NCBI GenBank assembly: GCA_900473795.1
Contig: UCMT01000011.1
Span: 29,534-93,533, forward strand
DNA: 64,000 nucleotides
Source: Hyphomicrobiales bacterium
GTDB lineage: Bacteria; Pseudomonadota; Alphaproteobacteria; Rhizobiales; Rhizobiaceae
Reading direction: 5' to 3'
Shown piece by piece: positions 1 to 64,000 of this stretch (positions are counted from its first letter, which is position 1; each line of letters begins with the position of its first letter). Below the pieces are notes generated by a model. That model was not told where the DNA came from, ran no database searches, and saw only the letters and a list, made by a program, of their open reading frames with translations. Position numbers and translations under genes: made by a program.

Positions 1-1608
1 CCCGACCGGAAGGCCGATTTCGACACGCTGAAGACTGATTTGGACGCGGTGCGAGCAACGACATTGCCAATCACGAAAGCATCCATGGCGAGCGATAACG
101 CCACGGCCCTGCAACTATCCTTTAACAGTTTCAAGCCGGCAAGACTGAAGTTCGATGGTGAGGTTACCAAGCTCTATGAATGGGCGCAGGCGGAGCTGCA
201 GCGGAAAAACGACGCGGCTAGCGACGTGACCAACGCAACAATCACCACCAGCTACGTCGTTCTGGCGATCGGCGCCATCTTCTCGCTTGCGCTGGGGGCG
301 CTCATAACCTTGAGTCAGGTCGTGCGGCCGGTCCGGCGTCTGACCGAAACAATGGGGGCTCTGGCGGGCGGCAACCTGACGGTCGACATCCCCGGTGCGG
401 CCCGCGCTGATGAGATTGGCGAGATGGCGGCGGCCGTCGAGGTGTTCCGCGCCAATGCCCTCGCCAACAAACGGCTGGAAGAAGAAGCTGAGGCCAGCCG
501 CAACATGTCGGCGGAGGAGGCTAACCGCAAAGCCGAAACAGAGCGCCAGCGCGCCGAAGAGATGGCTCAGGCCACCACGGGCCTGGCGAATGGTCTCAAG
601 CATCTGTCCAGCGGCGATCTATCGTTCCAACTGGTCGATCGTTTCGCCCCGGACTTCGAAAGCCTGAGAGCCGATTTCAATGCAGCGGTCGTGCAGCTTG
701 CCGATACGCTTCGTTCGGTCGCGAAAACAACAGAGCAGATCGACAATGGCACGCGCGAGATAAGCCACAGTGCAGCGGATCTTTCCAAGCGTACCGAGCA
801 GCAAGCTGCCTCGCTCGAGGAGACGGCGGCTGCACTGGATCAGATCACCGCCAACGTCGCGAACTCGACCAAGCGTGCCGAAGAGGCGCGGGCCGTCGCT
901 GTTCAGGCAAACGAGAGCGCGACCCGGTCCGGTCAGGTCGTGGCGAATGCCGTACAAGCGATGCAGAAAATCGAACAGTCGTCAAACCAAGTTGCGAACA
1001 TCATCGGCGTGATCGACGAGATTGCCTTCCAGACCAACCTTCTGGCGCTGAACGCTGGCGTCGAAGCCGCGCGTGCGGGCGACGCCGGCAAGGGCTTTGC
1101 CGTCGTTGCCCAGGAAGTGCGCGAACTGGCGCAGCGTTCCGCCCAGGCCGCAAAGGAGATCAAGGATTTGATCCGCACCTCGTCAGTTGAAGTGGCAAGT
1201 GGTGTTGAGCTCGTCAGCGAAACCGGCCGGTCGCTTCAAACCATCGACGGTTACATCGTGACGATGAACCAGCACATGGATGCGATCGCCACGTCCGCCA
1301 AAGAGCAATCTGTCGGGCTGTCGGAGGTCAATACCGCGGTCAACCAGATGGATCAGGTCACGCAACAGAATGCGGCAATGGCCGAACAGAGCAATGCGGC
1401 CGGCGCCACGTTGGCAACCGAAGCAGGCCGCCTGCGCGAACTGATCGGTCAGTTCCAGCTGGGGAACACAATCCGGCAAACGTCGGCAGTGGCAGCCGTC
1501 GGTCGGCATCACGATCCCGTCCCTTCACCGGCACGTCAGATTGCCGGCAAGGTGGCAAGAGCATTCAACGGAAATGCCGCCATCAAGGAAAGCTGGGAAG
1601 AGTTTTGA
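1..1608 (+). CDS. Methyl-accepting chemotaxis protein, 5' end cut by the window
   Basis: Chemoreceptor that signals through CheA/CheW. The frame is open from base 1, so the true start lies upstream; 535 codons are visible. A single membrane segment (nt about 244-320) is followed by a HAMP domain, a helical linker, a second HAMP-like segment (about nt 590-700) and the cytoplasmic signalling hairpin, whose conserved tip ([14 protein letters not shown], about nt 1018-1060) is intact. The last residues are SWEEF, resembling the C-terminal xWxxF tether that recruits CheR/CheB in enterobacterial receptors. The ligand cannot be read because most of the sensor domain is outside the window. Family call is secure. 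Confidence 0.95.
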
Positions 1609-1714
1609 TGAAAACCGCAACCCAGGACCTTGGCCGAAACGCTGGGGCTCATCGCGTTCCACTCCGGCGGTCAGCAGTTCTGGGTTAAGACCACTTCGGT
1701 CCGGAAAAATACGG

Positions 1715-1745
1715 AGAGGGGCAGCGGCGATGCCGCTGCCCCTCT
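1715..1745 (+). terminator. Stem-loop after the chemoreceptor gene
   Basis: A 13-bp perfect inverted repeat (AGAGGGGCAGCGG against its complement, loop cgatg) lies about 105 bp after the stop codon. There is no T-tract after it, so it is a transcript-end hairpin by inference. The rest of 1609-1843 shows nothing else. Confidence 0.45.
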
Positions 1746-1843
1746 GGCGCATCCGGCGTCTCGGGGCGGCCAGCGCCAGCGTCGCCATCGGTGCACATCG
1801 GCCAATGCCGGATCAGACGCCCGCGCAACAAAGGATCGCGTCG

Positions 1844-2281
1844 TTAGAGTTCGTTGCCGTTGTCATCGCTGATGACACCACCAAGTTTGCTGCGCAGTTT
1901 CCGCAACACGTCCAAGACGAATCCGTCTTCGTTGAAATGGCGGCCGCTTAGGTCAACCTGGATGCAAAACGCCTGACTGGCAGCGTCCAAATTGAAATAT
2001 GCAATCGGGTCATCGTGTTGCGAGTTCAGCAGCCATGGGTCTGCACCGCTTGGAAGCATCTCAGAAAGCACATTTCGGACCAGCATTTGCTCGCCCGTTC
2101 CTTCCAAGAAATAGCTCTTCAATTCCAGCCTCCACGATGACCCAGCGTACGATGGAGGTGTTGTTATGAGGTTACGGCCAACAAACGCAACTTCTCGCCG
2201 TTGCGAAATCGACGTGATTATCACCAATCGACATTGGTCCCCGCCCATCAGGTTCAGGTTCGGGCAAGCCTGTTCACTCAT
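1844..2281 (-). CDS. Hypothetical protein, 145 aa
   Basis: Soluble protein of unknown function without signal peptide, membrane segment or motif I recognise. I placed the start at the ATG at 2281 because an AGGA Shine-Dalgarno lies just upstream; a longer reading to 2347 has no better site. Base composition looks less GC-rich than the flanking catabolic genes. It is transcribed towards the chemoreceptor gene and away from the giant repeat gene, with about 160 bp between the two divergent starts. A role as a small accessory or immunity-like protein is possible but only a guess. Confidence 0.55.
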   Translation of the reverse strand: MSEQACPNLNLMGGDQCRLVIITSISQRREVAFVGRNLITTPPSYAGSSWRLELKSYFLEGTGEQMLVRNVLSEMLPSGADPWLLNSQHDDPIAYFNLDAASQAFCIQVDLSGRHFNEDGFVLDVLRKLRSKLGGVISDDNGNEL

Positions 2282-2442
2282 AAATTGTTCCTGTGAGCGG
2301 CAACGCTTGATTTCGATACCCGTCTCTGCGTTAGGGGCAGGTGGCATATGGGCGGCTGTCGAGGATCTGGCTCACATTTTTCCCGGCGGCTGGCGGCCGG
2401 GAAAAGGATCCAAGCGGTGGGATAATACAAAGGGTTTCATTT

Positions 2443-5400
2443 ATGACTTCGACCATTCCTTCGCTCAGCGTCAGCCAGATCCGATCTCTCGCGACGACGG
2501 CAATTGCAGCCTGGACCACCGAAGACATTGCTGCGCTGTCCACAACGCAGATCAAGGCCCTTTCATCGACCCAGGTCGCAGCCCTCGAGACGGAGGACCT
2601 TGCGGCCTTTTCGACGACGCAGATCCGCGCGATATCAGCGGCGGCCATCATCAGCCTAAGCCTGGACCAACTGGCCGTTCTTACGACGGACAAGATCGAA
2701 AGCCTGATAACGACCCAGGTCGCCGCCCTCAGCACCAAGCAGGTCGGCGGGCTGGGTTCGGCGCAGGTCGAAGCCTTGACCTCCTCGCAGGTTGCCGCCT
2801 TGAGCTCGGCGCAGCTCCAGGCTCTGACCACCGATGAAATAGTGACCCTGTCGACGGCCGACATTGCGGCGATCACCTCGACTGCGATAACGGGGCTTTC
2901 CGCCGACAATATTGCGGCGCTCAGTACCGCCCAGGCGGCAGTTCTGAAGACGAGCCAGATCGCGGCGTTGAAGACGACCCAGGTCGCAGCCTTGACATCC
3001 GGGCAGCTCGCGGTGCTGACCACGTCGCAAATCGGCGCCTTGAGTTCGGTACAAATCAAGGTTCTGTCCAGTGACAGCATCGCCGCTCTCTCCACCAGCC
3101 AGATTGCAGCGCTGAGCGCGAAGGCGATCGCGGGACTGACCTCCACGCAGATCGTTGCCTTGTCGACCGATCAGGCGGAGGCCTTGACGTCATCGCAGGT
3201 GGCAGCCCTCAGCGCGACGCAAATTGCCGCTTTGGGCGCCGACGACGTGGTGACTTTTTCGACCGCCGAAATCGCGGCGATTACCTCGGCTGCCATAACC
3301 GGACTGTCCACCGGTAGCATCGCGGCACTCAGCTCTGCCCAAGCGGCGGCCATGAAGACGAGCCAGATCGCGGCGCTGAAGACGAACCATATCGCGGCCC
3401 TGACGTCCGTGCAGGTCGCAGCGCTGACCACATCGCAGATCGGCGCCCTGAGTTCGGCGCAAGTCACGGTGCTGTCCAGCGACCGAATGGCCGCTCTCAC
3501 CACGGACCAGATTGCCGCCCTCAACACCAAGGCGATTTCAGGCCTGACCTCTGCGCAGATCGGCGCCTTGTCGACCGATCAGGCTGCGGCCCTGACGTCT
3601 GCCCTTGTCGCAGCCATGAACTCGACCCAGATCGCTGCACTGGACGCAGACGACATTGCAGCCTTCTCGACGGCCGATATCGCGGCGATCAGCTCGTCTG
3701 CCATAACAGGGCTTTCCACCGACAGTGTTGCTGCCCTCAGCACCGCCCAGGCAGCAGCGCTGAAGACGAGCCAGGTTGCGGTGTTGAAGACGGGCCAGAT
3801 CGTCGCCCTGACGTCCGAGCAGCTTGCAGCGCTGACCACCTCGCAGTTCAGCGCCCTGACTTCGGCGCAAGTTAAGGTTCTCTCGAGCGACAGTATCGCG
3901 GCTCTCTCCACCGGCCAGGTCGCCGCCCTGAGCACGAAGGCGGTCACGGGTTTGACATCGACGCAGGTCGATGCCTTGTCCATCGACCAGGTCGAGGCTC
4001 TGACATCATCCCAGGTTGCGAGCCTCAGCTCGACGCAGATTTCCGTCTTGAGCGCGGCAGATCTGGCAACCTTCTCGACAGCCGACATCGCGGCGATCAG
4101 TTCGTCTGCCATAACGGGACTTTCCACCGGGAATATCGCAGCACTCAGCCCCGAACAGACGGTAGCCCTGAAGACGGGTCAGATCGTGGCGTTGAAGACA
4201 AGCCAGATCGCTGCGTTGACGTCGGAGCAGATTGCAGCCCTGACCACGTCGCAATTCAGTGCCCTCAGTTCGCTACAGGTCACGGCCCTGTCGAGCGACA
4301 GCATCGCGTCGCTCGACACTGACCAGATTGCTGCCCTGAGCACCAAGGCGATTGCGGGTCTTTCCTCCACGCAGATCGATGCCTTGTCCACCGCGCAGGT
4401 CGAGGCTTTGAGCTCGTCCCAGGTGGCGCACCTCAGCGCGACGCAGATTGGCGCTTTGAGCGCGGCAGACTTGGCGACCTTCTCGACGTCCGAGGTGGCG
4501 GCGATCACCTCGACCGCCCTGTCTGGACTATCCAGCGACACTATCGCGGCCCTCAGCACCGAGCAGGCTGCGGCCATGAAGACGAGCCAGATCGCGGCGC
4601 TGAAGACCAGCCTTGTCGCAGCCCTGACATCAGAGCAGATCGCGGCCCTGACCACGTTGCAGGTCTCCGCCCTGAGTTCGGCACAAATAGCGGTCCTGCC
4701 CAACGACAGCATCGGTGCTCTCGCCACGGACCAGATTGCCGCCCTGAGCACCAAGGCGATCGCAGGTTTGACCGCGACGCAGATCAACGCCTTTTCCACC
4801 GACCAGGCTGCGGCTCTGACCTCTGCGCTTGTCGGCGCCATGAGCTCGACCCAGATCGCTGCACTCTCCTCCGATGACATTGCGACCTTCTCGACGGCCG
4901 ACATAGCAGCAATCAGCGCGACGGCCCTGTCCGGACTTTCGACCAGCAACATCGCAATACTCAGTGCTGACCAGGCGGCGGCCTTGACGGCAAGCCAGGT
5001 GGCAGCGCTGTCTTCCAGCCAGATCGCGGCACTGACGAGCGACCAGATCGCCGCGCTGACCACGGCGCAGTTCGGCGCCCTGGGTTCGGCGCAGATCGCG
5101 GCTCTGTCCAACGACAACATCGCCGCGCTCGCCACGGAGCAGATCGCCGCCCTCAGCACAAAGGCAGTCGCGGGCCTGAGCTCCGCGCATATGGGCGCCT
5201 TGTCCACCGAACAGATCGAGGCTTTGACATCGACGCAGGTTGCGAGCCTCAGCTCGACGCAAATTGCCGCTTTGGGCACAGAAGATCTGGCGACTTTCTC
5301 GACCGCCGACATCGCGGCGATCACCTCATCTGCTCTATCCGGGCTTTCCACCGGCAATATCGCCGCCCTCAGCGCTGAGCAGGCGGCCGCCCTGACGACA

Positions 5401-7497
5401 AGCCAGATGGCGGCTCTGGCCTCCAACCAGATCGCCTCGCTGACGTCCGGGCAGATCGCGGCGCTGACGACGTCGCAGATCGGTGCATTGAGCTCGACTG
5501 CAATATCGGGGCTGTCCACGGCCAACATCGCAGCACTTTCCGGCGACCAGATCGCCGCGTTGAGCACACAGGCGGTCGCAGGCTTGACGACCACGCAGAT
5601 CGAGGCCCTGAGCACCGATCAGCTCGGCGTCCTGTCCTCGGCGCAAATCGGAGCGCTCGGCAAGGCGCAGATTGCCGTTCTGAGCGCCGAGGATCTGGCA
5701 ATCTTTTCCAGTGACGAGATCGCGGCGATCAGCTCGTCTGCCATATCCGGATTGTCCGTCAGCAACATTGCAGCACTCAGCCCCGATCAGGCCGCAGCCC
5801 TGACGACGGCCCAGTTGGCAGCGCTGTCCTCCAGCCAGATCGGGGCGCTGGATTCCAGCCAGATCGCCAGCTTGACCACGTCGCAGATCGCCGCCTTGAG
5901 CTCCGCGCAGGTCACGGCCCTGTCTCACGACGGCGTCGCCGCCCTTACCACGAACCAGATTGTCGCCCTGAGCACCACGGCGGTTGGCGGTTTGACCTCC
6001 GCCCAGATCGATGCCTTGTCCACCGCACAGGTCGAAGCTCTGTCATCCTCTCAGGTGGCGGGCCTCGGCTCGACGCAAATCGCCGCTTTGAGCACGGCAG
6101 ATCTCGCTACCTTCTCGACCTCCGAGATCGCGGCGATCAGCTCGTCTGCCCTATCCGGACTTTCCACCGGCAATATTGCGACCCTCAGCTCCGATCAGAT
6201 TGCAGCCCTGACGGCAAGCCAGGTGGCTGCGTTGTCGTCCGGGCAGGTCGCGGCGCTGGGTACCACCCAGCTCGGTAGTTTGACGACGTCGCAGATCGAG
6301 GCGCTGAGTTCGGCGCAGGTCGCCGCGTTGTCCAGTGACAGCATCGGCGCTCTCTCCACGGCCCAGATTGCCGCGCTCAGCACCAAAGCCCTCACGGGTT
6401 TGACCTCCAGGCAGATCGATGCCTTGTCGACCGCACAGGTCGAGGCCTTGACCTCCTCGCAGGTTGCGAGCCTCAGCTCAACGCAAATTGGCGCTCTGAC
6501 CACGGGAGACGTGGCGACCCTCTCGACAGCCGAGATCGCGGCGATCAGCTCGTCTGCCATTTCCGCGCTTTCCACCGGCAATATCGCCGCCCTCAACTCC
6601 GAGCAGATCGCGGCCCTGACGACAAGCCAGGTGGCAGCGTTGTCATCCAGCCAGGTCGAAGCCGCCCAGATCGGCAACTTGACCACATCGCAGATTGGCG
6701 CCCTGAGCTCGACGGCCATATCGGGGCTGTCAACGTCTACGGTCGCTGCGCTCTCCACCTCGCAGATCGGCGCCCTGAGCACAAAGGCGATCGGGGGCTT
6801 GACCTCGGCGCAGATCGCTGCGTTGTCAACCGGCCAGCTCGACTCTCTGTCTTCTACACAGGTTGCCTCATTGGGATCGTCGCAGTTGGCGGCACTCTCG
6901 AGCGAGGACATGGCGACCTTCTCGACCGCCGATATCGCGGCGATCAGCTCGTCTGCCATATCGGGATTGTCCACCAGCAATATCGCGGCCCTCAGCCCCG
7001 AGCAGGCGGCAGCCCTGACGACAAGCCAGATACCGGCGCTGACCTACAATCAGATCAAGGCCCTGAGTTCCAGCCAGATCGTCGACTTGACCACGGAACA
7101 GATCGGCGCCCTGAACGCCATACAACTTGCAGCGCTAAGCACGAGCACGATCGCGGCACTTTCCACCAACCAGATCGCCGCTCTGAACTCGAAGGCGATC
7201 GTCGGTCTGACCACCGCGCAGATCAGCGCCCTGACCACCGAACAGGTGGAGGCGTTGACGGCGTCCCAGGTCGGAGGACTGAGCTCGGCGCAAATCGCGG
7301 CGCTAACCACTGAGGACCTCGCGACCTTCTCGACAAGCGATATCGCGTCGATCAGCACGTCTGCCCTTTTCGGACTGTCGACGGAGGATATTTCGAGCCT
7401 GTCGAGCAACCAGATATACGCCATCACAACGACCCAGATGGAAGCACTGGATGCCGAGCGAATTGCTGCGGTCGTTTCAGCCTACCAGTCGTTCTGA
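2443..7497 (+). CDS. Giant octapeptide-repeat protein, 1684 aa
   Basis: The whole product, from the initiator to seven residues before the end, parses into about 211 octads of consensus [ST][ST]x[Q/D][I/V]x[A/G]L, for example TTSQIGAL. Octads are arranged in super-repeats of 17 (136 residues, 408 bp): the octad STADIAAI or a close variant starts at nt 2851, 3259, 3667, 4075, 4483, 4891, 5299, 5707, 6115, 6523, 6922 and 7330. The start at 2443 is exactly one period before 2851, and AAGGG precedes that ATG. I see no signal peptide, no non-repeat domain, no cysteine and one tryptophan. S/T-x-x-Q resembles a helix capping box, so a solenoid of short helices is conceivable. Alternatives are a surface adhesin or a type I secreted fibre. 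Function unknown. Confidence 0.9.
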   Translation: MTSTIPSLSVSQIRSLATTAIAAWTTEDIAALSTTQIKALSSTQVAALETEDLAAFSTTQIRAISAAAIISLSLDQLAVLTTDKIESLITTQVAALSTKQVGGLGSAQVEALTSSQVAALSSAQLQALTTDEIVTLSTADIAAITSTAITGLSADNIAALSTAQAAVLKTSQIAALKTTQVAALTSGQLAVLTTSQIGALSSVQIKVLSSDSIAALSTSQIAALSAKAIAGLTSTQIVALSTDQAEALTSSQVAALSATQIAALGADDVVTFSTAEIAAITSAAITGLSTGSIAALSSAQAAAMKTSQIAALKTNHIAALTSVQVAALTTSQIGALSSAQVTVLSSDRMAALTTDQIAALNTKAISGLTSAQIGALSTDQAAALTSALVAAMNSTQIAALDADDIAAFSTADIAAISSSAITGLSTDSVAALSTAQAAALKTSQVAVLKTGQIVALTSEQLAALTTSQFSALTSAQVKVLSSDSIAALSTGQVAALSTKAVTGLTSTQVDALSIDQVEALTSSQVASLSSTQISVLSAADLATFSTADIAAISSSAITGLSTGNIAALSPEQTVALKTGQIVALKTSQIAALTSEQIAALTTSQFSALSSLQVTALSSDSIASLDTDQIAALSTKAIAGLSSTQIDALSTAQVEALSSSQVAHLSATQIGALSAADLATFSTSEVAAITSTALSGLSSDTIAALSTEQAAAMKTSQIAALKTSLVAALTSEQIAALTTLQVSALSSAQIAVLPNDSIGALATDQIAALSTKAIAGLTATQINAFSTDQAAALTSALVGAMSSTQIAALSSDDIATFSTADIAAISATALSGLSTSNIAILSADQAAALTASQVAALSSSQIAALTSDQIAALTTAQFGALGSAQIAALSNDNIAALATEQIAALSTKAVAGLSSAHMGALSTEQIEALTSTQVASLSSTQIAALGTEDLATFSTADIAAITSSALSGLSTGNIAALSAEQAAALTTSQMAALASNQIASLTSGQIAALTTSQIGALSSTAISGLSTANIAALSGDQIAALSTQAVAGLTTTQIEALSTDQLGVLSSAQIGALGKAQIAVLSAEDLAIFSSDEIAAISSSAISGLSVSNIAALSPDQAAALTTAQLAALSSSQIGALDSSQIASLTTSQIAALSSAQVTALSHDGVAALTTNQIVALSTTAVGGLTSAQIDALSTAQVEALSSSQVAGLGSTQIAALSTADLATFSTSEIAAISSSALSGLSTGNIATLSSDQIAALTASQVAALSSGQVAALGTTQLGSLTTSQIEALSSAQVAALSSDSIGALSTAQIAALSTKALTGLTSRQIDALSTAQVEALTSSQVASLSSTQIGALTTGDVATLSTAEIAAISSSAISALSTGNIAALNSEQIAALTTSQVAALSSSQVEAAQIGNLTTSQIGALSSTAISGLSTSTVAALSTSQIGALSTKAIGGLTSAQIAALSTGQLDSLSSTQVASLGSSQLAALSSEDMATFSTADIAAISSSAISGLSTSNIAALSPEQAAALTTSQIPALTYNQIKALSSSQIVDLTTEQIGALNAIQLAALSTSTIAALSTNQIAALNSKAIVGLTTAQISALTTEQVEALTASQVGGLSSAQIAALTTEDLATFSTSDIASISTSALFGLSTEDISSLSSNQIYAITTTQMEALDAERIAAVVSAYQSF
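2443..7497 (+). repeat. Tandem 408-bp coding repeats, 12 units plus a part
   Basis: Direct tandem repeats of 408 bp (17 octad codon blocks of 24 bp) fill the gene. All intervals between marker octads are exactly 408 bp except 6523 to 6922, which is 399 bp because an octad near 6655-6665 has lost three codons. Units are diverged at synonymous and some non-synonymous sites, the first unit most strongly. Columns within the unit are distinguishable: an octad starting STKA occurs once per unit, and KTSQ octads fall at fixed positions in the early units. Confidence 0.92.
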
Positions 7498-7535
7498 TGC
7501 TGGACTGCGCGGCGTTGGCCGGATGACGTCCGCGG

Positions 7536-7561
7536 CGTGCGCTTGTTTCGACGAGCGCACG
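7536..7561 (+). terminator. Weak stem-loop after the repeat gene
   Basis: CGTGCGCT pairs with AGCGCACG across a 10-nt loop, 39 bp after the stop codon, without a T-run. It may end the repeat-gene transcript. Confidence 0.3.
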
Positions 7562-7651
7562 GAGCTTTCCGAAAGATCCGGACTTTAGCCAGCGTGCCGG
7601 GCGCAGGCAGACGATAGGAACTGCGGGATTTCAGACGCGGGACGTTTGTAG

Positions 7652-7679
7652 AAAAAAGCCCGCCGTGAGGGCTCGGGCT
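7652..7679 (-). terminator. Rho-independent terminator of the arabinoside operon
   Basis: Read on the minus strand, AGCCCG, an 11-16-nt GC-rich interior and CGGGCT are followed by a run of T (six A on the plus strand at 7652-7657). It sits 27 bp after the stop codon of the ATPase gene, the last gene of the operon. Confidence 0.7.
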
Positions 7680-7705
7680 GTTGAGGCCGGAACCCTCTAC
7701 GGGCA

Positions 7706-8794
7706 TCATCTCAACCGTAGGCCCTGGTCATCAAAGACAAAGCACCTGCCTGCCGTCATCGAAAGCGCGACGGTCGACCCATTCTTTGGGTCAAAATCCG
7801 TGCGGTGCTCAATCGTGATGGTCTGGCCGTCAGCCAGCCTGCAATAAACATAGCGCGTGCTGCCGAGATATTCGCTGAATTCCACGATGGCCGGCATACC
7901 TTGCTCACAGGATTCGGATAGCTGCAGGTGTTCCGGCCGGACGCCGAAGGTGACTGTCGTGTTTCCGGCAAAATTCGCCTGGAGTGCTGGCGCTTCGAGC
8001 GCGGTATCTCCTATGCGGATTCTGTCTCGGTCTACCCATGTGGCCTGCAAAAGATTCATCCGCGGCGAGCCGATAAACCCAGCAACAAAGGTATTGGCCG
8101 GGTCCTCATAGACTTCGCGCGGTGTCCCAACCTGTTCGATACGGCCGTCGCGCAGGATGACGATGCGGTCGGCGAGGGTCATCGCTTCGGTCTGGTCATG
8201 GGTCACGTAGATCATCGTGTTCCCCAGTTCCCGGTGGAGCCGCGCGATCTCGATGCGCATGGAAACACGCAACTCCGCATCAAGGTTGGAAAGCGGCTCG
8301 TCGAAGAGAAAGACGTCCGGCTTTCGCACGATCGCCCGTCCGATCGCCACGCGCTGGCGCTGGCCGCCGGAGAGCTGGCCCGGACGCCTGTCAAGCAGAT
8401 GGGCGATCTTCAGGATGGCGGAAGCCTGGCTGACCCGGCGGTCGATCTCGGCTGCGTCCGTGCGGGACATCGTCAGGCCGAAGGCGAGGTTGTCGCGCAC
8501 ACTCATGTGCGGATAGAGCGCGTAGGACTGGAACACCATCGCGATGCCGCGATCGGAGGGGTCAAGATCGGTCACGTCCCGGCCCTTGATCGCAATCTCC
8601 CCGTCAGTCACCTCCTCGAGCCCGGCGATCATGCGCAACAATGTCGACTTGCCGCACCCCGAGGGCCCCACGAAGATGACGAATTCCCCTTCGTCAATCG
8701 CAAGATCGATGCCGTGGATCACATCGAGGCTGCCGAAGCTCTTGCGCACACCGGTCAGCGCGACGCTCGCGCAGGGCGGTTCTATCGTCATCAT
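7706..8794 (-). CDS. Sugar ABC transporter ATP-binding protein (MalK/UgpC type)
   Basis: Cytoplasmic ATPase that powers the two permeases of this operon. A 362-aa protein with Walker A GPSGCGKST, Q-loop, signature LSGGQ, Walker B LFDEP, switch histidine in THDQTEAM, and a C-terminal TOBE-type regulatory region of about 120 residues, typical of the carbohydrate (CUT1) subclass. I start it at ATG 8794: AGGAA lies five bases upstream and overlaps the stop of the upstream GH127 gene; 8791 is an alternative. It is the last gene of the operon. Specificity is inferred from the neighbouring GH127 enzyme. Confidence 0.92.
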   Translation of the reverse strand: MMTIEPPCASVALTGVRKSFGSLDVIHGIDLAIDEGEFVIFVGPSGCGKSTLLRMIAGLEEVTDGEIAIKGRDVTDLDPSDRGIAMVFQSYALYPHMSVRDNLAFGLTMSRTDAAEIDRRVSQASAILKIAHLLDRRPGQLSGGQRQRVAIGRAIVRKPDVFLFDEPLSNLDAELRVSMRIEIARLHRELGNTMIYVTHDQTEAMTLADRIVILRDGRIEQVGTPREVYEDPANTFVAGFIGSPRMNLLQATWVDRDRIRIGDTALEAPALQANFAGNTTVTFGVRPEHLQLSESCEQGMPAIVEFSEYLGSTRYVYCRLADGQTITIEHRTDFDPKNGSTVALSMTAGRCFVFDDQGLRLR

Positions 8795-8801
8795 CCGGTT
8801 C

Positions 8802-10751
8802 CTATTTCTCGGCCTGCAGCCAGACAAGCATGGCGCCCGGCGCCCGGTTGTCCCAGAGATGGTAGGGCACGAGCCGGGCGGTGGCTGACGTCCTCTCTGC
8901 CCGTCTCGCGAGATAGAGCGCGCCGCCGAAACCCGACGTCTCTTCCCGCTTCACTGGAAGATCGACGGCGACGGCGCCGTTGAGGTCGGCGAGAGCGACT
9001 TCCTGCCTCTCCTTTAGTTCATTCGGCACGATAATCGCACTGAGATCCGCGCCATTGTCCGTCTCCTCGACACAATAAACGAGCGGGCCGCGCATCAGGG
9101 CAACGCGGCCGGCATCCTGCCGCACCTTGGGGTTGGCATATTGCGGGCGCAGCGCAAGCGGCAGATCGAGATCGATCCGGTCGCCGTTTCGCCAGTCACG
9201 CTCGATGCGGGCATAGCCATCCGCAGCGACGGCGGTGACCTCGACGACCTCGCCGTTCAGGCGGAGTTTTGCCTCGCCTTCGGCCCATTCCGGAATGCGC
9301 AGCGATATCGCGAAGCGAGCCGTCCCTTCGAGGCTGACAGTGAAGCGTATCGCGCCGTCCCATGGGTAGCGGGTCTCCTGTGCCAGCGTCACTATCGTGC
9401 CCGCGATCGTCGTCTTCGCGCTGCCTTCTCCATAAAGGTGAACGGCGATTTCGTCTGCGGAGGCGGCGTACATGTACGAGCCGACAGAGGCCAGCAATCG
9501 TGCGATGTTGGGCGGGCAGCACGGGCATCTGTGCCAGGTCCAGCGGTGGTGGCGCCCGGCGCTTTCCAGCGGGTTTTCATAGAAGAAGGTCTTGCCGTCG
9601 AGCGAAAGGCCCGACATGGCGCCGTTGTAGAGGGCCTGCTCCATGATATCGGCGTAGCGTCGGTTCGGTCCGCGTCCGAGCATGCGGCTTGCCCAGAAGA
9701 CAAGCCCGACGGAGGCGCAGGTCTCTGCATAGGCGCTCTCGTTAGGCAGGTCGTAGTAGTCTGTGAAGCCCTCGTTCGCGGCCGCCGGGCCGATGCCGCC
9801 GGTGACGTACATCTGCTTTGCGGTCAGGTCGTCCCACAGCGTGTCGAGCGCAGCGGTCAGGCTGTCGTCGCTGTACTCGGTGGCGATATCCGCCATGCCG
9901 GAATAGAGATACATGGCGCGCACGGCATGCCCCACGACCTTGGTCTGCTCGCGGACCGGCAGATGGGCCTGGTTGTATTCATAGGTGCCAAAGACGAAGT
10001 TCTTCGGATCGCGTCCGTCATTGCGGGCCTCGCTGTCGAAGTAGTGCGGCTCTGTTCCGCGCTCGTCGATGAAGAATTTGGCGAGGTCCAGGTACTGCTG
10101 GTTGCCCGTCACGCGGGCAAGCTTTACCAGCGCCAGCTCGATCTCTTCATGTCCGCAATAGCCGCGCCTCTGTCCGGCGCCATCACCGAAGACCGCGAGC
10201 ATGTGATCGACGTAGCGGCACATGACGTCCAGCAGCTTGCGCTTCCCGGTTGCCTGGAAATAGGCAACCGCTGCCTCGATCAGATGTCCGGCGCAATAGA
10301 GCTCATGCGTATCGCGCAGGTTGGTCCACTCGCGGCCCGGGACGATGCGCAGATACCATGAATTGAGGTAGCCATCCGGGCGCTGGAGTTTTTCGTAGAG
10401 ATCGATGATCGCGTCGATCCGCGCCTCCAGCACTGGATTCGGTTGGCGATAAAGCGAATACGCCGCCGTTTCGATCGATTTGCCGAAGTCGCTGTCCCAG
10501 AACATCTGGGTGGAGACCATCGCCTTGTGCTCGGTCGCCGGCATTGTCGGGCTCATGCTGTGCGGCGGAATGACGACGCCGGGGCTCGGCTCATCCGGAT
10601 CGATCTGCTTCAACATGCCCGCCTGGATGCAGCGATCAAGGAGGATGGTCGCGGTCGACTCGCAGATTGCGTCCTGGCGTTCGCCGAAAAGGCCGCCGAG
10701 CCGGACGCTTGGAACGGGAAGGGGGCGGAACTGGCGGTCTTTCTTCATCAT
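8802..10751 (-). CDS. GH127-family beta-L-arabinofuranosidase
   Basis: Predicted to release L-arabinofuranose from beta-linked arabino-oligosaccharides such as those on hydroxyproline-rich plant glycoproteins. The 649-aa length matches Bifidobacterium HypBA1. Its metal/catalytic set is recognisable: Glu343 and Cys345 in YAETC, and Cys411-Cys412 in CPCCPPN, corresponding to Glu338, Cys340, Cys417 and Cys418 of HypBA1. There is no signal peptide, so hydrolysis is cytoplasmic after uptake by the flanking ABC transporter. The start at 10751 (or 10748) follows the permease stop at 10778; longer in-frame readings run into the permease gene. Family call is strong; the exact linkage is inferred. Confidence 0.9.
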   Translation of the reverse strand: MMKKDRQFRPLPVPSVRLGGLFGERQDAICESTATILLDRCIQAGMLKQIDPDEPSPGVVIPPHSMSPTMPATEHKAMVSTQMFWDSDFGKSIETAAYSLYRQPNPVLEARIDAIIDLYEKLQRPDGYLNSWYLRIVPGREWTNLRDTHELYCAGHLIEAAVAYFQATGKRKLLDVMCRYVDHMLAVFGDGAGQRRGYCGHEEIELALVKLARVTGNQQYLDLAKFFIDERGTEPHYFDSEARNDGRDPKNFVFGTYEYNQAHLPVREQTKVVGHAVRAMYLYSGMADIATEYSDDSLTAALDTLWDDLTAKQMYVTGGIGPAAANEGFTDYYDLPNESAYAETCASVGLVFWASRMLGRGPNRRYADIMEQALYNGAMSGLSLDGKTFFYENPLESAGRHHRWTWHRCPCCPPNIARLLASVGSYMYAASADEIAVHLYGEGSAKTTIAGTIVTLAQETRYPWDGAIRFTVSLEGTARFAISLRIPEWAEGEAKLRLNGEVVEVTAVAADGYARIERDWRNGDRIDLDLPLALRPQYANPKVRQDAGRVALMRGPLVYCVEETDNGADLSAIIVPNELKERQEVALADLNGAVAVDLPVKREETSGFGGALYLARRAERTSATARLVPYHLWDNRAPGAMLVWLQAEK

Positions 10752-10777
10752 GGTGTATCCGGTTCTCGTTTCAGGGA

Positions 10778-11641
10778 TCATTTCACGGCGCCGGCCATCA
10801 GGCCGCGCATGTAGTAGCGTTGCAGAAGCAGGAATACGAAGAGGCAGGGGATGACCATGACGGTGACTCCCGCCTGAACGGCGCCCCAATTGATCGCGCC
10901 CAGCCGACCGGCGCGAACGGCGGTCATCAGCACCGGCAGCGTATAGTTCTCGTTGCTCGACAGAAGCACGAGTGCTGCGAGAAACTCGTTCCACGCGTTC
11001 AGGAACGCAAAAATCGAGACGGTCGCCACGCCGGGCATAACAAGCGGAAGCAGAACCCGCACGAGGAGTTTCAGGTCGCGCGCGCCATCGATGCGCGCGG
11101 CTTCTTCGATCTCCTTCGGGACAGCGTCGAAGGCGTTGCGCATCATGAAGACCGAGAAGGGAAGCTGCAGGGTTACGTAGATCAGCATCAGCCCGAAAAG
11201 CGAATTGTTGAGCCCGAGCTTGGCCAGGATGATGAAAAGCGGCGTCAAGATGGACTGGAAGGGGATCATCAGCGTCGCGATGATGAGCACGAACAGGACG
11301 TTCTTGAGTGGAAAGCGGTAGCGGGAGAAGCCGTAGCCCGCGAGCAAGCTGACGATGACCGTTATTATGACGGTACCGAGCGATACGACCACCGAATTGA
11401 TCGTGTGCTGCCAGACCCCCGAACCGAAGCCGTCAAGCGCGCGATAGGCGTCGATGCTTAAGCCCGAGACCGGCCACGGCGGCAGGGGCGGCTGGCTGTT
11501 TTCGGCATTCGGCCGAAAGGAGGCGAGGAAGCTGACGAGGAACGGTGCCAGAAAGAAAAAGCCGGTTCCAATCCCGACGCCGTGATAGGCGGCGCGGTTC
11601 CATCGCGCCCGGCGCGCCCGAATGTCTCGACCCGTTGTCAT
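10778..11641 (-). CDS. Sugar ABC transporter permease (MalG type)
   Basis: Inner-membrane subunit, 287 aa, with about six membrane segments and the EAA loop (EEAARIDGARDLKLL) that docks the ATPase. The ATG at 11641 overlaps the stop of the upstream MalF-type gene by four bases (ATGA), which fixes the start and implies translational coupling; the open frame to 12157 is non-coding extension. It forms the channel with the gene at 11638-12552. C-terminal RYYMRGLMAGAVK is typical of MalG-like CUT1 permeases. Confidence 0.92.
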   Translation of the reverse strand: MTTGRDIRARRARWNRAAYHGVGIGTGFFFLAPFLVSFLASFRPNAENSQPPLPPWPVSGLSIDAYRALDGFGSGVWQHTINSVVVSLGTVIITVIVSLLAGYGFSRYRFPLKNVLFVLIIATLMIPFQSILTPLFIILAKLGLNNSLFGLMLIYVTLQLPFSVFMMRNAFDAVPKEIEEAARIDGARDLKLLVRVLLPLVMPGVATVSIFAFLNAWNEFLAALVLLSSNENYTLPVLMTAVRAGRLGAINWGAVQAGVTVMVIPCLFVFLLLQRYYMRGLMAGAVK

Positions 11642-12552
11642 GGGCGCTCGTCTCCCACTTTGAGCAGCCGGAGCTGGACAACGCTGATGGCGACGAGGAT
11701 GGCGAGGAGGGCGATCGAAAGGGCCGCGCCGTAGCCGAGATTGAACGACACGAAGGACTGATTGAAGATATAGTAGACGACGGAAATCATGTGGTTCTGT
11801 GGGCCGCCGCTCGTCATGATGTAGAATTGGTCGAACGCGAGGATCGAACCCGTGACGGAGAGGATCAGCGCCAGCGCCAGCGTGCGGCGCATCAGCGGCA
11901 ATGTCAGGTAGCGAAAGCGCTGCCAGCGACGTGCTCCGTCGATGCGGGCGGCCTCGGTGAGCTCGGCGGGTATCGCTTGTAACCCGGTCAGCAGGATGAT
12001 CATCGTGAAGCCGGCGATCTTCCAGACGACCATGACGATGATGGTGACAAAGGCCGCGTCGAACCTGGCGAGCAGATTTATTCGCCCGCTCGTCAACCCG
12101 AGCATCTGGAAGAGGGGAGAGAACAATCCGCTGTCGACGTTGGCCAGCCATACCCAAAGAAGAGACGCGGAGGCAAGGCCAACGACGACGGGCAGGAAGA
12201 TGACGGTGCGGTACACGGAGACGAACGGTCTTTGCTTTTCAACGAAGAGAGCGAGCGGAAAGGCCACCGCGAAAATGGCGATGGTGACGAGCAACGTATA
12301 CTCCGCGGTGAAGCTCAGTGCGGAGAGAAACCGCGCGTCCTTGAACATGCGAATGTAGTTGCCAAGCCCAATCCAGCTCGGTGCGCCGAGCAAGGGCCAG
12401 CGGTGAAGGCTCATCCAGAACGTGAAGAGTACCGGCAGGATGAAGAAGGCCGTCACCAGCACCATCGCAGGGGCGATGTAGACAAGACCTTGCAATCTGG
12501 TCTTGCGTTTCTTGCGGCGCGACGGCAACGGCGCGATGGTTGGCATCGTCAT
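11638..12552 (-). CDS. Sugar ABC transporter permease (MalF type)
   Basis: Inner-membrane channel subunit of 304 aa: a basic N-terminus (RRKKRKTR), about six membrane segments and an EAA loop (LTEAARIDGARRWQRF). Its stop overlaps the MalG-type start. It lies 63 bp downstream of the binding-protein gene, in the standard order of CUT1 operons (binding protein, F, G). Substrate inferred to be an arabinoside from operon context. Confidence 0.92.
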   Translation of the reverse strand: MTMPTIAPLPSRRKKRKTRLQGLVYIAPAMVLVTAFFILPVLFTFWMSLHRWPLLGAPSWIGLGNYIRMFKDARFLSALSFTAEYTLLVTIAIFAVAFPLALFVEKQRPFVSVYRTVIFLPVVVGLASASLLWVWLANVDSGLFSPLFQMLGLTSGRINLLARFDAAFVTIIVMVVWKIAGFTMIILLTGLQAIPAELTEAARIDGARRWQRFRYLTLPLMRRTLALALILSVTGSILAFDQFYIMTSGGPQNHMISVVYYIFNQSFVSFNLGYGAALSIALLAILVAISVVQLRLLKVGDERP

Positions 12553-12615
12553 GGGAGGCTTCTCGATTGATCTGGATGTGTGGAGGGCACGCGAGGCGGC
12601 CCTCCACGGCTCCGT

Positions 12616-13854
12616 CTACTGCGCGGTGTCGATGATCGACTGCATTTCCGACTGTGCATTGGAGAAAGCACCGTCCACGTCGTCTCCGTAGATGGCGGCA
12701 TTGATGAAGGTCGCCCACGGCCCATTGGCGCTGTTGATGAGGTCATTGAACTGCAGCGTGTAGGGCGTCTTGGCGACAGCAATCGCATCCTTGGCGATCT
12801 TGAGGCGTGGATCGAGCCCGTCGAGGACCTCGTCTGCGATATCGCCGCGGGTCGGCAGGCTGCCGTATTTGGCCATGATCTTCTGCCCTTCCAGCGAATA
12901 GGTGTATTCGAGGAATTTCTTCACCGCCTCGAGCTTGGGCGTTCCCTTGGTGACGACGAAGTTGTCTCCTCCCGCAAACGAGGACGGCTGGCCATTCACA
13001 CCCGGAATGAGGCTGACGCCGAACTTGATTTCCGGATGTTGGGTAACCAGCGTGCCGATTGCAAAGGCACCGAGGCTTTGCTGACCGATCTTGCCGTTGG
13101 TGATGCTCAGGAAGTTGACGCCATTGTCGCTCGCCGAGCCTGCTGGGACGGTGTCTTTGGCGACGAGATTGCGGTAGATGTCGATTGCCTTGCGCATCTG
13201 CGGCGTGTCCAGCGTCGCGGTCTTGCCGTCCCCGGAGAGGATGTCGGCGCCGCCGCCCCAGACAAGCGGCGTGAAGGTGAAGATGGCGCAGCCGCCACAG
13301 CCGCCGCCGGAAAAGTAAAAGCCGTATGTGTCGCCGCCGAGCGCACGGATCTTCTCGGCATTTGCGGTGATTTCCTCCCAGGTCGTCGGCGCCTTATCCG
13401 GATCCAGTCCCGCCTGCTTGTAGAGATCCTTGTTCCACGCGAAGATCGATGTCTCGACCGACAAGGGCAGGCCGTAGATCTTCTCCTCGTAGGTGCCGAG
13501 CTTCACGTGCGACGGCGACAGGGAATTGAAGTACGGCAGCGTCTTTGCCCAGTCCGTCATGTCCTCAAGCTGGCCGGCCGCCGCAAAGGCGGGTGTGTAG
13601 ATCAGGTCAAGCGAGAGCGCGTCCGGTGCCTGGCCGCCGGCGATGGCCGTCGCATACTTCTGGACGAGTTCCGCGAAGGGCACTTCGGTGAGTTCGACCT
13701 TGTCCTCGTTGGCGGCGTTGTAGGCTTTGACCACCTCCTTGAACGAGTCGCCGATTCCCGAGCGGACCCACATGTTGATGGTCTCGGCCGAGGCTGCTTG
13801 CATCCCGAAAACGGAGATGAGCGCCGTGGCGGCAAGCAATTTCCTGAACATCAT
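12616..13854 (-). CDS. Extracellular sugar-binding protein of the ABC importer
   Basis: Periplasmic solute-binding protein of 412 aa, family 1 (MalE-like). It begins with a Sec signal peptide (MMFRKLLAATALISVFGM, cleavage after ASA near residue 23). AAGGAGGAAGC directly precedes the ATG at 13854. The protein should present oligosaccharide to the MalF/MalG-type channel. An unusual glycine/cysteine cluster (SGGGCGGCA, around residues 179-187) lies in the middle of the protein. It follows lacI by 47 bp, so both are probably one transcript. Confidence 0.92.
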   Translation of the reverse strand: MMFRKLLAATALISVFGMQAASAETINMWVRSGIGDSFKEVVKAYNAANEDKVELTEVPFAELVQKYATAIAGGQAPDALSLDLIYTPAFAAAGQLEDMTDWAKTLPYFNSLSPSHVKLGTYEEKIYGLPLSVETSIFAWNKDLYKQAGLDPDKAPTTWEEITANAEKIRALGGDTYGFYFSGGGCGGCAIFTFTPLVWGGGADILSGDGKTATLDTPQMRKAIDIYRNLVAKDTVPAGSASDNGVNFLSITNGKIGQQSLGAFAIGTLVTQHPEIKFGVSLIPGVNGQPSSFAGGDNFVVTKGTPKLEAVKKFLEYTYSLEGQKIMAKYGSLPTRGDIADEVLDGLDPRLKIAKDAIAVAKTPYTLQFNDLINSANGPWATFINAAIYGDDVDGAFSNAQSEMQSIIDTAQ

Positions 13855-13901
13855 GCTTCCTCCTTGTCATGGAACCGCGCTGGTGCGGTCCCTCCTCCTT
13901 G

Positions 13902-14891
13902 TTATTTTCTCGATGAACCACCGCAGGATGCGCGCACGACGAGCCGGCACGGCAACTTGCGCAGCCCCGGCTCCACGGGATTGCCCTCTCCGAGCGAAAG
14001 GACAGTCAGTCCGGCTTGGCGACCGAGCTCCTTCAGGTTCATGTCGATCGTTGTCAGCGGCGGACGCGTTTGGCCGGCGACGATCTCCCAGTTGTCGAAT
14101 CCGATCACCGATACGTCCTGGGGCACACGCACTCCACGCTCGCGCAGTGCATCGATGACACCGCGCGCAATCTGATCGTTGCCACAGAAGATGCCGTCAG
14201 GCAGGTCTCCTCCGGCCCGCCACAGGCGATCGATGGCCTCATGCCCGAAACTTTCCGACCAGGTGCCGTAAAACACGGGAGCTTCGGCGCCGGCCACGGC
14301 AAGGAAGGCTGCCGCGCGCGCTCGAACGGCGGCGAAGTCCTGCGGACCGGTGATGTGAACCAATCGCTTGCGCCCAACCTCCTTCAACCATGAGGTCGCA
14401 AGCTGGGCGCCTTGCCCGTCGTCGGCGGCAAACGTTACGCTGTCTGGTGTTCCTGTCGTGAACGCGTAGACGACCGGCACCGGCAGGCCAGCGAGATCGA
14501 CAGGGAGAGAGCTGTCGATCCGCTTTCCTGTCGCGATGATGCCGTCCACCTGTTTGTCCAGCATGGCATCGACATGGATCTTTCCGAGCGCCGGATCATC
14601 CTCGATCGCGCAGAGAAACACCGAGACCCCGTGGTCAACCAATGCCTCTGAAATGCCTGCCATGACGGGCAACGTGAAGCGACCATAGGTGTCGTTCGTC
14701 AGAAGGCCGATGGTGAAGGAGCGGCTGGAGAGCAGCCCGCGCGCCAGTGCATTCGGGCGAAAGCCGATTTCGGCGGCGATGCGCTTGACCCGCGCCCGCG
14801 TCTCCGCCGCCATCCGGCCGTTGTCATTCAGCGCTTTCGACACGGTCGACACACTGACGCCGGCAGCCCGGGCAAGATCGTGAATCGTCAC
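13902..14891 (-). CDS. LacI-family transcriptional regulator of the arabinoside operon
   Basis: Repressor of 329 aa. An N-terminal LacI helix-turn-helix (MTIHDLARAAGVSVSTVSKA) is followed by a hinge helix region (RPNALARGLL) and a periplasmic-binding-protein-like effector domain. It is the first gene of the operon, and two operator-like palindromes (14946-14998) lie 55-107 bp upstream of its start, so autoregulation together with control of the transport and GH127 genes is likely. The effector is probably L-arabinose or an arabino-oligosaccharide; this is inferred. Confidence 0.93.
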   Translation of the reverse strand: MTIHDLARAAGVSVSTVSKALNDNGRMAAETRARVKRIAAEIGFRPNALARGLLSSRSFTIGLLTNDTYGRFTLPVMAGISEALVDHGVSVFLCAIEDDPALGKIHVDAMLDKQVDGIIATGKRIDSSLPVDLAGLPVPVVYAFTTGTPDSVTFAADDGQGAQLATSWLKEVGRKRLVHITGPQDFAAVRARAAAFLAVAGAEAPVFYGTWSESFGHEAIDRLWRAGGDLPDGIFCGNDQIARGVIDALRERGVRVPQDVSVIGFDNWEIVAGQTRPPLTTIDMNLKELGRQAGLTVLSLGEGNPVEPGLRKLPCRLVVRASCGGSSRK

Positions 14892-14945
14892 GCGTTCGTG
14901 TCTGTTGCGCTGGTTCCTCAGTTTGGCCTCCCTTGCAAATCTGCG

Positions 14946-14998
14946 ATGAGAAAACCTTTTCGCAAGGGAGATGTCAATATGAGAAAACGTTTTCTCAT
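14946..14998. promoter_or_regulatory. Two LacI-type operators upstream of lacI
   Basis: A perfect 20-bp palindrome, ATGAGAAAAC followed by its reverse complement, occupies 14979-14998. A second copy with mismatches in its right arm (ATGAGAAAACCTTTTCGCAA) occupies 14946-14965. The centres are 33 bp apart, about three helical turns. The central CG and A/T-rich arms are typical of LacI-family sites. Confidence 0.75.
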
Positions 14999-15552
14999 AC
15001 GAACAAGTTGGAAACCCTCGTCACCGCTGTGTCCGGATTCCCTTCCAATGCGCTGGCGGCAGCCGGGCTGGCACAAGGCATGGCCCAGGCAATCCGCAAG
15101 GGGGACATGCATTTCCAGTCAGGGGATGAAGCCAATTGCTTCCGGTAAGGCTCTTCCATTGGTCCGAACCTTCGATCCCGCCGCCTTACGATCTCAAGTC
15201 AGCCTTTGGGGCGGGACCACGCTGACCGAGCCGGCGGTCCAGGATTTTGTCACTCGCTACAATCTGCTCGTCGAAACAGGATCCAGCCAGTATCGCGAGC
15301 TCCGCACGCTAATGGCACGCGCGGAGATGGAGGCTTTGCGGCGCACCCTGGAGCGCGACAATGGTGATTTTACTGCGGGGATTTCCTTTCATCATCCTCG
15401 CGCAACTCATCCGTGTCCGAAATAATTCGCTTGCGTGGTCTGTGAAAATATGGACTTTTTTGATTTCTGTCTAACCGCTAGGTTGCAGCTTCAGAGCCTC
15501 GGAATAAAGCCGCGATATTTTCAAATTTCACGACCTACAGGTTTTCGCTGGG
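14999..15552. other. No secure gene; possible decayed coding sequence
   Basis: Two short readings in different plus frames look protein-like: residues such as AVSGFPSNALAAAGLAQGMA (about 15030-15100) and, after a frame change, LWGGTTLTEPAVQDFVTRYN (about 15205-15270). Neither has a convincing start or a family I know. Together they could be a frameshifted remnant. 15426-15552 is AT-richer and should hold the promoter of the radical SAM gene; I see no clear boxes. Confidence 0.3.
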
Positions 15553-16761
15553 ATGGTGATGTTTTCGCACTTTAAGAAGGTCGGGAATCTAATCCGTCGC
15601 GCGGATGAGGCGCAGCGGAATGGGGAGTGGGATGCCGCTCGCAAGCTTTACCAGACGATTGTTCGCCGAAAACCCGAGCTGGCGCACATATGGGAGCAAC
15701 TGGGACATGCGCTGAAAGAGACAGGAAATCTCGATGGGGCACTGTTCGCGTATAAGGAGGCGGTTGCCCTCGACAGTGGAATGATGACCGCCCGGGCGGA
15801 GTTGGAGCACCTGAAACTTAGCATCTGGAAGGAGGAGAACGGCGGCGACAAATATGCGCCCGGACGTTTCCGCTTCGTCAATCTCGGCACGACCGGCACC
15901 TGCAACGCTTCCTGCATACATTGCCCGACCGGAAAGGCCACCACGGCGCACGTCCCGCGCGGGATAATGCCCATGCTCCTCTATGAGCGGATCATCGACG
16001 GTATCGCCGCCTCTGACCTCCCCGTAACCGATCAGATCGCGTTCGGTCTGTTCGGCGATGCCTTGGTCGATCCGTTCGTCGTGAAGCGTGCTGAATATCT
16101 GCGCTCCAAGCTGCCGACAACCCGGCTCTCGATCAACACCAACGGCGCCGCGTTCAATCCGGTCCGCCACGGGCCGCTGAAGGATCTCGCCACACTTGTC
16201 ATGCTGCACTGCGAGTCGATCCTGCCGGAAACCTACAATGACCTGATGCGACCGTTGCGTGCCGAGCGCGTCTTTCCTAAGATCGAGCAGTTGCTTGAGT
16301 CGTTCGTTGGTAAGGTCTCCGTCAGTGTGCCATTGAGCAAAAGGAACCTGGAGGAGGCAGACGAAATCCGAAAATGGTTCATGAGCCGCGGTGCAACGCA
16401 GGTGGTCTTCGATCCTCTCAGCAGCCGTTGCGCCGAGGACCGGACGCTGTTCAACTCCCTCGCACTGAACCCGACGAAGATAGCGTGCGGCCCCGATATC
16501 ATGGATGATCTGATCATCGATACCGATGGCAAGGTGTTGATGTGCTGCCAGGACTTCCAGCGGATCGAGGGCATCGGTGACATGGGAGAGTCGGACCTCG
16601 AAACGATGCTCGCCGATCCCCTGCGGGAAATCACTAGGCGCAGGCTTCGGAACCGAAAGCATGACGAGATCCCAACCTGCAGTCGGTGCTATGCCGACAA
16701 CCGCGGCGACGTGACTGTCCCCCTGCTCCACAATAGCTCCATTACCCGAGAGGAAGCATGA
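15553..16761 (+). CDS. Radical SAM protein with N-terminal TPR and C-terminal SPASM-like region
   Basis: The 402-aa protein starts with two TPR-like helices pairs (residues about 15-85), followed by a radical SAM core with the cluster motif CNASCIHC (Cys117, Cys121, Cys124; CX3CX2C). The C-terminal part has the SPASM/twitch pattern: a Cys, then DGKVLMCC (GX4C), then CSRC (Cys376, Cys379), which should bind an auxiliary iron-sulfur cluster. The start is ATG 15553 or 15559; no strong ribosome site separates them. It overlaps the following pyruvyl transferase gene by four bases. SPASM proteins modify peptides, proteins or sugars; the substrate here is unknown and the partner suggests surface glycan. 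Confidence 0.88.
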   Translation: MVMFSHFKKVGNLIRRADEAQRNGEWDAARKLYQTIVRRKPELAHIWEQLGHALKETGNLDGALFAYKEAVALDSGMMTARAELEHLKLSIWKEENGGDKYAPGRFRFVNLGTTGTCNASCIHCPTGKATTAHVPRGIMPMLLYERIIDGIAASDLPVTDQIAFGLFGDALVDPFVVKRAEYLRSKLPTTRLSINTNGAAFNPVRHGPLKDLATLVMLHCESILPETYNDLMRPLRAERVFPKIEQLLESFVGKVSVSVPLSKRNLEEADEIRKWFMSRGATQVVFDPLSSRCAEDRTLFNSLALNPTKIACGPDIMDDLIIDTDGKVLMCCQDFQRIEGIGDMGESDLETMLADPLREITRRRLRNRKHDEIPTCSRCYADNRGDVTVPLLHNSSITREEA

Positions 16762-17903
16762 AGAATAATCGCTTGGCAGACTTCGTTCGCGCGAACGGAT
16801 TCGTCCCCTTGTCATGGGCGGGCTCGACGCTTTCCATGAATTACGTCAATATTGGAGACGCCCTCAGCGCCGTAATGGTGACCCTGATGTCCAGCGCAAA
16901 GGTCCAACGGGTGCCATTCAAGTCGCAGTCTCTGCGCATGGCCTGCGTCGGCACGATCGGCCACGGCATCATCGGCGGCGATGTCTTCTTCTGGGGGACC
17001 GGCTCCTCGAATTGGGCGAACCCGACCAAACCGGCAGAGGAGCGGACCCCGTTCAAGATCTCAGCCGACTCCAACTATACCGTCACCGCCACGCGTGGCC
17101 CGGTGTCCGAGCGCATTCTCACCGGCGAGCCGTCTGGGTCTGTCGGTGTCTATGGCGATCCCGTCTGGCTGCTGCCGCGCTTCTACAAGCCGGAGATCAA
17201 GAAGAAATGGAAGCTGGGCGTCATCGTGCATCTGTCGGAGTTGGCCGACCGTGAGTATGAAGCCCACGTCCGGCCCGAGCTGGTGCGCTATGAAATCCCA
17301 GATGATCTGAAGGACGATGTCCACCTGATTAGCACCGTCAGCTCGATCGGCGTCGACGGCATCCGTGGCAATATCGACGAAATCTTGGCGTGTGAGCGGA
17401 TCGTCTCAACAAGCTTGCACGGCATGGTCTTTGCTGAAAGCTACGGCATTCCTTGCATACCTTTCCCGACGCATGGCGGACCGCAGGGGCTGAACGAGCG
17501 GGATCTGAGCGATGAAGTTCATATGGACTTGCGCTTCGTGGACCTCTATCGCGGCCTCGGCCAGTCCACCTTGAGCGTCTATACGCAGCCGAACCATATA
17601 CCGACTGACTGGCGGGATTTGATGAGCACCATTGACCGAGTATGGACGCCGAAGGCGATCGACGAGCAGGCACTGATTGATGCCTTCCCGCTCGACTATA
17701 AGCCGCTGGCCGCGCCGGCTGGCGCGACTATCTGGGACCATCCGCTTCTGACCGAGTTGAAGTTGCAGCACGACGTCAAAGAGTTGAAAGGGGAGCGGCC
17801 AAAGGTTGAGCGAAAGCCGAAGCCACCGGCGCCCCAGAAGCCTATCCGCCCTGCGCGGCCCTCTATCTTCTCACGTATTTTCAGTTTCGGCCGGACTTCG
17901 TAA
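16758..17903 (+). CDS. Polysaccharide pyruvyl transferase family protein
   Basis: A 381-aa protein that resembles the family of ExoV and CsaB, which transfer pyruvate ketals from phosphoenolpyruvate to sugars of exopolysaccharide or cell-wall glycans. Supporting features are NYVNIGDALSAVM near the N-terminus (family NxGD), a conserved core TATRGPVSERIL, the YGDPVWLLP motif and the C-terminal STSLHGMVFAESYGIP segment. The C-terminus adds a basic, proline-rich tail (KPKPPAPQKP). It starts inside the radical SAM gene (ATGA overlap), so the two are coupled. No other polysaccharide genes are adjacent. The acceptor is unknown. Confidence 0.85.
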   Translation: MKNNRLADFVRANGFVPLSWAGSTLSMNYVNIGDALSAVMVTLMSSAKVQRVPFKSQSLRMACVGTIGHGIIGGDVFFWGTGSSNWANPTKPAEERTPFKISADSNYTVTATRGPVSERILTGEPSGSVGVYGDPVWLLPRFYKPEIKKKWKLGVIVHLSELADREYEAHVRPELVRYEIPDDLKDDVHLISTVSSIGVDGIRGNIDEILACERIVSTSLHGMVFAESYGIPCIPFPTHGGPQGLNERDLSDEVHMDLRFVDLYRGLGQSTLSVYTQPNHIPTDWRDLMSTIDRVWTPKAIDEQALIDAFPLDYKPLAAPAGATIWDHPLLTELKLQHDVKELKGERPKVERKPKPPAPQKPIRPARPSIFSRIFSFGRTS

Positions 17904-17988
17904 AGCTCGCCAGCGGTATGGAACAATCGACAAGTATCGCAGGAAGCTCCATCATCCTTGGTTTCACTCCCAGACGTTCCTCGTTTGA

Positions 17989-18643
17989 TTGAAGGAAGGC
18001 AGCCTTTTCGGAAAGTTGGCGATAGTGGCAACAAAAGATGTTTTTGCAGAAATTGAAGTGGCCATTGAAAACGACCTCCCGTTCAAAAAGCGAGCTGCAA
18101 GAATCTATACCTACGAACCCACTGCGGGCTTTCTCGGTTGGCTAGGTCTCAACAGTGCGACCAAGAACCAAATCACTGATGTAAACCCGGTCATCGGCAT
18201 AAGAAGCCAAGGGATGGAGACCCTATTGGCTTCTCTTTTGGACGAAAAACCTCATGGCTACTTGCCCTCCGACAGTTTCGATCTCTCTCGGCTATCTAAT
18301 GCCCGTTCCCAAGTACCGAGCGTGGTTCTTCGGTGGCGACGCAGACGCAGAGAGGGTTGCTGATTTGTTGGGCGCGCTCAAGCAACACGCTGAACCATTC
18401 ATAGCTAAATCTTGTTGCCTTGAAGTTGTCGAGCAGCTCCTTCAGGGGAGATATGCTCACCATGAACACGCCATGTATCGCCTCCCCCTCGCTAGCATGA
18501 TGCGAGGAGATAGTAGCGGGGCTCAATCGCGCTGCCGTGATCACCTTGCGAGCATCGGCGGCAGAACCGATCCAGCTGCAGAGCGCTACCGTCGATTCTC
18601 CAATGCGATGGAAGCTCTAGTCATCTCAGAGAAATCGGCTTGA
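17989..18643 (+). pseudogene. Hypothetical gene split by a one-base frameshift
   Basis: Frame 1 (from TTG 17989) reads a plausible protein up to the segment DEKPHGYLP, then degenerates into an arginine-rich tail. Frame 2 takes over with TVSISLGYLMPVPKYRAWFF and continues to 18643. Removing one C from the CCC run at about 18265-18267 joins them into one protein of about 217 aa. The family is not recognised. True start uncertain (TTG 17989, TTG 18016 or GTG 18025). It lies 85 bp after the pyruvyl transferase and may have been its operon partner. A sequencing error is possible. Confidence 0.55.
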
Positions 18644-18775
18644 TGACGGGAGAATATCGACGGAACACCGCCGTCAGCAGCGTAAGATTCCTTGTGGAAC
18701 TTGAATAAGGGCTGCCCTGATACGGCAGCTAACGCGATCTCCCACTTATAAAGTGAGCGAGGTAGTGTGCCCATT

Positions 18776-18964
18776 ATGAGTAGTCACAATCCGAATATAG
18801 AAGTTCTTTCCGGCCCGGAGCGCCGGCGTCGCTGGTCGACGGCCGAAAAGCTGGCCCTCGTTCAGGTGACGTATGAGCCAGACGTGACGGTTAGCATGGT
18901 TGCCCGGCGTCACAGCATCCAGCCGAACCAGTTGCTCACGCAAGCGCAGCTCAAGGGGCATTGA
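18776..18964 (+). pseudogene. IS66-family OrfA (TnpA) fragment
   Basis: The reading from ATG 18776 shows the start of the IS66 OrfA protein: LSGPERRRRWSTAEKLALVQ, then VARRHSIQPNQLL. After that the family sequence (LFTWRKLY) is lost and a stop follows. Only about 62 residues remain of the roughly 130 expected. No terminal inverted repeats or OrfB/TnpC were found nearby, so this is a dead insertion remnant marking past rearrangement. Confidence 0.75.
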
Positions 18965-19137
18965 CCGCCACCGCGTCGAAGGCACTTTTGCATGCATCCG
19001 GGTAACTCAACTAGGTTTTTTTTGTTCAGCCGAGAACTGTGCCTGGGCGGTCACGAAATAGCCGTTGTGGAACGGAATTTAACTAGAAGCTCCGCGTGGA
19101 AAATTACGGCAAAGAGCTTCTGGAAGCGAAGGTTATC

Positions 19138-19602
19138 ATGAATAAGCGTGTGGTGAGCATTCAACTTCTTTTCATTGTAGGTGCCTTCTACTATTTTCTG
19201 GCGGGTGGAACGTCGTGTTCGGAAATCTTTTCCGCGATAGAAGCGTCTTCTATAAGTGCCTTGACAGAGGCTTTGGAAGGTGGCGGAGACGCGAATTGTG
19301 CAGGTTACGATGGTTACCGTCCATTGAGTAGAGCAATTTTAACAAATAACGTCGAACTGGTTACTGGTCTGATACAGCATGGCGCTGACGTAAATCTCAC
19401 GGACGGCGGTGTCACACCTATCTACTACGCGATCATTGCAAACTGCATCCCGTGCGCGCAGATTATCTCAGCCGCGGGCGGCACGGTTGCTGCAGACCGA
19501 GGAGACATCGATTATGCTCACAAAATCGAACACGTTCGAAATAACCCCTATTTTATGGATCTCTTGGATTGCCACAACAACCGGCAAACCTGCCTCCCCT
19601 GA
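19138..19602 (+). CDS. Secreted or lipid-anchored ankyrin-repeat protein
   Basis: A 154-aa protein with an N-terminal hydrophobic signal segment (MNKRVVSIQLLFIVGAFYYF) ending near GGTSC, which could be a signal peptidase site or a poor lipobox. Two to three ankyrin-like repeats follow (DGYRPLSRAI...ELVTGLIQHGADVNLTDGG, TPIYYAI). The start at 19138 is supported by GAAGG upstream; the longer frame from 19096 is less likely. Low GC compared with neighbours and the adjacent IS66 scrap suggest acquired DNA. Ankyrin proteins bind other proteins; the partner is unknown. Confidence 0.7.
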   Translation: MNKRVVSIQLLFIVGAFYYFLAGGTSCSEIFSAIEASSISALTEALEGGGDANCAGYDGYRPLSRAILTNNVELVTGLIQHGADVNLTDGGVTPIYYAIIANCIPCAQIISAAGGTVAADRGDIDYAHKIEHVRNNPYFMDLLDCHNNRQTCLP

Positions 19603-19844
19603 CGCCAGATTTGGCGTTCCTAGTTCCGGTCGAAACTCGGCATATGCCCCCCTGTGAATCCGACACTCATACTCGGTCGAGCGAAGAGGAGCTGCTCTCG
19701 GAGATGCCGAACATCCCACGCAGCGCCTAACGTTGAGACCTGTAAGCGCTGCAGCCTCACTTTGCGGATTCTGTTCGCGATGAGGACGGGTCGGCGATGT
19801 TGGGAAGGCGCAAAATGATACTGTGCTCAGATTCGCCTCTCGTC

Positions 19845-19872
19845 TGGAGGACCGCATTGCTGCGGTCCTCCA
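19845..19872 (-). terminator. Stem-loop after mctP
   Basis: A 12-bp perfect stem (TGGAGGACCGCA, loop ttgc) sits 12 bp beyond the mctP stop codon on the minus strand. It lacks a T-run. The rest of 19603-19883 holds no gene I can support. Confidence 0.5.
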
Positions 19873-19883
19873 CCAGCTCGGTT

Positions 19884-21359
19884 TTAAGCCCGCGCCGGGG
19901 TCCTTGCCGGCACGACGGCATTGACCGCAACCGCGACGGTGATGTTTGCCGCAAGGGCAAGCAGCCCGGTGTAGATGGTGAACGGTTCTCCACCGAGACT
20001 GATCAGGTGCAAGGGTTTCCAGCCGGCATCCCAGACGAGGTAGGTGCCGCCGATGAAGCCGACGAACCAGCCGGCGAGCAGGCTCGGTGCACGGAACCAG
20101 TTGGTGTAGAGACCGAAGACCAGGGCCGGAAGCGTCTGCAGGATCCAGATCCCGCCAAGCAATTGCAGGTCGAGGGCGAACTGCGTGGGCAGGAAGATGA
20201 TGACCAGCAGGGCCCCCACCTTGACGACGAGCGAGGTCAGTTTGGCAACCTTGGCTTCGCCCGCATCGCTGACATTCGGATCGACGTAAGCCTTCCAGAA
20301 ATTGCGGGTGAAGAGGTTCGCCGCGCCGATGCTCATCACCGCAGCCGGCACGAGGGCGCCGATCGCAATCGCCGCGAAGGCAAAGCCGGAGAACCAGCCC
20401 GAGAACAGCGTCTTGAACAAGGCCGGCACGACATCATTGGCGCTTTCGAGCTTCAGGCCTGCGGCATGGCCCATATAGCCAAGGAGCGCGAGAAGGCCGA
20501 GCAGCAGCGTGTAGGCCGGCAGCAGGACGGCATTCTTGCGGATCGTCTTGCCGCTGTTCGAGGCGAAGATACCCGTCAGCGTATGCGGATACATGAAGGC
20601 GGCGAGGGCCGAGCCGAAGGCGAGCGTCGCGTAGGCGACATACTGGTTGCCGGCGAGCAGGAGATCACCCTTTCCCTTGGCCTGGAAAGCCGCGTCGGCC
20701 GAGGCAAAGACGTTCGCATAACCGCCGAGCTTCGAGGGAATGAGCGCCACGGCTGCGATCACCACGATATAGATCATGATGTCCTTGACGAAGGCGATCA
20801 GCGCCGGGGCACGCAGACCGGCCGAATAGGTATAGAGCGCAAGCACGATGAAGGCGATCGCCAGCGGCAGTTCGCCATGCAGGCCGAGCGCCTTGAGCAC
20901 CGCCGTCATCCCGACGAGCTGGAGCGCGATATAGGGCATCGTGGCGATGACGCCGGTTGCCGCAGCCGCAAGTTCGAGGCCGCGCGAACCGTATTGGCCG
21001 TGCACGACGTCACCGGCCGTCACATAACCGAAATCCCTTGCCCGTTTCCACAGGATCGGCATGACCATGAAGACGAAGGGATAGACGACGATGGTATAGG
21101 GCAGGGCGAAGAAGCCGTACGCGCCGACCGTATAGACGAGGGCCGGAACAGCAATCACCGTATAGGCCGTGTAGAAGTCGCCGCCGACCAAAAACCAGGT
21201 GATCCATGTGCCGAAGCTGCGACCGCCAAGGCCCCACTCGTCGATATGGGCAAGCGTCTCGGGTTTGCGCCAGCGGGAAGCGACGAATCCGAGAATGGTT
21301 ACGAGGGCGAAAAAAAAGAGGAAGACGGCAAGCGCCGTGCTGTCGATATCAGTCGTCAT
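19884..21359 (-). CDS. mctP: Monocarboxylate permease, sodium:solute symporter family
   Basis: A 491-aa inner-membrane symporter with about 13 hydrophobic segments and SSS-family signatures, including GLGGRSFGTWITWFLVGGDF near residues 44-63 and FGSALAAFMYPHTLTGIFAS around residue 255. Known MctP of Rhizobium leguminosarum takes up lactate, pyruvate and alanine and is encoded beside a two-component system, as here. Its start overlaps the end of the DUF3311 gene by 11 bases, so translation is coupled. The kinase/regulator pair upstream probably controls it. Substrate range is inferred from the family. Confidence 0.88.
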   Translation of the reverse strand: MTTDIDSTALAVFLFFFALVTILGFVASRWRKPETLAHIDEWGLGGRSFGTWITWFLVGGDFYTAYTVIAVPALVYTVGAYGFFALPYTIVVYPFVFMVMPILWKRARDFGYVTAGDVVHGQYGSRGLELAAAATGVIATMPYIALQLVGMTAVLKALGLHGELPLAIAFIVLALYTYSAGLRAPALIAFVKDIMIYIVVIAAVALIPSKLGGYANVFASADAAFQAKGKGDLLLAGNQYVAYATLAFGSALAAFMYPHTLTGIFASNSGKTIRKNAVLLPAYTLLLGLLALLGYMGHAAGLKLESANDVVPALFKTLFSGWFSGFAFAAIAIGALVPAAVMSIGAANLFTRNFWKAYVDPNVSDAGEAKVAKLTSLVVKVGALLVIIFLPTQFALDLQLLGGIWILQTLPALVFGLYTNWFRAPSLLAGWFVGFIGGTYLVWDAGWKPLHLISLGGEPFTIYTGLLALAANITVAVAVNAVVPARTPARA

Positions 21360-21546
21360 GGCGCGTGCTCCGATAGGCGATCCAGGTCAGCGTGGCGGTG
21401 ATCGGTACCCAGAGAAGCTGGTACCAATAGAAGAAGGGAAAGCCGAAGAGCGCCGGCTCGCGGATATTGTAGAGGGGCGGCCACAGCAGGCCGATATAGG
21501 GAATGACGAGCAGCCAGAGCGCCGCCTTGTTCCGTGATTTTTCCAT
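21349..21546 (-). CDS. DUF3311 small membrane protein, partner of the permease
   Basis: A 65-aa protein with two membrane segments (LWLLVIPYIGLLWPPLYN and FFYWYQLLWVPITATLTWIA). DUF3311 proteins regularly precede SSS permease genes, comparable with YjcH/ActP and YhdT/PanF. I chose ATG 21546, which has GAGAGG 8 bp upstream; the frame extends to 21654 without a ribosome site. It overlaps mctP. Confidence 0.85.
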   Translation of the reverse strand: MEKSRNKAALWLLVIPYIGLLWPPLYNIREPALFGFPFFYWYQLLWVPITATLTWIAYRSTRHDD

Positions 21547-21786
21547 GTCGGATACCTCTCGGGCGCCAGATGTGGCGCCAGGTTGCAGTTGTCGGCGTGG
21601 AAGGTAGGGCTTGTCAGTCGCTGGCCGGGGCGAACCTGGCTCGGGCCATCGCAACGGGTTTTCCGACTGAACGGAAGCAGACGTAATGCATTTGAAATCC
21701 TCCCAACGGCTCGCCTTTAGCCAGCCGTGGTGGAGTCCTATGGCGAGGGTTTTCGTCCGACAAGATGGCAGGAAGGGTGAAATACC

Positions 21787-21814
21787 CGCGTCTACCCAGA
21801 AGTGGGTAGACGCG
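21787..21814 (-). terminator. 11-bp stem-loop directly after the regulator gene
   Basis: CGCGTCTACCC pairs perfectly with GGGTAGACGCG across the loop agaagt, starting three bases past the mctR stop codon. No T-run follows. It may terminate the kinase/regulator transcript or protect its 3' end. The promoter of the DUF3311-mctP unit should lie in the remaining 21547-21786. Confidence 0.55.
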
Positions 21815-21816
21815 AT

Positions 21817-22461
21817 TTATCCCGCTTTGACGCTGATGCCGTGATCGAGCGCATAGCGGATCAGGCCGGCGGTCGTCGCAATGCCGAGCTTCCTTTTGAG
21901 GTTCTTGCGATGGGTTTCGGCCGTGGCGGGCGTTATTCCGAGCGTCTCGGCCATCTCCTTGTTGCTCCTGCCGGAACCGATGAGGCCGAGGATGTCGCGT
22001 TCGCGCGGTGTCAGGGAATCCGTGTCATTCCCGTTCTCGCGTTCCATGAGCACGTCGACGACGCCCGACGAGAAATATGTTCCGCCGTCAGCCACCGTCT
22101 CGATGGCAGACACGATCTCGTCGCTGGAAACGTCCTTGAGGATATAGCCGGCGGCGCCACGCATCACCGACGAGGAGATGTATTCCCGGCTGTCATGCAT
22201 GGAGAGCATGACGATTCTCGCCTCGGGCAGTTCCTTGCGGAAGAGTTCGATGGCGTCGATGCCGTTCAGCTTCGGCATGTTGATGTCCATCAGGACGACA
22301 TCGGGCCGGACTTCACGACCGATCTCGAGGCCAGCTTGCGCAAGGCCCGCCGTTCCTGCAACCTCGATATGATCGAAGGTTTCGAGCACCGCCTTCAGCC
22401 CGTCCAACACCAGCAGGTGGTTGTCGATCAGCAATACCTTGATTTTCGAACGCACTGTCAT
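21817..22461 (-). CDS. mctR: NarL/FixJ-type response regulator of the mct locus
   Basis: A 214-aa two-domain regulator: receiver with phospho-acceptor Asp59 (VVLMDINMP) and conserved Lys in YILKD, then a LuxR-type HTH (LTPRERDILGLIGSGRSNKE, ETHRKNLKRKLG). Its start overlaps the kinase stop by four bases, so the pair is co-translated. In R. leguminosarum a two-component system next to mctP is required for its expression; the same role is inferred here. The gene symbol rests on that synteny. Confidence 0.85.
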   Translation of the reverse strand: MTVRSKIKVLLIDNHLLVLDGLKAVLETFDHIEVAGTAGLAQAGLEIGREVRPDVVLMDINMPKLNGIDAIELFRKELPEARIVMLSMHDSREYISSSVMRGAAGYILKDVSSDEIVSAIETVADGGTYFSSGVVDVLMERENGNDTDSLTPRERDILGLIGSGRSNKEMAETLGITPATAETHRKNLKRKLGIATTAGLIRYALDHGISVKAG

Positions 22462-23843
22462 GCGGCTTTGACCTGGTCGTGCGGCTGCAAATTCGCCGAT
22501 CTCGGCATCATCGCCGTCAGTGTCGTGCCCGCGGTCGTGCTGTCGATCAGAAGCAGGCCGCGGAAATGCGCCATCCTTTCCTGCATGTTGCGCAGGCCAA
22601 GACCGTGCCCGCCGGGACTTGCCCCTTTGCCGTCGCCGAAGCCCGCGCCGTTGTCGGACACCGTCATGCGGGCCCGTCCGTCCTCGCTCCAGAGTTTCAC
22701 CGCAAGGCGGTCCGCGCCGGAATGCCGCTCGACGTTGTTGAACGCCTCCTGAGCAACGCGATAGAGCGCCGTGCTGGCTTCGGGCTTGAGCCGGTCGATA
22801 AAACCGGAAGCCTCGATCTCCGTCGAAATTCCCGTTCGTTCCTGAAAATTATAGCACAGTGCCTGAAGCGCTGCCGTCAGCCCCATATCGTCGAGCACGC
22901 GAGGGCGAAGATCGTGGGACAGCCGACGGATTTCCTTGATAGCGCCGTTCAGGGCCTCGACGCCCCGGTCTATGGTGAGGGCCGCATCGTTGACGTCGGT
23001 CCGGACCTTCCGGCCGGCGAGGTCCATCGCATAGCGCACGCCGACGAGATTTTGCGAAATACCGTCGTGCAGCTCTCGGGCAAGACGGGCGCGTTCCTCC
23101 TCCTGCGTGTCGATCACCCGCTGGGTCAGCGCCTTCAACTTGCCATCGGCCATGCGCCGCTCATGAAAGGTAAGCAGCATGCAGGTCGTGAAGACGACGA
23201 TGACCGCGGGAACGGCAATCAGCGCTACGATCACAAAGGTGCTTCTGATGCTGGCGCGCATGCTTGCGTTCGCCGCCGCCGTCTGCGCGAAGACGTCGTC
23301 AAGATAAACACCGGTTCCCACGACCCAGCGCCATTTGTCGAGACTGACGACAAAAGACAGCTTGTCGGCGACCTGGCCGCTGGATGGTTTCTGCCATTTG
23401 TACTGGTGCAGGCCGCCGCCTGCCTTTGCCGTGGCGATCAGCTCCGCGATCACCTTGTCGCCGTCGGGATCGGTCAGGTCGAGCCAGTTGCGCCCATGCC
23501 TGAAGCTCTGGCGCGGATGGACGATGTTGTTTCCATCATAGTCGTAGGCAAAGAAATATCCGTCCTTGCCGTAGTCGAGCGAAGTCAGGATCGCTGCGAC
23601 CTTATCCTTCGCGGCCTGATCGTCGGCATCTGCGTCGCGGTATGTCGTCTGGATCGCCGAGAGGGCAAGATGGATCAGGTTGAGGATCTCCGTTTCCTTG
23701 GCCTTCAGCATGTTCTGTTCGAACGTCGCGATATTGTCCTGGGTGAGGTTTGCCGACTGCCAGGTGATGAACGTCGTGATCGCCAGGATCGCAATCACGA
23801 GCGGAAAGATCGCAAGTGCTATGATCTGATGCCTTAGCGTCAA
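22458..23843 (-). CDS. mctS: Cache-domain sensor histidine kinase of the mct locus
   Basis: A 461-aa membrane kinase: first membrane segment at residues 8-28, a periplasmic single Cache domain (about 35-185, with GKDGYFFAYDYDG and WRWVVGTGVY, typical of carboxylate sensors), a second membrane segment near 200-222, a HisKA_3 dimerisation domain with the phospho-acceptor in ARELHDGISQN, and a HATPase domain (VSDNGAGFGDG, GHGLGLRNMQERM). It probably senses monocarboxylates outside the cell and phosphorylates the regulator at 21817-22461. Context supports control of mctP. Confidence 0.88.
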   Translation of the reverse strand: MTLRHQIIALAIFPLVIAILAITTFITWQSANLTQDNIATFEQNMLKAKETEILNLIHLALSAIQTTYRDADADDQAAKDKVAAILTSLDYGKDGYFFAYDYDGNNIVHPRQSFRHGRNWLDLTDPDGDKVIAELIATAKAGGGLHQYKWQKPSSGQVADKLSFVVSLDKWRWVVGTGVYLDDVFAQTAAANASMRASIRSTFVIVALIAVPAVIVVFTTCMLLTFHERRMADGKLKALTQRVIDTQEEERARLARELHDGISQNLVGVRYAMDLAGRKVRTDVNDAALTIDRGVEALNGAIKEIRRLSHDLRPRVLDDMGLTAALQALCYNFQERTGISTEIEASGFIDRLKPEASTALYRVAQEAFNNVERHSGADRLAVKLWSEDGRARMTVSDNGAGFGDGKGASPGGHGLGLRNMQERMAHFRGLLLIDSTTAGTTLTAMMPRSANLQPHDQVKAA

Positions 23844-24178
23844 GAGACGTCCTCCCCATGGTTCCCTGCCAATTTCGTGCGGGTCTTTTCCTCGTCAAGG
23901 ACCGCCGAAACACCAGTCAGTAAGGCGGCAATGATAGCGCGCGGTCAAGTATGGCGTGCCCAATCTCATGGCTTGTCGCGTCTTGGATAGCGCGCTCCCG
24001 GCCAGAGGCGCCAACCAACTGTGTCGAGCGACATCGACATCGTGCCGCAGCGGCAGGCCGCAGGTGTTTCCAACGCGGGCTTCCCCGAAGGATCGGCGAG
24101 CGGAGAGTGCTTAGGCGAGCAGGGTATGTCTCGCCTCAAGGGAGGAAAAGAGGCAAGGCCGAGATGAGATGGGCCATC
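23844..24178. other. Intergenic region, nothing recognised
   Basis: 335 bp between the mct kinase start and the end of a small membrane-protein gene. It should contain the promoter of the kinase operon; I see no clear boxes, repeats or RNA motifs. Confidence 0.4.
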
Positions 24179-24415
24179 CTAGGCGTAGGCACCGGAAATC
24201 AGGAGAATGGCGCCCGCAGCCATCAGACCCAAACCAGGCCAATTCCTGCTCACGCCGAGGAAACCGAGCCCTTGTCGGCGCGGTTCCAATGTGGGACTCG
24301 TCGCGCCCTCAACTTGCTTGCTCGGATCGCTCAGACGGCGGCGTGCAAGCGCCTCGCGGAACAGAAACAGCAGGCCGCAGATAAACAGGATAGCACCCGC
24401 AAAAATTGCCAGCAT
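24179..24415 (-). CDS. Small two-span membrane protein, 78 aa
   Basis: Hydrophobic segments at residues 2-20 (LAIFAGAILFICGLLFLF) and 60-76 (GLGLMAAGAILLISGAYA) flank a polar, arginine-rich loop. A strong AGGAGG lies 8 bp before the ATG at 24415, which supports it as real. The family is unknown. It stands alone between the mct locus and a 700-bp non-coding stretch. Confidence 0.65.
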   Translation of the reverse strand: MLAIFAGAILFICGLLFLFREALARRRLSDPSKQVEGATSPTLEPRRQGLGFLGVSRNWPGLGLMAAGAILLISGAYA

Positions 24416-24606
24416 GGCTGCGTCCTCCTGTTAGCCTGCCACGGCCCATTATAACGCATGAGCGGAGCGGACAACATGGGTGTGGCAGGTGATGGCGTCA
24501 GTGCTCGGGTAGATCAGGCAAGTCGTTCTACGTCGCCTCTCGCCCGTCGGCGAATGCAGCCAAAGGTCTGTCAATTGAAGGAAATACAGCTAATGCGAGA
24601 ATTGCA

Positions 24607-24708
24607 TTGCAACGCAAGAATGATCTGCTAGGTTGTATTTGGACGAGCTTACGTGGAGTAGCCCCGTTCCTGTAACTTGCCCCTTGCTGATAAAGCGAGG
24701 GGCTTTTT
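24607..24708 (+). ncRNA. Candidate small RNA with promoter and intrinsic terminator
   Basis: There is no open frame here, yet a promoter-like pair (TTGCAA at 24607-24612, TAGGTT at 24629-24634, 16-bp spacer) is followed 45 bp later by a textbook terminator: GCCCCTTGCT (24679-24688), loop gataa, AGCGAGGGGC (24694-24703), then five T. The implied transcript is about 70 nt. Size and terminator-ended architecture recall the rhizobial alpha-r8/MmgR (suhB-type) sRNA, but that identity is only a guess from memory. Confidence 0.5.
24679..24708 (+). terminator. Rho-independent terminator without an upstream ORF
   Basis: Ten-base-pair stem with one G-U pair, five-base loop and TTTTT. It ends the candidate small RNA. 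The remaining non-coding parts of 24416-25118 show only a Shine-Dalgarno (GGGGGAAG) for the next gene. Confidence 0.85.
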
Positions 24709-25118
24709 CGTTGAGGTTCTCAGATGCGACGGTCTCTTCCCGGTTGAAAAAATGGAATGGCATGTTTCCCGCAGCCCAGCACTTGCCGCTTAAAGCTGCA
24801 GAACGTCATCGGTTTCGTTGTCGAGCACCTCGGTGCGAAACATGACGATCTCAATCGAGCCACGGACTGTGCGACCGCGATTATCCAAATTACGACAGAA
24901 AGTTAATGATCATTCACTTTCGAATTGAAGGGCAAGGCGCTGCTGCTTTAATGCCGCTGGGGCGGGTTTTACAAATACTTACACCGTCACTTGAGACTAT
25001 GCGTCGAAGCTTTTGAAACAACATAGTTCTTCTTGGAGTTATATGGGTCGAGGTTCGTCGGCAGGGAATGTCTGCGCTGGTCGGGGAGGAGCGGCGAAGA
25101 CAATAAAGGGGGAAGACT

Positions 25119-27950
25119 ATGGTCGAAAGCGTATTGAACTCCTCGCGTTCCAGAGACGGGGTTCCGGCGGAGGGGGTCGCTCGCAATTCGGCCCAACAGG
25201 ATGACGGCGGCACCAGACAGGCGACAACGGTCCCATTGTCCACCCGCAAACTCTCGCCGTTTGACGGAAATTCCGATACCGCGACACCGTTCACCAGCAT
25301 CAAGCTTGGCTCGTCCACGACGGTAGCGGCCAGCGATCTCAAGACCGTTTCTCTTGCGGACAAGACCACCTCGAACACGACGGAAAGCCCGACGGCGCCG
25401 CTCCACGCGGTGATCGATGCGCTTTACAAGTCGGAGTTCATGACCGAGATCAACCAGGGCTTCATGGAGGGCCTGAAGGACAAGGACAAGTCCTTCGAAA
25501 GCATCGACGTCATCAAGAATCCCGACAAATATACGCCTGAGCAGAAGCTGATCACCTATCTCGATCTGCTCCAGACCCGGGCCAATTTCGATGCCTACAA
25601 GTCGCGGCTCGGCGATAATCAGCGCGGCATCAACAACGACGTCGAAATCAAGAAGGATCTCGACAACGCCATCGCTATCCTCGGTGCAGATCCCGAAGTC
25701 AATTCGCTGATGACGGAAAAGATCTTCAAGGCTTTCAATCTGATCTTCTCCGGTTATCGGGTCGCCCCGGTCGATCAGAACGAAGACCCGGTGCAACTCA
25801 TCGACGAGAGCATAACGCGCGACAACAAGATGAAGGAGTTGCGCCAAATCGTCCTTGACGCCTTCGAAAAGGACGTCGTGCAGGGTGGTCTGCTCGACGC
25901 CGGCATCCGGGCCGGCAAAGACATCAAGACTATCATGGAGGAGTACAATACGGCTCTTGGCTTCTACTCGATGCTGCTGCCGGAAAGCATGGTCAAGGCG
26001 CGCGTCGACGTCGCGAACCAGAAATACGCCGAGTTCTTCAACGCGCATGTTCTTCCAAACCTCCCGGATGCCAAGGTGTCCCTCGAGGGGCTTTTGAAGC
26101 TCGGGACCGGCGGCGGGCTGACCGAAAGGCAGGCTCTCGGGCTCGGCTCCATCATGCCCGTCGTCAACGACACCCTTCTCGCGCCGGGCGGCGGCGTCTT
26201 CGGTGAGCTCAGGATCGATCTTGCGGCCCTGAAATCGGCGGCAGCCAAGGATTTCTACTGGAAGGAAGGCGACGGCATAACCCGCCTCTTCGATGCCAGT
26301 GTCGAGGCGATGGCCGAGCAGTATTTCGGCTCCGGGCCGGAAAAGGCGAAGGAACGCCAGCAGTTCAAGGCCGATGTGCTGGGCGCACTCGAGCCGTTGC
26401 TCGAAAAGGTCGCCTCCGGCCAGGTGGGGCTGCGCGATCTTGCCGGCAACATCGAGCGGATCGTGCAGGGCATGAAGGGCGTGGGTGGCGACCTCTGGGG
26501 ATATCGGCATGCGGTCGCAACAGCGCTGCAGGGGCTCGTCCACGGCGCCAACCTGGTGTCGAGAATGCCAGCCCATCCCGATTTCGATCCGGCTAAATCC
26601 GGACTTGTGAAAAACCTGGAGACCTATTCGATCAACGATCTCATCGCGATGATCACGATCGCGACGGGCATGGCCGGCAAGGGTATCGCGGCGACAGGCG
26701 GCGAAAGCCGGTTCTTCCTCGGCAGCTCCGGAAATGCGTCCATTGCCCGCAAGATGTTCGGAACCGAAGGGTCCGCGTGGAGTAAAACGGTCCTCAACCT
26801 GAACCTCGACTACATGGACAAATCCTTCCTGCAGGACAGCATCCAGGAAATGTCCAAGCTCGTCACCGAACAGGTGAAGAAGGACCTGCCGGGCACAGAA
26901 GTCATCGGTCCGATCGTCGTGACGGCGGACGTAGAGGCCGACGCGATCAAGACGATGATCGATCCAAGCCTGAATGCGCTCGCCGAAGCTTTCTTCGCCA
27001 AGAACCCCGAAGCGCAGGCGCAATACAAGATGAACTTCACCACGGTGTTCACCGCGCTGTGGTCTCTCGCCCGCCCCGGCGGAAACATCGAGACGTTGAA
27101 GTCCCAGATCAACGAACTGATCAACAAGACCGTCACGGCTGCCCCGGCGGGCGTGGATCAGGTGAAGTACAAGGAGGCGCTGCTTTCCGGTGTCACGTCG
27201 TTGCTGAATGCCTCGCGTGCCATCTATGCCGGCGTCAACATGACAAATCCGAGCTGGGACAGCATCGGCGTCATCATCCTGCACAGCATGGCATCCCTGG
27301 CTGCTATGCAGAAGACGATCGGCGTGACGATTGCTGGAAGCTCCTCCTTTGTCGGTAGTCTCATCGGTGTTGCCGACGAATTCGTGGCTGCCGAACGCAA
27401 GATCGTCGCATCCTTCTTCAAGAATTCGGGCACGCTCATCAGCGGGATCGCCGGCATTGGCTGGCTGCCGGTCGAATATTACCAGCTCATCAAGGCACTA
27501 AAGGACGGGAAATCGGATCCGGTCGACCTGGCGTTCATGGGGATCGGCACGGTCGCCGATACGATTGGTGCTGTCGAAGGGGTGTACGGCATTGCCAATA
27601 TGCTGGTCAATTCGACCTTCCTTGGCCGTACAGGCGCCCAGGTGCTGCTGCCGGTGGCATTCTCGACGGCGTTCACGGCCGCGGCCGTGGTCTCGTGGGT
27701 CGCCTGGGCGGGCCTTGCCATTTATCAGGGCGTCAAGCAGGAACTGGCATTCCACAAGCAGACCGATGACATCAACGATGCCTTGAAGCGCCTCGTCAAC
27801 GACACCGTCAGCACTTACGTGATACCGGGCCCCAATCCGCGGATGCCGGTGCCACAACGAACACCCGAACAGGTGGAATTGACACCGGAAAACTGGGATA
27901 CCATCCGCCAGGCGATCGAAGCGCGACGGGGGTCCGTCCCCGCATCCTGA
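25119..27950 (+). CDS. Large orphan protein, possibly HrpK/NolX-like translocated protein
   Basis: A 943-aa protein of unproven function. The first 95 residues are rich in Ser/Thr/Asp and look disordered, with no Sec signal. The middle is largely helical. The last 200 residues contain three hydrophobic stretches (around GTLISGIAGIGWLPVEYY, LAFMGIGTVADTIGAVEGVY and VAFSTAFTAAAVVSWVAWAG), then a charged tail. This layout recalls type III translocators or effectors of the HrpK and HrpF/NolX groups, and rhizobial proteins carry such labels; I cannot confirm homology. No secretion apparatus is nearby. The start is firm: GGGGGAAG precedes ATG 25119. GC and codon use match the host. Confidence 0.75.
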   Translation: MVESVLNSSRSRDGVPAEGVARNSAQQDDGGTRQATTVPLSTRKLSPFDGNSDTATPFTSIKLGSSTTVAASDLKTVSLADKTTSNTTESPTAPLHAVIDALYKSEFMTEINQGFMEGLKDKDKSFESIDVIKNPDKYTPEQKLITYLDLLQTRANFDAYKSRLGDNQRGINNDVEIKKDLDNAIAILGADPEVNSLMTEKIFKAFNLIFSGYRVAPVDQNEDPVQLIDESITRDNKMKELRQIVLDAFEKDVVQGGLLDAGIRAGKDIKTIMEEYNTALGFYSMLLPESMVKARVDVANQKYAEFFNAHVLPNLPDAKVSLEGLLKLGTGGGLTERQALGLGSIMPVVNDTLLAPGGGVFGELRIDLAALKSAAAKDFYWKEGDGITRLFDASVEAMAEQYFGSGPEKAKERQQFKADVLGALEPLLEKVASGQVGLRDLAGNIERIVQGMKGVGGDLWGYRHAVATALQGLVHGANLVSRMPAHPDFDPAKSGLVKNLETYSINDLIAMITIATGMAGKGIAATGGESRFFLGSSGNASIARKMFGTEGSAWSKTVLNLNLDYMDKSFLQDSIQEMSKLVTEQVKKDLPGTEVIGPIVVTADVEADAIKTMIDPSLNALAEAFFAKNPEAQAQYKMNFTTVFTALWSLARPGGNIETLKSQINELINKTVTAAPAGVDQVKYKEALLSGVTSLLNASRAIYAGVNMTNPSWDSIGVIILHSMASLAAMQKTIGVTIAGSSSFVGSLIGVADEFVAAERKIVASFFKNSGTLISGIAGIGWLPVEYYQLIKALKDGKSDPVDLAFMGIGTVADTIGAVEGVYGIANMLVNSTFLGRTGAQVLLPVAFSTAFTAAAVVSWVAWAGLAIYQGVKQELAFHKQTDDINDALKRLVNDTVSTYVIPGPNPRMPVPQRTPEQVELTPENWDTIRQAIEARRGSVPAS

Positions 27951-28051
27951 AATGGGCGAGGGCACGCCGGATTGACAACAATACGGCAACCGTCGCCTCG
28001 ATGTGACGGGCCTTCGGTTCAGGTGCAGCGGCTGGGGCAACTGGTAACGCC

Positions 28052-28726
28052 TCAGAGCACGCAGCCGCACCTCGCGGATCGGGCATAGGAAACGAGCTCG
28101 GCCCGCTTGCCGCGTCCGTCGCCGAGGAATGCATCGATGGTGACGGCAATATCGCCGGGCCGGTAGCGGGCCCAATGGCCGAGGCCATGAAGGGCTGCCT
28201 CCTGACAGGCGATCGAGCCGAGTTTCAGCGTGCGGCGCATGACATCGATCGCGGTGCTGTGCAGTAGGTCGCAATCCGGATCATCCGGAAGCGCCAGGCA
28301 GGGGAACTCGTCCCACCACATATAGCACACGGTGTTCAAGGGAGCCGCGCCCGGTTCGTCGAGGTGACAGAGAACAGCCGCGCAGCGCGGCGCAAGCAGG
28401 TCGGCGAAAACGTCGGCGATCGCCTCGATACAGCGCCGGCGCGCTGCCGTCGATACCGACGTATTGTAGAACCAGCCGTTGTCACCCGACGCGCTCGTGC
28501 TCAGCAGGTAGGTAAAGCCCTGCGCGATCTGTGCGTCGGAAAAACCGGCGAGCGACGGTCCGGTCGTCGAAAACAGCCGTGTAAAATAATCGACGGCAAC
28601 GGACGGCTCGGGATCCCACCAAGGCGGATCGTCGTCGAAGAACCATGGGTTGCCGTGCGGCCGGATCGCGTGGCTGAACGCGTGCTCGAGCCAGTCGTCG
28701 TAGCTCAGGTCTGATACAGCAGGCAT
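28052..28726 (-). CDS. Hypothetical protein, 224 aa
   Basis: Soluble, acidic, tryptophan-rich N-terminal half (DDDPPWWDPEPSVAVDYFTR) and a C-terminal helical part (CQEAALHGLGHWARYRP) that ends in RCGCVL. The start at 28726 is set by GGGAGG five bases upstream; an in-frame extension to 28939 runs through GC-rich repeat DNA and is rejected. It faces the preceding effector-like gene end to end, about 100 bp apart. I do not recognise the family; the last part resembles HEAT-like helices. Confidence 0.7.
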   Translation of the reverse strand: MPAVSDLSYDDWLEHAFSHAIRPHGNPWFFDDDPPWWDPEPSVAVDYFTRLFSTTGPSLAGFSDAQIAQGFTYLLSTSASGDNGWFYNTSVSTAARRRCIEAIADVFADLLAPRCAAVLCHLDEPGAAPLNTVCYMWWDEFPCLALPDDPDCDLLHSTAIDVMRRTLKLGSIACQEAALHGLGHWARYRPGDIAVTIDAFLGDGRGKRAELVSYARSARCGCVL

Positions 28727-28849
28727 GGAAGCCTCCCAGGCGGCTGCGATTCCAGCCAGATCTTTTTTCTCACGACCTTGTCGCGAACGCCAGTGACGTC
28801 CTCGAATGTCGTTTTCCAAGGCGTGGCTGCTCGGGCTTTCCCGCGGTCT

Positions 28850-29100
28850 GTGGCGGCGGCGGCTTTCACCCTCCCCTCGGGGGGCGGGTCGGAGCGCAGC
28901 TCCGGGGTGGGGTGAATTCTGTGCGCCCCTGACGCTCATCCCACCGCGTTGCGCGCGACCTCCGCTGCAAGGGGAGGTGGGGCCGCCGAAACACCCTACC
29001 CGCGCCCGCCGCCGTGGGGTTACCTGTCATTTACCTGAGCGGGGGCGCTGGGAGGTGGAGGAGGTTGATTTTTGTCCTCCCCCACAGGGGAAGAGGGGCG
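28850..29100. repeat. GC-rich intergenic palindromic elements
   Basis: The 28727-29286 gap contains several imperfect inverted motifs of the type CCTCCCCTcggGGGGCGGG and CTGCAAGGGGAGGTGGGGC, a kind of scattered non-coding element common in rhizobial genomes. A related piece with ATCTCCCCCACAAGGGGGA lies at about 34428-34447. No coding potential is evident here beyond spurious frames. Confidence 0.4.
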
Positions 29101-29286
29101 CGGTGGCTTTCCTGCCGCACGGAGCATTCGCGTTTTGTGGACGTTTCATGCGCCGTGCCTGGGCGCTTTTTGCTCATTTCCACATGAGAAAGATCGGATT
29201 CAATCTTTGTTGGTAATTTTCCGTTAGCAATTGACGGCAGTGGGGCGCGCCAGCGCCGTGGGCTTTTGTTTTGCGTGTGTGGTCCT

Positions 29287-30300
29287 ATGCGTCTGTCGGC
29301 TGTTCTAGCACTCCTTCTTGTCGGGTTTGCCCTTTCGGGCTGCGGGTCGCGGCCGGACAGCGGCGCGGCGGCGCGACCGTCGCCGGAGACGACCAACTCG
29401 GTCACGCAGCCGGTCGTCCCCGTGCCGTCGGCCGACGTCGCCGAGGGGCAGGCCGCGCCGCAGCAGGAGGAACTGGCCTGGGCCGGGCAGGTGCCGCAGC
29501 CGCAGGCCTTCGAGGCGGTGGCGACCGAGGGCATGGCCATTCCGACGGAGCGGCCGGTGGCGCTGATGACGCCGGACGATCCGGCGACGACGGCGCGGCC
29601 GGGCCGGCGGGCGCAGATCTACAGCCGCCAGTTTCGCGACGCCCATCCGATCAATTTCGGCTCCCGCTCGCCGCGGAAGCTTGCCGTCCACGGCGTCGAC
29701 ATTTCCCGCTGGCAGGGCGACATCGACTGGGGCAAGCTCCGCACGCAAGGGGCGAACTTCGCCTATATCAAGGCGACAGACGGCGGCGACCATCTCGACC
29801 CGATGTTCAGGAAGAACTGGAAGCGAGCCAAGGAGGCCGGGCTGAAGCGCGGCGCGTACCACTTCTTCTACTGGTGCCGCACCGCCGGCGAACAGGCCGA
29901 TTGGTTCATCCGCAACGTGCCGCGCGACCCGGACGCGCTGCCGCCGGTGATCGACGTCGAATATAATGGCGAGTCGAGCTGCAAGCGGCGCATCTCGCGG
30001 GCAAAAGTGCTGGAAAAGATGCAGGTCTTCATGGACAAGCTGGAGCGGCACTACGGCCAGCGTCCGGTGGTCTACACCGCGCCCGACTTCTACCGCGACA
30101 ACCTCGACGGGGAATTCCCGAAGCACCCCTTCTGGCTCCGTTCCGTCGCCGCCCACCCCTCAAAGGTCTATCCGGGACGGAAGTGGCTGTTCTGGCAATA
30201 TTCCGGCTCGGGGCTTTCGCATGGGGTGGAGGGCAGGATCGACCTCAATGTGTTCCATGGGAGCGAGGAGGATTGGCACAGTTGGGTGGCGCGGAGCTGA
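29287..30300 (+). CDS. GH25-family lysozyme-like lipoprotein
   Basis: Predicted to hydrolyse the N-acetylmuramyl glycosidic bond in peptidoglycan. The 337-aa protein begins with a lipoprotein signal (MRLSAVLALLLVGFALSGC, lipobox LSGC), followed by about 110 residues of Pro/Ala-rich linker and a GH25 barrel. GH25 markers are VHGVDISRWQGDIDW near residue 137, FAYIKATDGG, GAYHFFYW and the acid pair in PPVIDVEYNG. ATG 29287 is preferred over 29266 because it gives a clean signal peptide. It is likely an outer-membrane-anchored wall enzyme; monocistronic. Confidence 0.9.
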   Translation: MRLSAVLALLLVGFALSGCGSRPDSGAAARPSPETTNSVTQPVVPVPSADVAEGQAAPQQEELAWAGQVPQPQAFEAVATEGMAIPTERPVALMTPDDPATTARPGRRAQIYSRQFRDAHPINFGSRSPRKLAVHGVDISRWQGDIDWGKLRTQGANFAYIKATDGGDHLDPMFRKNWKRAKEAGLKRGAYHFFYWCRTAGEQADWFIRNVPRDPDALPPVIDVEYNGESSCKRRISRAKVLEKMQVFMDKLERHYGQRPVVYTAPDFYRDNLDGEFPKHPFWLRSVAAHPSKVYPGRKWLFWQYSGSGLSHGVEGRIDLNVFHGSEEDWHSWVARS

Positions 30301-30594
30301 CGGGGCTTTAGTCTGTGCGCTCACAGACATCCAGCGGCCGCGCGTCCACGCTGCGAGAGACCTCCATCGTCGTTGCAAGAGTCCTTTCGCGCCCAGACGC
30401 GGCGTGGCTGGATTCCTGACGAGCATAGGACGGAGGAGAACTAGCAAAATCGGCGACCGATTGAATGGGCGGCCTTCGGACCGCCCTCTTCCTCAAGACT
30501 AATTCGAGGTAGCAAGAACAACAGCGCGGAAAACACCTAGGCGCATAGCGGGCAGTTGTACTGCCCGCCGTTGTGTTGCCACAGTCGACCCGAT
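30301..30594. other. Intergenic, nothing recognised
   Basis: About 290 bp after the GH25 gene without open frame of quality or clear terminator; it ends at the EcfG-type promoter motif. Confidence 0.4.
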
Positions 30595-30619
30595 GGAACT
30601 AAACCCCGTTGTGGACGTT
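30595..30619 (+). promoter_or_regulatory. EcfG/RpoE2-type general stress promoter
   Basis: GGAAC at 30595-30599 and CGTT at 30616-30619 with a 16-bp spacer match the GGAAC-N16/17-CGTT consensus of the alphaproteobacterial general stress sigma factor. It lies 84 bp upstream of the micropeptide start. Confidence 0.65.
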
Positions 30620-30702
30620 AAGCTGGGTTGGAGTGCCAGCATGAGTAACGCACCACGCAGGTAAGCGCGATGGAGATTCTCAGGTATTCCGAGGAGACCT
30701 AC

Positions 30703-30786
30703 ATGGACATCACCACACTTCTCATCATCGTTCTTATTCTGGTCCTGCTGGGCGGCGGCTTTTACGGCCGAGGACGCTGGTATTAA
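30703..30786 (+). CDS. 27-residue membrane micropeptide, DUF3309-like
   Basis: Reads MDITTLLIIVLILVLLGGGF followed by YGRGRWY and TAA: one membrane segment then a Gly/Arg/Trp-rich tail. GAGGAG six bases upstream of ATG 30703 supports translation; an in-frame ATG at 30670 would add 11 residues but lacks such a site. The hydrophobic-LLGGG-YGRGRW pattern resembles DUF3309 peptides, found widely in proteobacteria and without known function. The EcfG-type promoter upstream suggests stress induction. Confidence 0.7.
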   Translation: MDITTLLIIVLILVLLGGGFYGRGRWY

Positions 30787-30897
30787 GCAACGCCGCACAC
30801 GTCATGGATGCTTGTCCACTGGTGGAGAATTTCCGCGCAGTGTACTGTGATCTATTCGCTCCTTGCGGCCAGCCAAACAGCCGGATAACGCCAGAAC

Positions 30898-31953
30898 ATG
30901 CCGGAAAAAGTAATCAAGTCCGAAGGACAACAGGCGGCTGAAGCAGGCGTTGAGAGCTTCCGGAAGGATCTTGGCCCTTTTGTCGTCGCCGCTGAAAGCA
31001 CGCGCATGGCGATGCTGTTTACCGACCCAAAACAATCCGGCAATCCCATAATATTTGCCAATGATGCCTTTCTCGGTTTGACGGGCTACTCTCGGGAAGA
31101 GGTGCTCGGCCAGAGTTTCAACTTCTTGATGGCACGCGGCACCGATCGCGATTCGCTCGCACGAATTGAAGCAGCTTTCGCGGGCACTTCGAAGGGTGGT
31201 TCGGAAATTTGTTATCGGCGCAAGGACGGCAGCGAGTTCTGGTCGGCGATCCTCATCAGCCCGGTTCGGGACGAGAGCGGTGATGTCGTGCAGCATTTCG
31301 AGTCCTTCGTCGATCTTACCGATCACAAGCAGGAGCAAGCCCAGTCCAGGATGCTCATCGACGAACTGAACCATCGCGTGAAAAATACTCTCGCGACGGT
31401 ACAGTCGATTGTGTGGCAGGCTTTGCGGAATAGCTCCGATCGCGAAGTGATCCGGGAATCCATCGAGTCTCGGCTTTTCGCCCTCTCTAGGTCACACGAC
31501 CTATTGACTCGGGAGAATTGGGAAGGGGCGGGTCTACTCGATCTGATCAAAGCGGCATTGGACCCATTCGGGGTTGCAAATGGACGGTCGGAGCACTTTG
31601 TTATTACCGGGGGGAATATCCGCGTTTCACCAAAGGCTGCCCTTGCTCTCGGCATCGCGTTCCACGAACTCGCGACCAACGCCGTGAAATACGGTGCGTT
31701 TTCCAGCAAAGCGGGTTCGGTCCTGATCGCATGGACGATTGAGCCGTCGCCGGAGGGCGATCGGCTGCTCCTGCGGTGGCAGGAGCAGGACGGTCCGCCG
31801 GTGGCACCACCGTCCCGCAAGGGGTTCGGCTCGCGCGTTATCGAGCGCGGTCTGCCGCATGAGCTGGAGGGCACGGTCGATCTCGACTATCCGCCGGACG
31901 GCGTCGTCTGCACGATCAACTTTCCTGCACCGAAAGATGCTCGTGATGGATAA
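30898..31953 (+). CDS. PAS (LOV-like) HWE-family sensor histidine kinase
   Basis: Soluble 351-aa kinase. A PAS domain (residues about 28-142) is close in sequence to LOV photosensors (NPIIFANDAFLGLTGYSREE), but the flavin-binding cysteine motif GxNCRFLQ is replaced by GQSFNFLM, so the Cys position is Phe74. The HWE kinase core has phospho-acceptor His159 (ELNHRVKNTLATVQS), the N-box HELATNAVKYGAFS and the diagnostic RWQEQDGP (W-x-E). It overlaps the response regulator that follows. HWE kinases often feed the general stress response; the input signal here is unknown but classical LOV photochemistry is unlikely. Confidence 0.88.
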   Translation: MPEKVIKSEGQQAAEAGVESFRKDLGPFVVAAESTRMAMLFTDPKQSGNPIIFANDAFLGLTGYSREEVLGQSFNFLMARGTDRDSLARIEAAFAGTSKGGSEICYRRKDGSEFWSAILISPVRDESGDVVQHFESFVDLTDHKQEQAQSRMLIDELNHRVKNTLATVQSIVWQALRNSSDREVIRESIESRLFALSRSHDLLTRENWEGAGLLDLIKAALDPFGVANGRSEHFVITGGNIRVSPKAALALGIAFHELATNAVKYGAFSSKAGSVLIAWTIEPSPEGDRLLLRWQEQDGPPVAPPSRKGFGSRVIERGLPHELEGTVDLDYPPDGVVCTINFPAPKDARDG

Positions 31954-32311
31954 GTTGCTTTCTGGTCGGCGGGTTCTTGTTGTCGAGGATGAAATGCTGA
32001 TCCTCATCATGATCGAAGACATGCTGGCAGACCTCGGATGTGAGTCCGTGACTGCCGCCGCTACCGTCGGTCAGGCCGTAGCCTTGATTGAAGCGGAAAT
32101 CTTCGATGTTGCCATGCTGGATATGAATCTGAATGGCAACAACAGCTATCTGGTGGCTGACGCTCTTGCTGCGCGCGACGTGCCGTTTGTCTTCTGTACA
32201 GGTTATGGCGGTCACGACATCAGGGATGGCCACCGCGAACGGCCCGTCTTGAAAAAGCCATTCATGGAGAAGGATTTGACCGAGATGCTTAGGTGCCTTC
32301 TTGCTCCCTGA
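31946..32311 (+). CDS. Single-domain response regulator
   Basis: A 121-aa receiver domain only: acidic pair (VVEDE), phospho-acceptor Asp59 (VAMLDMN), Thr in FCTGYG and Lys in LKKPF. No output domain. The start is ATG 31946 (8-base overlap with the kinase) or ATG 31937. Coupling with the HWE kinase suggests a phosphorelay, with this protein as a shuttle or phosphate sink. Targets are not visible. Confidence 0.88.
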   Translation: MDKLLSGRRVLVVEDEMLILIMIEDMLADLGCESVTAAATVGQAVALIEAEIFDVAMLDMNLNGNNSYLVADALAARDVPFVFCTGYGGHDIRDGHRERPVLKKPFMEKDLTEMLRCLLAP

Positions 32312-32358
32312 CTGCCGCTGGATACGCATCCTTCCTGAAGGAAACAGGCGAACTGATC

Positions 32359-33471
32359 ATGGGGCCACTTAGCCGACGGATCGAAGGTGTTCTGGGCATC
32401 GCGGCGCTGGCGCTGCTGGCGATCGGTTGCACTTTGGTCCTCTGGCCCTTCCTGTCGGCAATACTGTGGGCCGCGGTGATTTGTTTCTCAACCTGGCCTA
32501 TCTACCGCCGATGCGAACGTGTTGTCGGAGGCAACCGGGCCGCGGCTGCGGCAGCTATGACGCTACTGGTGGTCTTTGTTGTTGCCGCTCCGCTTGCCTT
32601 GCTCGTGACCGCGCTTGCCGACGACATAACAAATCTGGCCGAGGGAATAACGCGCGTCCTGGAGCAGGGGCCTTCAGCGCCACCAAACTGGGTGAAAGGC
32701 CTGCCGATTGTTGGTGAAAGGTTGGCCGCTTACTGGGAAAACCTAACGCATGACGCTCCCGCATTTATCGTCGAGCTCAAAAAGCTGACCGGCCCCGTTA
32801 CTGACATTGCTCTCGCTGGCGGGGCAGCGTTCGGTATCGGCCTCCTCGAACTCGCGCTCAGCATATTCATCACCTTCTTTTTGTTTCTGCACGGTCGGCG
32901 CATGAGCAGTTTCATGCGCCAGATCGGCGAGCGCGTTGCAGGTCCCCGCGCCAAGAGGCTGCTTACCGTCATCGGTCTTACCGTGAAAGGTGTCGTCTAC
33001 GGAATGATCGGAACAGCCCTTGCACAAGGCCTGCTGGCCGGCATCGGCTTCTGGATCGCCGGTGTGCCTCAAGCGTTGTTGCTGGGCTGCCTGACCTTTG
33101 CGCTGTCGTTCGTGCCGGGCGGACCACCGTTCGTGTGGGGGCCGGTTGCGCTTTGGTTACTCATGCAAGGATCTGTAGGATGGGGCATCTTCATCGCGAT
33201 ATGGGGATTGCTTCTCGTCAGCAGCATTGACAACTTCCTTCGACCGTATCTGCTGAACCAAAATAGCAACCTGCCTGTGCTGCTGGGCCTGTTTGGGCTC
33301 ATTGGCGGCGTCCTGGCCTTCGGTCTGATCGGGCTTTTCCTGGGGCCTACCTTGTTGGCGGTTGCCTACAACCTTTTCCTGGAGTGGGTCGCAGCGGAAC
33401 TTGAAGAGCGCAAGCAATCCACGTCGCCTTCCGTTGCGGCTGGGCACTTCGAAGCCGGTCCAGAGGATTGA
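32359..33471 (+). CDS. AI-2E family transporter (PerM/TqsA-like)
   Basis: Inner-membrane protein of 370 aa with about seven to eight membrane segments, including the paired N-terminal spans (LGIAALALLAIGCTLVLW, FLSAILWAAVICFSTWPIYR) and the family motif region around FVPGGPPFVWGPVALWLL and DNFLRPYLL. Members export autoinducer-2 or act as sodium/proton antiporters; the substrate cannot be told from sequence. ATG 32359 is preferred (AGGCGA upstream); the frame extends back into the response regulator gene. It probably shares the transcript with the kinase and regulator. Confidence 0.85.
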   Translation: MGPLSRRIEGVLGIAALALLAIGCTLVLWPFLSAILWAAVICFSTWPIYRRCERVVGGNRAAAAAAMTLLVVFVVAAPLALLVTALADDITNLAEGITRVLEQGPSAPPNWVKGLPIVGERLAAYWENLTHDAPAFIVELKKLTGPVTDIALAGGAAFGIGLLELALSIFITFFLFLHGRRMSSFMRQIGERVAGPRAKRLLTVIGLTVKGVVYGMIGTALAQGLLAGIGFWIAGVPQALLLGCLTFALSFVPGGPPFVWGPVALWLLMQGSVGWGIFIAIWGLLLVSSIDNFLRPYLLNQNSNLPVLLGLFGLIGGVLAFGLIGLFLGPTLLAVAYNLFLEWVAAELEERKQSTSPSVAAGHFEAGPED

Positions 33472-33517
33472 GGTTGACGTATTTTCATTGGCAAACAGTC
33501 AAGAATACCATCCCTCG

Positions 33518-34372
33518 TCACCGCGCAGCTGGCTTCACGCCACCAAAACCCGTCCCCCCCATCGCCCGCGTTACTCTCTCCGCCGCAGCCCGCACCACCG
33601 GTCCCAGCGCCGCTAGCGTCCCGTCCGGCAGCCTGACCGCCGGCCCCGACACCGAAATCCCCGCGATCGCCTCGCCATATTCGTTAAATATCGCGGCAGC
33701 GAGGCAGCGCATGCCAAGCGTGTGTTCCTCGTCGTCGATGGACCAGCCGCGGGTGCGGATGGCTTCCAGGTCGGCCAGTAGCTTGGGCAGGGTGTCGCGG
33801 GTTTTTTCGGTGAAGCGGGTAAGCGCGCGGGCTGAGAGGAGGCGTTCGATCTCGGCGTCGCCCCAGGTCGAGAGGATGGCCTTGCCGATGCCGGACGCGT
33901 GGATCGGGCCGCGGCGGCCGGGGCGGAAGAAGGCGCGCATCGGGGCGTGGCTCTCGACCTGCGAGATGAAGACCACGTCACCGCCGTCCTCGATGCCGAT
34001 ATTGGCGGTTTCGCCTGAGCGTTCCATCAGCTGCTTCAGGAAGGGGCGGCTGATCGTGCCGAGCTTGCGGAAGCGCAAGAAGGCATTGCCGATCTCGAAG
34101 GCCTTCATCCCGATGGTCCAGGCGCCGGTCTCGGCGTCATGGGCGACCATGCCGTGACCGGACAGCGCCGTCAGCAGCCGGTGGACGGTGGAGGGCGCCA
34201 TGCCGGACCGGTCGGCAAGGTCAGTCAGTGCCGCACCGTCCGCATCTGCGACGAGCTCGAGCAGCTTCAGGCTGCGGTCGAGTACCTGGACGGACGAGGG
34301 GGCGGCGTTTTCATTGGCCTTGCGGCCAGGTTTGGCGCGCCCCTGTCTTGGTGGTTTCGGCTCGTCTGCCAT
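33518..34372 (-). CDS. IclR-family regulator of the glyoxylate carboligase operon
   Basis: A 284-aa regulator: basic N-terminal tail, winged helix (LTDLADRSGMAPSTVHRLLTAL, about residues 50-71) and a C-terminal effector domain (FISQVESHAPMRAF, GRRGPIHASGIGKAILS). ATG 34372 is preceded by AAAGGGA; the frame extends further but lies over intergenic DNA. It is divergent from gcl, with IclR-type operator motifs between them, so it likely responds to glyoxylate or a related acid, like AllR/GclR regulators. Repression or activation cannot be told. Confidence 0.88.
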   Translation of the reverse strand: MADEPKPPRQGRAKPGRKANENAAPSSVQVLDRSLKLLELVADADGAALTDLADRSGMAPSTVHRLLTALSGHGMVAHDAETGAWTIGMKAFEIGNAFLRFRKLGTISRPFLKQLMERSGETANIGIEDGGDVVFISQVESHAPMRAFFRPGRRGPIHASGIGKAILSTWGDAEIERLLSARALTRFTEKTRDTLPKLLADLEAIRTRGWSIDDEEHTLGMRCLAAAIFNEYGEAIAGISVSGPAVRLPDGTLAALGPVVRAAAERVTRAMGGTGFGGVKPAAR

Positions 34373-34661
34373 GTGCGTCCCTTTTGCCCCGTTTCGTACA
34401 CCTTCACCCCTCTCTGCCCTGCCGGGTATCTCCCCCACAAGGGGGATTAGCGTGGGCCGGCCGCTTGCTCCCTCTTCTCCCCGGCAAGCGCTACCATGCC
34501 ACAAAAGCAACATCCAAGAAGTGCCGAGCGCATGCGAGCCGATGAAGGGGGTGGGCGGCAAACGCTGAAGTCCATGGCTACGCCTCCTCATCCGGCGCTA
34601 CGAGCCATCCTCCCCACCGGGGAGAAGAGGGCCATTCATGTCGGATTCGTTGAAAATGTTT

Positions 34662-34689
34662 ATTTCCATTCTATGGGAATGATTTCCAT
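34662..34689. promoter_or_regulatory. Overlapping IclR-type operators upstream of gcl
   Basis: TGGGAATGATTTCCA (34674-34688) fits the palindrome TGGAAATNATTTCCA with one mismatch. ATTTCCAT-tct-ATGGGAAT (34662-34680) is a second near-palindrome sharing its right half. They sit 63-90 bp before the gcl start, in the divergent region. The rest of 34373-34661 is GC-rich and shows no gene. Confidence 0.6.
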
Positions 34690-34751
34690 TATTCAATTGC
34701 GACCGTAAAAAAAAGGACTACCCTCATTCTCAGACGATGGAGGATCTAGTC

Positions 34752-36539
34752 ATGGCGAAAATGCGCGCTGTCGATGCGGCGGTTCTGGTTCTGGAGCGGG
34801 AAGGCGTCGATTGCGCCTTCGGGGTTCCGGGCGCGGCGATCAATCCCTTTTATTCGGCGCTGAAGGCGCGCGGCTCGGTGCGCCACATCCTGGCCCGGCA
34901 TGTCGAGGGCGCCTCGCATATGGCGGAGGGTTACACCCGCGCCAAGCACGGCAATATCGGCGTGTGCATCGGCACTTCGGGGCCGGCCGGCACCGACATG
35001 ATCACCGGCCTCTATTCGGCCCAGGCGGATTCGATACCGATCCTCTGCATCACCGGCCAGGCGCCGCGCGCCCGGCTCGACAAGGAGGACTTCCAGGCGG
35101 TGGATATCGCCAAGATCGCCGGGCCGCTGACCAAATGGGCCGTCACCGTCATGGAGCCGGCGCTGGTACCCTTCGTCTTCCAGAAGGCGTTCCACCTGAT
35201 GCGGTCGGGTCGCCCCGGGCCGGTGCTGATCGACCTGCCGGTCGACGTGCAGCTCGCCGAGATCGAGTTCGACATCGACACCTATGCCTCGCTTCAGCCT
35301 TACAAGCCAACGGCGACGCGGGCGCAGGCCGAGAAGGCGATCGCCATGCTGAACGCTGCCGAGCGGCCGCTGATCGTCGCCGGCGGCGGCATTATCAATG
35401 CCGATGCCTCGGATCTCCTGACCGAATTCGCCGAGATCACCGGCATTCCGGTCATCCCGACGCTGATGGGCTGGGGCACGATCCCGGACGACCATCCACT
35501 CATGGCCGGCATGTGCGGACTGCAGACCTCGCATCGCTACGGCAATGCCAATCTGCTCGCCTCCGATTTCGTTCTTGGCGTCGGCAATCGCTGGGCCAAC
35601 CGCCACACCGGCAACGTGCCGACCTATACGGAAGGGCGAAAATTCATCCATGTCGATATCGAGCCGACCCAGATCGGCCGCGTCTTCGCGCCGGATTTCG
35701 GCATCGTCTCGGATGCGGGCGCAGCCCTGAAGCTCTTTCTCGACGTTGCCGCCGAATGGAGGATGGCGGGCAAGCTGCGCGACTGGTCGGGCTGGGCGGA
35801 GGAATGCCGCGAACGCAAGCGCACGATGCTGCGCAAGACGCATTTTGACCAGACACCCTTGAAGCCGCAGCGTGTCTACGAGGAGATGAACAAGGCGTTC
35901 GGCCGCGACACCTGCTACGTCTCGACCATCGGCCTCAGCCAGATTGCCGGCGCGCAGTTCCTGCATGTCTACAAGCCGCGGAATTGGATCAATTGCGGCC
36001 AGGCGGGGCCGCTCGGCTGGACCTTGCCGGCAGCGCTCGGGGTGCGGGCCGCCGATCCCGTCCGGCCGATCGTGGCGCTGTCGGGCGACTACGATTTCCA
36101 GTTCATGATCGAGGAACTGGCGGTCGGCGCCCAGCACAGGCTGCCCTATCTGCATGTGGTCGTGAACAATTCCTATCTCGGCCTCATCCGCCAGGCCCAG
36201 CGCGGCTTCGACATGGATTTCGAGGTGAGCCTGGCCTTCGACAACATCAACGCCTCGGGTGACGCGGAGAAGGGCTACGGCGTCGATCACGTTGCCGTCG
36301 CCGAGGGTCTCGGCTGCAAGGCGATCCGGGTGAGGAGCCCGAACGAGTTCCAGGAGGCTTTCGCAAAGGCAAAAGCATTGATGGAGGAACATCAGGTGCC
36401 GGTCGTCATCGAATTCATCCTCGAGCGCGTCACCAACATTTCCATGGGCGTGGACATCAATGCGGTCGTCGAGTTCGAGGAACTGGCCGAACGCGGCGAG
36501 GATGCGCCGACGGCGATCATGGCCGCCCTGCTCGACTGA
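34752..36539 (+). CDS. gcl: Glyoxylate carboligase
   Basis: Condenses two glyoxylates to tartronate semialdehyde and CO2 with thiamine diphosphate. The 595-aa protein matches E. coli Gcl closely along the N-terminus ([44 protein letters not shown]). It keeps Val51, the residue that replaces the usual catalytic Glu of ThDP enzymes in Gcl. The ThDP-binding region GDYDFQF...[12 protein letters not shown] is intact. Start ATG 34752 has GGAGGA seven bases upstream; the ATG at 34737 lies within that ribosome site. First gene of the glyoxylate-to-glycerate operon. Confidence 0.96.
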
Positions 36540-36566
36540 TCGATGACAAGAAACGGAGGATTGTTC

Positions 36567-37382
36567 ATGCCGAAATTCGCGGCAAACCTGACCATGCTTT
36601 TCAACGAGGCGCCGTTCCTCGATCGCTTCGCGCTCGCCGCCAAGTCCGGGTTCGAGGCCGTGGAATATCTCTTTCCCTACGACTTCGACGCCCATGCGCT
36701 GAAGGCTGCCCTCCATGCCAACGGCCTGATCCAGGTGCTGCACAACCTGCCGGCCGGCAACTGGGCCGACGGCGAGCGCGGCATCGCCGTCCTGCCCGAC
36801 CGGGTGGACGAATTCCGCCGCGGCGTGGCCTTGGCGATCGACTATGCGACGACGCTCGGCTGCACGATGGTCAACTGCCTCGCTGGCATCGCACCGGCCG
36901 GGGTTTCGCACGAGGTGCTGCGGTCAACCTTCGTCGCCAATCTCAGGCTGGCCGCAACCGAACTTGGCAAACACGGCATCCGGCTGCTGATCGAGCCGAT
37001 CAACCGCTTCGACATTCCGGAGTTCTACCTCAACACGGTCGAACAGGCGGCGTCGATCATCGCAGAGGTCGGCAGCGACAACCTCTTCATCCAGTACGAC
37101 CTCTACCACCAGCAGCGGACCGAGGGCGAACTGATCGGCACGTTCCGAAAACACCAGGAGCGCATCGCCCATATCCAGCTTGCCGACAATCCGGGTCGCA
37201 ACGAGCCGGGAACCGGCGAGATCAACTATCCCTATGTATTCGAGGCGCTCGAAGCCGCCGGATATGACGGTTTCATCGGCTGCGAATACAAGCCGCGCAC
37301 GACGACCGTGGACGGGCTCGGCTGGTTTGCGCAGACGAGCCGGCAATCGCACAGCGCAGACATCATCAAGATCAGGAGCTAA
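36567..37382 (+). CDS. hyi: Hydroxypyruvate isomerase
   Basis: Interconverts hydroxypyruvate and tartronate semialdehyde. A TIM-barrel of the xylose-isomerase-like family, 271 aa (E. coli Hyi is 258). Recognisable segments are MPKFAANLTMLFNEAPFLDR, EPINRFDIPEFYLN, IQYDLYHQQRTEG and GCEYKP, which carry the metal ligands. ATG 36567 has GGAGG seven bases upstream and lies 27 bp after gcl; ATG 36543 is too close to the gcl stop and lacks a site. Confidence 0.93.
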   Translation: MPKFAANLTMLFNEAPFLDRFALAAKSGFEAVEYLFPYDFDAHALKAALHANGLIQVLHNLPAGNWADGERGIAVLPDRVDEFRRGVALAIDYATTLGCTMVNCLAGIAPAGVSHEVLRSTFVANLRLAATELGKHGIRLLIEPINRFDIPEFYLNTVEQAASIIAEVGSDNLFIQYDLYHQQRTEGELIGTFRKHQERIAHIQLADNPGRNEPGTGEINYPYVFEALEAAGYDGFIGCEYKPRTTTVDGLGWFAQTSRQSHSADIIKIRS

Positions 37383-37387
37383 GCATC

Positions 37388-38272
37388 ATGGCCACAATCG
37401 GCTTTATCGGACTGGGTATCATGGGCACGCCGATGGCGCGCCACCTGCAGGATGCCGGTCACACCGTCGTCACCTCGAAATTCTTCATTCCGCCGAAGCA
37501 GGAGCTGGTCGACAACGGCTTGATGTTTGCGGAAAATCCGAAGGCGCTGACTGAGGAGGTCGACATAATTATCCTGATGCTGCCGGACACGCCGGAAGTG
37601 AAGGACGTTTTGTTCGGTGAAAACGGTGTCGCCTATGGCCTGTCGAAGGGCAAGCTCGTCATCGACATGAGCTCGATCTCGCCGATCGAGACCAAGGAGT
37701 TCGCCAAGAAGATCCGCGAGACGGGTGCTGAATATATGGACGCGCCGGTTTCGGGCGGCGAAGTCGGCGCCAGGCAGGCGTCGCTCTCGATCATGGCGGG
37801 CGGCACGCACGAGAGCTTCGACCGGGCAATGCCGCTGTTCAAGCTGATGGGCAAGAACATCACGCTGGTCGGGGATTGCGGCGACGGACAGGTCACCAAG
37901 GTCGCCAACCAGATCATCGTCGCGCTAACCATCGAGGCGGTGTCCGAAGCACTCGTGTTCGCCTCCAAGGCCGGAGCCGACCCGGCGCGGGTGCGCGAAG
38001 CGCTGATGGGCGGGTTTGCATCCTCGCGCATCCTGGAAGTACACGGCGACCGCATGATCAAGCGCACCTTCGATCCGGGGTTCCGTATCTCGCTGCACCA
38101 GAAAGATCTGAACCTTGCGCTGCAGGGGGCAAAGTCGCTCGGCATCTCGCTGCCCAACACGGCGGCAACGCAGGAACTGTTTAACAACTGCGCCGCCAAT
38201 GGCGACAGCGGCCTCGATCACTCGGGGCTCGTCAAGGCTCTTGAACGCATGGCAAACCACGCGGTCGCCTGA
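37388..38272 (+). CDS. glxR: 2-hydroxy-3-oxopropionate (tartronate semialdehyde) reductase
   Basis: Reduces tartronate semialdehyde to D-glycerate with NAD(P)H. A 294-aa beta-hydroxyacid dehydrogenase: Rossmann motif GFIGLGIMGTPMARHL, substrate-binding DAPVSGGEVGA, catalytic lysine in GDGQVTKVANQI and the C-terminal FRISLHQKDLNLAL. It follows hyi by 5 bp. A 12-bp hairpin lies between it and the kinase gene. Confidence 0.94.
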   Translation: MATIGFIGLGIMGTPMARHLQDAGHTVVTSKFFIPPKQELVDNGLMFAENPKALTEEVDIIILMLPDTPEVKDVLFGENGVAYGLSKGKLVIDMSSISPIETKEFAKKIRETGAEYMDAPVSGGEVGARQASLSIMAGGTHESFDRAMPLFKLMGKNITLVGDCGDGQVTKVANQIIVALTIEAVSEALVFASKAGADPARVREALMGGFASSRILEVHGDRMIKRTFDPGFRISLHQKDLNLALQGAKSLGISLPNTAATQELFNNCAANGDSGLDHSGLVKALERMANHAVA

Positions 38273-38278
38273 CGAACC

Positions 38279-38310
38279 GACCGGGCGGCAAGGAGGACTG
38301 CCGCCCGGTC
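38279..38310 (+). terminator. Strong intra-operon hairpin between glxR and glycerate kinase
   Basis: GACCGGGCGGCA pairs perfectly with its complement (12 bp) across an 8-nt loop that reads AGGAGGAC, followed by TTTCTG. It begins 6 bp after the glxR stop. It may be a partial terminator or an RNA-stability element. Confidence 0.55.
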
Positions 38311-38335
38311 TTTCTGACCTACGAGGATATGAACC

Positions 38336-39616
38336 ATGCCTGCGATCGAAAACCCCAGGGTCTTTCTGGAAACACTCTTTCATGCGGCGGTCGCGGCAGC
38401 CGATCCGGCCAAGGTGCTGGCGGCGAACCTGCCGGAAAAGCCGAAGGGCAGGACCGTCGTGATCGGTGCCGGCAAGGGGGCCGCCCAGATGGCGCAGGCG
38501 TTCGAACGGCTCTGGGACGGTCCGCTTTCAGGTGCAGTCGTGACGCGCTACGGCTATGGCGCACGCTGCGAGCGGATCGACGTGCTGGAGGCAGCGCATC
38601 CACTGCCGGATGAAAACGGATTGAAGGCATCGCGAAGGCTACTGGAAGAAGTAAGTGGCCTTGGCGACGACGATCTCGTCGTCGCGCTGATCTGCGGTGG
38701 CGGGTCGGCGTTGCTGCCGATGCCGGCGGTTGGGCTCACGCTGGATGACGAGATCGCCGTCAACCGGGCACTTTTGGCCTCAGGCGCCCCGATCAGCGCG
38801 ATGAATGCGGTGCGCAAGCAGGTTTCCGGGATCAAGGGCGGGCGGCTGGCGGCTGCGGCGTATCCCGCAAGGGTCGTGTCGTTGGTCGTGTCGGACATTC
38901 CTGGCGACGATCCGGCACTGGTCGCTTCCGGGCCGACGATCGCCGACACCAGCACGCGCGAGGACGCGCTGAGATATATCGAGCGCTATCGGCTGGACCT
39001 GCCGCAGAGGATCATGGATGCCATCCGCGGCGGCGACTCCGCCGCACCGCAACCATCGGATCCGCGCTTTGCAAGGAATACCGTCCGGCTCGTGGCATCG
39101 GCTGCGGTTTCTCTGGAGGCGGCGGCAGCGACGGCGCGCGCGGCGGGTGTCGAAACCGTCATTCTTTCCGATGCCATTGAAGGGGAAGCGAGCGAGGTCG
39201 CACGTGTGCATGCTGCGATCGCGCGCGAAGTTGTCATGCGCAACCGGCCGTTCCGCAAGCCCGTCGTCATCCTCTCCGGGGGCGAAACGACTGTGACGAT
39301 CAAGGACGGCGGCAAGGGCGCGGGCAAGGGCGGACGCAACAGCGAGTTTCTCCTGTCGCTGGCTCTCGGCATCGATGGCCTCGCCGGTATAGCGGCACTT
39401 GCAGCAGATACGGATGGGATTGATGGCTCCGAAGACAATGCCGGGGCCTTTGCCGACGGTGCGTCGGTTGCCCGGCTTGCCGCTGCCGATATCGATGGGG
39501 CGGGCCTTCTTGACCGCCATGACAGCTGGTCCGCCTTTGCTGCAATCGGTGATTTATTCAAGCCGGGCCCGACCGGCACGAACGTCAACGACTTTCGGGC
39601 AATCCTCGTTCAATAA
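38336..39616 (+). CDS. Glycerate 2-kinase, MOFRL family (TtuD/GckA type)
   Basis: Phosphorylates D-glycerate to 2-phosphoglycerate, feeding glyoxylate carbon into glycolysis. The 426-aa protein has the N-terminal nucleotide-like domain (VVIGAGKGAAQMAQAFE, ALICGGGSALLPMP, NAVRKQVSGIKGGRLA, SDIPGDDPALVASGPT) and the C-terminal MOFRL domain (VILSGGETTVTIKDG, KGGRNSEFLLSLAL, TDGIDGSEDNAGA). Older rhizobial annotation calls such proteins hydroxypyruvate reductase (TtuD); the MOFRL signature favours kinase. Last core gene of the operon. Confidence 0.92.
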   Translation: MPAIENPRVFLETLFHAAVAAADPAKVLAANLPEKPKGRTVVIGAGKGAAQMAQAFERLWDGPLSGAVVTRYGYGARCERIDVLEAAHPLPDENGLKASRRLLEEVSGLGDDDLVVALICGGGSALLPMPAVGLTLDDEIAVNRALLASGAPISAMNAVRKQVSGIKGGRLAAAAYPARVVSLVVSDIPGDDPALVASGPTIADTSTREDALRYIERYRLDLPQRIMDAIRGGDSAAPQPSDPRFARNTVRLVASAAVSLEAAAATARAAGVETVILSDAIEGEASEVARVHAAIAREVVMRNRPFRKPVVILSGGETTVTIKDGGKGAGKGGRNSEFLLSLALGIDGLAGIAALAADTDGIDGSEDNAGAFADGASVARLAAADIDGAGLLDRHDSWSAFAAIGDLFKPGPTGTNVNDFRAILVQ

Positions 39617-39704
39617 CTCCATCCTTGAGCCGAAAATCCGGAACCAAATAGCGGTCTGCCGGTTTGTCTCCTCATGGAAATTCAATAACACGAGGATCAA
39701 GGCA

Positions 39705-40118
39705 ATGCTGAAATCTCTGACAGCCGATATGCTCGGCACGGGGATCGATCCGCAGCATGGCGGAGAAAGCCTTGTCGATTTCGAATGGCGCCACCGGGTT
39801 CTCATCATCTTTCCCGGCGACCATCCCGACGAAGCGAAGCGCCAGGCCGACAGGCTGCTGGCTGAAACCGAAGGACTGCGCGAGCGCGATCTGATCGTGC
39901 TGGAGGTCGGCCGCGACGACGTGAAGGTGCTGTTCGGGCCGCATTATGATCTCAACCCCCATGCCATCCGCTATGATCTCGACGTTGCCGATGGTGACTT
40001 TGCGCTGCTGCTCGTCGGCATGGATGGATCGGTCAAGCTTCGGGCAAACCAGGTGATGCCCGTCTCCACCGTCTTCGAGCTGATCGACCAGAGACCGGCA
40101 CCGAAAGCCTCCGGCTGA
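39705..40118 (+). CDS. DUF4174-domain protein, 137 aa
   Basis: Small alpha/beta protein with FEWRHRVLIIFPGDHPDEAK near the N-terminus and FALLLVGMDGSVKLR towards the end, a thioredoxin-like arrangement seen in DUF4174 proteins. No CxxC motif and no signal peptide. ATG 39705 is preceded by GAGGATCAAGG; it lies 88 bp beyond the glycerate kinase gene and may be co-transcribed. Function unknown. Confidence 0.7.
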   Translation: MLKSLTADMLGTGIDPQHGGESLVDFEWRHRVLIIFPGDHPDEAKRQADRLLAETEGLRERDLIVLEVGRDDVKVLFGPHYDLNPHAIRYDLDVADGDFALLLVGMDGSVKLRANQVMPVSTVFELIDQRPAPKASG

Positions 40119-40404
40119 AGATCGTCACCGGGCTGGAGCCATTCGGGGATGCCGCGTGGCGCCGGTGGCGAGATGCTGGGTAAGGCTTTGAGCATAGATG
40201 GGCTAATCGGTTTCGTGCCTCATCTCTTCCGACCGGAAAGAAGGTGCTGCGCAACCGCTGATTATAAAACGTAGTCTGTCGGAACGAGGCGCAACTATCA
40301 TGCAGAGGAGCGCAGCCTCGAACGCTTTGCCGGAGCAATCCTGGACGCGCTCCAACAAATTAAGAGTGACTGCAACGACGCGCGCGGTATTGCGAGCACA
40401 TGAC

Positions 40405-40610
40405 TACGTTTCTCTCCGCGGAGATGCCATGATGCGCAAGCTTCTTTACGAGGCTGCGCAAGCGATGATGACACGTGTGGTGAAATGGTGTTGGCTGAAG
40501 GCCTGGACTATGAACATTGCGAAGCGGCATGGCCGAAAGAAACCCAACGTGGCATTGCCGCGGCAGCTTGCGGTGGTCATGCAGTAGCGATTTCGGCTGG
40601 AAAGCACCAG
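40405..40610 (+). pseudogene. IS110-family transposase C-terminal fragment
   Basis: SLRGDAMMRKLLYEAAQAMM and LKAWTMNIAKRHGRKK are the C-terminal signature of IS110-family transposases (family: GDAMVR-LYEAA, then AKRxGxKKA-VALARKLA-VMH). The frame stops at 40587 just before the usual final WVDGTEFRW segment, of which only a scrambled trace follows. The N-terminal DEDD catalytic part is absent. The rest of 40119-40659 shows no gene. Confidence 0.75.
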
Positions 40611-40659
40611 AAGCGGTCATGCGGCTATCCACTCGAAGTAATTTGGGTACCTTGAGATC

Positions 40660-41238
40660 ATGTCGATAAACCTTGAAATGACAATAGATCAGATATTCGC
40701 ACATCTGCGGGAGCTGGGGCGTCCAACCACTCAAATGCGTCGTCCTGGCCTCGGTCCAACGATCGTGACCGGAAAGTTGGGTTCGCTCGGCCTGCGATGC
40801 CCCGATGATCTCATTTTGCTTTATGGCTTGTGCGACGGTACTGAAACCGCAGAAGGCGATCCGCTCGACGAGATTCATCTATTTCCCGGCTATTACTGGA
40901 TGAAGCTTGATGAAGCGATAGAAACATACAGCTCATTGGTCGAAGAAGAGCGTTGGAACGCGGCGTGGTTACCCATCCTCGCTAACGGGGGTGGTGATTT
41001 CTACGCTGTAATCGGCGATGAAAAATCGTCTGATTTTGGCGGTCTCGTTGGCTTCATTTTGGGTGAGAGTGATCACTTGGTGGAGTTTAAGAATGTGACC
41101 GCCCTGTTCCAAACGATAGAGCAAGCGTTCACGCAGAAAGCATTCTTTTTAGCTAACGGATATCTTGAAGCAGACTACCCGAAATTGAGAGCGATCGCGA
41201 GAAACGTGCAACCAGATTTTGAGGAACACGACGCCTAA
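40660..41238 (+). CDS. SMI1/KNR4 (SUKH) family protein, probable immunity protein
   Basis: A 192-aa soluble acidic protein with the SUKH pattern: LGLRCPDDLILLYGLCDGTE near residue 45, a central LFPGYYWMKLDEAIETY, then WLPILANGGGDFYAVI and the tail with GLVGFILGES. SUKH proteins usually neutralise polymorphic toxins delivered by type VI/VII systems or contact-dependent inhibition. No toxin gene is adjacent; the IS110 scrap upstream suggests that the locus was shortened. Confidence 0.8.
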   Translation: MSINLEMTIDQIFAHLRELGRPTTQMRRPGLGPTIVTGKLGSLGLRCPDDLILLYGLCDGTETAEGDPLDEIHLFPGYYWMKLDEAIETYSSLVEEERWNAAWLPILANGGGDFYAVIGDEKSSDFGGLVGFILGESDHLVEFKNVTALFQTIEQAFTQKAFFLANGYLEADYPKLRAIARNVQPDFEEHDA

Positions 41239-41391
41239 GGGGCCCGTGTGCGGCGAGACTTTTGCGGTCCCGTCGAATGGACACATCCATCCGACGGGAG
41301 GGTAGCCCTTCATGGCTCTCTTGCGCCAGTTGCGGACATGTCGGCTGTTGTTATAAGTACGGCAAGAGAGGGGAAAGAAGTTGAAAACCCT

Positions 41392-41844
41392 ATGATGAGT
41401 GAAATCGCACAGTTGCTCGACTTGGATCGGGGAAATGAACTGTCGTCGCTGGAGCCCGTGTCTGAAATCGTCGCTGTGAGGATCGCAAAGCGTTACCCCA
41501 GCATTTCCAAACAATACCTTGAGTTCATTCGTGCGGTTGGGGTGGGCTCAACTACGCGAGATTTCTATATCTACGAGCCCGAGCCCGCGTCCTCCGTCGA
41601 ACAGCATCCCTCCTTTCAGCTTTACCAGTCTGCCTCCTACCGTGCACTGTCAGGCCCACGTCCCGAAGGGCATCCTATCCCCGCCGATGCGGTCGCTATT
41701 GCGGACAGCGGTGCCTCTTGGAGGTACTGCCTTTGCCCCTCTCTCGGCGAGGGGGTCTATTGTCTCGACATGGCTGGTCCCACATTCGAGCCGGAGGCTG
41801 ACGACTTTTTTTCTTTTGTGGCAAACACCGTGTATATGAGCTAA
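41392..41844 (+). CDS. Second SUKH-like protein
   Basis: 150 aa, start at ATG 41392 (or 41395). The order of motifs fits SMI1/KNR4: AVRIAKRYPSISKQYLEFIR near residue 25 (the usual LPxxYxxFL position), VGVGSTTRDFYIYEPEP, then AIADSGASWRYCLCP and a C-terminal DFFSFVANTVYMS. It lies 153 bp after the first SUKH gene in the same direction. An upstream extension to 41248 has no ribosome site. Probably an orphan immunity gene. Less certain than its neighbour. Confidence 0.65.
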   Translation: MMSEIAQLLDLDRGNELSSLEPVSEIVAVRIAKRYPSISKQYLEFIRAVGVGSTTRDFYIYEPEPASSVEQHPSFQLYQSASYRALSGPRPEGHPIPADAVAIADSGASWRYCLCPSLGEGVYCLDMAGPTFEPEADDFFSFVANTVYMS

Positions 41845-41939
41845 GTCCAAACTCGCGCAGCGATTGCGAGCCCCAGCAAATCGATAGCGGTGCCACGGCT
41901 GCTTCGGGTCGAACTCGGCCTTGGCCCTAATTCACTCGG

Positions 41940-43151
41940 TCACGGGTTGTTGATCTGCAGCCAATCGTTCATCCCTTGCGCCGCGGCGCGGCCAGTCGCG
42001 AAGCAGGCCGTCAGCAGGTAGCCGCCGGTGGGAGCCTCCCAGTCCAGCATCTCTCCGGCAGCGAAGACGCCCGGAAGCGCCTTGAGCATATATCGCCCGT
42101 CTAGATCGTCGAGACGAACGCCACCCGCCGATGAAATCGCTTCGGAGATCGGGCGCGGCCTGAGCAGCGGGATCGGCAGCGCCTTGATAGACCGCGCCAG
42201 TTGTTCCGGATCGGCAGCTTCGGTCGCCAGTTCCCGCAGTAAAGCGGATTTGACGCCTTCCAGCCCGGCGCCCTTGCGCAGGCGGTTGGACAGGCTGGCC
42301 TTTGCCCCTTGCCGCGCGAGGTCTTTTGCCAGGCGTTCGATGCTTCTTCCCGGTGCGAGATCGATGACCAGCATCGCCCGTCCGTCCTGGTTCAGCCTGT
42401 CGCGCAAGGCAGCCGCGTGCGCGTAGACAAGGCTGCCTTCGATGCCATGGGAGGAGATGACGAATTCGCCGGGAAAGGTGCCGGCGTCGGAGGTCGTGGT
42501 CACCGCTTTCAGGGGCGCACCGGCGAAGCGGTCCTTGAAGACGTCGCTCCAGGTCACGTCGAAACCGCAATTTGCGGGCTGAAGGTCGGCTATTTCGACG
42601 CCCTTGTTGCGCAACAGCGAGGTCCAGGCACCATCAGAGCCCAATCGCGGCCAACTGGCGCCGCCGAGCGCAAGCAACGTGGCGTCGCTGCGGATGACTA
42701 TTCTTCCATTCGGCGTTTCGAAGACGAGACCATCGCCCTCAAAACCCGTCCAGCGATGGCGCGTGAAGAGCGTCACGCCTTGCGCCTCCAGCCGCCCGAG
42801 CCAGGCGCGCAGCAGCGGCGATGCCTTCATCACTTTGGGGAAAACGCGCCCTGACGTGCCGACGAATGTTTCCGTGCCGAGCCCGGACGCCCATGCCCGC
42901 ACGTCCGCGGGGGTGAAGGCATCAAGCGCGGGGCGCAGCCGCTCGCAAGCTGCGCCGAAACGGCTGGCGAAGAGCGCGTAATCCTCGGAATGGGTGATGT
43001 TGAGGCCGGACTTGCCGGCGAGCAGGAATTTACGGCCAAAGGTCGGCATGGCGTCATAGACCGTGATCGAATGCCCGGACAGTGACAGCACCTCCGCGGC
43101 CATCAGCCCGGCCGGCCCGCCGCCAATGATCGCGATCTGCTTTGCCGTCAT
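41940..43151 (-). CDS. BaiN/HI0933-type FAD-dependent oxidoreductase
   Basis: A 403-aa flavoprotein. FAD-binding Rossmann motif [18 protein letters not shown] at residues 6-23, the family motif [35 protein letters not shown] and the C-terminal FAD signature [20 protein letters not shown]. Homologues act as unspecific reductases (BaiN) or TIGR03862-type oxidoreductases; substrate unknown. The start ATG 43151 is followed immediately by the AKQ Rossmann strand; frame extension to 43427 covers intergenic DNA. It is divergent from the leucine-degradation operon. Confidence 0.88.
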
Positions 43152-43505
43152 ATGTTGTCCCGTATCGAATCCTGCTGTCTCGTCTTGGGGCCAATGGCGG
43201 TTTCGCGCAAGGGCATTGGCAAACGCAACAGGGCGGCATTGCAATCCAAACGACCGATTTCGCACCACAATTTTTGCAAAACGTGCGTGCAAGCCCCTGT
43301 CTTGGTTCGGAAATTGTCGGGCGGGTGTGATAGTGTCGAATTCGGTACCGGCGAAATGGAGGAGGAATCCATTGCCGGCCCAGATTCGATGGCTGCGACC
43401 CCCGGAGGAAACGCAGATGTCCGCCAAGTGCGCGTAGTCGCGGCCGGTGGATACGCCTGTGTCTCTCCCGTGAAGACGGCGCGACGTGATAGGGGAGGAG
43501 ACCCG

Positions 43506-44669
43506 ATGTATTCAGGCGGTTTGAGCTTTGCTCTGGGCGAAGAGATCGAGGCCCTGCGCGAGACCGTGCGCCGGTTCGCCAGCGAGCGCATCGCGCCCCA
43601 GGCGGCCGACATCGATCGGGATAACAACTTTCCCGCGCCACTCTGGCGGGAACTGGGCGATCTCGGGCTGCTCGGCATCACAGCAGATGAGGCCTATGGC
43701 GGTAGCGGGCTTGGCTATCTCGCCCATTCCGTAGCAATGGAGGAAATCAGCCGGGCCTCGGCGTCGGTCGGTCTAAGCTACGGCGCGCATTCCAACCTCT
43801 GCGTCAACCAGGTCAACCGCAACGGCTCGGAGGCCCAAAAGGCTCGCTATCTGCCGAAGCTCATCTCCGGAGAGCATGTCGGTGCGCTGGCGATGTCCGA
43901 ACCGGGTGCCGGCTCCGATGTCGTTTCCATGAAGCTCAGGGCCGACAAGCGCGGTGACCGCTATGTGCTCAACGGCAACAAGATGTGGATCACCAACGGC
44001 CCGGATGCCGATGTGCTCGTGGTCTATGCCAAGACCGATCCGCAAGCCGGCGCGCGGGGCATCACGGCGTTTCTCATCGAAAGGACCTTTGCCGGTTTCT
44101 CGACCGGCCAGAAGCTCGACAAGCTCGGCATGCGCGGCTCCAACACCTGCGAGCTGATATTCAGCGATTGCGAGGTGCCGGAGGAGAACGTGCTTGGCAG
44201 CGTCGGCGGCGGAGTGCGGATCTTGATGTCGGGGCTGGACTATGAGCGCGTCGTGCTTTCGGCCGGGCCGCTCGGGATCATGGCCGCTTGCCTCGACGCG
44301 GCACTCCCCTATCTGCATGAAAGAAAGCAGTTCGGTCAGCCGATCGGAGAATTCCAGCTGATGCAAGGCAAGATCGCCGACATGTATGTGACGCTGAACG
44401 CGGCGCGCGCCTATGTCTATGCCGTGGCGGCAGCCTGCGACCGGGGCGAGACGACACGCAAGGATGCTGCCGGCTGTATCCTCTATGCGGCCGAGCGGGC
44501 AACGGCGCTGGCGCTCGAAACCATCCAGGTGCTCGGCGGCAATGGCTATACGAATGACTATCCGGCAGGCAGGCTGCTGAGGGATGCAAAACTCTATGAG
44601 ATCGGCGCGGGGACCTCGGAGATACGGCGCATGCTGATCGGCAGGGAGCTGTTCGGCGAGACGGCATAA
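43506..44669 (+). CDS. ivd: Isovaleryl-CoA dehydrogenase
   Basis: Oxidises isovaleryl-CoA to 3-methylcrotonyl-CoA in leucine catabolism. 387-aa acyl-CoA dehydrogenase with [37 protein letters not shown], the acidic residue Glu247 in [15 protein letters not shown] (the position of the isovaleryl-CoA-specific catalytic base) and the final [20 protein letters not shown]. Start ATG 43506 has GGGGAGGAG upstream; the in-frame reading back to 43152 is not supported. First gene of the operon and 354 bp from the divergent flavoprotein start; this gap holds no gene I can support. Confidence 0.94.
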
Positions 44670-44746
44670 CACGGGAGGCACCGACCGGACCGGTGCTTCG
44701 GGTTAGGGGTGGAGGACTGCCGGATGTTGGGTCGATCGGGGGATGA

Positions 44747-46354
44747 ATGGCCGTTCTGAAATCGCAGATTTCGACGTCTTCGGAGACATTCCGCGCCAAC
44801 AGCGCGACAATGGCCGAGGCGATGCGCGTGGTGGAAGAGGCGGCGCTTTTGGCAGCCGGCGGCGGCGGCGAGGTGGCGCGCGACCGCCATGTCAGCCGCG
44901 GCAAGATGCTGCCGCGCGAGCGCGTGGCCCAGCTGCTCGATCCGGCAACGCCCTTTCTCGAAGTCGGCATGACCGCCGCCCACGGGCTCTACAATGGCGA
45001 CGCGCCGGCGGCCGGCCTGATCACCGGCATCGGCCGCGTTTCCGGCCGCGACTGCATGATCGTCTGCAATGACGCGACGGTCAAAGGCGGCACCTATTAT
45101 CCGATGACGGTTAAAAAGCATTTGCGGGCACAGGAGATCGCCGCCGAAAACAACCTGCCCTGCATCTATCTTGTCGATTCCGGCGGTGCCAACCTGCCGA
45201 ACCAGGACGAGGTCTTTCCGGACCGCGACCATTTCGGCCGCATCTTCTACAACCAGGCCAACATGTCAGCCGCCGGCATTCCGCAGATCGCCGTGGTGAT
45301 GGGGTCGTGTACGGCGGGCGGCGCCTATGTGCCGGCCATGTCGGACGAGGCGATCATCGTCGAGGGGCAGGGAACCATCTTCCTCGCCGGCCCGCCGCTT
45401 GTCCGGGCCGCGACCGGCGAAATCGTCTCATCCGAGGATCTCGGCGGTGGCGACGTGCATACGCGGCTTTCGGGCGTCGCCGACCACCTGGCGCGGGACG
45501 ACGCGCATGCGCTCGCTCTGGCGCGCCGGACGATCGCCAATCTCAACCGGCCAAGCGTTGCCACCGTCGAGCGTCAGGCATCGGAGGAACCGATCTACGA
45601 TCCCGACGACATTGCCGGCATCGTGCCATCCGACCTGCGCACGCCCTATGACATTCGCGAGGTGATCGCCCGCATCGTCGACGGCTCACGGTTCGACGAG
45701 TTCAAGGCGCGCTATGGCACCACGCTGGTCTGCGGTTTTGCCCATGTGCACGGCATTCCCGTCGGCATCATCGCCAACAACGGTGTGCTGTTTTCGGAAT
45801 CGGCGCTGAAGGGCACGCATTTCGTCGAACTGTGTTCCCAGCGCAAGATCCCGCTCGTCTTTCTGCAGAACATCACCGGCTTCATGGTCGGGCGGAAATA
45901 TGAGACGGAAGGCATCGCCAAGCACGGCGCGAAACTCGTGACGGCAGTGGCAACGACGAAGGTGCCCAAGATCACCATGCTGGTCGGCGGTTCCTTCGGC
46001 GCGGGCAACTACGGCATGGGCGGCCGGGCGTTTTCGCCGCGGTTCCTCTGGACCTGGCCGAACAGTCGGATTTCCGTGATGGGCGGCGAGCAGGCGGCGG
46101 GCGTGCTCGCGACCGTGCGGGGCGATGCGCTGAAGCGGGCAGGCACCCCCTGGAGCGAAGAAGACGAGACGAAATTCAAGCAGCCGGTGCTGAACCTGTT
46201 CGAAACCCAGAGCCATCCCCTCTATGCCTCGGCACGGCTTTGGGACGATGGCATCATCGATCCGCGAAAGAGCCGCGACGTGCTGGCGCTCTCCCTTTCG
46301 GCGACGTTGAATGCACCGATAGACGATACCCGTTTTGGCCTGTTCAGGATGTGA
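44747..46354 (+). CDS. mccB: 3-methylcrotonyl-CoA carboxylase, beta (carboxyltransferase) subunit
   Basis: Carboxylates 3-methylcrotonyl-CoA to 3-methylglutaconyl-CoA with the biotinylated subunit encoded at 46761. 535 aa with the crotonase-fold carboxyltransferase halves: [56 protein letters not shown] and, in the C-terminal half, [20 protein letters not shown] and [19 protein letters not shown] 44747 follows GGGGGATGA. The biotin subunit gene is separated from it by a RidA-like gene. Confidence 0.95.
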
Positions 46355-46364
46355 GGAGACGACA

Positions 46365-46748
46365 ATGAAACGCGAAGCTTTCAATGCCAAGAATGCCCCT
46401 CAACCCCGCGGCGGCTATTCGCAGGCCGTCCGGCTCGAGGACTTCCAGCGGTTGCTGCTCGTCAGCGGCCAGATCCCGGCGACATCCGACGACACCGTGC
46501 CGGCGGGCTTCGAGGCGCAGGCCCGCCAGGTCTGGCTCAACGTCGACGCGCAGCTGAAGGCCGCGGGGATGGCGAAGGCGGATATCGTCAAGGTGACCAC
46601 CTATCTTGCCGACCGGCATCACGCTTCGGCCAATCGCGAGATCCGCAGCGAGTATCTCGGCAGCCTGGCGCCGGCGATGACGGTGGTGATCGCCGGTATT
46701 TTCGACGGGGCCTGGCTTCTCGAGGTCGAAGTCGTGGCCGCGCAGTAA
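46365..46748 (+). CDS. RidA/YjgF-family protein inside the leucine operon
   Basis: 127-aa member of the RidA superfamily: QPRGGYSQAVRLED, LLLVSGQIPA, MAKADIVKVTTYLADRHH and the C-terminal LLEVEVVAAQ. The arginine that binds carboxylates in true RidA enamine deaminases lies in a conserved R near position 105; no equivalent is evident here (TVVIAGIFDG), so deaminase activity is doubtful. GAGGAGACG precedes ATG 46365; it starts 11 bp after mccB and ends 13 bp before mccA, so it is firmly operonic. Confidence 0.85.
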   Translation: MKREAFNAKNAPQPRGGYSQAVRLEDFQRLLLVSGQIPATSDDTVPAGFEAQARQVWLNVDAQLKAAGMAKADIVKVTTYLADRHHASANREIRSEYLGSLAPAMTVVIAGIFDGAWLLEVEVVAAQ

Positions 46749-46760
46749 CCGGAATACACC

Positions 46761-48746
46761 ATGTTTTCGAAGATCCTCATTGCCAATCGCGGTGAAATCG
46801 CCTGCCGCATCATCCGCACGGCGAAGCGCCTCGGCATCCGCACGGCAGCGGTCTACTCCGATGCCGACGCGGGTGCGCTTCATGTGGAAATGGCCGATGA
46901 GGCGTTCCGCATCGGCACCGCCGTGGCTGCCGAGAGCTATCTTTCGATCGAGCGCATCATCGGGGTGGCGCAACGGTGTGGCGCCCAGGCGATCCACCCG
47001 GGCTATGGGTTTCTCTCGGAAAATGCGGATTTCGCCGAAGCGGTCGAGGCGGCGGGAATGGCCTTCATCGGGCCTTCCGCAGATGCCATCCGCGCCATGG
47101 GTTTGAAGGATGCGGCCAAGGCGCTGATGGAGCAATCCGGCGTACCGGTTGTTCCAGGATATCATGGGGACAATCAGGACGCTGGCTTCCTGACCGAGCA
47201 GGCCTCCGACATCGGCTTTCCCGTTCTGATCAAGGCGCGGGCGGGCGGTGGCGGCAAGGGCATGCGACGGGTCGATCGGCCGGAGGATTTCAGCGCAGCA
47301 CTCGAAGCGGCGCGGCGGGAGGCGCAAGCGGCCTTCGGTGATGGCGCCGTGCTGATCGAGAAATATCTGCAACGGCCCCGCCATATCGAAATCCAGGTCT
47401 TCGGCGACCGCGATGGCAATGTCGTGCATCTGTTCGAGCGCGATTGCTCCTTGCAGCGCCGGCACCAGAAGGTGATCGAGGAGGCGCCGGCCCCAGGCAT
47501 GACGGCGGAAATGCGCATGGCCATGGGCGAGGCGGCCGTTCGGGCGGCGCAGGCAATCGGCTATCAGGGGGCAGGCACGGTCGAATTCATCGTCGACGTC
47601 TCCGACGGGCTGCAGCCGGACAGGTTCTTCTTCATGGAAATGAACACCCGCCTGCAGGTGGAGCATCCGGTGACGGAAGCGATCACCGGGCTCGATCTGG
47701 TCGAATGGCAGCTACGGGTGGCAAATGGAGAGCCTTTGCCGAAGAAGCAGTCCGAGCTTGCGATCGACGGCTGGGCCTTCGAGGCACGCGTCTATGCCGA
47801 GGATCCGACGCGCGGATTCCTGCCGTCGACCGGCACGCTGTGGCATCTGAGCTTCCCGGATGACGAAGTGCGGATCGACGCGGGCGTCCGGCAGGGCGAT
47901 CGCATCAGTCCATACTACGATCCGCTGATTGCAAAACTCACCGTGCACGGTGCGACCCGAGCCGCAGCGCTCGCCCGGCTGACGGAGGGCTTGAGAGAGA
48001 GCCATATCGGCGGCGTTGCCAACAATCTCGAATTCCTTCGCCGCCTGAGCCAGCAGCAGGACTTTGCAGCCGGGCATCCCGACACCGGCCTGATCGACCG
48101 GGAGGTCGACACGCTGTCGATTACCGACGCGCCCGACGCGGCAGCGGTGTCGCTGGCGGCGGTCCTGTCTCTCGGCATCCTGCGGAAACGGCCCGCCGGC
48201 GATCCCTGGCTGTCGCTTGGCCACTGGCAGATCTGGGGGCAGGCGACCCGCACGGTGACGCTCGACCATGGCGGCGAACGGCACGATTTGCGCGTGGCCG
48301 CGCGCGGGCTCGATCTGTTTGCGGTTCATATCGGCGGCCGTGTCCTGCCGGTGCGCATTTTCGGCCGCTTCGACGGAGGCTGCCATGCCGAGGTCGATGG
48401 CCGGCAGCTCCGCTTGCTGCTGCTTGAGACGCCGCACGGCCTGACTTTGCTGCTCGACGGCCAGGCCCATGATTTCCACCTGCCCGATCCCCTTGATGGC
48501 GAGGCGGAAAGTGCTGCCGGAACCGACCGTGTCGTTGCGCCGATGCCGGGACTGGTCAAGCTGGTGCGCGTTCAGGCGGGAGACGCTGTTTCCAAAGGTG
48601 ACGCGTTGGTCGTGATGGAGGCGATGAAGATGGAACTGACGCTGTCGGCAAGCCGGGACGGCGTCGTCGAGAGCCTGAATGTCGCCGAAGGCGACCAGAC
48701 GGCCGAGGGCACGGTTCTGTTGTCGCTGAAGCCCGAGACCGCGTGA
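46761..48746 (+). CDS. mccA: 3-methylcrotonyl-CoA carboxylase, alpha (biotin) subunit
   Basis: ATP-dependent biotin carboxylase plus biotin carrier, 661 aa. N-terminal FSKILIANRGEIACRIIRTA, ATP-grasp glycine loop KARAGGGGKGMR, MNTRLQVEHPVTEAITGLDL, and a C-terminal biotinyl domain with EAMKMEL (biotin on Lys623). Its stop overlaps the HMG-CoA lyase start by one base (TGATG). Together with mccB it forms the dodecameric carboxylase known for this pathway. Confidence 0.95.
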   Translation: MFSKILIANRGEIACRIIRTAKRLGIRTAAVYSDADAGALHVEMADEAFRIGTAVAAESYLSIERIIGVAQRCGAQAIHPGYGFLSENADFAEAVEAAGMAFIGPSADAIRAMGLKDAAKALMEQSGVPVVPGYHGDNQDAGFLTEQASDIGFPVLIKARAGGGGKGMRRVDRPEDFSAALEAARREAQAAFGDGAVLIEKYLQRPRHIEIQVFGDRDGNVVHLFERDCSLQRRHQKVIEEAPAPGMTAEMRMAMGEAAVRAAQAIGYQGAGTVEFIVDVSDGLQPDRFFFMEMNTRLQVEHPVTEAITGLDLVEWQLRVANGEPLPKKQSELAIDGWAFEARVYAEDPTRGFLPSTGTLWHLSFPDDEVRIDAGVRQGDRISPYYDPLIAKLTVHGATRAAALARLTEGLRESHIGGVANNLEFLRRLSQQQDFAAGHPDTGLIDREVDTLSITDAPDAAAVSLAAVLSLGILRKRPAGDPWLSLGHWQIWGQATRTVTLDHGGERHDLRVAARGLDLFAVHIGGRVLPVRIFGRFDGGCHAEVDGRQLRLLLLETPHGLTLLLDGQAHDFHLPDPLDGEAESAAGTDRVVAPMPGLVKLVRVQAGDAVSKGDALVVMEAMKMELTLSASRDGVVESLNVAEGDQTAEGTVLLSLKPETA

Positions 48747-49627
48747 TGTCAGCAACGGACAAAGGCGGCGCGTCGACCCGCGTTTCGATCGTCGAAATGG
48801 CGCCGCGGGACGGGCTTCAGAACGAGAAGGTGCCGATCGATACGGCCGCCAAGATCAGGCTCGTCGACTTGCTGTCAGCCTGCGGGTTCGAGCGGATCGA
48901 GGTGACGAGCTTCGTCAGCCCGAAATGGGTGCCGCAACTGGCCGATGCAGCCGACGTGATGGCCGGGATCGCACGCCGGCCAGGGGTACGTTATGCGGTT
49001 CTGACACCCAACATGAAGGGGTTCGAGGCGGCGCTTGCAGCAGGCGCAGACGAGGTCGCGATCTTTGCCTCGGCGTCGGAAGGGTTTTCGCGGCACAACA
49101 TCAATTGCTCCATTGCCGAAAGCATCGAGCGGTTCTTGCCGGTCGCGCAGGCCGCAGGCAAGCACGGCATTCCGATGCGCGGCTATGTCAGTTGCGTGGT
49201 AGAATGCCCCTATGACGGCGCGATCGCTCCCGCAGGTGCCGCCGATGTTGCCGCACGGCTCTTGGACCTTGGCTGTTATGAGATCAGTCTCGGCGATACA
49301 ATCGGTAGGGGGACGCCGGAGGCAGTCGACCGCATGTTGACGGCGGTGCTGGCGGCGATCCCTGCGGCCATGCTGGCCGGGCATTTTCACGATACGTCGG
49401 GGCGGGCGCTCGACAATATCGGCGTCGCGCTGGATCGCGGCATCCGCGTCTTCGACGCTTCAGTGGGCGGCTTGGGCGGTTGCCCATACGCACCGGGCGC
49501 CAAGGGCAATGTCGATACGTTGCTGGTTGACGGCTATTTGAAAGGGCGCGGGTTCGAGACGGGTCTCAGCGAAGGTGCGCTCGCAACGGCTGCGGAATTC
49601 GCGCGCGGATTGAGGAGTTTCACATGA
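48746..49627 (+). CDS. Hydroxymethylglutaryl-CoA lyase
   Basis: Cleaves HMG-CoA to acetoacetate and acetyl-CoA, the last step of leucine breakdown. 293 aa TIM barrel of the DRE-TIM group: EMAPRDGLQNEK (Arg/Asp pair), EVTSFVSPKWVPQLADA, the HFHDTSGRALDN metal histidines, and the HMG-CoA lyase signature cysteine in GGLGGCPYAPGAKGN. ATG 48746 shares a base with the mccA stop; GTG 48743 is possible. It overlaps the hydratase gene by four bases. Confidence 0.94.
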   Translation: MSATDKGGASTRVSIVEMAPRDGLQNEKVPIDTAAKIRLVDLLSACGFERIEVTSFVSPKWVPQLADAADVMAGIARRPGVRYAVLTPNMKGFEAALAAGADEVAIFASASEGFSRHNINCSIAESIERFLPVAQAAGKHGIPMRGYVSCVVECPYDGAIAPAGAADVAARLLDLGCYEISLGDTIGRGTPEAVDRMLTAVLAAIPAAMLAGHFHDTSGRALDNIGVALDRGIRVFDASVGGLGGCPYAPGAKGNVDTLLVDGYLKGRGFETGLSEGALATAAEFARGLRSFT

Positions 49628-50415
49628 CGTTCAAGACGATTCACCTGTTTGTCGATGACCGGGGCGTGGCGCGCCTGACGCTTGCCCGCCCGGAGAAACA
49701 CAATGCTCTCTCGGCTGCGATGATCGACGAGTTGACGGACGTGGCAGGGCAAATGACGACCGACCAGTTCGTACGTGTCATCGAGTTGACCGGGGACGGC
49801 GCAAGCTTCTGTGCCGGTGGCGATCTCGGCTGGATGAAGGCGCAGGTCGAGGCCGACCGGGCGACGCGGATGGCGGAGGCGCGGCGGCTGGCGCAGATGT
49901 TCAAGGCGCTAAACGACCTGGAAAAGCCGGTCATAGCCCGCGTCCACGGCAATGTCTTTGGTGGCGGCATCGGTCTGCTTGCGGTTGCCGACGTTACCAT
50001 TGCAGCGGATACGGCAAAATTCGGGCTGACGGAGACGCGGCTCGGGCTGATCCCGGCGACGATCAGCCCCTATGTGGTGGCCCGCATTGGCGAAGGCCAC
50101 GCGCGGCCGCTGTTCATGTCCGGCAAGATTATCGGCGCCCACGAGGCGCACGCGACAGGATTGGTGACGCGCGTGGTGCCGATGCCGGTGCTGGACAAGG
50201 CGATGGAGGCGGAGATCCAGCCCTATTTGCAGGTGGCTCCCGGCGCTGCCGGACGCGCGAAGGCTCTGGCACGATCGCTGGGCATGCGAATCACCGACGC
50301 GGTCATAGAAGCGACGATCGAACGTCTGGCCGACACCTGGGAGACGGCGGAGGCGCGGGAAGGCATTTCGGCATTTCTGGAGAAGCGGGAGCCGAGTTGG
50401 CGCAAGCCGGACTAA
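49624..50415 (+). CDS. Methylglutaconyl-CoA hydratase (enoyl-CoA hydratase family)
   Basis: Hydrates 3-methylglutaconyl-CoA to HMG-CoA. 263-aa crotonase: TLARPEKHNALSAAMIDEL, oxyanion-hole segments GASFCAGGDLGWMK and HGNVFGGGIGLLA, and ETRLGLIPATISPYVVARIG, a segment typical of LiuC/AUH-type hydratases. Last gene of the operon; a four-base overlap with the lyase shows coupling. Pathway assignment is by operon context and length. Confidence 0.93.
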   Translation: MTFKTIHLFVDDRGVARLTLARPEKHNALSAAMIDELTDVAGQMTTDQFVRVIELTGDGASFCAGGDLGWMKAQVEADRATRMAEARRLAQMFKALNDLEKPVIARVHGNVFGGGIGLLAVADVTIAADTAKFGLTETRLGLIPATISPYVVARIGEGHARPLFMSGKIIGAHEAHATGLVTRVVPMPVLDKAMEAEIQPYLQVAPGAAGRAKALARSLGMRITDAVIEATIERLADTWETAEAREGISAFLEKREPSWRKPD

Positions 50416-50482
50416 ATATGCTGCGCTTGAAATGCGCACTGTTTGAGCATATTTTGATACTGTCTTTATCAAGATGTGCTAG
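50414..50482 (+). promoter_or_regulatory. Inverted repeats and promoter of the Xre-RES pair
   Basis: AAATATGCT (50414-50422) and its complement AGCATATTT (50446-50454) enclose a second pair GCGC/GCGC; this may end the leucine operon or serve as operator. A promoter-like TTGATA (50454-50459), 17-bp spacer and TGCTAG (50477-50482) follow. TTGATA also pairs with TATCAA in the spacer, a plausible antitoxin binding site. Confidence 0.5.
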
Positions 50483-50491
50483 GAATGTGCC

Positions 50492-50863
50492 ATGACGGCT
50501 TTGAGCTTGGATACGACAGCAACCCGGTTCGGGGACGGGCAATCGCCGTTCCTGTCGGCGGATAGGGTCTCGAAACAGCTCGGCGTCACGCTGTCCGAGC
50601 TTGCACGACTGATCGGCGTTGCCCGCAATACGCTGACGGCGAAATCCGGCGCGCGCAAGGTGGACCACGCCTTGAGCCATGTTGTGCGCATCCTTGCCAT
50701 GGCGAGCGAAATGGCCGGAGACGAGAACCGCGCGACCATCTGGTTCAAGCATCAGCCGATCCCCGGCTGGGCGGGCAAGACGGCCTATGATCTGGTGAGC
50801 GAGGGCAAGTCGGACAAGGTGCTGGCCTATCTCGAGGCAGTGCGATCCGGCGTCTATGCCTGA
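50492..50863 (+). CDS. Xre/MbcA/ParS-type antitoxin (DUF2384)
   Basis: 123-aa antitoxin: an N-terminal Xre-like helix-turn-helix (SADRVSKQLGVTLSELARLI, about residues 23-42) and a C-terminal toxin-binding domain (WFKHQPIPGWAGKTAYDLV, then GKSDKVLAYLEAVRSGVYA), the DUF2384 hallmark. The gene overlaps the RES toxin gene by eight bases. It should neutralise the toxin and repress the pair through the inverted repeats upstream. Confidence 0.9.
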   Translation: MTALSLDTTATRFGDGQSPFLSADRVSKQLGVTLSELARLIGVARNTLTAKSGARKVDHALSHVVRILAMASEMAGDENRATIWFKHQPIPGWAGKTAYDLVSEGKSDKVLAYLEAVRSGVYA

Positions 50864-51371
50864 CAAAAACACGGGTAAGCTGACCCTCTGGCGCGCCTTC
50901 GTGCCGCAATGGGCCTTTGCGCCACTGTCGGGCGAGGGGGCGGCCCGGTTCGGCGGACGCTGGAACCCTATCGGCGCGCCGACGATCTATGCGGCGCGCG
51001 AACTCTCGACGGCGTGGGCGGAATACAATCAGGGTTTTGTCCAGCATCCGGCACTGATCGCGCAGCTGGAGCTCAAAGACGCCACACTCGCCGACCTGAC
51101 CGACGAGGCGACGCTCGCAAAGCTCGAGACCCCTGCCGCTATCCATGGGTGCGAATGGCGAATGCATCTCGACAAGGGCGAGGTCCCCGAGACGCATCGG
51201 CTGCGCGAACGGCTGATCAAGCAGGACTTCGATGGAATGATCTATCCCTCCTTCATGTCGCCGGGCGGAACCTGCGTGGCACTCTGGCGGTGGAACTCAA
51301 ACGGCGCACCGCGCCTCGATGTGGTCGACCCCGACAGCAGGCTGCCGAAGACACCGGCATCATGGATGTAG
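50856..51371 (+). CDS. RES-domain toxin (NAD+-degrading)
   Basis: 171-aa toxin of the Xre-RES type II system. Known RES toxins deplete NAD+ by glycohydrolase or phosphorylase activity. The name-giving residues are visible in order: Arg in LWRAFVP, Glu in YAARELSTAWAE and Ser in MIYPSFMSPGGTC, with GGRWNPIGAPTIYA as the first conserved block. Intact length suggests an active system. A 165-bp gap to the next gene shows nothing notable. Confidence 0.9.
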   Translation: MPDKNTGKLTLWRAFVPQWAFAPLSGEGAARFGGRWNPIGAPTIYAARELSTAWAEYNQGFVQHPALIAQLELKDATLADLTDEATLAKLETPAAIHGCEWRMHLDKGEVPETHRLRERLIKQDFDGMIYPSFMSPGGTCVALWRWNSNGAPRLDVVDPDSRLPKTPASWM

Positions 51372-51536
51372 CACCTCTTCCTGGCATTCGGATTGGTAGG
51401 CACCTGCGAAAAACGTTGCTTGAAAGCGCCGAACCGGAACGAATTTTTCAAAAATAGTCTATAAAATGAATAAACATAATTATCTAACGGGCGACGCTTC
51501 GATGTAGGTTCCCTCGACTACGGGGAACAGAAGTGC

Positions 51537-52457
51537 ATGTCCAGCAAGCCGTCTTATATCATCAAGGTTCCGGGACGCCGCCTGGAGTGGCCGACCATTC
51601 TCCTCGCGGCCGCGATCTATGGCGGCTTTCTGGCGCTGACCTGGTGGTGGGACAAGCTGCCCTTGCCTGTCGTTGCGCTTGCCGGCGGCTGGCTGATCGC
51701 GTGGCATGGGTCGCTGCAGCATGAGGTCATCCATGGCCACCCGACGGGCAACCAGCGGATCAACAACGCCATCGGTTCGATCCCGCTCTCGCTCTGGCTG
51801 CCCTATGAGATCTATCGCGAGAGCCATCTGGAACATCACCGCGACGAGCATCTGACGGACCCGATCGAGGATCCCGAATCCTCCTATTTCACCAAGGCGG
51901 CCTGGCAGCGGCTTGGGCCGGCGGGCAAGGTGCTTGCACGCTGGAACACGACGCTGTTTGGGCGACTGACCATTGGCCCGGCCGTGATGCTGTTGAGCTT
52001 TCTGGTGCAGGAAGCCCGGTTGCTGGGGGCGGGAGAGCCCGGCCGAGCGCGCGTCTGGACGAGCCACCTGATTGGCGCTGCCATCGTTCTCCTTTGGGTC
52101 ACCGTCATCTGCGGCATGCCGTTCTGGCTCTACTTCTTCGGTTTCGTTTATCTCGGGGCCGCGCTGACGCGGCTGCGAAGCTACGCCGAACACAGATACG
52201 CCGAGCGTCACGAGGAGCGGACGGCAATCGTCGAAAACAGCCACCTGTTCGGCCTGCTGTTCCTCTACAACAACCTGCATGTGCTGCATCACCTGAAGCC
52301 CGGAATTTCCTGGTACCGCCTGCCGGCCGTCTATCGCCTGAGCCGCGACGCCCTTATCGCCACCAATGGCGGGCTGGTCTATAACAGCTATTGGGACATC
52401 GCCCGCCGGTTCTTCGTCAAGCCGCATGACAGCATCACGCATCCCAACCATTCGTGA
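51537..52457 (+). CDS. Membrane fatty acid desaturase family protein
   Basis: 306-aa integral membrane di-iron enzyme. Three histidine boxes are present: HEVIH (near residue 62), HLEHHRDEH (near 101) and HVLHHL (near 249). About four hydrophobic segments, such as ILLAAAIYGGFLALTWWW and FWLYFFGFVYLGAAL. It could desaturate or hydroxylate lipid acyl chains; substrate not readable. GGGGAACAG precedes ATG 51537. It may share a transcript with the PhnD-like gene 82 bp downstream. Confidence 0.88.
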   Translation: MSSKPSYIIKVPGRRLEWPTILLAAAIYGGFLALTWWWDKLPLPVVALAGGWLIAWHGSLQHEVIHGHPTGNQRINNAIGSIPLSLWLPYEIYRESHLEHHRDEHLTDPIEDPESSYFTKAAWQRLGPAGKVLARWNTTLFGRLTIGPAVMLLSFLVQEARLLGAGEPGRARVWTSHLIGAAIVLLWVTVICGMPFWLYFFGFVYLGAALTRLRSYAEHRYAERHEERTAIVENSHLFGLLFLYNNLHVLHHLKPGISWYRLPAVYRLSRDALIATNGGLVYNSYWDIARRFFVKPHDSITHPNHS

Positions 52458-52539
52458 TCCGCACTGAAATCACGGCTCATCGTGAACTTGGGCCAGACGA
52501 AGTGTGGTAGGTACGGCCGTCACCTGTGAGAGTTCCCGA

Positions 52540-53349
52540 ATGCGTCTTGCCAGCCTTGCCATGTATGCCAGCCCGCCACCGCTCGCCGAAGCCACGGCGG
52601 CTTTGTGGAATTTCCTGAGCGGCGCTTTGATACGGGCGGGGCTCGATGATGTTCCCGGCACGCTCAACGCGTCTGTGCGGTACAACGAAGCCTGGACGGA
52701 TCCAGCGCTGCTGCTCGCCCAGACCTGCGGCTTTCCCTATGTCAAACAGTTGCGCGGCAAGGTGCGGCTCGTTGCGACGCCGGTCTATCGCCATCCGGGC
52801 TGCGACGGACCCTACAAACGCAGCTTCATCCTCGTTCGAGAGGATTCCGCCGCGGAGTCGCTGGAAGACCTGCGCGGCGCAAGGGCCGCGATCAACGAGC
52901 CGTTCAGCAATTCCGGCGTCAATCTGTTTCGTGCTGCAATTGCGCCGCTGGCGCGCAATGGGCGGTTCTTTACCTCGGTGATCGAGACGGGCGGGCATCG
53001 CAACAGCATCGCCGCGATCCTCGCCGGCAAGGCGGATGTGGCGGCAATCGACTGCGTCACCTACGGCAATGTGCTGCGCTTTGATCCGCAGAGCCTCACG
53101 GGAGTGCGCATCCTTGCCGAAACGGTCAAGGGGCCGGGACTGCCTCTTGTCGCCCGCGCCGGCGCCTCCGACGAGGAGCTTTCGCTGCTCAGGCAGGTGT
53201 TGCAGCAGGCGATCACCGAACCATCGCTCGCTCCGGTGCGGGACGTGCTGGCACTGAAGGATTTTGCCCTTCTGTCCGACGCGGACTACGAAGCGTTGGC
53301 GGAACTGGAACGACAGGCGCAGCAATTGGGCTATCCGCTGATCGCCTGA
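52540..53349 (+). CDS. PhnD-like phosphate/phosphonate-binding protein without signal peptide
   Basis: 269-aa protein of the PhnD-like periplasmic-binding fold (family PF12974): MRLASLAMYASPPPLAEATA, then LLAQTCGFPYVKQLRGKVRL, AINEPFSNSGVNLFRAAI, and IETGGHRNSIAAILAGKADV, which match the anion-binding core. There is no Sec signal in either start (52504 or 52540), so it is probably cytoplasmic. No transporter genes are adjacent. It may be a soluble sensor or scavenger; function unknown. Confidence 0.75.
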   Translation: MRLASLAMYASPPPLAEATAALWNFLSGALIRAGLDDVPGTLNASVRYNEAWTDPALLLAQTCGFPYVKQLRGKVRLVATPVYRHPGCDGPYKRSFILVREDSAAESLEDLRGARAAINEPFSNSGVNLFRAAIAPLARNGRFFTSVIETGGHRNSIAAILAGKADVAAIDCVTYGNVLRFDPQSLTGVRILAETVKGPGLPLVARAGASDEELSLLRQVLQQAITEPSLAPVRDVLALKDFALLSDADYEALAELERQAQQLGYPLIA

Positions 53350-53378
53350 GGTCCCGCCGCATGAGGGCGATGGATCGA

Positions 53379-54041
53379 TCAGGCCGCGGGGGCCGCATAG
53401 GCCCGGAGAAACGTGCGCACCGCATTGCGCGCCGCGCTTTCCAGCTCTTCCTCCGAGGGCGTAGCGCCAAACAGCGTGCTCATCTGCAGGTCGGCATTGA
53501 CCAGCGCCAGGAACTGCCGGGCGGCGACATCGAAATCGTCGATCTTCAGCAGCCCCTTGTGGGCGAGACGGGCAAACAGGGCGGCGAGCGCCGTGCCGAT
53601 CTTGCCGGGGCCGTGCCGGCGCCAGGATTCGAAGAGGTGCGGGTAGCGTTCGCCCTCCGACTGCACCAGCCGGCGCAGGAATTTCCCATCCTGATTGCAG
53701 ATACAGTTGCGGCTGAGACGCACGGCAAAGGCAGCAAGATCGTCTTCGAGATTGTCCGGATTCTCCGGAAAGGTCGAGAGGATCGAGAAGAGCATGGCGT
53801 TCGCCCGGTCCATCACGTCCTCGACGACGGCGGTGAACAGGTTCTCTTTTTCCCGGTAGTGATTGTACACCGTCTGGCGTGACACACAGGCCTCAGCGGC
53901 GATCTCGTCGATGCTTGCGCCGGCAAAACCCTGGCGGCAGAAGACTTCAGCGGCGGCTTCCAGGATAGAGATGCGCTTGGCGCATTGCCCGCGCTGACTG
54001 TGCACGGAGGTTTTTGGAACGGGCTCGTTGGAACTTTTCAT
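53379..54041 (-). CDS. TetR/AcrR-family repressor
   Basis: 220-aa regulator: TetR helix-turn-helix (ILEAAAEVFCRQGFAGASID, then SRQTVYNHYREKENLF) followed by an all-helical ligand domain with the C-terminal AefR-like segment (RQFLALVNADLQMSTLFG). It is divergent from the MFS efflux gene; palindromes between them suggest it controls both. The ligand is unknown, likely a drug or plant toxin. Confidence 0.9.
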   Translation of the reverse strand: MKSSNEPVPKTSVHSQRGQCAKRISILEAAAEVFCRQGFAGASIDEIAAEACVSRQTVYNHYREKENLFTAVVEDVMDRANAMLFSILSTFPENPDNLEDDLAAFAVRLSRNCICNQDGKFLRRLVQSEGERYPHLFESWRRHGPGKIGTALAALFARLAHKGLLKIDDFDVAARQFLALVNADLQMSTLFGATPSEEELESAARNAVRTFLRAYAAPAA

Positions 54042-54068
54042 GCCGCGAAGATAATGCCTATTGACGTT

Positions 54069-54121
54069 TTAGACAATGGTGTCTAATTTTACATCAGTGT
54101 CCAAATTAATTGACACACTGA
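54069..54121. promoter_or_regulatory. TetR-type operators between the repressor and the MFS gene
   Basis: TTAGACA-atgg-TGTCTAA (54069-54086) is a perfect 7-bp inverted repeat. A second, TCAGTGT-N14-ACACTGA (54094-54121), lies 8 bp on and shares the GTGTC core. Both are in the 198-bp divergent intergenic region. Confidence 0.6.
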
Positions 54122-54239
54122 TACCAATGAGCGTGGGTCCTCCCAAGCGCCGCGCGACGATCACATTGAACCCTCCTGAGAGCGATGCGGCGCGGCAACG
54201 ATCCGGTTGTGCGTCGCTTTCTTCTGAAAGACGATCACC

Positions 54240-55442
54240 ATGAAGACCTCCTTCTTTCGCACGGCGCTGATCCTCGGCCTTCTCTCGGCGATCGGCCCCT
54301 TCGCCATCGACATGTATCTTCCGGCTCTGCCCTCGATTGGCGCCGATCTTGGCGCTGAAAACAACGTCGTTCAACTCAGCCTGCTGGCCTTCTTCATCTC
54401 CTTTGCACTCTTCCAGCTCGTCTACGGCCCCCTTTCGGACATGTGGGGCCGCAAGGCGCCGCTGTATCTCGGCATCGGCCTGTTTTCCGCAGCCAGCATC
54501 GGCTGTGCGCTGGCGACCGATATCGAAACCCTGATCGCATTCCGCTTCCTGCAGGGGATCGGCGGCGCGGCCGGCATGGTCATTCCGCGCGCCATCGTCC
54601 GCGATATGCATACCGGCGTGCAGGCAGCCCGGCTGATGTCGCTGCTGATGCTGGTCTTCAGCATTTCTCCGATCCTTGCGCCGCTCACCGGCAGCGCCGT
54701 GATTGAGTTCTACGGCTGGCGCGGCGTCTTTTGGGCGGTCACGATTGCTGCGTTCATTGGCTTGATCCTGCTTGCGACGCAGTTGCAGGAGACCCGCCTC
54801 AAGGCGCATCGTGCCGAAAGCAGCCTTGGCAGCGCATTGGCGGCCTATGGCATCCTGTTGAAGGACAAGAACTTCCTGACGCTGACCTTCATCGGCGGGC
54901 TCGGCATTTCGAGCTTCCTGGTCTATCTGGCAAACTCACCCTTCGTGCTGATCGATCACTACGGGCTGACGCCGACGCAATACAGCCTCGCCTTCTCGAT
55001 CAACGCCGTGTCGTTCTTCGGCGTATCACAGGCGACCGGCTGGTTCGGTGAGCGCTTCGGCCTCGTGCGCGTCATGCGCGTCGCGGTCACTGCTTTTGCG
55101 CTCACCATGGCAACGATGGCCACCGCCATGAGCCTTGGCTTCAACCAACTTCCGGTTCTGGCTGCGTTCCTGTTCGTTGGCTACGGCTGCCTTGGTCTCG
55201 TCATTCCGACGACGGCGGTTCTGGCGCTGGAGGACCATGGCGAGATCGCCGGCACGGCCTCGTCGCTGATGGGGACATTGCATTTCGTCACGGCGGCCGT
55301 GGCGATGGTGGTTGCTTCGGTCTTCTTCGATGGCACCGCCGTTCCGATGGCGATGGGGATAGCGCTGTGTGCCGTCGCCGCTCTGTTGCTGACGCAGGCA
55401 ACGGTCGGCCGCCGCCGTGCGGTTGCCGCTGCAGCGGAATAG
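54240..55442 (+). CDS. Bcr/CflA-family multidrug efflux MFS transporter
   Basis: 400-aa inner-membrane proton antiporter with 12 hydrophobic segments. Family markers: GPFAIDMYLPALPSI at the N-terminus, the loop 2-3 motif YGPLSDMWGRKAPL, and FLQGIGGAAGMVIPRAIVRD (Bcr motif). Probably extrudes a toxic small molecule and is controlled by the divergent TetR protein. A terminator follows. Confidence 0.92.
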   Translation: MKTSFFRTALILGLLSAIGPFAIDMYLPALPSIGADLGAENNVVQLSLLAFFISFALFQLVYGPLSDMWGRKAPLYLGIGLFSAASIGCALATDIETLIAFRFLQGIGGAAGMVIPRAIVRDMHTGVQAARLMSLLMLVFSISPILAPLTGSAVIEFYGWRGVFWAVTIAAFIGLILLATQLQETRLKAHRAESSLGSALAAYGILLKDKNFLTLTFIGGLGISSFLVYLANSPFVLIDHYGLTPTQYSLAFSINAVSFFGVSQATGWFGERFGLVRVMRVAVTAFALTMATMATAMSLGFNQLPVLAAFLFVGYGCLGLVIPTTAVLALEDHGEIAGTASSLMGTLHFVTAAVAMVVASVFFDGTAVPMAMGIALCAVAALLLTQATVGRRRAVAAAAE

Positions 55443-55472
55443 CCGCGGAACATCGATCGCATGGAATATCAG

Positions 55473-55500
55473 AGGCCCGGGCGATGTTCCGGGCCTTTTT
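55473..55500 (+). terminator. Rho-independent terminator of the MFS gene
   Basis: AGGCCCGG (55473-55480) pairs with CCGGGCCT (55489-55496), followed by a T-run to 55500. Confidence 0.88.
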
Positions 55501-55614
55501 GTGGGCTGTGGGCGTGTCGTGCGGCGAGGTTACGCGCTGAAGCTGGAAAATTCCGGCCCGAGCGTTATCTCGCTTCCGGAATGAAGGACGTGGACCGGAA
55601 ACCGAGGACGACGC

Positions 55615-56409
55615 ATGACTGGCCAACTGAGCATATGGCAGGGGATCCGGATCCCCGATCTCGACGGTAAAGCAGTCCTGATCACTGGTGCATCGACCGG
55701 CATCGGCGCGGCGCTGGCGCTGGCGTTTTCTGCCCAGGGCGCAAGCGTCGCGATCCATTACAATGAGAGCCGCCAGGCGGCAACCGAACTGCTGGCCGAC
55801 ATCGAGGCCGCTGGCGGCAAGGCGCTGGTTGTCCAGGGCGACGTATCCGCGGATGGGGTGACGGAACGGGTGGTCGAGGAGGCAGCGGGTCATTTCGGCC
55901 GGCTCGACGGGCTGATCAACAATGCCGGTGGCATGCTCGGCCGCGTCGCGACCGCCGATTTGAGCGATGCGCACTACCAGCGCGTGATGGATCTGAACGC
56001 CCGTTCGGTGCTGGCTGCGACGCGGGCCGCACATCCATGGCTGCGCAAACAGGGCGGCTTCATCGTCAATACGACGTCGATCGCCGCCCGCAATGGCGGC
56101 GGCAATGGCGCTATTCTCTACGCGGCGGCCAAAGGTTTCGTCTCGACGATCACCCGCGGCCACGCCAAGGAATTTGTCGGCGACGGCATCCGCGTCAACG
56201 GCGTGGCGCCCGGCATCATCGCAACGCCGTTCCATGAACGCTACACCAGCCCTGACATGCTCGACGCACAACGGCGTACCGTGCCGATGGGCCGGATCGG
56301 CTCGCCCGACGATTGCGTCGGCGCTTATCTTTTCCTGGCATCACCCGCTTTGTCCGGCTACATCACCGGCCAGATCATCGAGGTCAATGGCGGCCAGTTG
56401 ATGCCTTAG
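55615..56409 (+). CDS. Short-chain dehydrogenase/reductase
   Basis: 264-aa classical SDR: cofactor motif TGASTGIGAALALAF (near residue 24), NNAGG, catalytic Ser in NTTSIAAR, YAAAK active site and the ending GYITGQIIEVNGGQLMP. The N-terminal extension of about 15 residues (MTGQLSIWQGIRIPDL) is unusual but starts after GAGGACG. The substrate is unknown. It stands alone between the MFS terminator and the cobalamin riboswitch. Confidence 0.9.
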   Translation: MTGQLSIWQGIRIPDLDGKAVLITGASTGIGAALALAFSAQGASVAIHYNESRQAATELLADIEAAGGKALVVQGDVSADGVTERVVEEAAGHFGRLDGLINNAGGMLGRVATADLSDAHYQRVMDLNARSVLAATRAAHPWLRKQGGFIVNTTSIAARNGGGNGAILYAAAKGFVSTITRGHAKEFVGDGIRVNGVAPGIIATPFHERYTSPDMLDAQRRTVPMGRIGSPDDCVGAYLFLASPALSGYITGQIIEVNGGQLMP

Positions 56410-56500
56410 CAGGCCGATGTCTCAAGGCTTGGTCGATCACGCGGTTGACAGCGACGCCGGCCATCTTGACGCCGTTGCCACGCTCGGACTAAACCATTGC

Positions 56501-56718
56501 CGACGGTTCCCCGATGGATGACTTCGAGGGGATTAATAGGGAACACGGTGCGGAAGACCCAACAGGGACCAAGACCGTGGCTGCCCCCGCAACTGTAAGC
56601 GGATTGCCGATCGTCCTTGCGGCGCCCTTTTCAGGCGCCATGCCACTGCGAGACCCTTCAGGTTTTGCGGGAAGGCAGACGAAAAGCACATGTCCGCAAG
56701 CCAGGAGACCTGCCGTCG
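56501..56718 (+). ncRNA. Cobalamin riboswitch
   Basis: The characteristic elements appear in order: GGGAACACGGTGCGG (56540-56554), the core GGCTGCCCCCGCAACTGTAA (56579-56598), the CCACTG motif near 56643, GGGAAGGC at about 56669-56676, and the B12-box end GCAAGCCAGGAGACCTGCC (56696-56714). GACGG at 56502 can pair with CCGTC at 56713 to close P1. A CCGGGC/GCCCGG hairpin just before the ribosome site of the next gene may be the expression platform. Confidence 0.93.
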
Positions 56719-56766
56719 AAAGCAAGATCCACTCACCCGGGCGGGGTTGCCCGGAAAGGAACCGTC

Positions 56767-57828
56767 ATGATCGATTTCGACCGCCTCGCCGGGCGCCTCG
56801 TCGCCTTTTCCCGTATCCTTGCACCGATTTCCGCGGCCGCTGTTGCACTTGGGTGCCTATCCACACCGGCCGCCGCTGCGCCGACGCGCTATCCCCTGGA
56901 AGTTTCAAATTGCGGCCAGACCGTCCGCTTCGACAGGCCGCCGCAGAAGATCGTCTCGATCGGCCAGGGCATGACAGAAGTCCTGTTCTCGCTCGGTCTG
57001 GCCGACAAGATTGCCGGAACTGCCGTGTGGGTGGGTCCAGTGCTGAAAGAGTTTGAGGCCGAAAACCGGAAGATCAAGCGCCTTGCCGACAACGACCCGA
57101 GCTTCGAATCCGTCGTCGGCGAGGCACCGGATCTCGTCACCGCCGAATTCGAGTGGCATGTCGGGGCGCAAGGGTCGGTCGGAAAGCGCGAGCAGTTTGA
57201 AGCTCTCGGCATCAACACCTATGTCTCGCCGGCCGACTGCGTCGCGAAGGTCAATGCCGATGGCGGCGATGGCGTGCGCAGGCAACTCTTCACGATGGAC
57301 CTGATCTACCAGGAAATCCGCGAGCTCTCGCAAATTTTCGACATCCAGGATCGCGGCGATGCGCTGATCGCCGACCTGAAGAAGCGGGAATCCGACGCCG
57401 TCGCTTCGATCGGCGGCGCCAGGCTCGGCGACATCCCGGTCGTGTTCTGGTTTTCCAGCAAGGAAGTGGAGGGGGATGCCTTCATTGCCGGCAAGAACAG
57501 CGCCCCGGCCTATATCCTGAAGACGCTTGGTGCCCGCAATGTCGTGACGACCGAGGAGGAATGGCCGTTGGTCGGCTGGGAAACGATCGCTGCGGCCAAT
57601 CCCTCGGTCATCGTCATCGCCACCATGGACCGCCGCCGCTATGCGGCCGACGATCCGACGGTGAAGATTGATTTCCTCGAGAAGGATCCGGTCACCAGCC
57701 AGTTGGATGCGGTCAGGAACAGACGCTTCATCCAGATGGATGCGCAGTCGATGAACCCGACGATCCGGACGATCGACGGCATCGAGACGCTCGCGCAAGG
57801 CATCAAGGCGTTCGGATTGTCGCAGTGA
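56767..57828 (+). CDS. Corrinoid ABC transporter substrate-binding protein (BtuF-like)
   Basis: Periplasmic binding protein of 353 aa with a Sec signal (to about residue 37, ending STPAAAA) and a class III binding fold: GQTVRFDRPPQKIVSIGQGM, TEVLFSLGLADKIAG, EAPDLV and a C-terminal RTIDGIETLAQGIKAF. The cobalamin riboswitch in its leader indicates cobalamin or cobinamide uptake; without it the family would also fit ferric siderophores. ATG 56767 follows AAAGGAACC. Confidence 0.88.
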   Translation: MIDFDRLAGRLVAFSRILAPISAAAVALGCLSTPAAAAPTRYPLEVSNCGQTVRFDRPPQKIVSIGQGMTEVLFSLGLADKIAGTAVWVGPVLKEFEAENRKIKRLADNDPSFESVVGEAPDLVTAEFEWHVGAQGSVGKREQFEALGINTYVSPADCVAKVNADGGDGVRRQLFTMDLIYQEIRELSQIFDIQDRGDALIADLKKRESDAVASIGGARLGDIPVVFWFSSKEVEGDAFIAGKNSAPAYILKTLGARNVVTTEEEWPLVGWETIAAANPSVIVIATMDRRRYAADDPTVKIDFLEKDPVTSQLDAVRNRRFIQMDAQSMNPTIRTIDGIETLAQGIKAFGLSQ

Positions 57829-58880
57829 CACTTGCGGCAATCGGGCAACCCGTGGCGGCCGAGGGCCGGTGGTGGGCGCGCCTTGCGCTTGCCACCCTGG
57901 CGCTCGTCGTACTCGCCTTCATGATCAGTCTCGCCGTCTCGATCGGCGAGATTCCCATTCCGCTCGCGACAACCGGCAAGGCGGTGGCCAACCGGATTTT
58001 CGGGGCGTCATTCGAACTCAGCCGCATCCATGAGGGCATCGTCTGGGACTATCGGCTGAGCCGCGCCCTGCTTGCCGCGAGTTCCGGGGCGGCGCTTGCC
58101 CTGTCGGGGGCGATCCTGCAGGCGCTGCTGCGCAATCCGCTGGCCGAACCCTATGTGCTCGGCATTTCCGCCGGCGCCTCCACCGGGGCGGTCGCGGTGA
58201 TGATCCTCGGTTTCGGCTACGGCGTGCTGTCGCTGTCGGCCGGCGCTTTCCTCGGCGCCGTCCTTGCCTTCGTGCTGGTTTCGGCCCTTGCAGCCGGTGC
58301 CGGCGGAGGGGCTGACCGGATTATCCTGGCAGGTGTGGCGGGATCGCAGCTTTTCAATGCGCTCACCTCTTACATCGTCACCACATCGGCCAACGCCGAG
58401 CAGGCCCGCGGTGTCATGTTCTGGTTGCTCGGCAGTCTGGCCGGCGTGCGCTGGCCGGACGTCTATCTGGCGGCGCCCGTCGCTCTCGCCGGTTTTGCCG
58501 TCGCGGTGTTCCATGCCCGTGCGCTGGACGCGTTTACCTTCGGGGTCGACGCGGCGGCGGCCCTGGGTATCGCGATCAACCGCGTCCGCATGATCCTTCT
58601 CGGTGCAACGGCGCTGATGACGGCGGCCATGGTCAGCATAGTCGGCTCGATCGGCTTTGTCGGACTGGTCATCCCGCATGCGGCGCGGTTCCTCGTCGGT
58701 CCCGCGCATGGCCGTCTTCTGCCTGCATCGGCATTGATCGGCGCGATCTTCATGGTCACCGCGGATATCGTATCGCGCATCATCGTTCCGCAGCAGATCC
58801 TGCCGATCGGGGTCGTCACCGCGCTGTTTGGTGCACCGGCCTTCGCGATCATTCTTTACAAGGCGAGGAGACCGGTTTGA
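57825..58880 (+). CDS. Corrinoid ABC transporter permease (BtuC/FecCD type)
   Basis: 351-aa inner-membrane permease with about ten membrane segments. FecCD motifs: RLSRALLAASSGAALALSGA, LAEPYVLGISAGASTGAV, LGINRVRM-like AALGIAINRVRM, and GFVGLVIPHAARFLVGPAHG. GTG 57825 overlaps the stop of the binding-protein gene (GTGA). Part of the riboswitch-controlled operon. Confidence 0.9.
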   Translation: MTLAAIGQPVAAEGRWWARLALATLALVVLAFMISLAVSIGEIPIPLATTGKAVANRIFGASFELSRIHEGIVWDYRLSRALLAASSGAALALSGAILQALLRNPLAEPYVLGISAGASTGAVAVMILGFGYGVLSLSAGAFLGAVLAFVLVSALAAGAGGGADRIILAGVAGSQLFNALTSYIVTTSANAEQARGVMFWLLGSLAGVRWPDVYLAAPVALAGFAVAVFHARALDAFTFGVDAAAALGIAINRVRMILLGATALMTAAMVSIVGSIGFVGLVIPHAARFLVGPAHGRLLPASALIGAIFMVTADIVSRIIVPQQILPIGVVTALFGAPAFAIILYKARRPV

Positions 58881-59641
58881 GCATTTCCGTCCGTGACGTT
58901 CATTGGTCGGCTGGCGGCGCAATGATCGTCGACGGCATCAACATCGAAGTGGCGCCCGGCAGGACGCTCGGCCTGCTTGGTCCGAACGGGTCGGGAAAAT
59001 CCAGCCTGTTGCGTCTCATCTGCCGGCTGCGGAACGTCAAGAGCGGTGTCGTTTCGCTTGGAAACACAGATATCGCCGCCATGTCCCGTCTCGACATCGC
59101 CCGGCGCGTCGCCTTCGTCGAGCAGCAGGCAACGACCGACGCCCAGGTCACGGTTCTCGACGTGGTCCGGCTGGGGCGCACGCCGCACCGGGGCCCGCTC
59201 TCGCCCTGGAGTTCCGCTGACGACGCGGCGGTCCATGCCGCTCTTTGTCATGTCGGCATGCCCGGTCGGGCCGGGCAACTTTGGCATACGTTGTCCGGCG
59301 GCGAGCGCCAGCGCGTACACATCGCCCGCGCACTCGCCCAGACACCGAGCGAACTGCTGCTTGACGAGCCGACGAACCATCTCGATATCCAGCATCAACT
59401 GGAAATCCTGGGGCTGGTGGCCCGACTGCCGGTGACCAGCATCGTCGCGTTGCACGATCTCAATCTGGCGGCGATGTTCTGCGACAGTCTAGCCGTCCTC
59501 CACCGGGGCAAAGTCGTCGCGGCCGGCGCGCCGGAGGATATTCTGACAGAAAGGCTCATGGCCGACGTGTTTGGCGTGCGTGCGCATATCGAGCGCTCGG
59601 CTTATCATGGCCGCTGCCATGTTCAGTACCGGATTGATTGA
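58877..59641 (+). CDS. Corrinoid ABC transporter ATPase (BtuD/FepC type)
   Basis: 254-aa ATPase: Walker A GPNGSGKSS, signature LSGGERQRVHIARAL, Walker B LLLDEPTNHLD. It begins with TTG 58877 within the overlap with the permease stop (TTGA). Last gene of the operon; the pcaR gene converges on it from the other strand 42 bp away. Confidence 0.9.
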   Translation: MSISVRDVHWSAGGAMIVDGINIEVAPGRTLGLLGPNGSGKSSLLRLICRLRNVKSGVVSLGNTDIAAMSRLDIARRVAFVEQQATTDAQVTVLDVVRLGRTPHRGPLSPWSSADDAAVHAALCHVGMPGRAGQLWHTLSGGERQRVHIARALAQTPSELLLDEPTNHLDIQHQLEILGLVARLPVTSIVALHDLNLAAMFCDSLAVLHRGKVVAAGAPEDILTERLMADVFGVRAHIERSAYHGRCHVQYRID

Positions 59642-59683
59642 TCGCATCGTCCGCAGGGGGCGTGCGCGCGGGGTTGCTGGGAC

Positions 59684-60439
59684 CTACTGCAGGACAAGCC
59701 GCAAGGCCTTTTTCGTCTCCATCAACAGGGGGAGGTAGCGCGCCTTCATCTCTGCCGCAGGCACGTGAGCGGCCGGCGCGCCGATATTGATGGCAGCGAC
59801 CACCCGACCGCGATCGTTTTCCACGGGCACGGCGATCGAACAAAGACCGAGCTCCAGTTCCTGGTCGATCACAGCGTAACCCTCGGCCCGGACACGGCGA
59901 AACTCTTCCATCAGGACCTCCGGATCGGTCTTGGTGAGCGGCGTATTGGCCTTGAGATCCGAGCGGTCGAGAATGTTGCGCGCCTCGGCCTCCGCAAGTG
60001 CTGCCAGCAGCACCCGCCCCATCGAGGCACAGTAGGCCGGCAATCGGGAACCCGGCGACAAATTGATCGACATGACACGCTTTTGCGAGGCGCGGGCGAT
60101 GTAGACAACCTCGGTGCCGTCCAGGACCGACGCCGATGCACTTTGCCCCGCCTTTTCCGAGAGCTGGTCGAGATACGGTTGGATCACCAGAGGCAGCGGC
60201 GTGGCGGACAGATAGGCGTGGCCGAGCCGCAAGACCTTTGGTGTCAGAGCGAAGAATTTGCCGTCATAGTCCGCGTAACCGAGGTCGGCGAGTGTCAGCA
60301 GGCAGCGCCGCACCGTCGCCCGATCGAGGTCCGTGAGTTTTGCCGCTTCCGCGATGGTAAGCCTTGGCCGCGTCTCGCCGAAAGCCTCGATGACCTTCAG
60401 CCCGCGGGCGAAGCCACTGACAAAATCTGATTCCCGCAT
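59684..60439 (-). CDS. pcaR: IclR-family regulator of the pca genes
   Basis: 251-aa activator-type regulator: N-terminal wing helix (LTIAEAAKLTDLDRATVRRC) and ligand domain with VVYIARASQKRVMSINLSPG and the C-terminal ELGLCSIAVPV. PcaR/PcaU/PobR proteins start with the same SDFVSGFARGLKVIEAF pattern. It is divergent from pcaIJF with an inverted repeat between, so it probably senses beta-ketoadipate and controls both transcripts. Confidence 0.9.
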   Translation of the reverse strand: MRESDFVSGFARGLKVIEAFGETRPRLTIAEAAKLTDLDRATVRRCLLTLADLGYADYDGKFFALTPKVLRLGHAYLSATPLPLVIQPYLDQLSEKAGQSASASVLDGTEVVYIARASQKRVMSINLSPGSRLPAYCASMGRVLLAALAEAEARNILDRSDLKANTPLTKTDPEVLMEEFRRVRAEGYAVIDQELELGLCSIAVPVENDRGRVVAAINIGAPAAHVPAAEMKARYLPLLMETKKALRLVLQ

Positions 60440-60467
60440 GTCTTGCTCCTCAAACGTGGTTGCATTG

Positions 60468-60537
60468 TGTGCGATATACGAACAAATGTCAAATAACGCA
60501 CAAAATATTTGACGACCTCCGGATTTGCGCGCTTATT
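60468..60537 (+). promoter_or_regulatory. PcaR operator and pcaIJF promoter
   Basis: TGTGCGATAT (60468-60477) and ATAACGCACA (60493-60502) form a 9-of-10 inverted repeat. TTGACG (60509-60514) and CTTATT (60532-60537) with a 17-bp spacer are the likely -35 and -10 boxes. The operator just upstream of -35 suits an activator. Confidence 0.6.
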
Positions 60538-60572
60538 GCGCCTACCCACGACCCATTGAGGAGGAGAATGCC

Positions 60573-61421
60573 TTGGCGCGATTGACTTCGCTGGCGGAAG
60601 CCATTTCCGAGAATGTGAAAGACGGCGACACGGTCGCCATGGAGGGGTTTACCCACCTGATCCCTTACGCGGCCGGGCACGAAGTGATCCGGCAGGGCAA
60701 AAAGGATCTGTTCCTGATCCGCATGACGCCGGACATTCTTTATGACCAGCTGATTGGCGCCGGCGCCGCGCGCGGCATGAAATTCTCCTGGGGCGGAAAT
60801 CCCGGCGTCGGCTCGCTGCATCGTTTTCGCGATGCCGTCGAAAACCAGTGGCCGCGGCCTCTGGAGATCGAGGAGCACTCCCATGCCGCCATGGCCAATG
60901 CCTATGAAGCCGGCGCGGCCAACCTGCCGTTTGCTATGCTGCGCGGCTATATCGGCGCCGATCTGCCCAAGGTCAACCCGAACATCAAGCAGGTTACCTG
61001 CCCTTTCACCGGCGAATTGCTGGCCGCCGTTCCGGCCATCCGTCCCGATGTGACGATCATTCACGCGCTGAGGGCCGATCGCAAAGGCAACGTGCTGCTT
61101 GAAGGTATAGTCGGCGTGCAGAAGGAAGCCGTGCTTGCTGCCAGGCGTTCGATCGTCACGGTGGAAGAGATCGTCGATGAGCTCAACCCGCCTTCACCCA
61201 ATTCCGTCGTCCTGCCCTCCTGGGCGGTGACGGCGGTTGTCGAGGTGCCTGGCGGCGCCTTCCCTTCCTATGCACAAGGCTACTATCCGCGGTCCAATGC
61301 CTTCTACATCGCCTGGGACGAGATCGCTCGTGATCGCGACAGTTTCCGGAAATGGATCGAGGAAAACATCATGAAGGCCGGTCCGGAAGACTTTGCCAAG
61401 CATGCGAAGAAGGCCGCTTGA
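60573..61421 (+). CDS. pcaI: 3-oxoadipate CoA-transferase subunit A
   Basis: Transfers CoA from succinyl-CoA to beta-ketoadipate, with PcaJ. 282 aa: ARLTSLAEAISENVKDGDTV at the start, EGFTHLIPYAAGHEVIRQ, GGNPGVGSLHRFRDAVEN and GYIGADLPKVNPNI. The start is TTG 60573, seven bases after GAGGAGGAG; the ATG at 60568 is out of frame, and the in-frame ATG 60525 overlaps the promoter -10 region. Confidence 0.92.
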   Translation: MARLTSLAEAISENVKDGDTVAMEGFTHLIPYAAGHEVIRQGKKDLFLIRMTPDILYDQLIGAGAARGMKFSWGGNPGVGSLHRFRDAVENQWPRPLEIEEHSHAAMANAYEAGAANLPFAMLRGYIGADLPKVNPNIKQVTCPFTGELLAAVPAIRPDVTIIHALRADRKGNVLLEGIVGVQKEAVLAARRSIVTVEEIVDELNPPSPNSVVLPSWAVTAVVEVPGGAFPSYAQGYYPRSNAFYIAWDEIARDRDSFRKWIEENIMKAGPEDFAKHAKKAA

Positions 61422-61428
61422 GGAGGCG

Positions 61429-62214
61429 ATGATGAGCGATTTTACCCCGACCGAAATGATGACCATCGCCGCAGCCCGCGCACTCACCAATGACGACGTC
61501 TGCTTCGTCGGCATCGGCGCGCCGTCTGCAGCCTGCAACGTCGCCCGCCTCACCCATGCGCCCGACATCACATTGATCTACGAAAGCGGCACGGTTGGCA
61601 CGAAGCCGGATGTGCTGCCGCTGTCCATCGGCGACGGCGAGTTGTGCGATACCGCACTCTTCACCGTCTCGGTGCCGGAGATGTTTCGCTACTGGCTGCA
61701 GGGCGGCCGCATCACCACCGGCTTCCTCGGCGGCGCCCAGATCGACAGGTTCGCCAATCTGAACACCACGGTCGTCGGGCCCTACGACCGTCCGAAGGTC
61801 CGCCTGCCCGGTGGCGGTGGCGCGCCGGAAATTGCCAGCAATTGCGGCCAGATCTTCATCACCATGGCGCTTTCCAAACGCGGCTTCGTCGACAGGCTGC
61901 CTTTCATCACGTCGATGGGCCATGGCGAGGGCGGCAATCACCGGGAGCGGCTCGGTATGAAGACGAAGGGACCGACGCGCGTCATTACCGATCTCTGCAT
62001 CCTGGAGCCGGATGCGACCACCAAGGAATTGACCGTCGTGTCGGTTCACCAGGGCGTCACACGCGAGCAGATCATCAACAATTGCGGCTGGCCGATCAAG
62101 TTCGCCGAGACGGTGATCGAGACGCCTGTCCCGACCGAAACGGAACTGACGACGCTGCGCGACATCAACGCGCGCACGAGGAAGGCCCATCAGGGCAACA
62201 AGGAGGCTGCGTGA
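61429..62214 (+). CDS. pcaJ: 3-oxoadipate CoA-transferase subunit B
   Basis: 261-aa partner of PcaI: FTPTEMMTIAAARALTNDDV, GIGAPSAACNVARL, YESGTVGTKPDVLPLSIGDG with the active-site glutamate, and RVITDLCILEP. ATG 61429 (or 61432) has GAGGAGG upstream, 7 bp after pcaI. Its stop overlaps the thiolase start by one base. Confidence 0.93.
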   Translation: MMSDFTPTEMMTIAAARALTNDDVCFVGIGAPSAACNVARLTHAPDITLIYESGTVGTKPDVLPLSIGDGELCDTALFTVSVPEMFRYWLQGGRITTGFLGGAQIDRFANLNTTVVGPYDRPKVRLPGGGGAPEIASNCGQIFITMALSKRGFVDRLPFITSMGHGEGGNHRERLGMKTKGPTRVITDLCILEPDATTKELTVVSVHQGVTREQIINNCGWPIKFAETVIETPVPTETELTTLRDINARTRKAHQGNKEAA

Positions 62215-63416
62215 TGGCCGAGGCCTATATCTGCGATTACATCCGCACGCCGATCGGCCGGTTCGGCGGAGCGCTCTCCTTAGTGCGTGCCGACGACCTC
62301 GGAGCGGTTCCGCTGAAAGCGCTGATGCAACGAAACGCTTCCGTCGATTGGCAGGCCGTCGACGACGTGATCTTCGGCTGCGCCAATCAGGCCGGCGAAG
62401 ATAACCGCAATGTCGCGCGCATGTCGCTGCTTCTGGCGGGTCTGCCGTTCGAGGTCTCCGGCACGACCATCAACCGACTCTGCGGCTCGGGCATGGATGC
62501 GGTGATCGCTGCGGCCCGCGCCATCCGGTCAGGCGAAGCGGACCTGGTAATCGCCGGCGGTGTCGAGAGCATGTCGCGTGCGCCCTTCGTCCTGCCCAAG
62601 GCCGAAAGTGCCTTTTCCCGTTCTGCCGAAATCCATGACACGACGATCGGCTGGCGCTTCGTCAACCCGCTGATGAGGAAGCAATACGGCGTCGATTCCA
62701 TGCCGGAGACCGGTGAGAACGTCGCCGAGGATTTCCACGTCAGCCGCGAGGACCAGGACGCTTTTGCCGTCCGCTCACAGAACAAGGCCGCAGCCGCCCA
62801 GGAAAACGGTCGTCTGGGGCAGGAGATCACCGCCGTCACCATTCCGCAGCGCAAGGGTGATCCGATGGTCGTTGACAAGGACGAGCATCCACGCGCAACC
62901 ACTATCGACACGCTCGCCAAGCTCAAGGCGCCGTTTCGCGAAGGCGGGTCGGTTACGGCGGGCAATGCCTCGGGCGTCAACGATGGCGCTGCCGCCCTCA
63001 TCATCGCTTCGGAAGCTGCGGTGAAGAAGCATGGGCTTTCGCCGATCGCGCGCGTCATGGGGGGCGCCGCAGCCGGTGTGCCGCCGCGCATCATGGGCAT
63101 CGGCCCGGCTCCGGCGTCGCGCAAACTGATGGCGCGGCTGGGGCTCCAGGCCAGCGATTTCGATGTCATCGAACTCAACGAAGCCTTCGCATCGCAGGGG
63201 CTTGCGGTCCTGCGCGAGCTCGGCATTGGCGACGACGATCCTCGCGTCAATCGCAATGGCGGCGCTATCGCGCTCGGACACCCGCTCGGCATGTCCGGCG
63301 CGCGGATTAGCGGAACAGCGGCGCTCGAGCTCAAGCTGAGCGGCGGTCGCTATTCGCTGTCGACCATGTGCATCGGCGTCGGGCAGGGCATCGCCGTTGC
63401 CCTGGAGCGCGTTTGA
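62214..63416 (+). CDS. pcaF: 3-oxoadipyl-CoA thiolase
   Basis: Cleaves beta-ketoadipyl-CoA to succinyl-CoA and acetyl-CoA, the last step of the beta-ketoadipate pathway. 400-aa thiolase with nucleophile Cys90 (NRLCGSGMDAV), GGVESMSRAPFV, NEAFASQGLAVLRELG, GHPLGMSGAR and catalytic Cys in STMCIGVGQGIAV. The MAEAYICDYIRTPIGRFGGA start is typical of PcaF. ATG 62214 shares its A with the pcaJ stop (TGATGG). Confidence 0.94.
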   Translation: MAEAYICDYIRTPIGRFGGALSLVRADDLGAVPLKALMQRNASVDWQAVDDVIFGCANQAGEDNRNVARMSLLLAGLPFEVSGTTINRLCGSGMDAVIAAARAIRSGEADLVIAGGVESMSRAPFVLPKAESAFSRSAEIHDTTIGWRFVNPLMRKQYGVDSMPETGENVAEDFHVSREDQDAFAVRSQNKAAAAQENGRLGQEITAVTIPQRKGDPMVVDKDEHPRATTIDTLAKLKAPFREGGSVTAGNASGVNDGAAALIIASEAAVKKHGLSPIARVMGGAAAGVPPRIMGIGPAPASRKLMARLGLQASDFDVIELNEAFASQGLAVLRELGIGDDDPRVNRNGGAIALGHPLGMSGARISGTAALELKLSGGRYSLSTMCIGVGQGIAVALERV

Positions 63417-63424
63417 ACGAAAAA

Positions 63425-63455
63425 GGCGGCGGATTGCTCCGCCGCCGGTCCCGTT
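63425..63455 (+). terminator. Terminator after pcaF
   Basis: GGCGGCGG pairs with CCGCCGCC across attgct, followed by GGTCCCGTTTT. It starts 9 bp past the stop. The rest of 63417-63669 shows no gene. Confidence 0.65.
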
Positions 63456-63669
63456 TTGATGGCGAGCATCGATCTTCCGATCGTGCCCTCGTCGTTCGAG
63501 AAGCCGGACAATGCCGTCCACGTTATTTCCGGCGCCGGGATAAAAAGACGCGGCAGCAGCAAGATGCCGCCACCGCGCTCATTCGGGCAAAGGCCGCACC
63601 GCCTTGCCCGCGCCTTGATCGCCTCGCCTGGGGAGATGCAAGCGATGCCATCAAGGAAAAAGTTGCCCC

Positions 63670-64000
63670 TTATACCTTCTTGCGTCCTTTCTGACGATAG
63701 ACGTCGACGACGACGGCGGCGATGATGATCAGGCCCTTGACGACTTCCTGGTAGTAGGCGTCGACGCGCAGGAAGGTGAAGCCGGAGGTCATGACGCCGA
63801 GGATGACGGTACCGATGACGGTGCCGGTGATGCGGCCGACGCCGCCGGTGAGCGACGTGCCGCCGATGACGGTGGCGGCGATGGCGTCGAGTTCGTACAT
63901 CACGCCCATGCCGGCCTGCGCCGTCTGGGCACGGGCTGCCGTCACCACGCCGGCGAGCCCGGCCAGCATGCCGGCGATCGCATAGACCTTGACCAGATGC
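63670..64000 (-). CDS. Sugar ABC transporter permease (RbsC/AraH type), 5' part outside the window
   Basis: The C-terminal 109 residues of an inner-membrane permease of the ribose/xylose class: VYAIAGMLAGLAGVVTAARA, ELDAIAATVIGGTSLTGGVG and RITGTVIGTVILGVMTSG are family hallmarks, then a last membrane segment (VVKGLIIIAAVVVDVYRQ). The frame stays open to base 64000, so the gene continues upstream. Substrate unknown. Confidence 0.92.
   Translation of the reverse strand, partial: HLVKVYAIAGMLAGLAGVVTAARAQTAQAGMGVMYELDAIAATVIGGTSLTGGVGRITGTVIGTVILGVMTSGFTFLRVDAYYQEVVKGLIIIAAVVVDVYRQKGRKKV

Follow-up and report, generated by a model that had tools for sequence, protein, structure and literature searches.

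A long ALTTAQ octad-repeat protein of a Rhizobiaceae bacterium, predicted to form a short-helix solenoid and likely O-glycosylated by a GT41 enzyme encoded beside a second ALTTAQ gene

The window, by which we mean the whole stretch of 64,000 nucleotides that was analysed, carries near its beginning a repeat gene that appears in the open reading frame list as a single open frame of 1684 codons and a stop (Table 1). Its product contains 367 Ala, 288 Ser, 209 Thr, 206 Leu, 140 Ile and 129 Gln residues, 25 of the 1684 residues are Asn, and cysteine is absent, as the original prediction had stated. That prediction also held the protein to be made of octapeptides, and this is indeed the case, since there are about 205 of them and the self-identity of the protein is 0.385 at a lag of 8 residues as compared with 0.05-0.14 at lags up to 33 other than the multiples of 8, with autocorrelation peaks at lags 8, 16, 24 and 32. 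The octads do not, however, fill the product without a break as had been claimed, but run nearly throughout with a single slip of the frame near residue 1406 (...SSSQVEAAQIGNL...). The strongest long lag is 136 residues or 17 octads in the protein (self-identity 0.598) and 408 bp in the DNA (0.675), and the proposed 136-residue unit therefore stands, whereas its repetition 12 times in exact 408-bp steps does not, since the motif positions give a shorter first segment followed by nine steps of 136 residues, one of 133 residues (399 bp) and a last one of 136, that is ten 408-bp steps and one 399-bp step along the array. Within the octads Ser/Thr occurs about equally often in position 3 (0.85) and in position 2 (0.83).

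Table 1. Features of the repeat gene and its surroundings, in window coordinates
Feature	Position	Strand	Basis
ALTTAQ-repeat protein gene	2443..7497	+	open frame; PF20080 1098.9 bits, 73 stretches; dN/dS 0.18-0.25
N-terminal 136 residues, conserved start MTSTIPSLSVSQIRSL...IAAWTTEDIAALSTTQIKALSS, octads from the outset	2443..2850	+	common to homologs
Array of 136-residue (17-octad) super-repeats	2851..7329	+	autocorrelation, motif positions; top spectral period 3.40 octads
133-residue unit with the sole octad-frame slip	6523..6921	+	motif spacing, residues 1359 to 1492
Three modelled units, 408 residues, about 51 predicted helices	3667..4890	+	AlphaFold2 mean pLDDT 96.5, pTM 0.83
C-terminal segment ending ...LSSNQIYAITTTQMEALDAERIAAVVSAYQSF	7330..7494	+	similar in many homologs
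167-residue ORF just upstream of the repeat gene	1844..2347	-	
MalK-type ABC ATPase and GH127 beta-L-arabinofuranosidase, downstream	7706..10994	-	

The N-terminus is common to the homologs, which begin with a matching MTSTIPSLS-type start (MTSTIPSLS...WTTED) and thereby support the ATG at 2443, and over residues 1-72 the ungapped identity to nine homologs is 0.57-0.82 as compared with 0.49-0.63 for the middle of the protein in a gapped alignment. An end like ...VISAYQSF is found in many homologs, and the ungapped identity of the last 56 residues to nine homologs is 0.14-0.75; the proteins of loci L062, L066 and L075 have instead a low-complexity linker rich in Ser, Thr and Ala, followed by a short tail. 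Coding on the reverse strand was considered and rejected, since many stops interrupt the frame read there; shorter open frames do occur on that strand. The gene evolves as a protein-coding gene under purifying selection, as dN/dS is 0.18-0.25 in the three pairwise comparisons that the window gene and its two orthologs, from the further genomes G008 and G017, allow. All three proteins are exactly 1684 residues long at silent-site divergences of 0.15-0.33, so that the unit count has stayed constant as silent changes accumulated, and the array itself must be old, since eight internal units compared in 28 pairs differ by a mean dN of 0.22 and a mean dS of 0.77. The neighbours of the gene are a chemotaxis receptor, an ORF of unknown kind and the MalK-type ABC ATPase, and a Pfam search with the 167-residue upstream ORF gave no match at E 0.01. 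At two other loci, L048 and L055, the ALTTAQ gene is followed by what by eye is an ABC-type ATPase ORF and by a 748-residue ORF, which in L048 is a GH2 glycosidase.

The original prediction could not match the fold to a known repeat class with certainty, but the protein in fact belongs by sequence to the Pfam family PF20080 (ALTTAQ_rpt), at 1098.9 bits, the cut-off being 26.4, and with 73 matched stretches, and is furthermore close to the 120-residue chain of PDB entry 9zem, 'HeliScrew4' (E 4.6e-18, the best PDB match by sequence). Compared by name and partial sequence, 9zem has octads of the same kind, but 11 of the 13 that are shown have Pro at position 3. A search of NCBIfam gave one chance-level match. 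The bacterium has two ALTTAQ genes, that of the window and one on contig C66, and the search for octads in relatives found PF20080 in 13 of 61 genomes (E 1e-3); in samples of the class and the phylum it is found in 6 of 337 and 21 of 398 genomes, respectively (E 1e-6), the own genome being counted in all three samples, and the distribution of the family is thus patchy. Caulobacter vibrioides, used as a control genome, has matches to both PF20080 and PF13844. A 337-residue ALTTAQ frame in G003 (L044, 8252-9262) is devoid of the usual start, adjoins an ORF that by eye is adenylate-cyclase-like, and looks like a truncated copy, and in G769 both ALTTAQ genes (L072 and L130) as well as the GT41 gene are in broken frames, be it by decay or by sequencing error. 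No function for the family was found in the Pfam name and matches or in the open-access literature, a scope outside which subscription papers and preprints fall; there, no paper came up for HeliScrew or ALTTAQ, and PF20080 returned papers that, judged by title, are unrelated.

Three units were modelled with AlphaFold2 from an alignment of the query and 31 rows, 3 of which were other stretches of the window protein, and 406 of the 408 modelled residues have a pLDDT of at least 90. The model, which covers 408 of the 1684 residues, is free of strands and consists of about 51 helices, each octad forming one of 4-6 residues, so the very short helix per octad that had been proposed is also what AlphaFold2 predicts, and the outcome of disorder only is not. 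The Ser/Thr of position 2 is placed just ahead of each predicted helix and positions 3-7 are mostly helical, which agrees with the earlier idea of N-capping. The short helices would presumably stack into a single long solenoid. Weak sequence matches to leucine-rich repeats were found, but a fold of that kind is rejected since the 408-residue model has helices only. Searches with Foldseek and VIA-align revealed no convincing known fold, with mesothelin and armadillo proteins appearing at uninformative levels; 9zem does not figure in the rows listed, an absence that carries no weight. The best Foldseek match is mesothelin (7ued, E 8.1e-4), which is described as 24 short helices in a nine-layered spiral with repeats of 27-37 residues (PMC10035497), and which on that description is the nearest likeness in kind to the present model.

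The super-repeat is not of the same length in all homologs. A lag of 17 octads is found in most Rhizobiaceae, one of 10 in L062, L065, L066 and L075, one of 24 in G235, G331 and others and one of 7 in G713, while 27 octads come first or second in some proteins, and all of these are close to whole multiples of 3.4 octads (7/2, 10/3, 17/5, 24/7 and 27/8). When residue use along the octads is resolved into a spectrum, the tallest peak falls at 3.39-3.44 octads in five of seven sets of proteins, and in the other two the peak near 3.4 is second, behind 8.47 in the proteins of genomes lacking the GT41 ortholog described below and behind 2.0 in the genomes of family f211. With the f211 set left out, the strongest period in the shuffle run was 3.38-3.45 octads in five of six sets and the observed band power was reached by 0 of 200 shuffles in each of the six, but shuffling also destroys duplications and so leaves these uncontrolled, which makes the proteins G100 and L090 the clean cases, as they have hardly any super-repeat and yet peak at 3.42 and 3.45 octads. 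We infer that 3.4 octads (27 residues) take the solenoid once around its superhelix, in which case the 136-residue unit would be five turns.

Open frames within 8.5 kb of 39 ALTTAQ loci were clustered, and in the 30 largest clusters, which were formed without gene models and few of which were tested against Pfam, a protein of about 680 residues recurs at 14 loci and one of 385 residues at 10. The first of these, as encoded next to the C66 gene, is a GT41 glycosyltransferase with tetratricopeptide repeats (PF13844, 242.9 bits against a cut-off of 25, as well as TPR matches), which aligns with XcOGT (E 2e-76) and also with OGT of the 110-kDa kind, and weakly with HMW1C (E 2e-5). Counting as orthologs near-full-length matches of at least 640 bits, the next best match being 343, it is present in 11 of the 13 PF20080 genomes as opposed to none of the 48 PF20080-free ones among the same 61 genomes (Fisher p 1.9e-10, kinship ignored), the two exceptions with ALTTAQ genes being G005 and G023. 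More distant GT41 matches (E 1e-20) occur in 32 of the 61 genomes, 19 of them without ALTTAQ. Furthermore, all 18 further named genomes that were chosen for a homolog of the window protein, L058 and L073 not being counted again, have the ortholog, which in G769 is split into two broken pieces. Of the 29 genomes thus assembled, 27 carry it no more than about 1.5 kb away from an ALTTAQ frame, with several of these frames truncated by contig ends (L117, L123, L128 and others) and that of L130 broken, and in the other two, G008 and G017, it stands beside a short ALTTAQ remnant of few octads (23 model positions). The neighbourhoods show several gene orders.

A similar linkage is seen in more distant genomes, GT41 and ALTTAQ genes being at most about 11 kb apart in 9 of 17 (G263, G235, G331, G713, G730, G485, G432, G422 and G461). 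In five more (G100, G451, G468, G554 and G496) the GT41 gene is not counted as near, several of them having short contigs and G496 carrying both matches on one contig some 24 kb apart, and the remaining three (G750, G567 and G201) have ALTTAQ but no GT41 at all. The f211 genomes G451, G468, G485 and G496 contain single frames of 2462-3781 residues with several tandem GT41 domains, for example at L105. No linkage to GT41 is seen for the window gene, the enzyme of its own genome being that beside the C66 gene. G008 and G017 are informative in this respect, since the one full ALTTAQ gene of each is the ortholog of the window gene, while their GT41 is full length with dN/dS of 0.06-0.10. If the lost neighbour had been the sole substrate, decay of the enzyme would be expected in these two genomes, and its retention makes the window gene a likely GT41 substrate.

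The 385-residue protein, as found beside the C66 gene, is a UDP-galactopyranose mutase (PF03275, 262.7 bits), and a mutase is found near GT41 in 12 of 13 further regions. Its dN/dS in G008 and G017 is 0.03-0.06. It is less constantly tied to ALTTAQ than GT41 is, since among the 11 sample genomes with the GT41 ortholog it lies beside GT41 in seven, elsewhere in three and is absent from G046, and since mutases 72-74% identical occur in two ALTTAQ-free genomes. Between GT41 and mutase of L071 (10569-12867) there are a methyltransferase-like ORF (PF13578) and a 444-residue ORF with a match to PF12248, possibly further glycan enzymes.

A candidate site for the sugar emerges from the octads. Ser/Thr is frequent at position 2 everywhere (0.50-0.91 per frame, mostly 0.65-0.85), whereas position 3 differs with the presence of the enzyme, as its Ser/Thr frequency has a median of 0.72 in the 32 proteins from genomes with GT41 (range 0.32-0.90) and is 0.26, 0.27, 0.32 and 0.38 in four proteins of the ortholog-lacking genomes G750, G005, G023 and again G005 (Mann-Whitney p 0.002, frames of up to 800 residues and distant genomes left out), Ala taking the place of Ser/Thr in all four and Pro also in three. 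Frames with masked stretches (L053) or failing the octad filter were left out of the counts, and G567 and G201 gave no row, so that the ortholog-lacking group amounts to four proteins from three genomes; position 2 also differs slightly between the groups (median 0.79 versus 0.67-0.73, p 0.008). In 13 more regions with ALTTAQ frames beside GT41, position 3 is 0.72-0.96 in ten and 0.55, 0.41-0.50 and 0.33-0.49 in the other three; the value of 0.55 is that of L131, G761 has values of 0.35 and 0.41-0.50 despite an intact linked GT41, and G769 (0.32-0.49) has GT41 and ALTTAQ frames that are both broken. According to a tree of 41 proteins of at least 1000 residues with a recognised start, at most two independent events within Rhizobiaceae led to low position-3 values. 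One of the low clades includes L064 from the GT41-bearing G761, and L041 (0.38) is placed, with support of 0.7 or less, beside C66-type proteins, its five neighbours in the tree coming from GT41-bearing genomes and having values of 0.85-0.90. Ser-Thr swaps make up 6 of 26 position-3 differences between the window protein and its G008 ortholog and 27 of 76 between L048 and L055, where the enzyme is present, but 4 of 98 between L040 and L056, which are similarly diverged and where the ortholog is absent, in part because fewer Ser/Thr are available there. L040 is nevertheless predicted to adopt a similar fold (pLDDT 96.0), and since it is predicted to fold equally well the position-3 hydroxyl seems unneeded for the fold, although 13 of the 16 rows in the alignment for that model came from GT41-bearing genomes and may bias it towards the same model. 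In G235, position 3 is 0.95 in the GT41-linked protein and 0.29 in the unlinked L090. Position 4 is Ser/Thr at 0.43-0.92 in frames of G263, G331, G713 and the f211 genomes and in the C3 frame of G235. The pattern of residues marks position 3 as a candidate for the chief acceptor of a GT41 sugar.

Taken together we consider it probable that the window protein is a long octad solenoid whose Ser/Thr residues are O-glycosylated by the GT41 enzyme encoded beside the second ALTTAQ gene. Its roughly 205 octads would form one long solenoid of 4-6-residue helices, the superhelix completing a turn every 3.4 octads, so that a duplicated unit of 17 octads drops back in phase. GT41 would use the protein as its substrate in the cytoplasm, before any export, and the acceptors would chiefly be position 3, the first residue of the helix, amounting to about 173 Ser/Thr (0.85 of 204 octads), while the mutase that is linked in most Rhizobiaceae would supply a galactofuranose donor for the glycan. 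Helix packing gives a rise of about 1 nm per turn as an estimate, and with this rise the product would be a stiff sugar-coated rod of about 60 turns and some 60 nm in length, most likely displayed outside the cell.

It is with respect to location that the strongest alternative arises, namely that the solenoid stays inside the cell as a scaffold, where it either receives its sugars in the cytoplasm or is no more than a binding partner of the GT41 TPRs, which we regard as a real though somewhat doubtful possibility. Indeed no hydrophobic signal was seen by eye in the shared N-terminus, and inspection by eye of the 30 neighbour clusters, in flanks of up to 8.5 kb, revealed no recognisable exporter. 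One ALTTAQ gene (L064) does lie beside an export-like gene set (M50/HlyD, HlyD, HlyD and OEP), but its M50/HlyD protein, the only member searched, is matched at E 1e-20 in six genomes of the 61 but in none of the 13 that carry ALTTAQ, and the operon was therefore rejected as an ALTTAQ exporter and its position taken as a coincidence. Glycosylation within the cytoplasm would moreover have precedents in HMW1C and FlmG (PMC3983070; PMC7591256). Against a scaffold stands the fact that ALTTAQ repeats elsewhere are joined to secretion-type domains, which argues for a location outside the cell. Among the 120 matches listed of 310, at least 22 distant ALTTAQ proteins have PF05860 and at least 10 have PF00353, which we take to be the haemagglutination and RTX domains, respectively. 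The linked enzyme for a galactofuranose donor would likewise point to surface-type sugars. Neither domain is among the Pfam matches of the window protein, which is thus not classed as an HMW1-type two-partner adhesin, by the lack of PF05860 and with 25 Asn as possible acceptors, or as an RTX/type I secreted adhesin by PF00353, and its own export or surface display would be suggested by these relatives and the presumed sugars.

We find it unlikely that the rod is unglycosylated and that GT41 and mutase serve LPS or some other protein, the linkage being that of a surface-polysaccharide island. Such a reading would account for the ALTTAQ genomes without the GT41 ortholog or without any GT41, for the mutases found without ALTTAQ and for the poor site-by-site conservation of position 3 in close orthologs, but it is in poor agreement with an adjoining ALTTAQ frame or remnant in 29 of 29 ortholog-bearing genomes and in several gene orders, with the absence of the ortholog from all 48 ALTTAQ-free relatives, with the similar linkage in distant genomes and with the resemblance of the enzyme to protein O-GlcNAc transferases. 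That the Ser/Thr of position 3 reflect homogenisation of the repeats or codon bias and the 3.4 period internal duplication is distinctly improbable, for although the units are duplicated and a strong 17/5 harmonic could come from duplication alone, which the shuffles leave uncontrolled, the same period accompanies lags of 10, 17 and 24 octads and two proteins with hardly any super-repeat, the copies are old by their far diverged silent sites, and ortholog-lacking homologs lose position 3 while position 2 stays near 0.7.

The favoured reading, a solenoid glycosylated by its partner GT41, has parallels in two described systems. HMW1C of Haemophilus is a cytoplasmic GT41-family enzyme dedicated to the large adhesin HMW1 (PMC3983070) and thus likewise pairs such a glycosyltransferase with one large protein, but it transfers hexoses onto Asn and has no TPR fold, whereas the enzyme described here has TPRs and an OGT-like domain and its presumed substrate has few Asn and no two-partner secretion domain. 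FlmG of Caulobacter is a cytoplasmic O-glycosyltransferase whose N-terminal TPR domain binds flagellin and whose modification of it is independent of export (PMC7591256). It shares with the present enzyme a TPR domain, a GT-B-type glycosyltransferase and O-linkage, but its substrate is flagellin rather than an ALTTAQ protein as linked here, and it is not called GT41 anywhere in the text of that paper. By analogy the window protein and its enzyme would work like HMW1C/HMW1 or FlmG/flagellin while being a member of neither. A pairing of ALTTAQ with GT41 was not found in open-access titles and abstract openings, subscription papers and preprints lying outside this scope, nor do the PF20080 name and matches mention a 3.4-octad period, a partner enzyme or a candidate sugar site. 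What would be new beyond the described repeat family is a period that would explain the super-repeats, together with an OGT-like partner and the octad position that is its candidate acceptor.

In a wider sense, we judge the chances to be about even that this is a new class of bacterial O-glycoprotein, in which a rigid alpha-helical screw with 3.4 eight-residue helices per turn presents, at the first position of its helices, a regular lattice of Ser/Thr to a co-evolved OGT-like enzyme, in effect a mucin on a solenoid rather than on a disordered chain. If so, the screw would dictate the super-repeat lengths of 7, 10, 17, 24 and 27 octads, since a duplication stays in phase only when it spans a nearly whole number of turns, and protein geometry would account for the length of the super-repeat in the DNA (408 bp). 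Bacterial OGT-like enzymes would gain a dedicated substrate with more than 100 regularly spaced sites, and such a solenoid could usefully serve to carry ordered glycans, given its known pitch and the single addressable hydroxyl on each helix. For the ALTTAQ repeats themselves, a family for which no function was found gains a testable partner and acceptor site.
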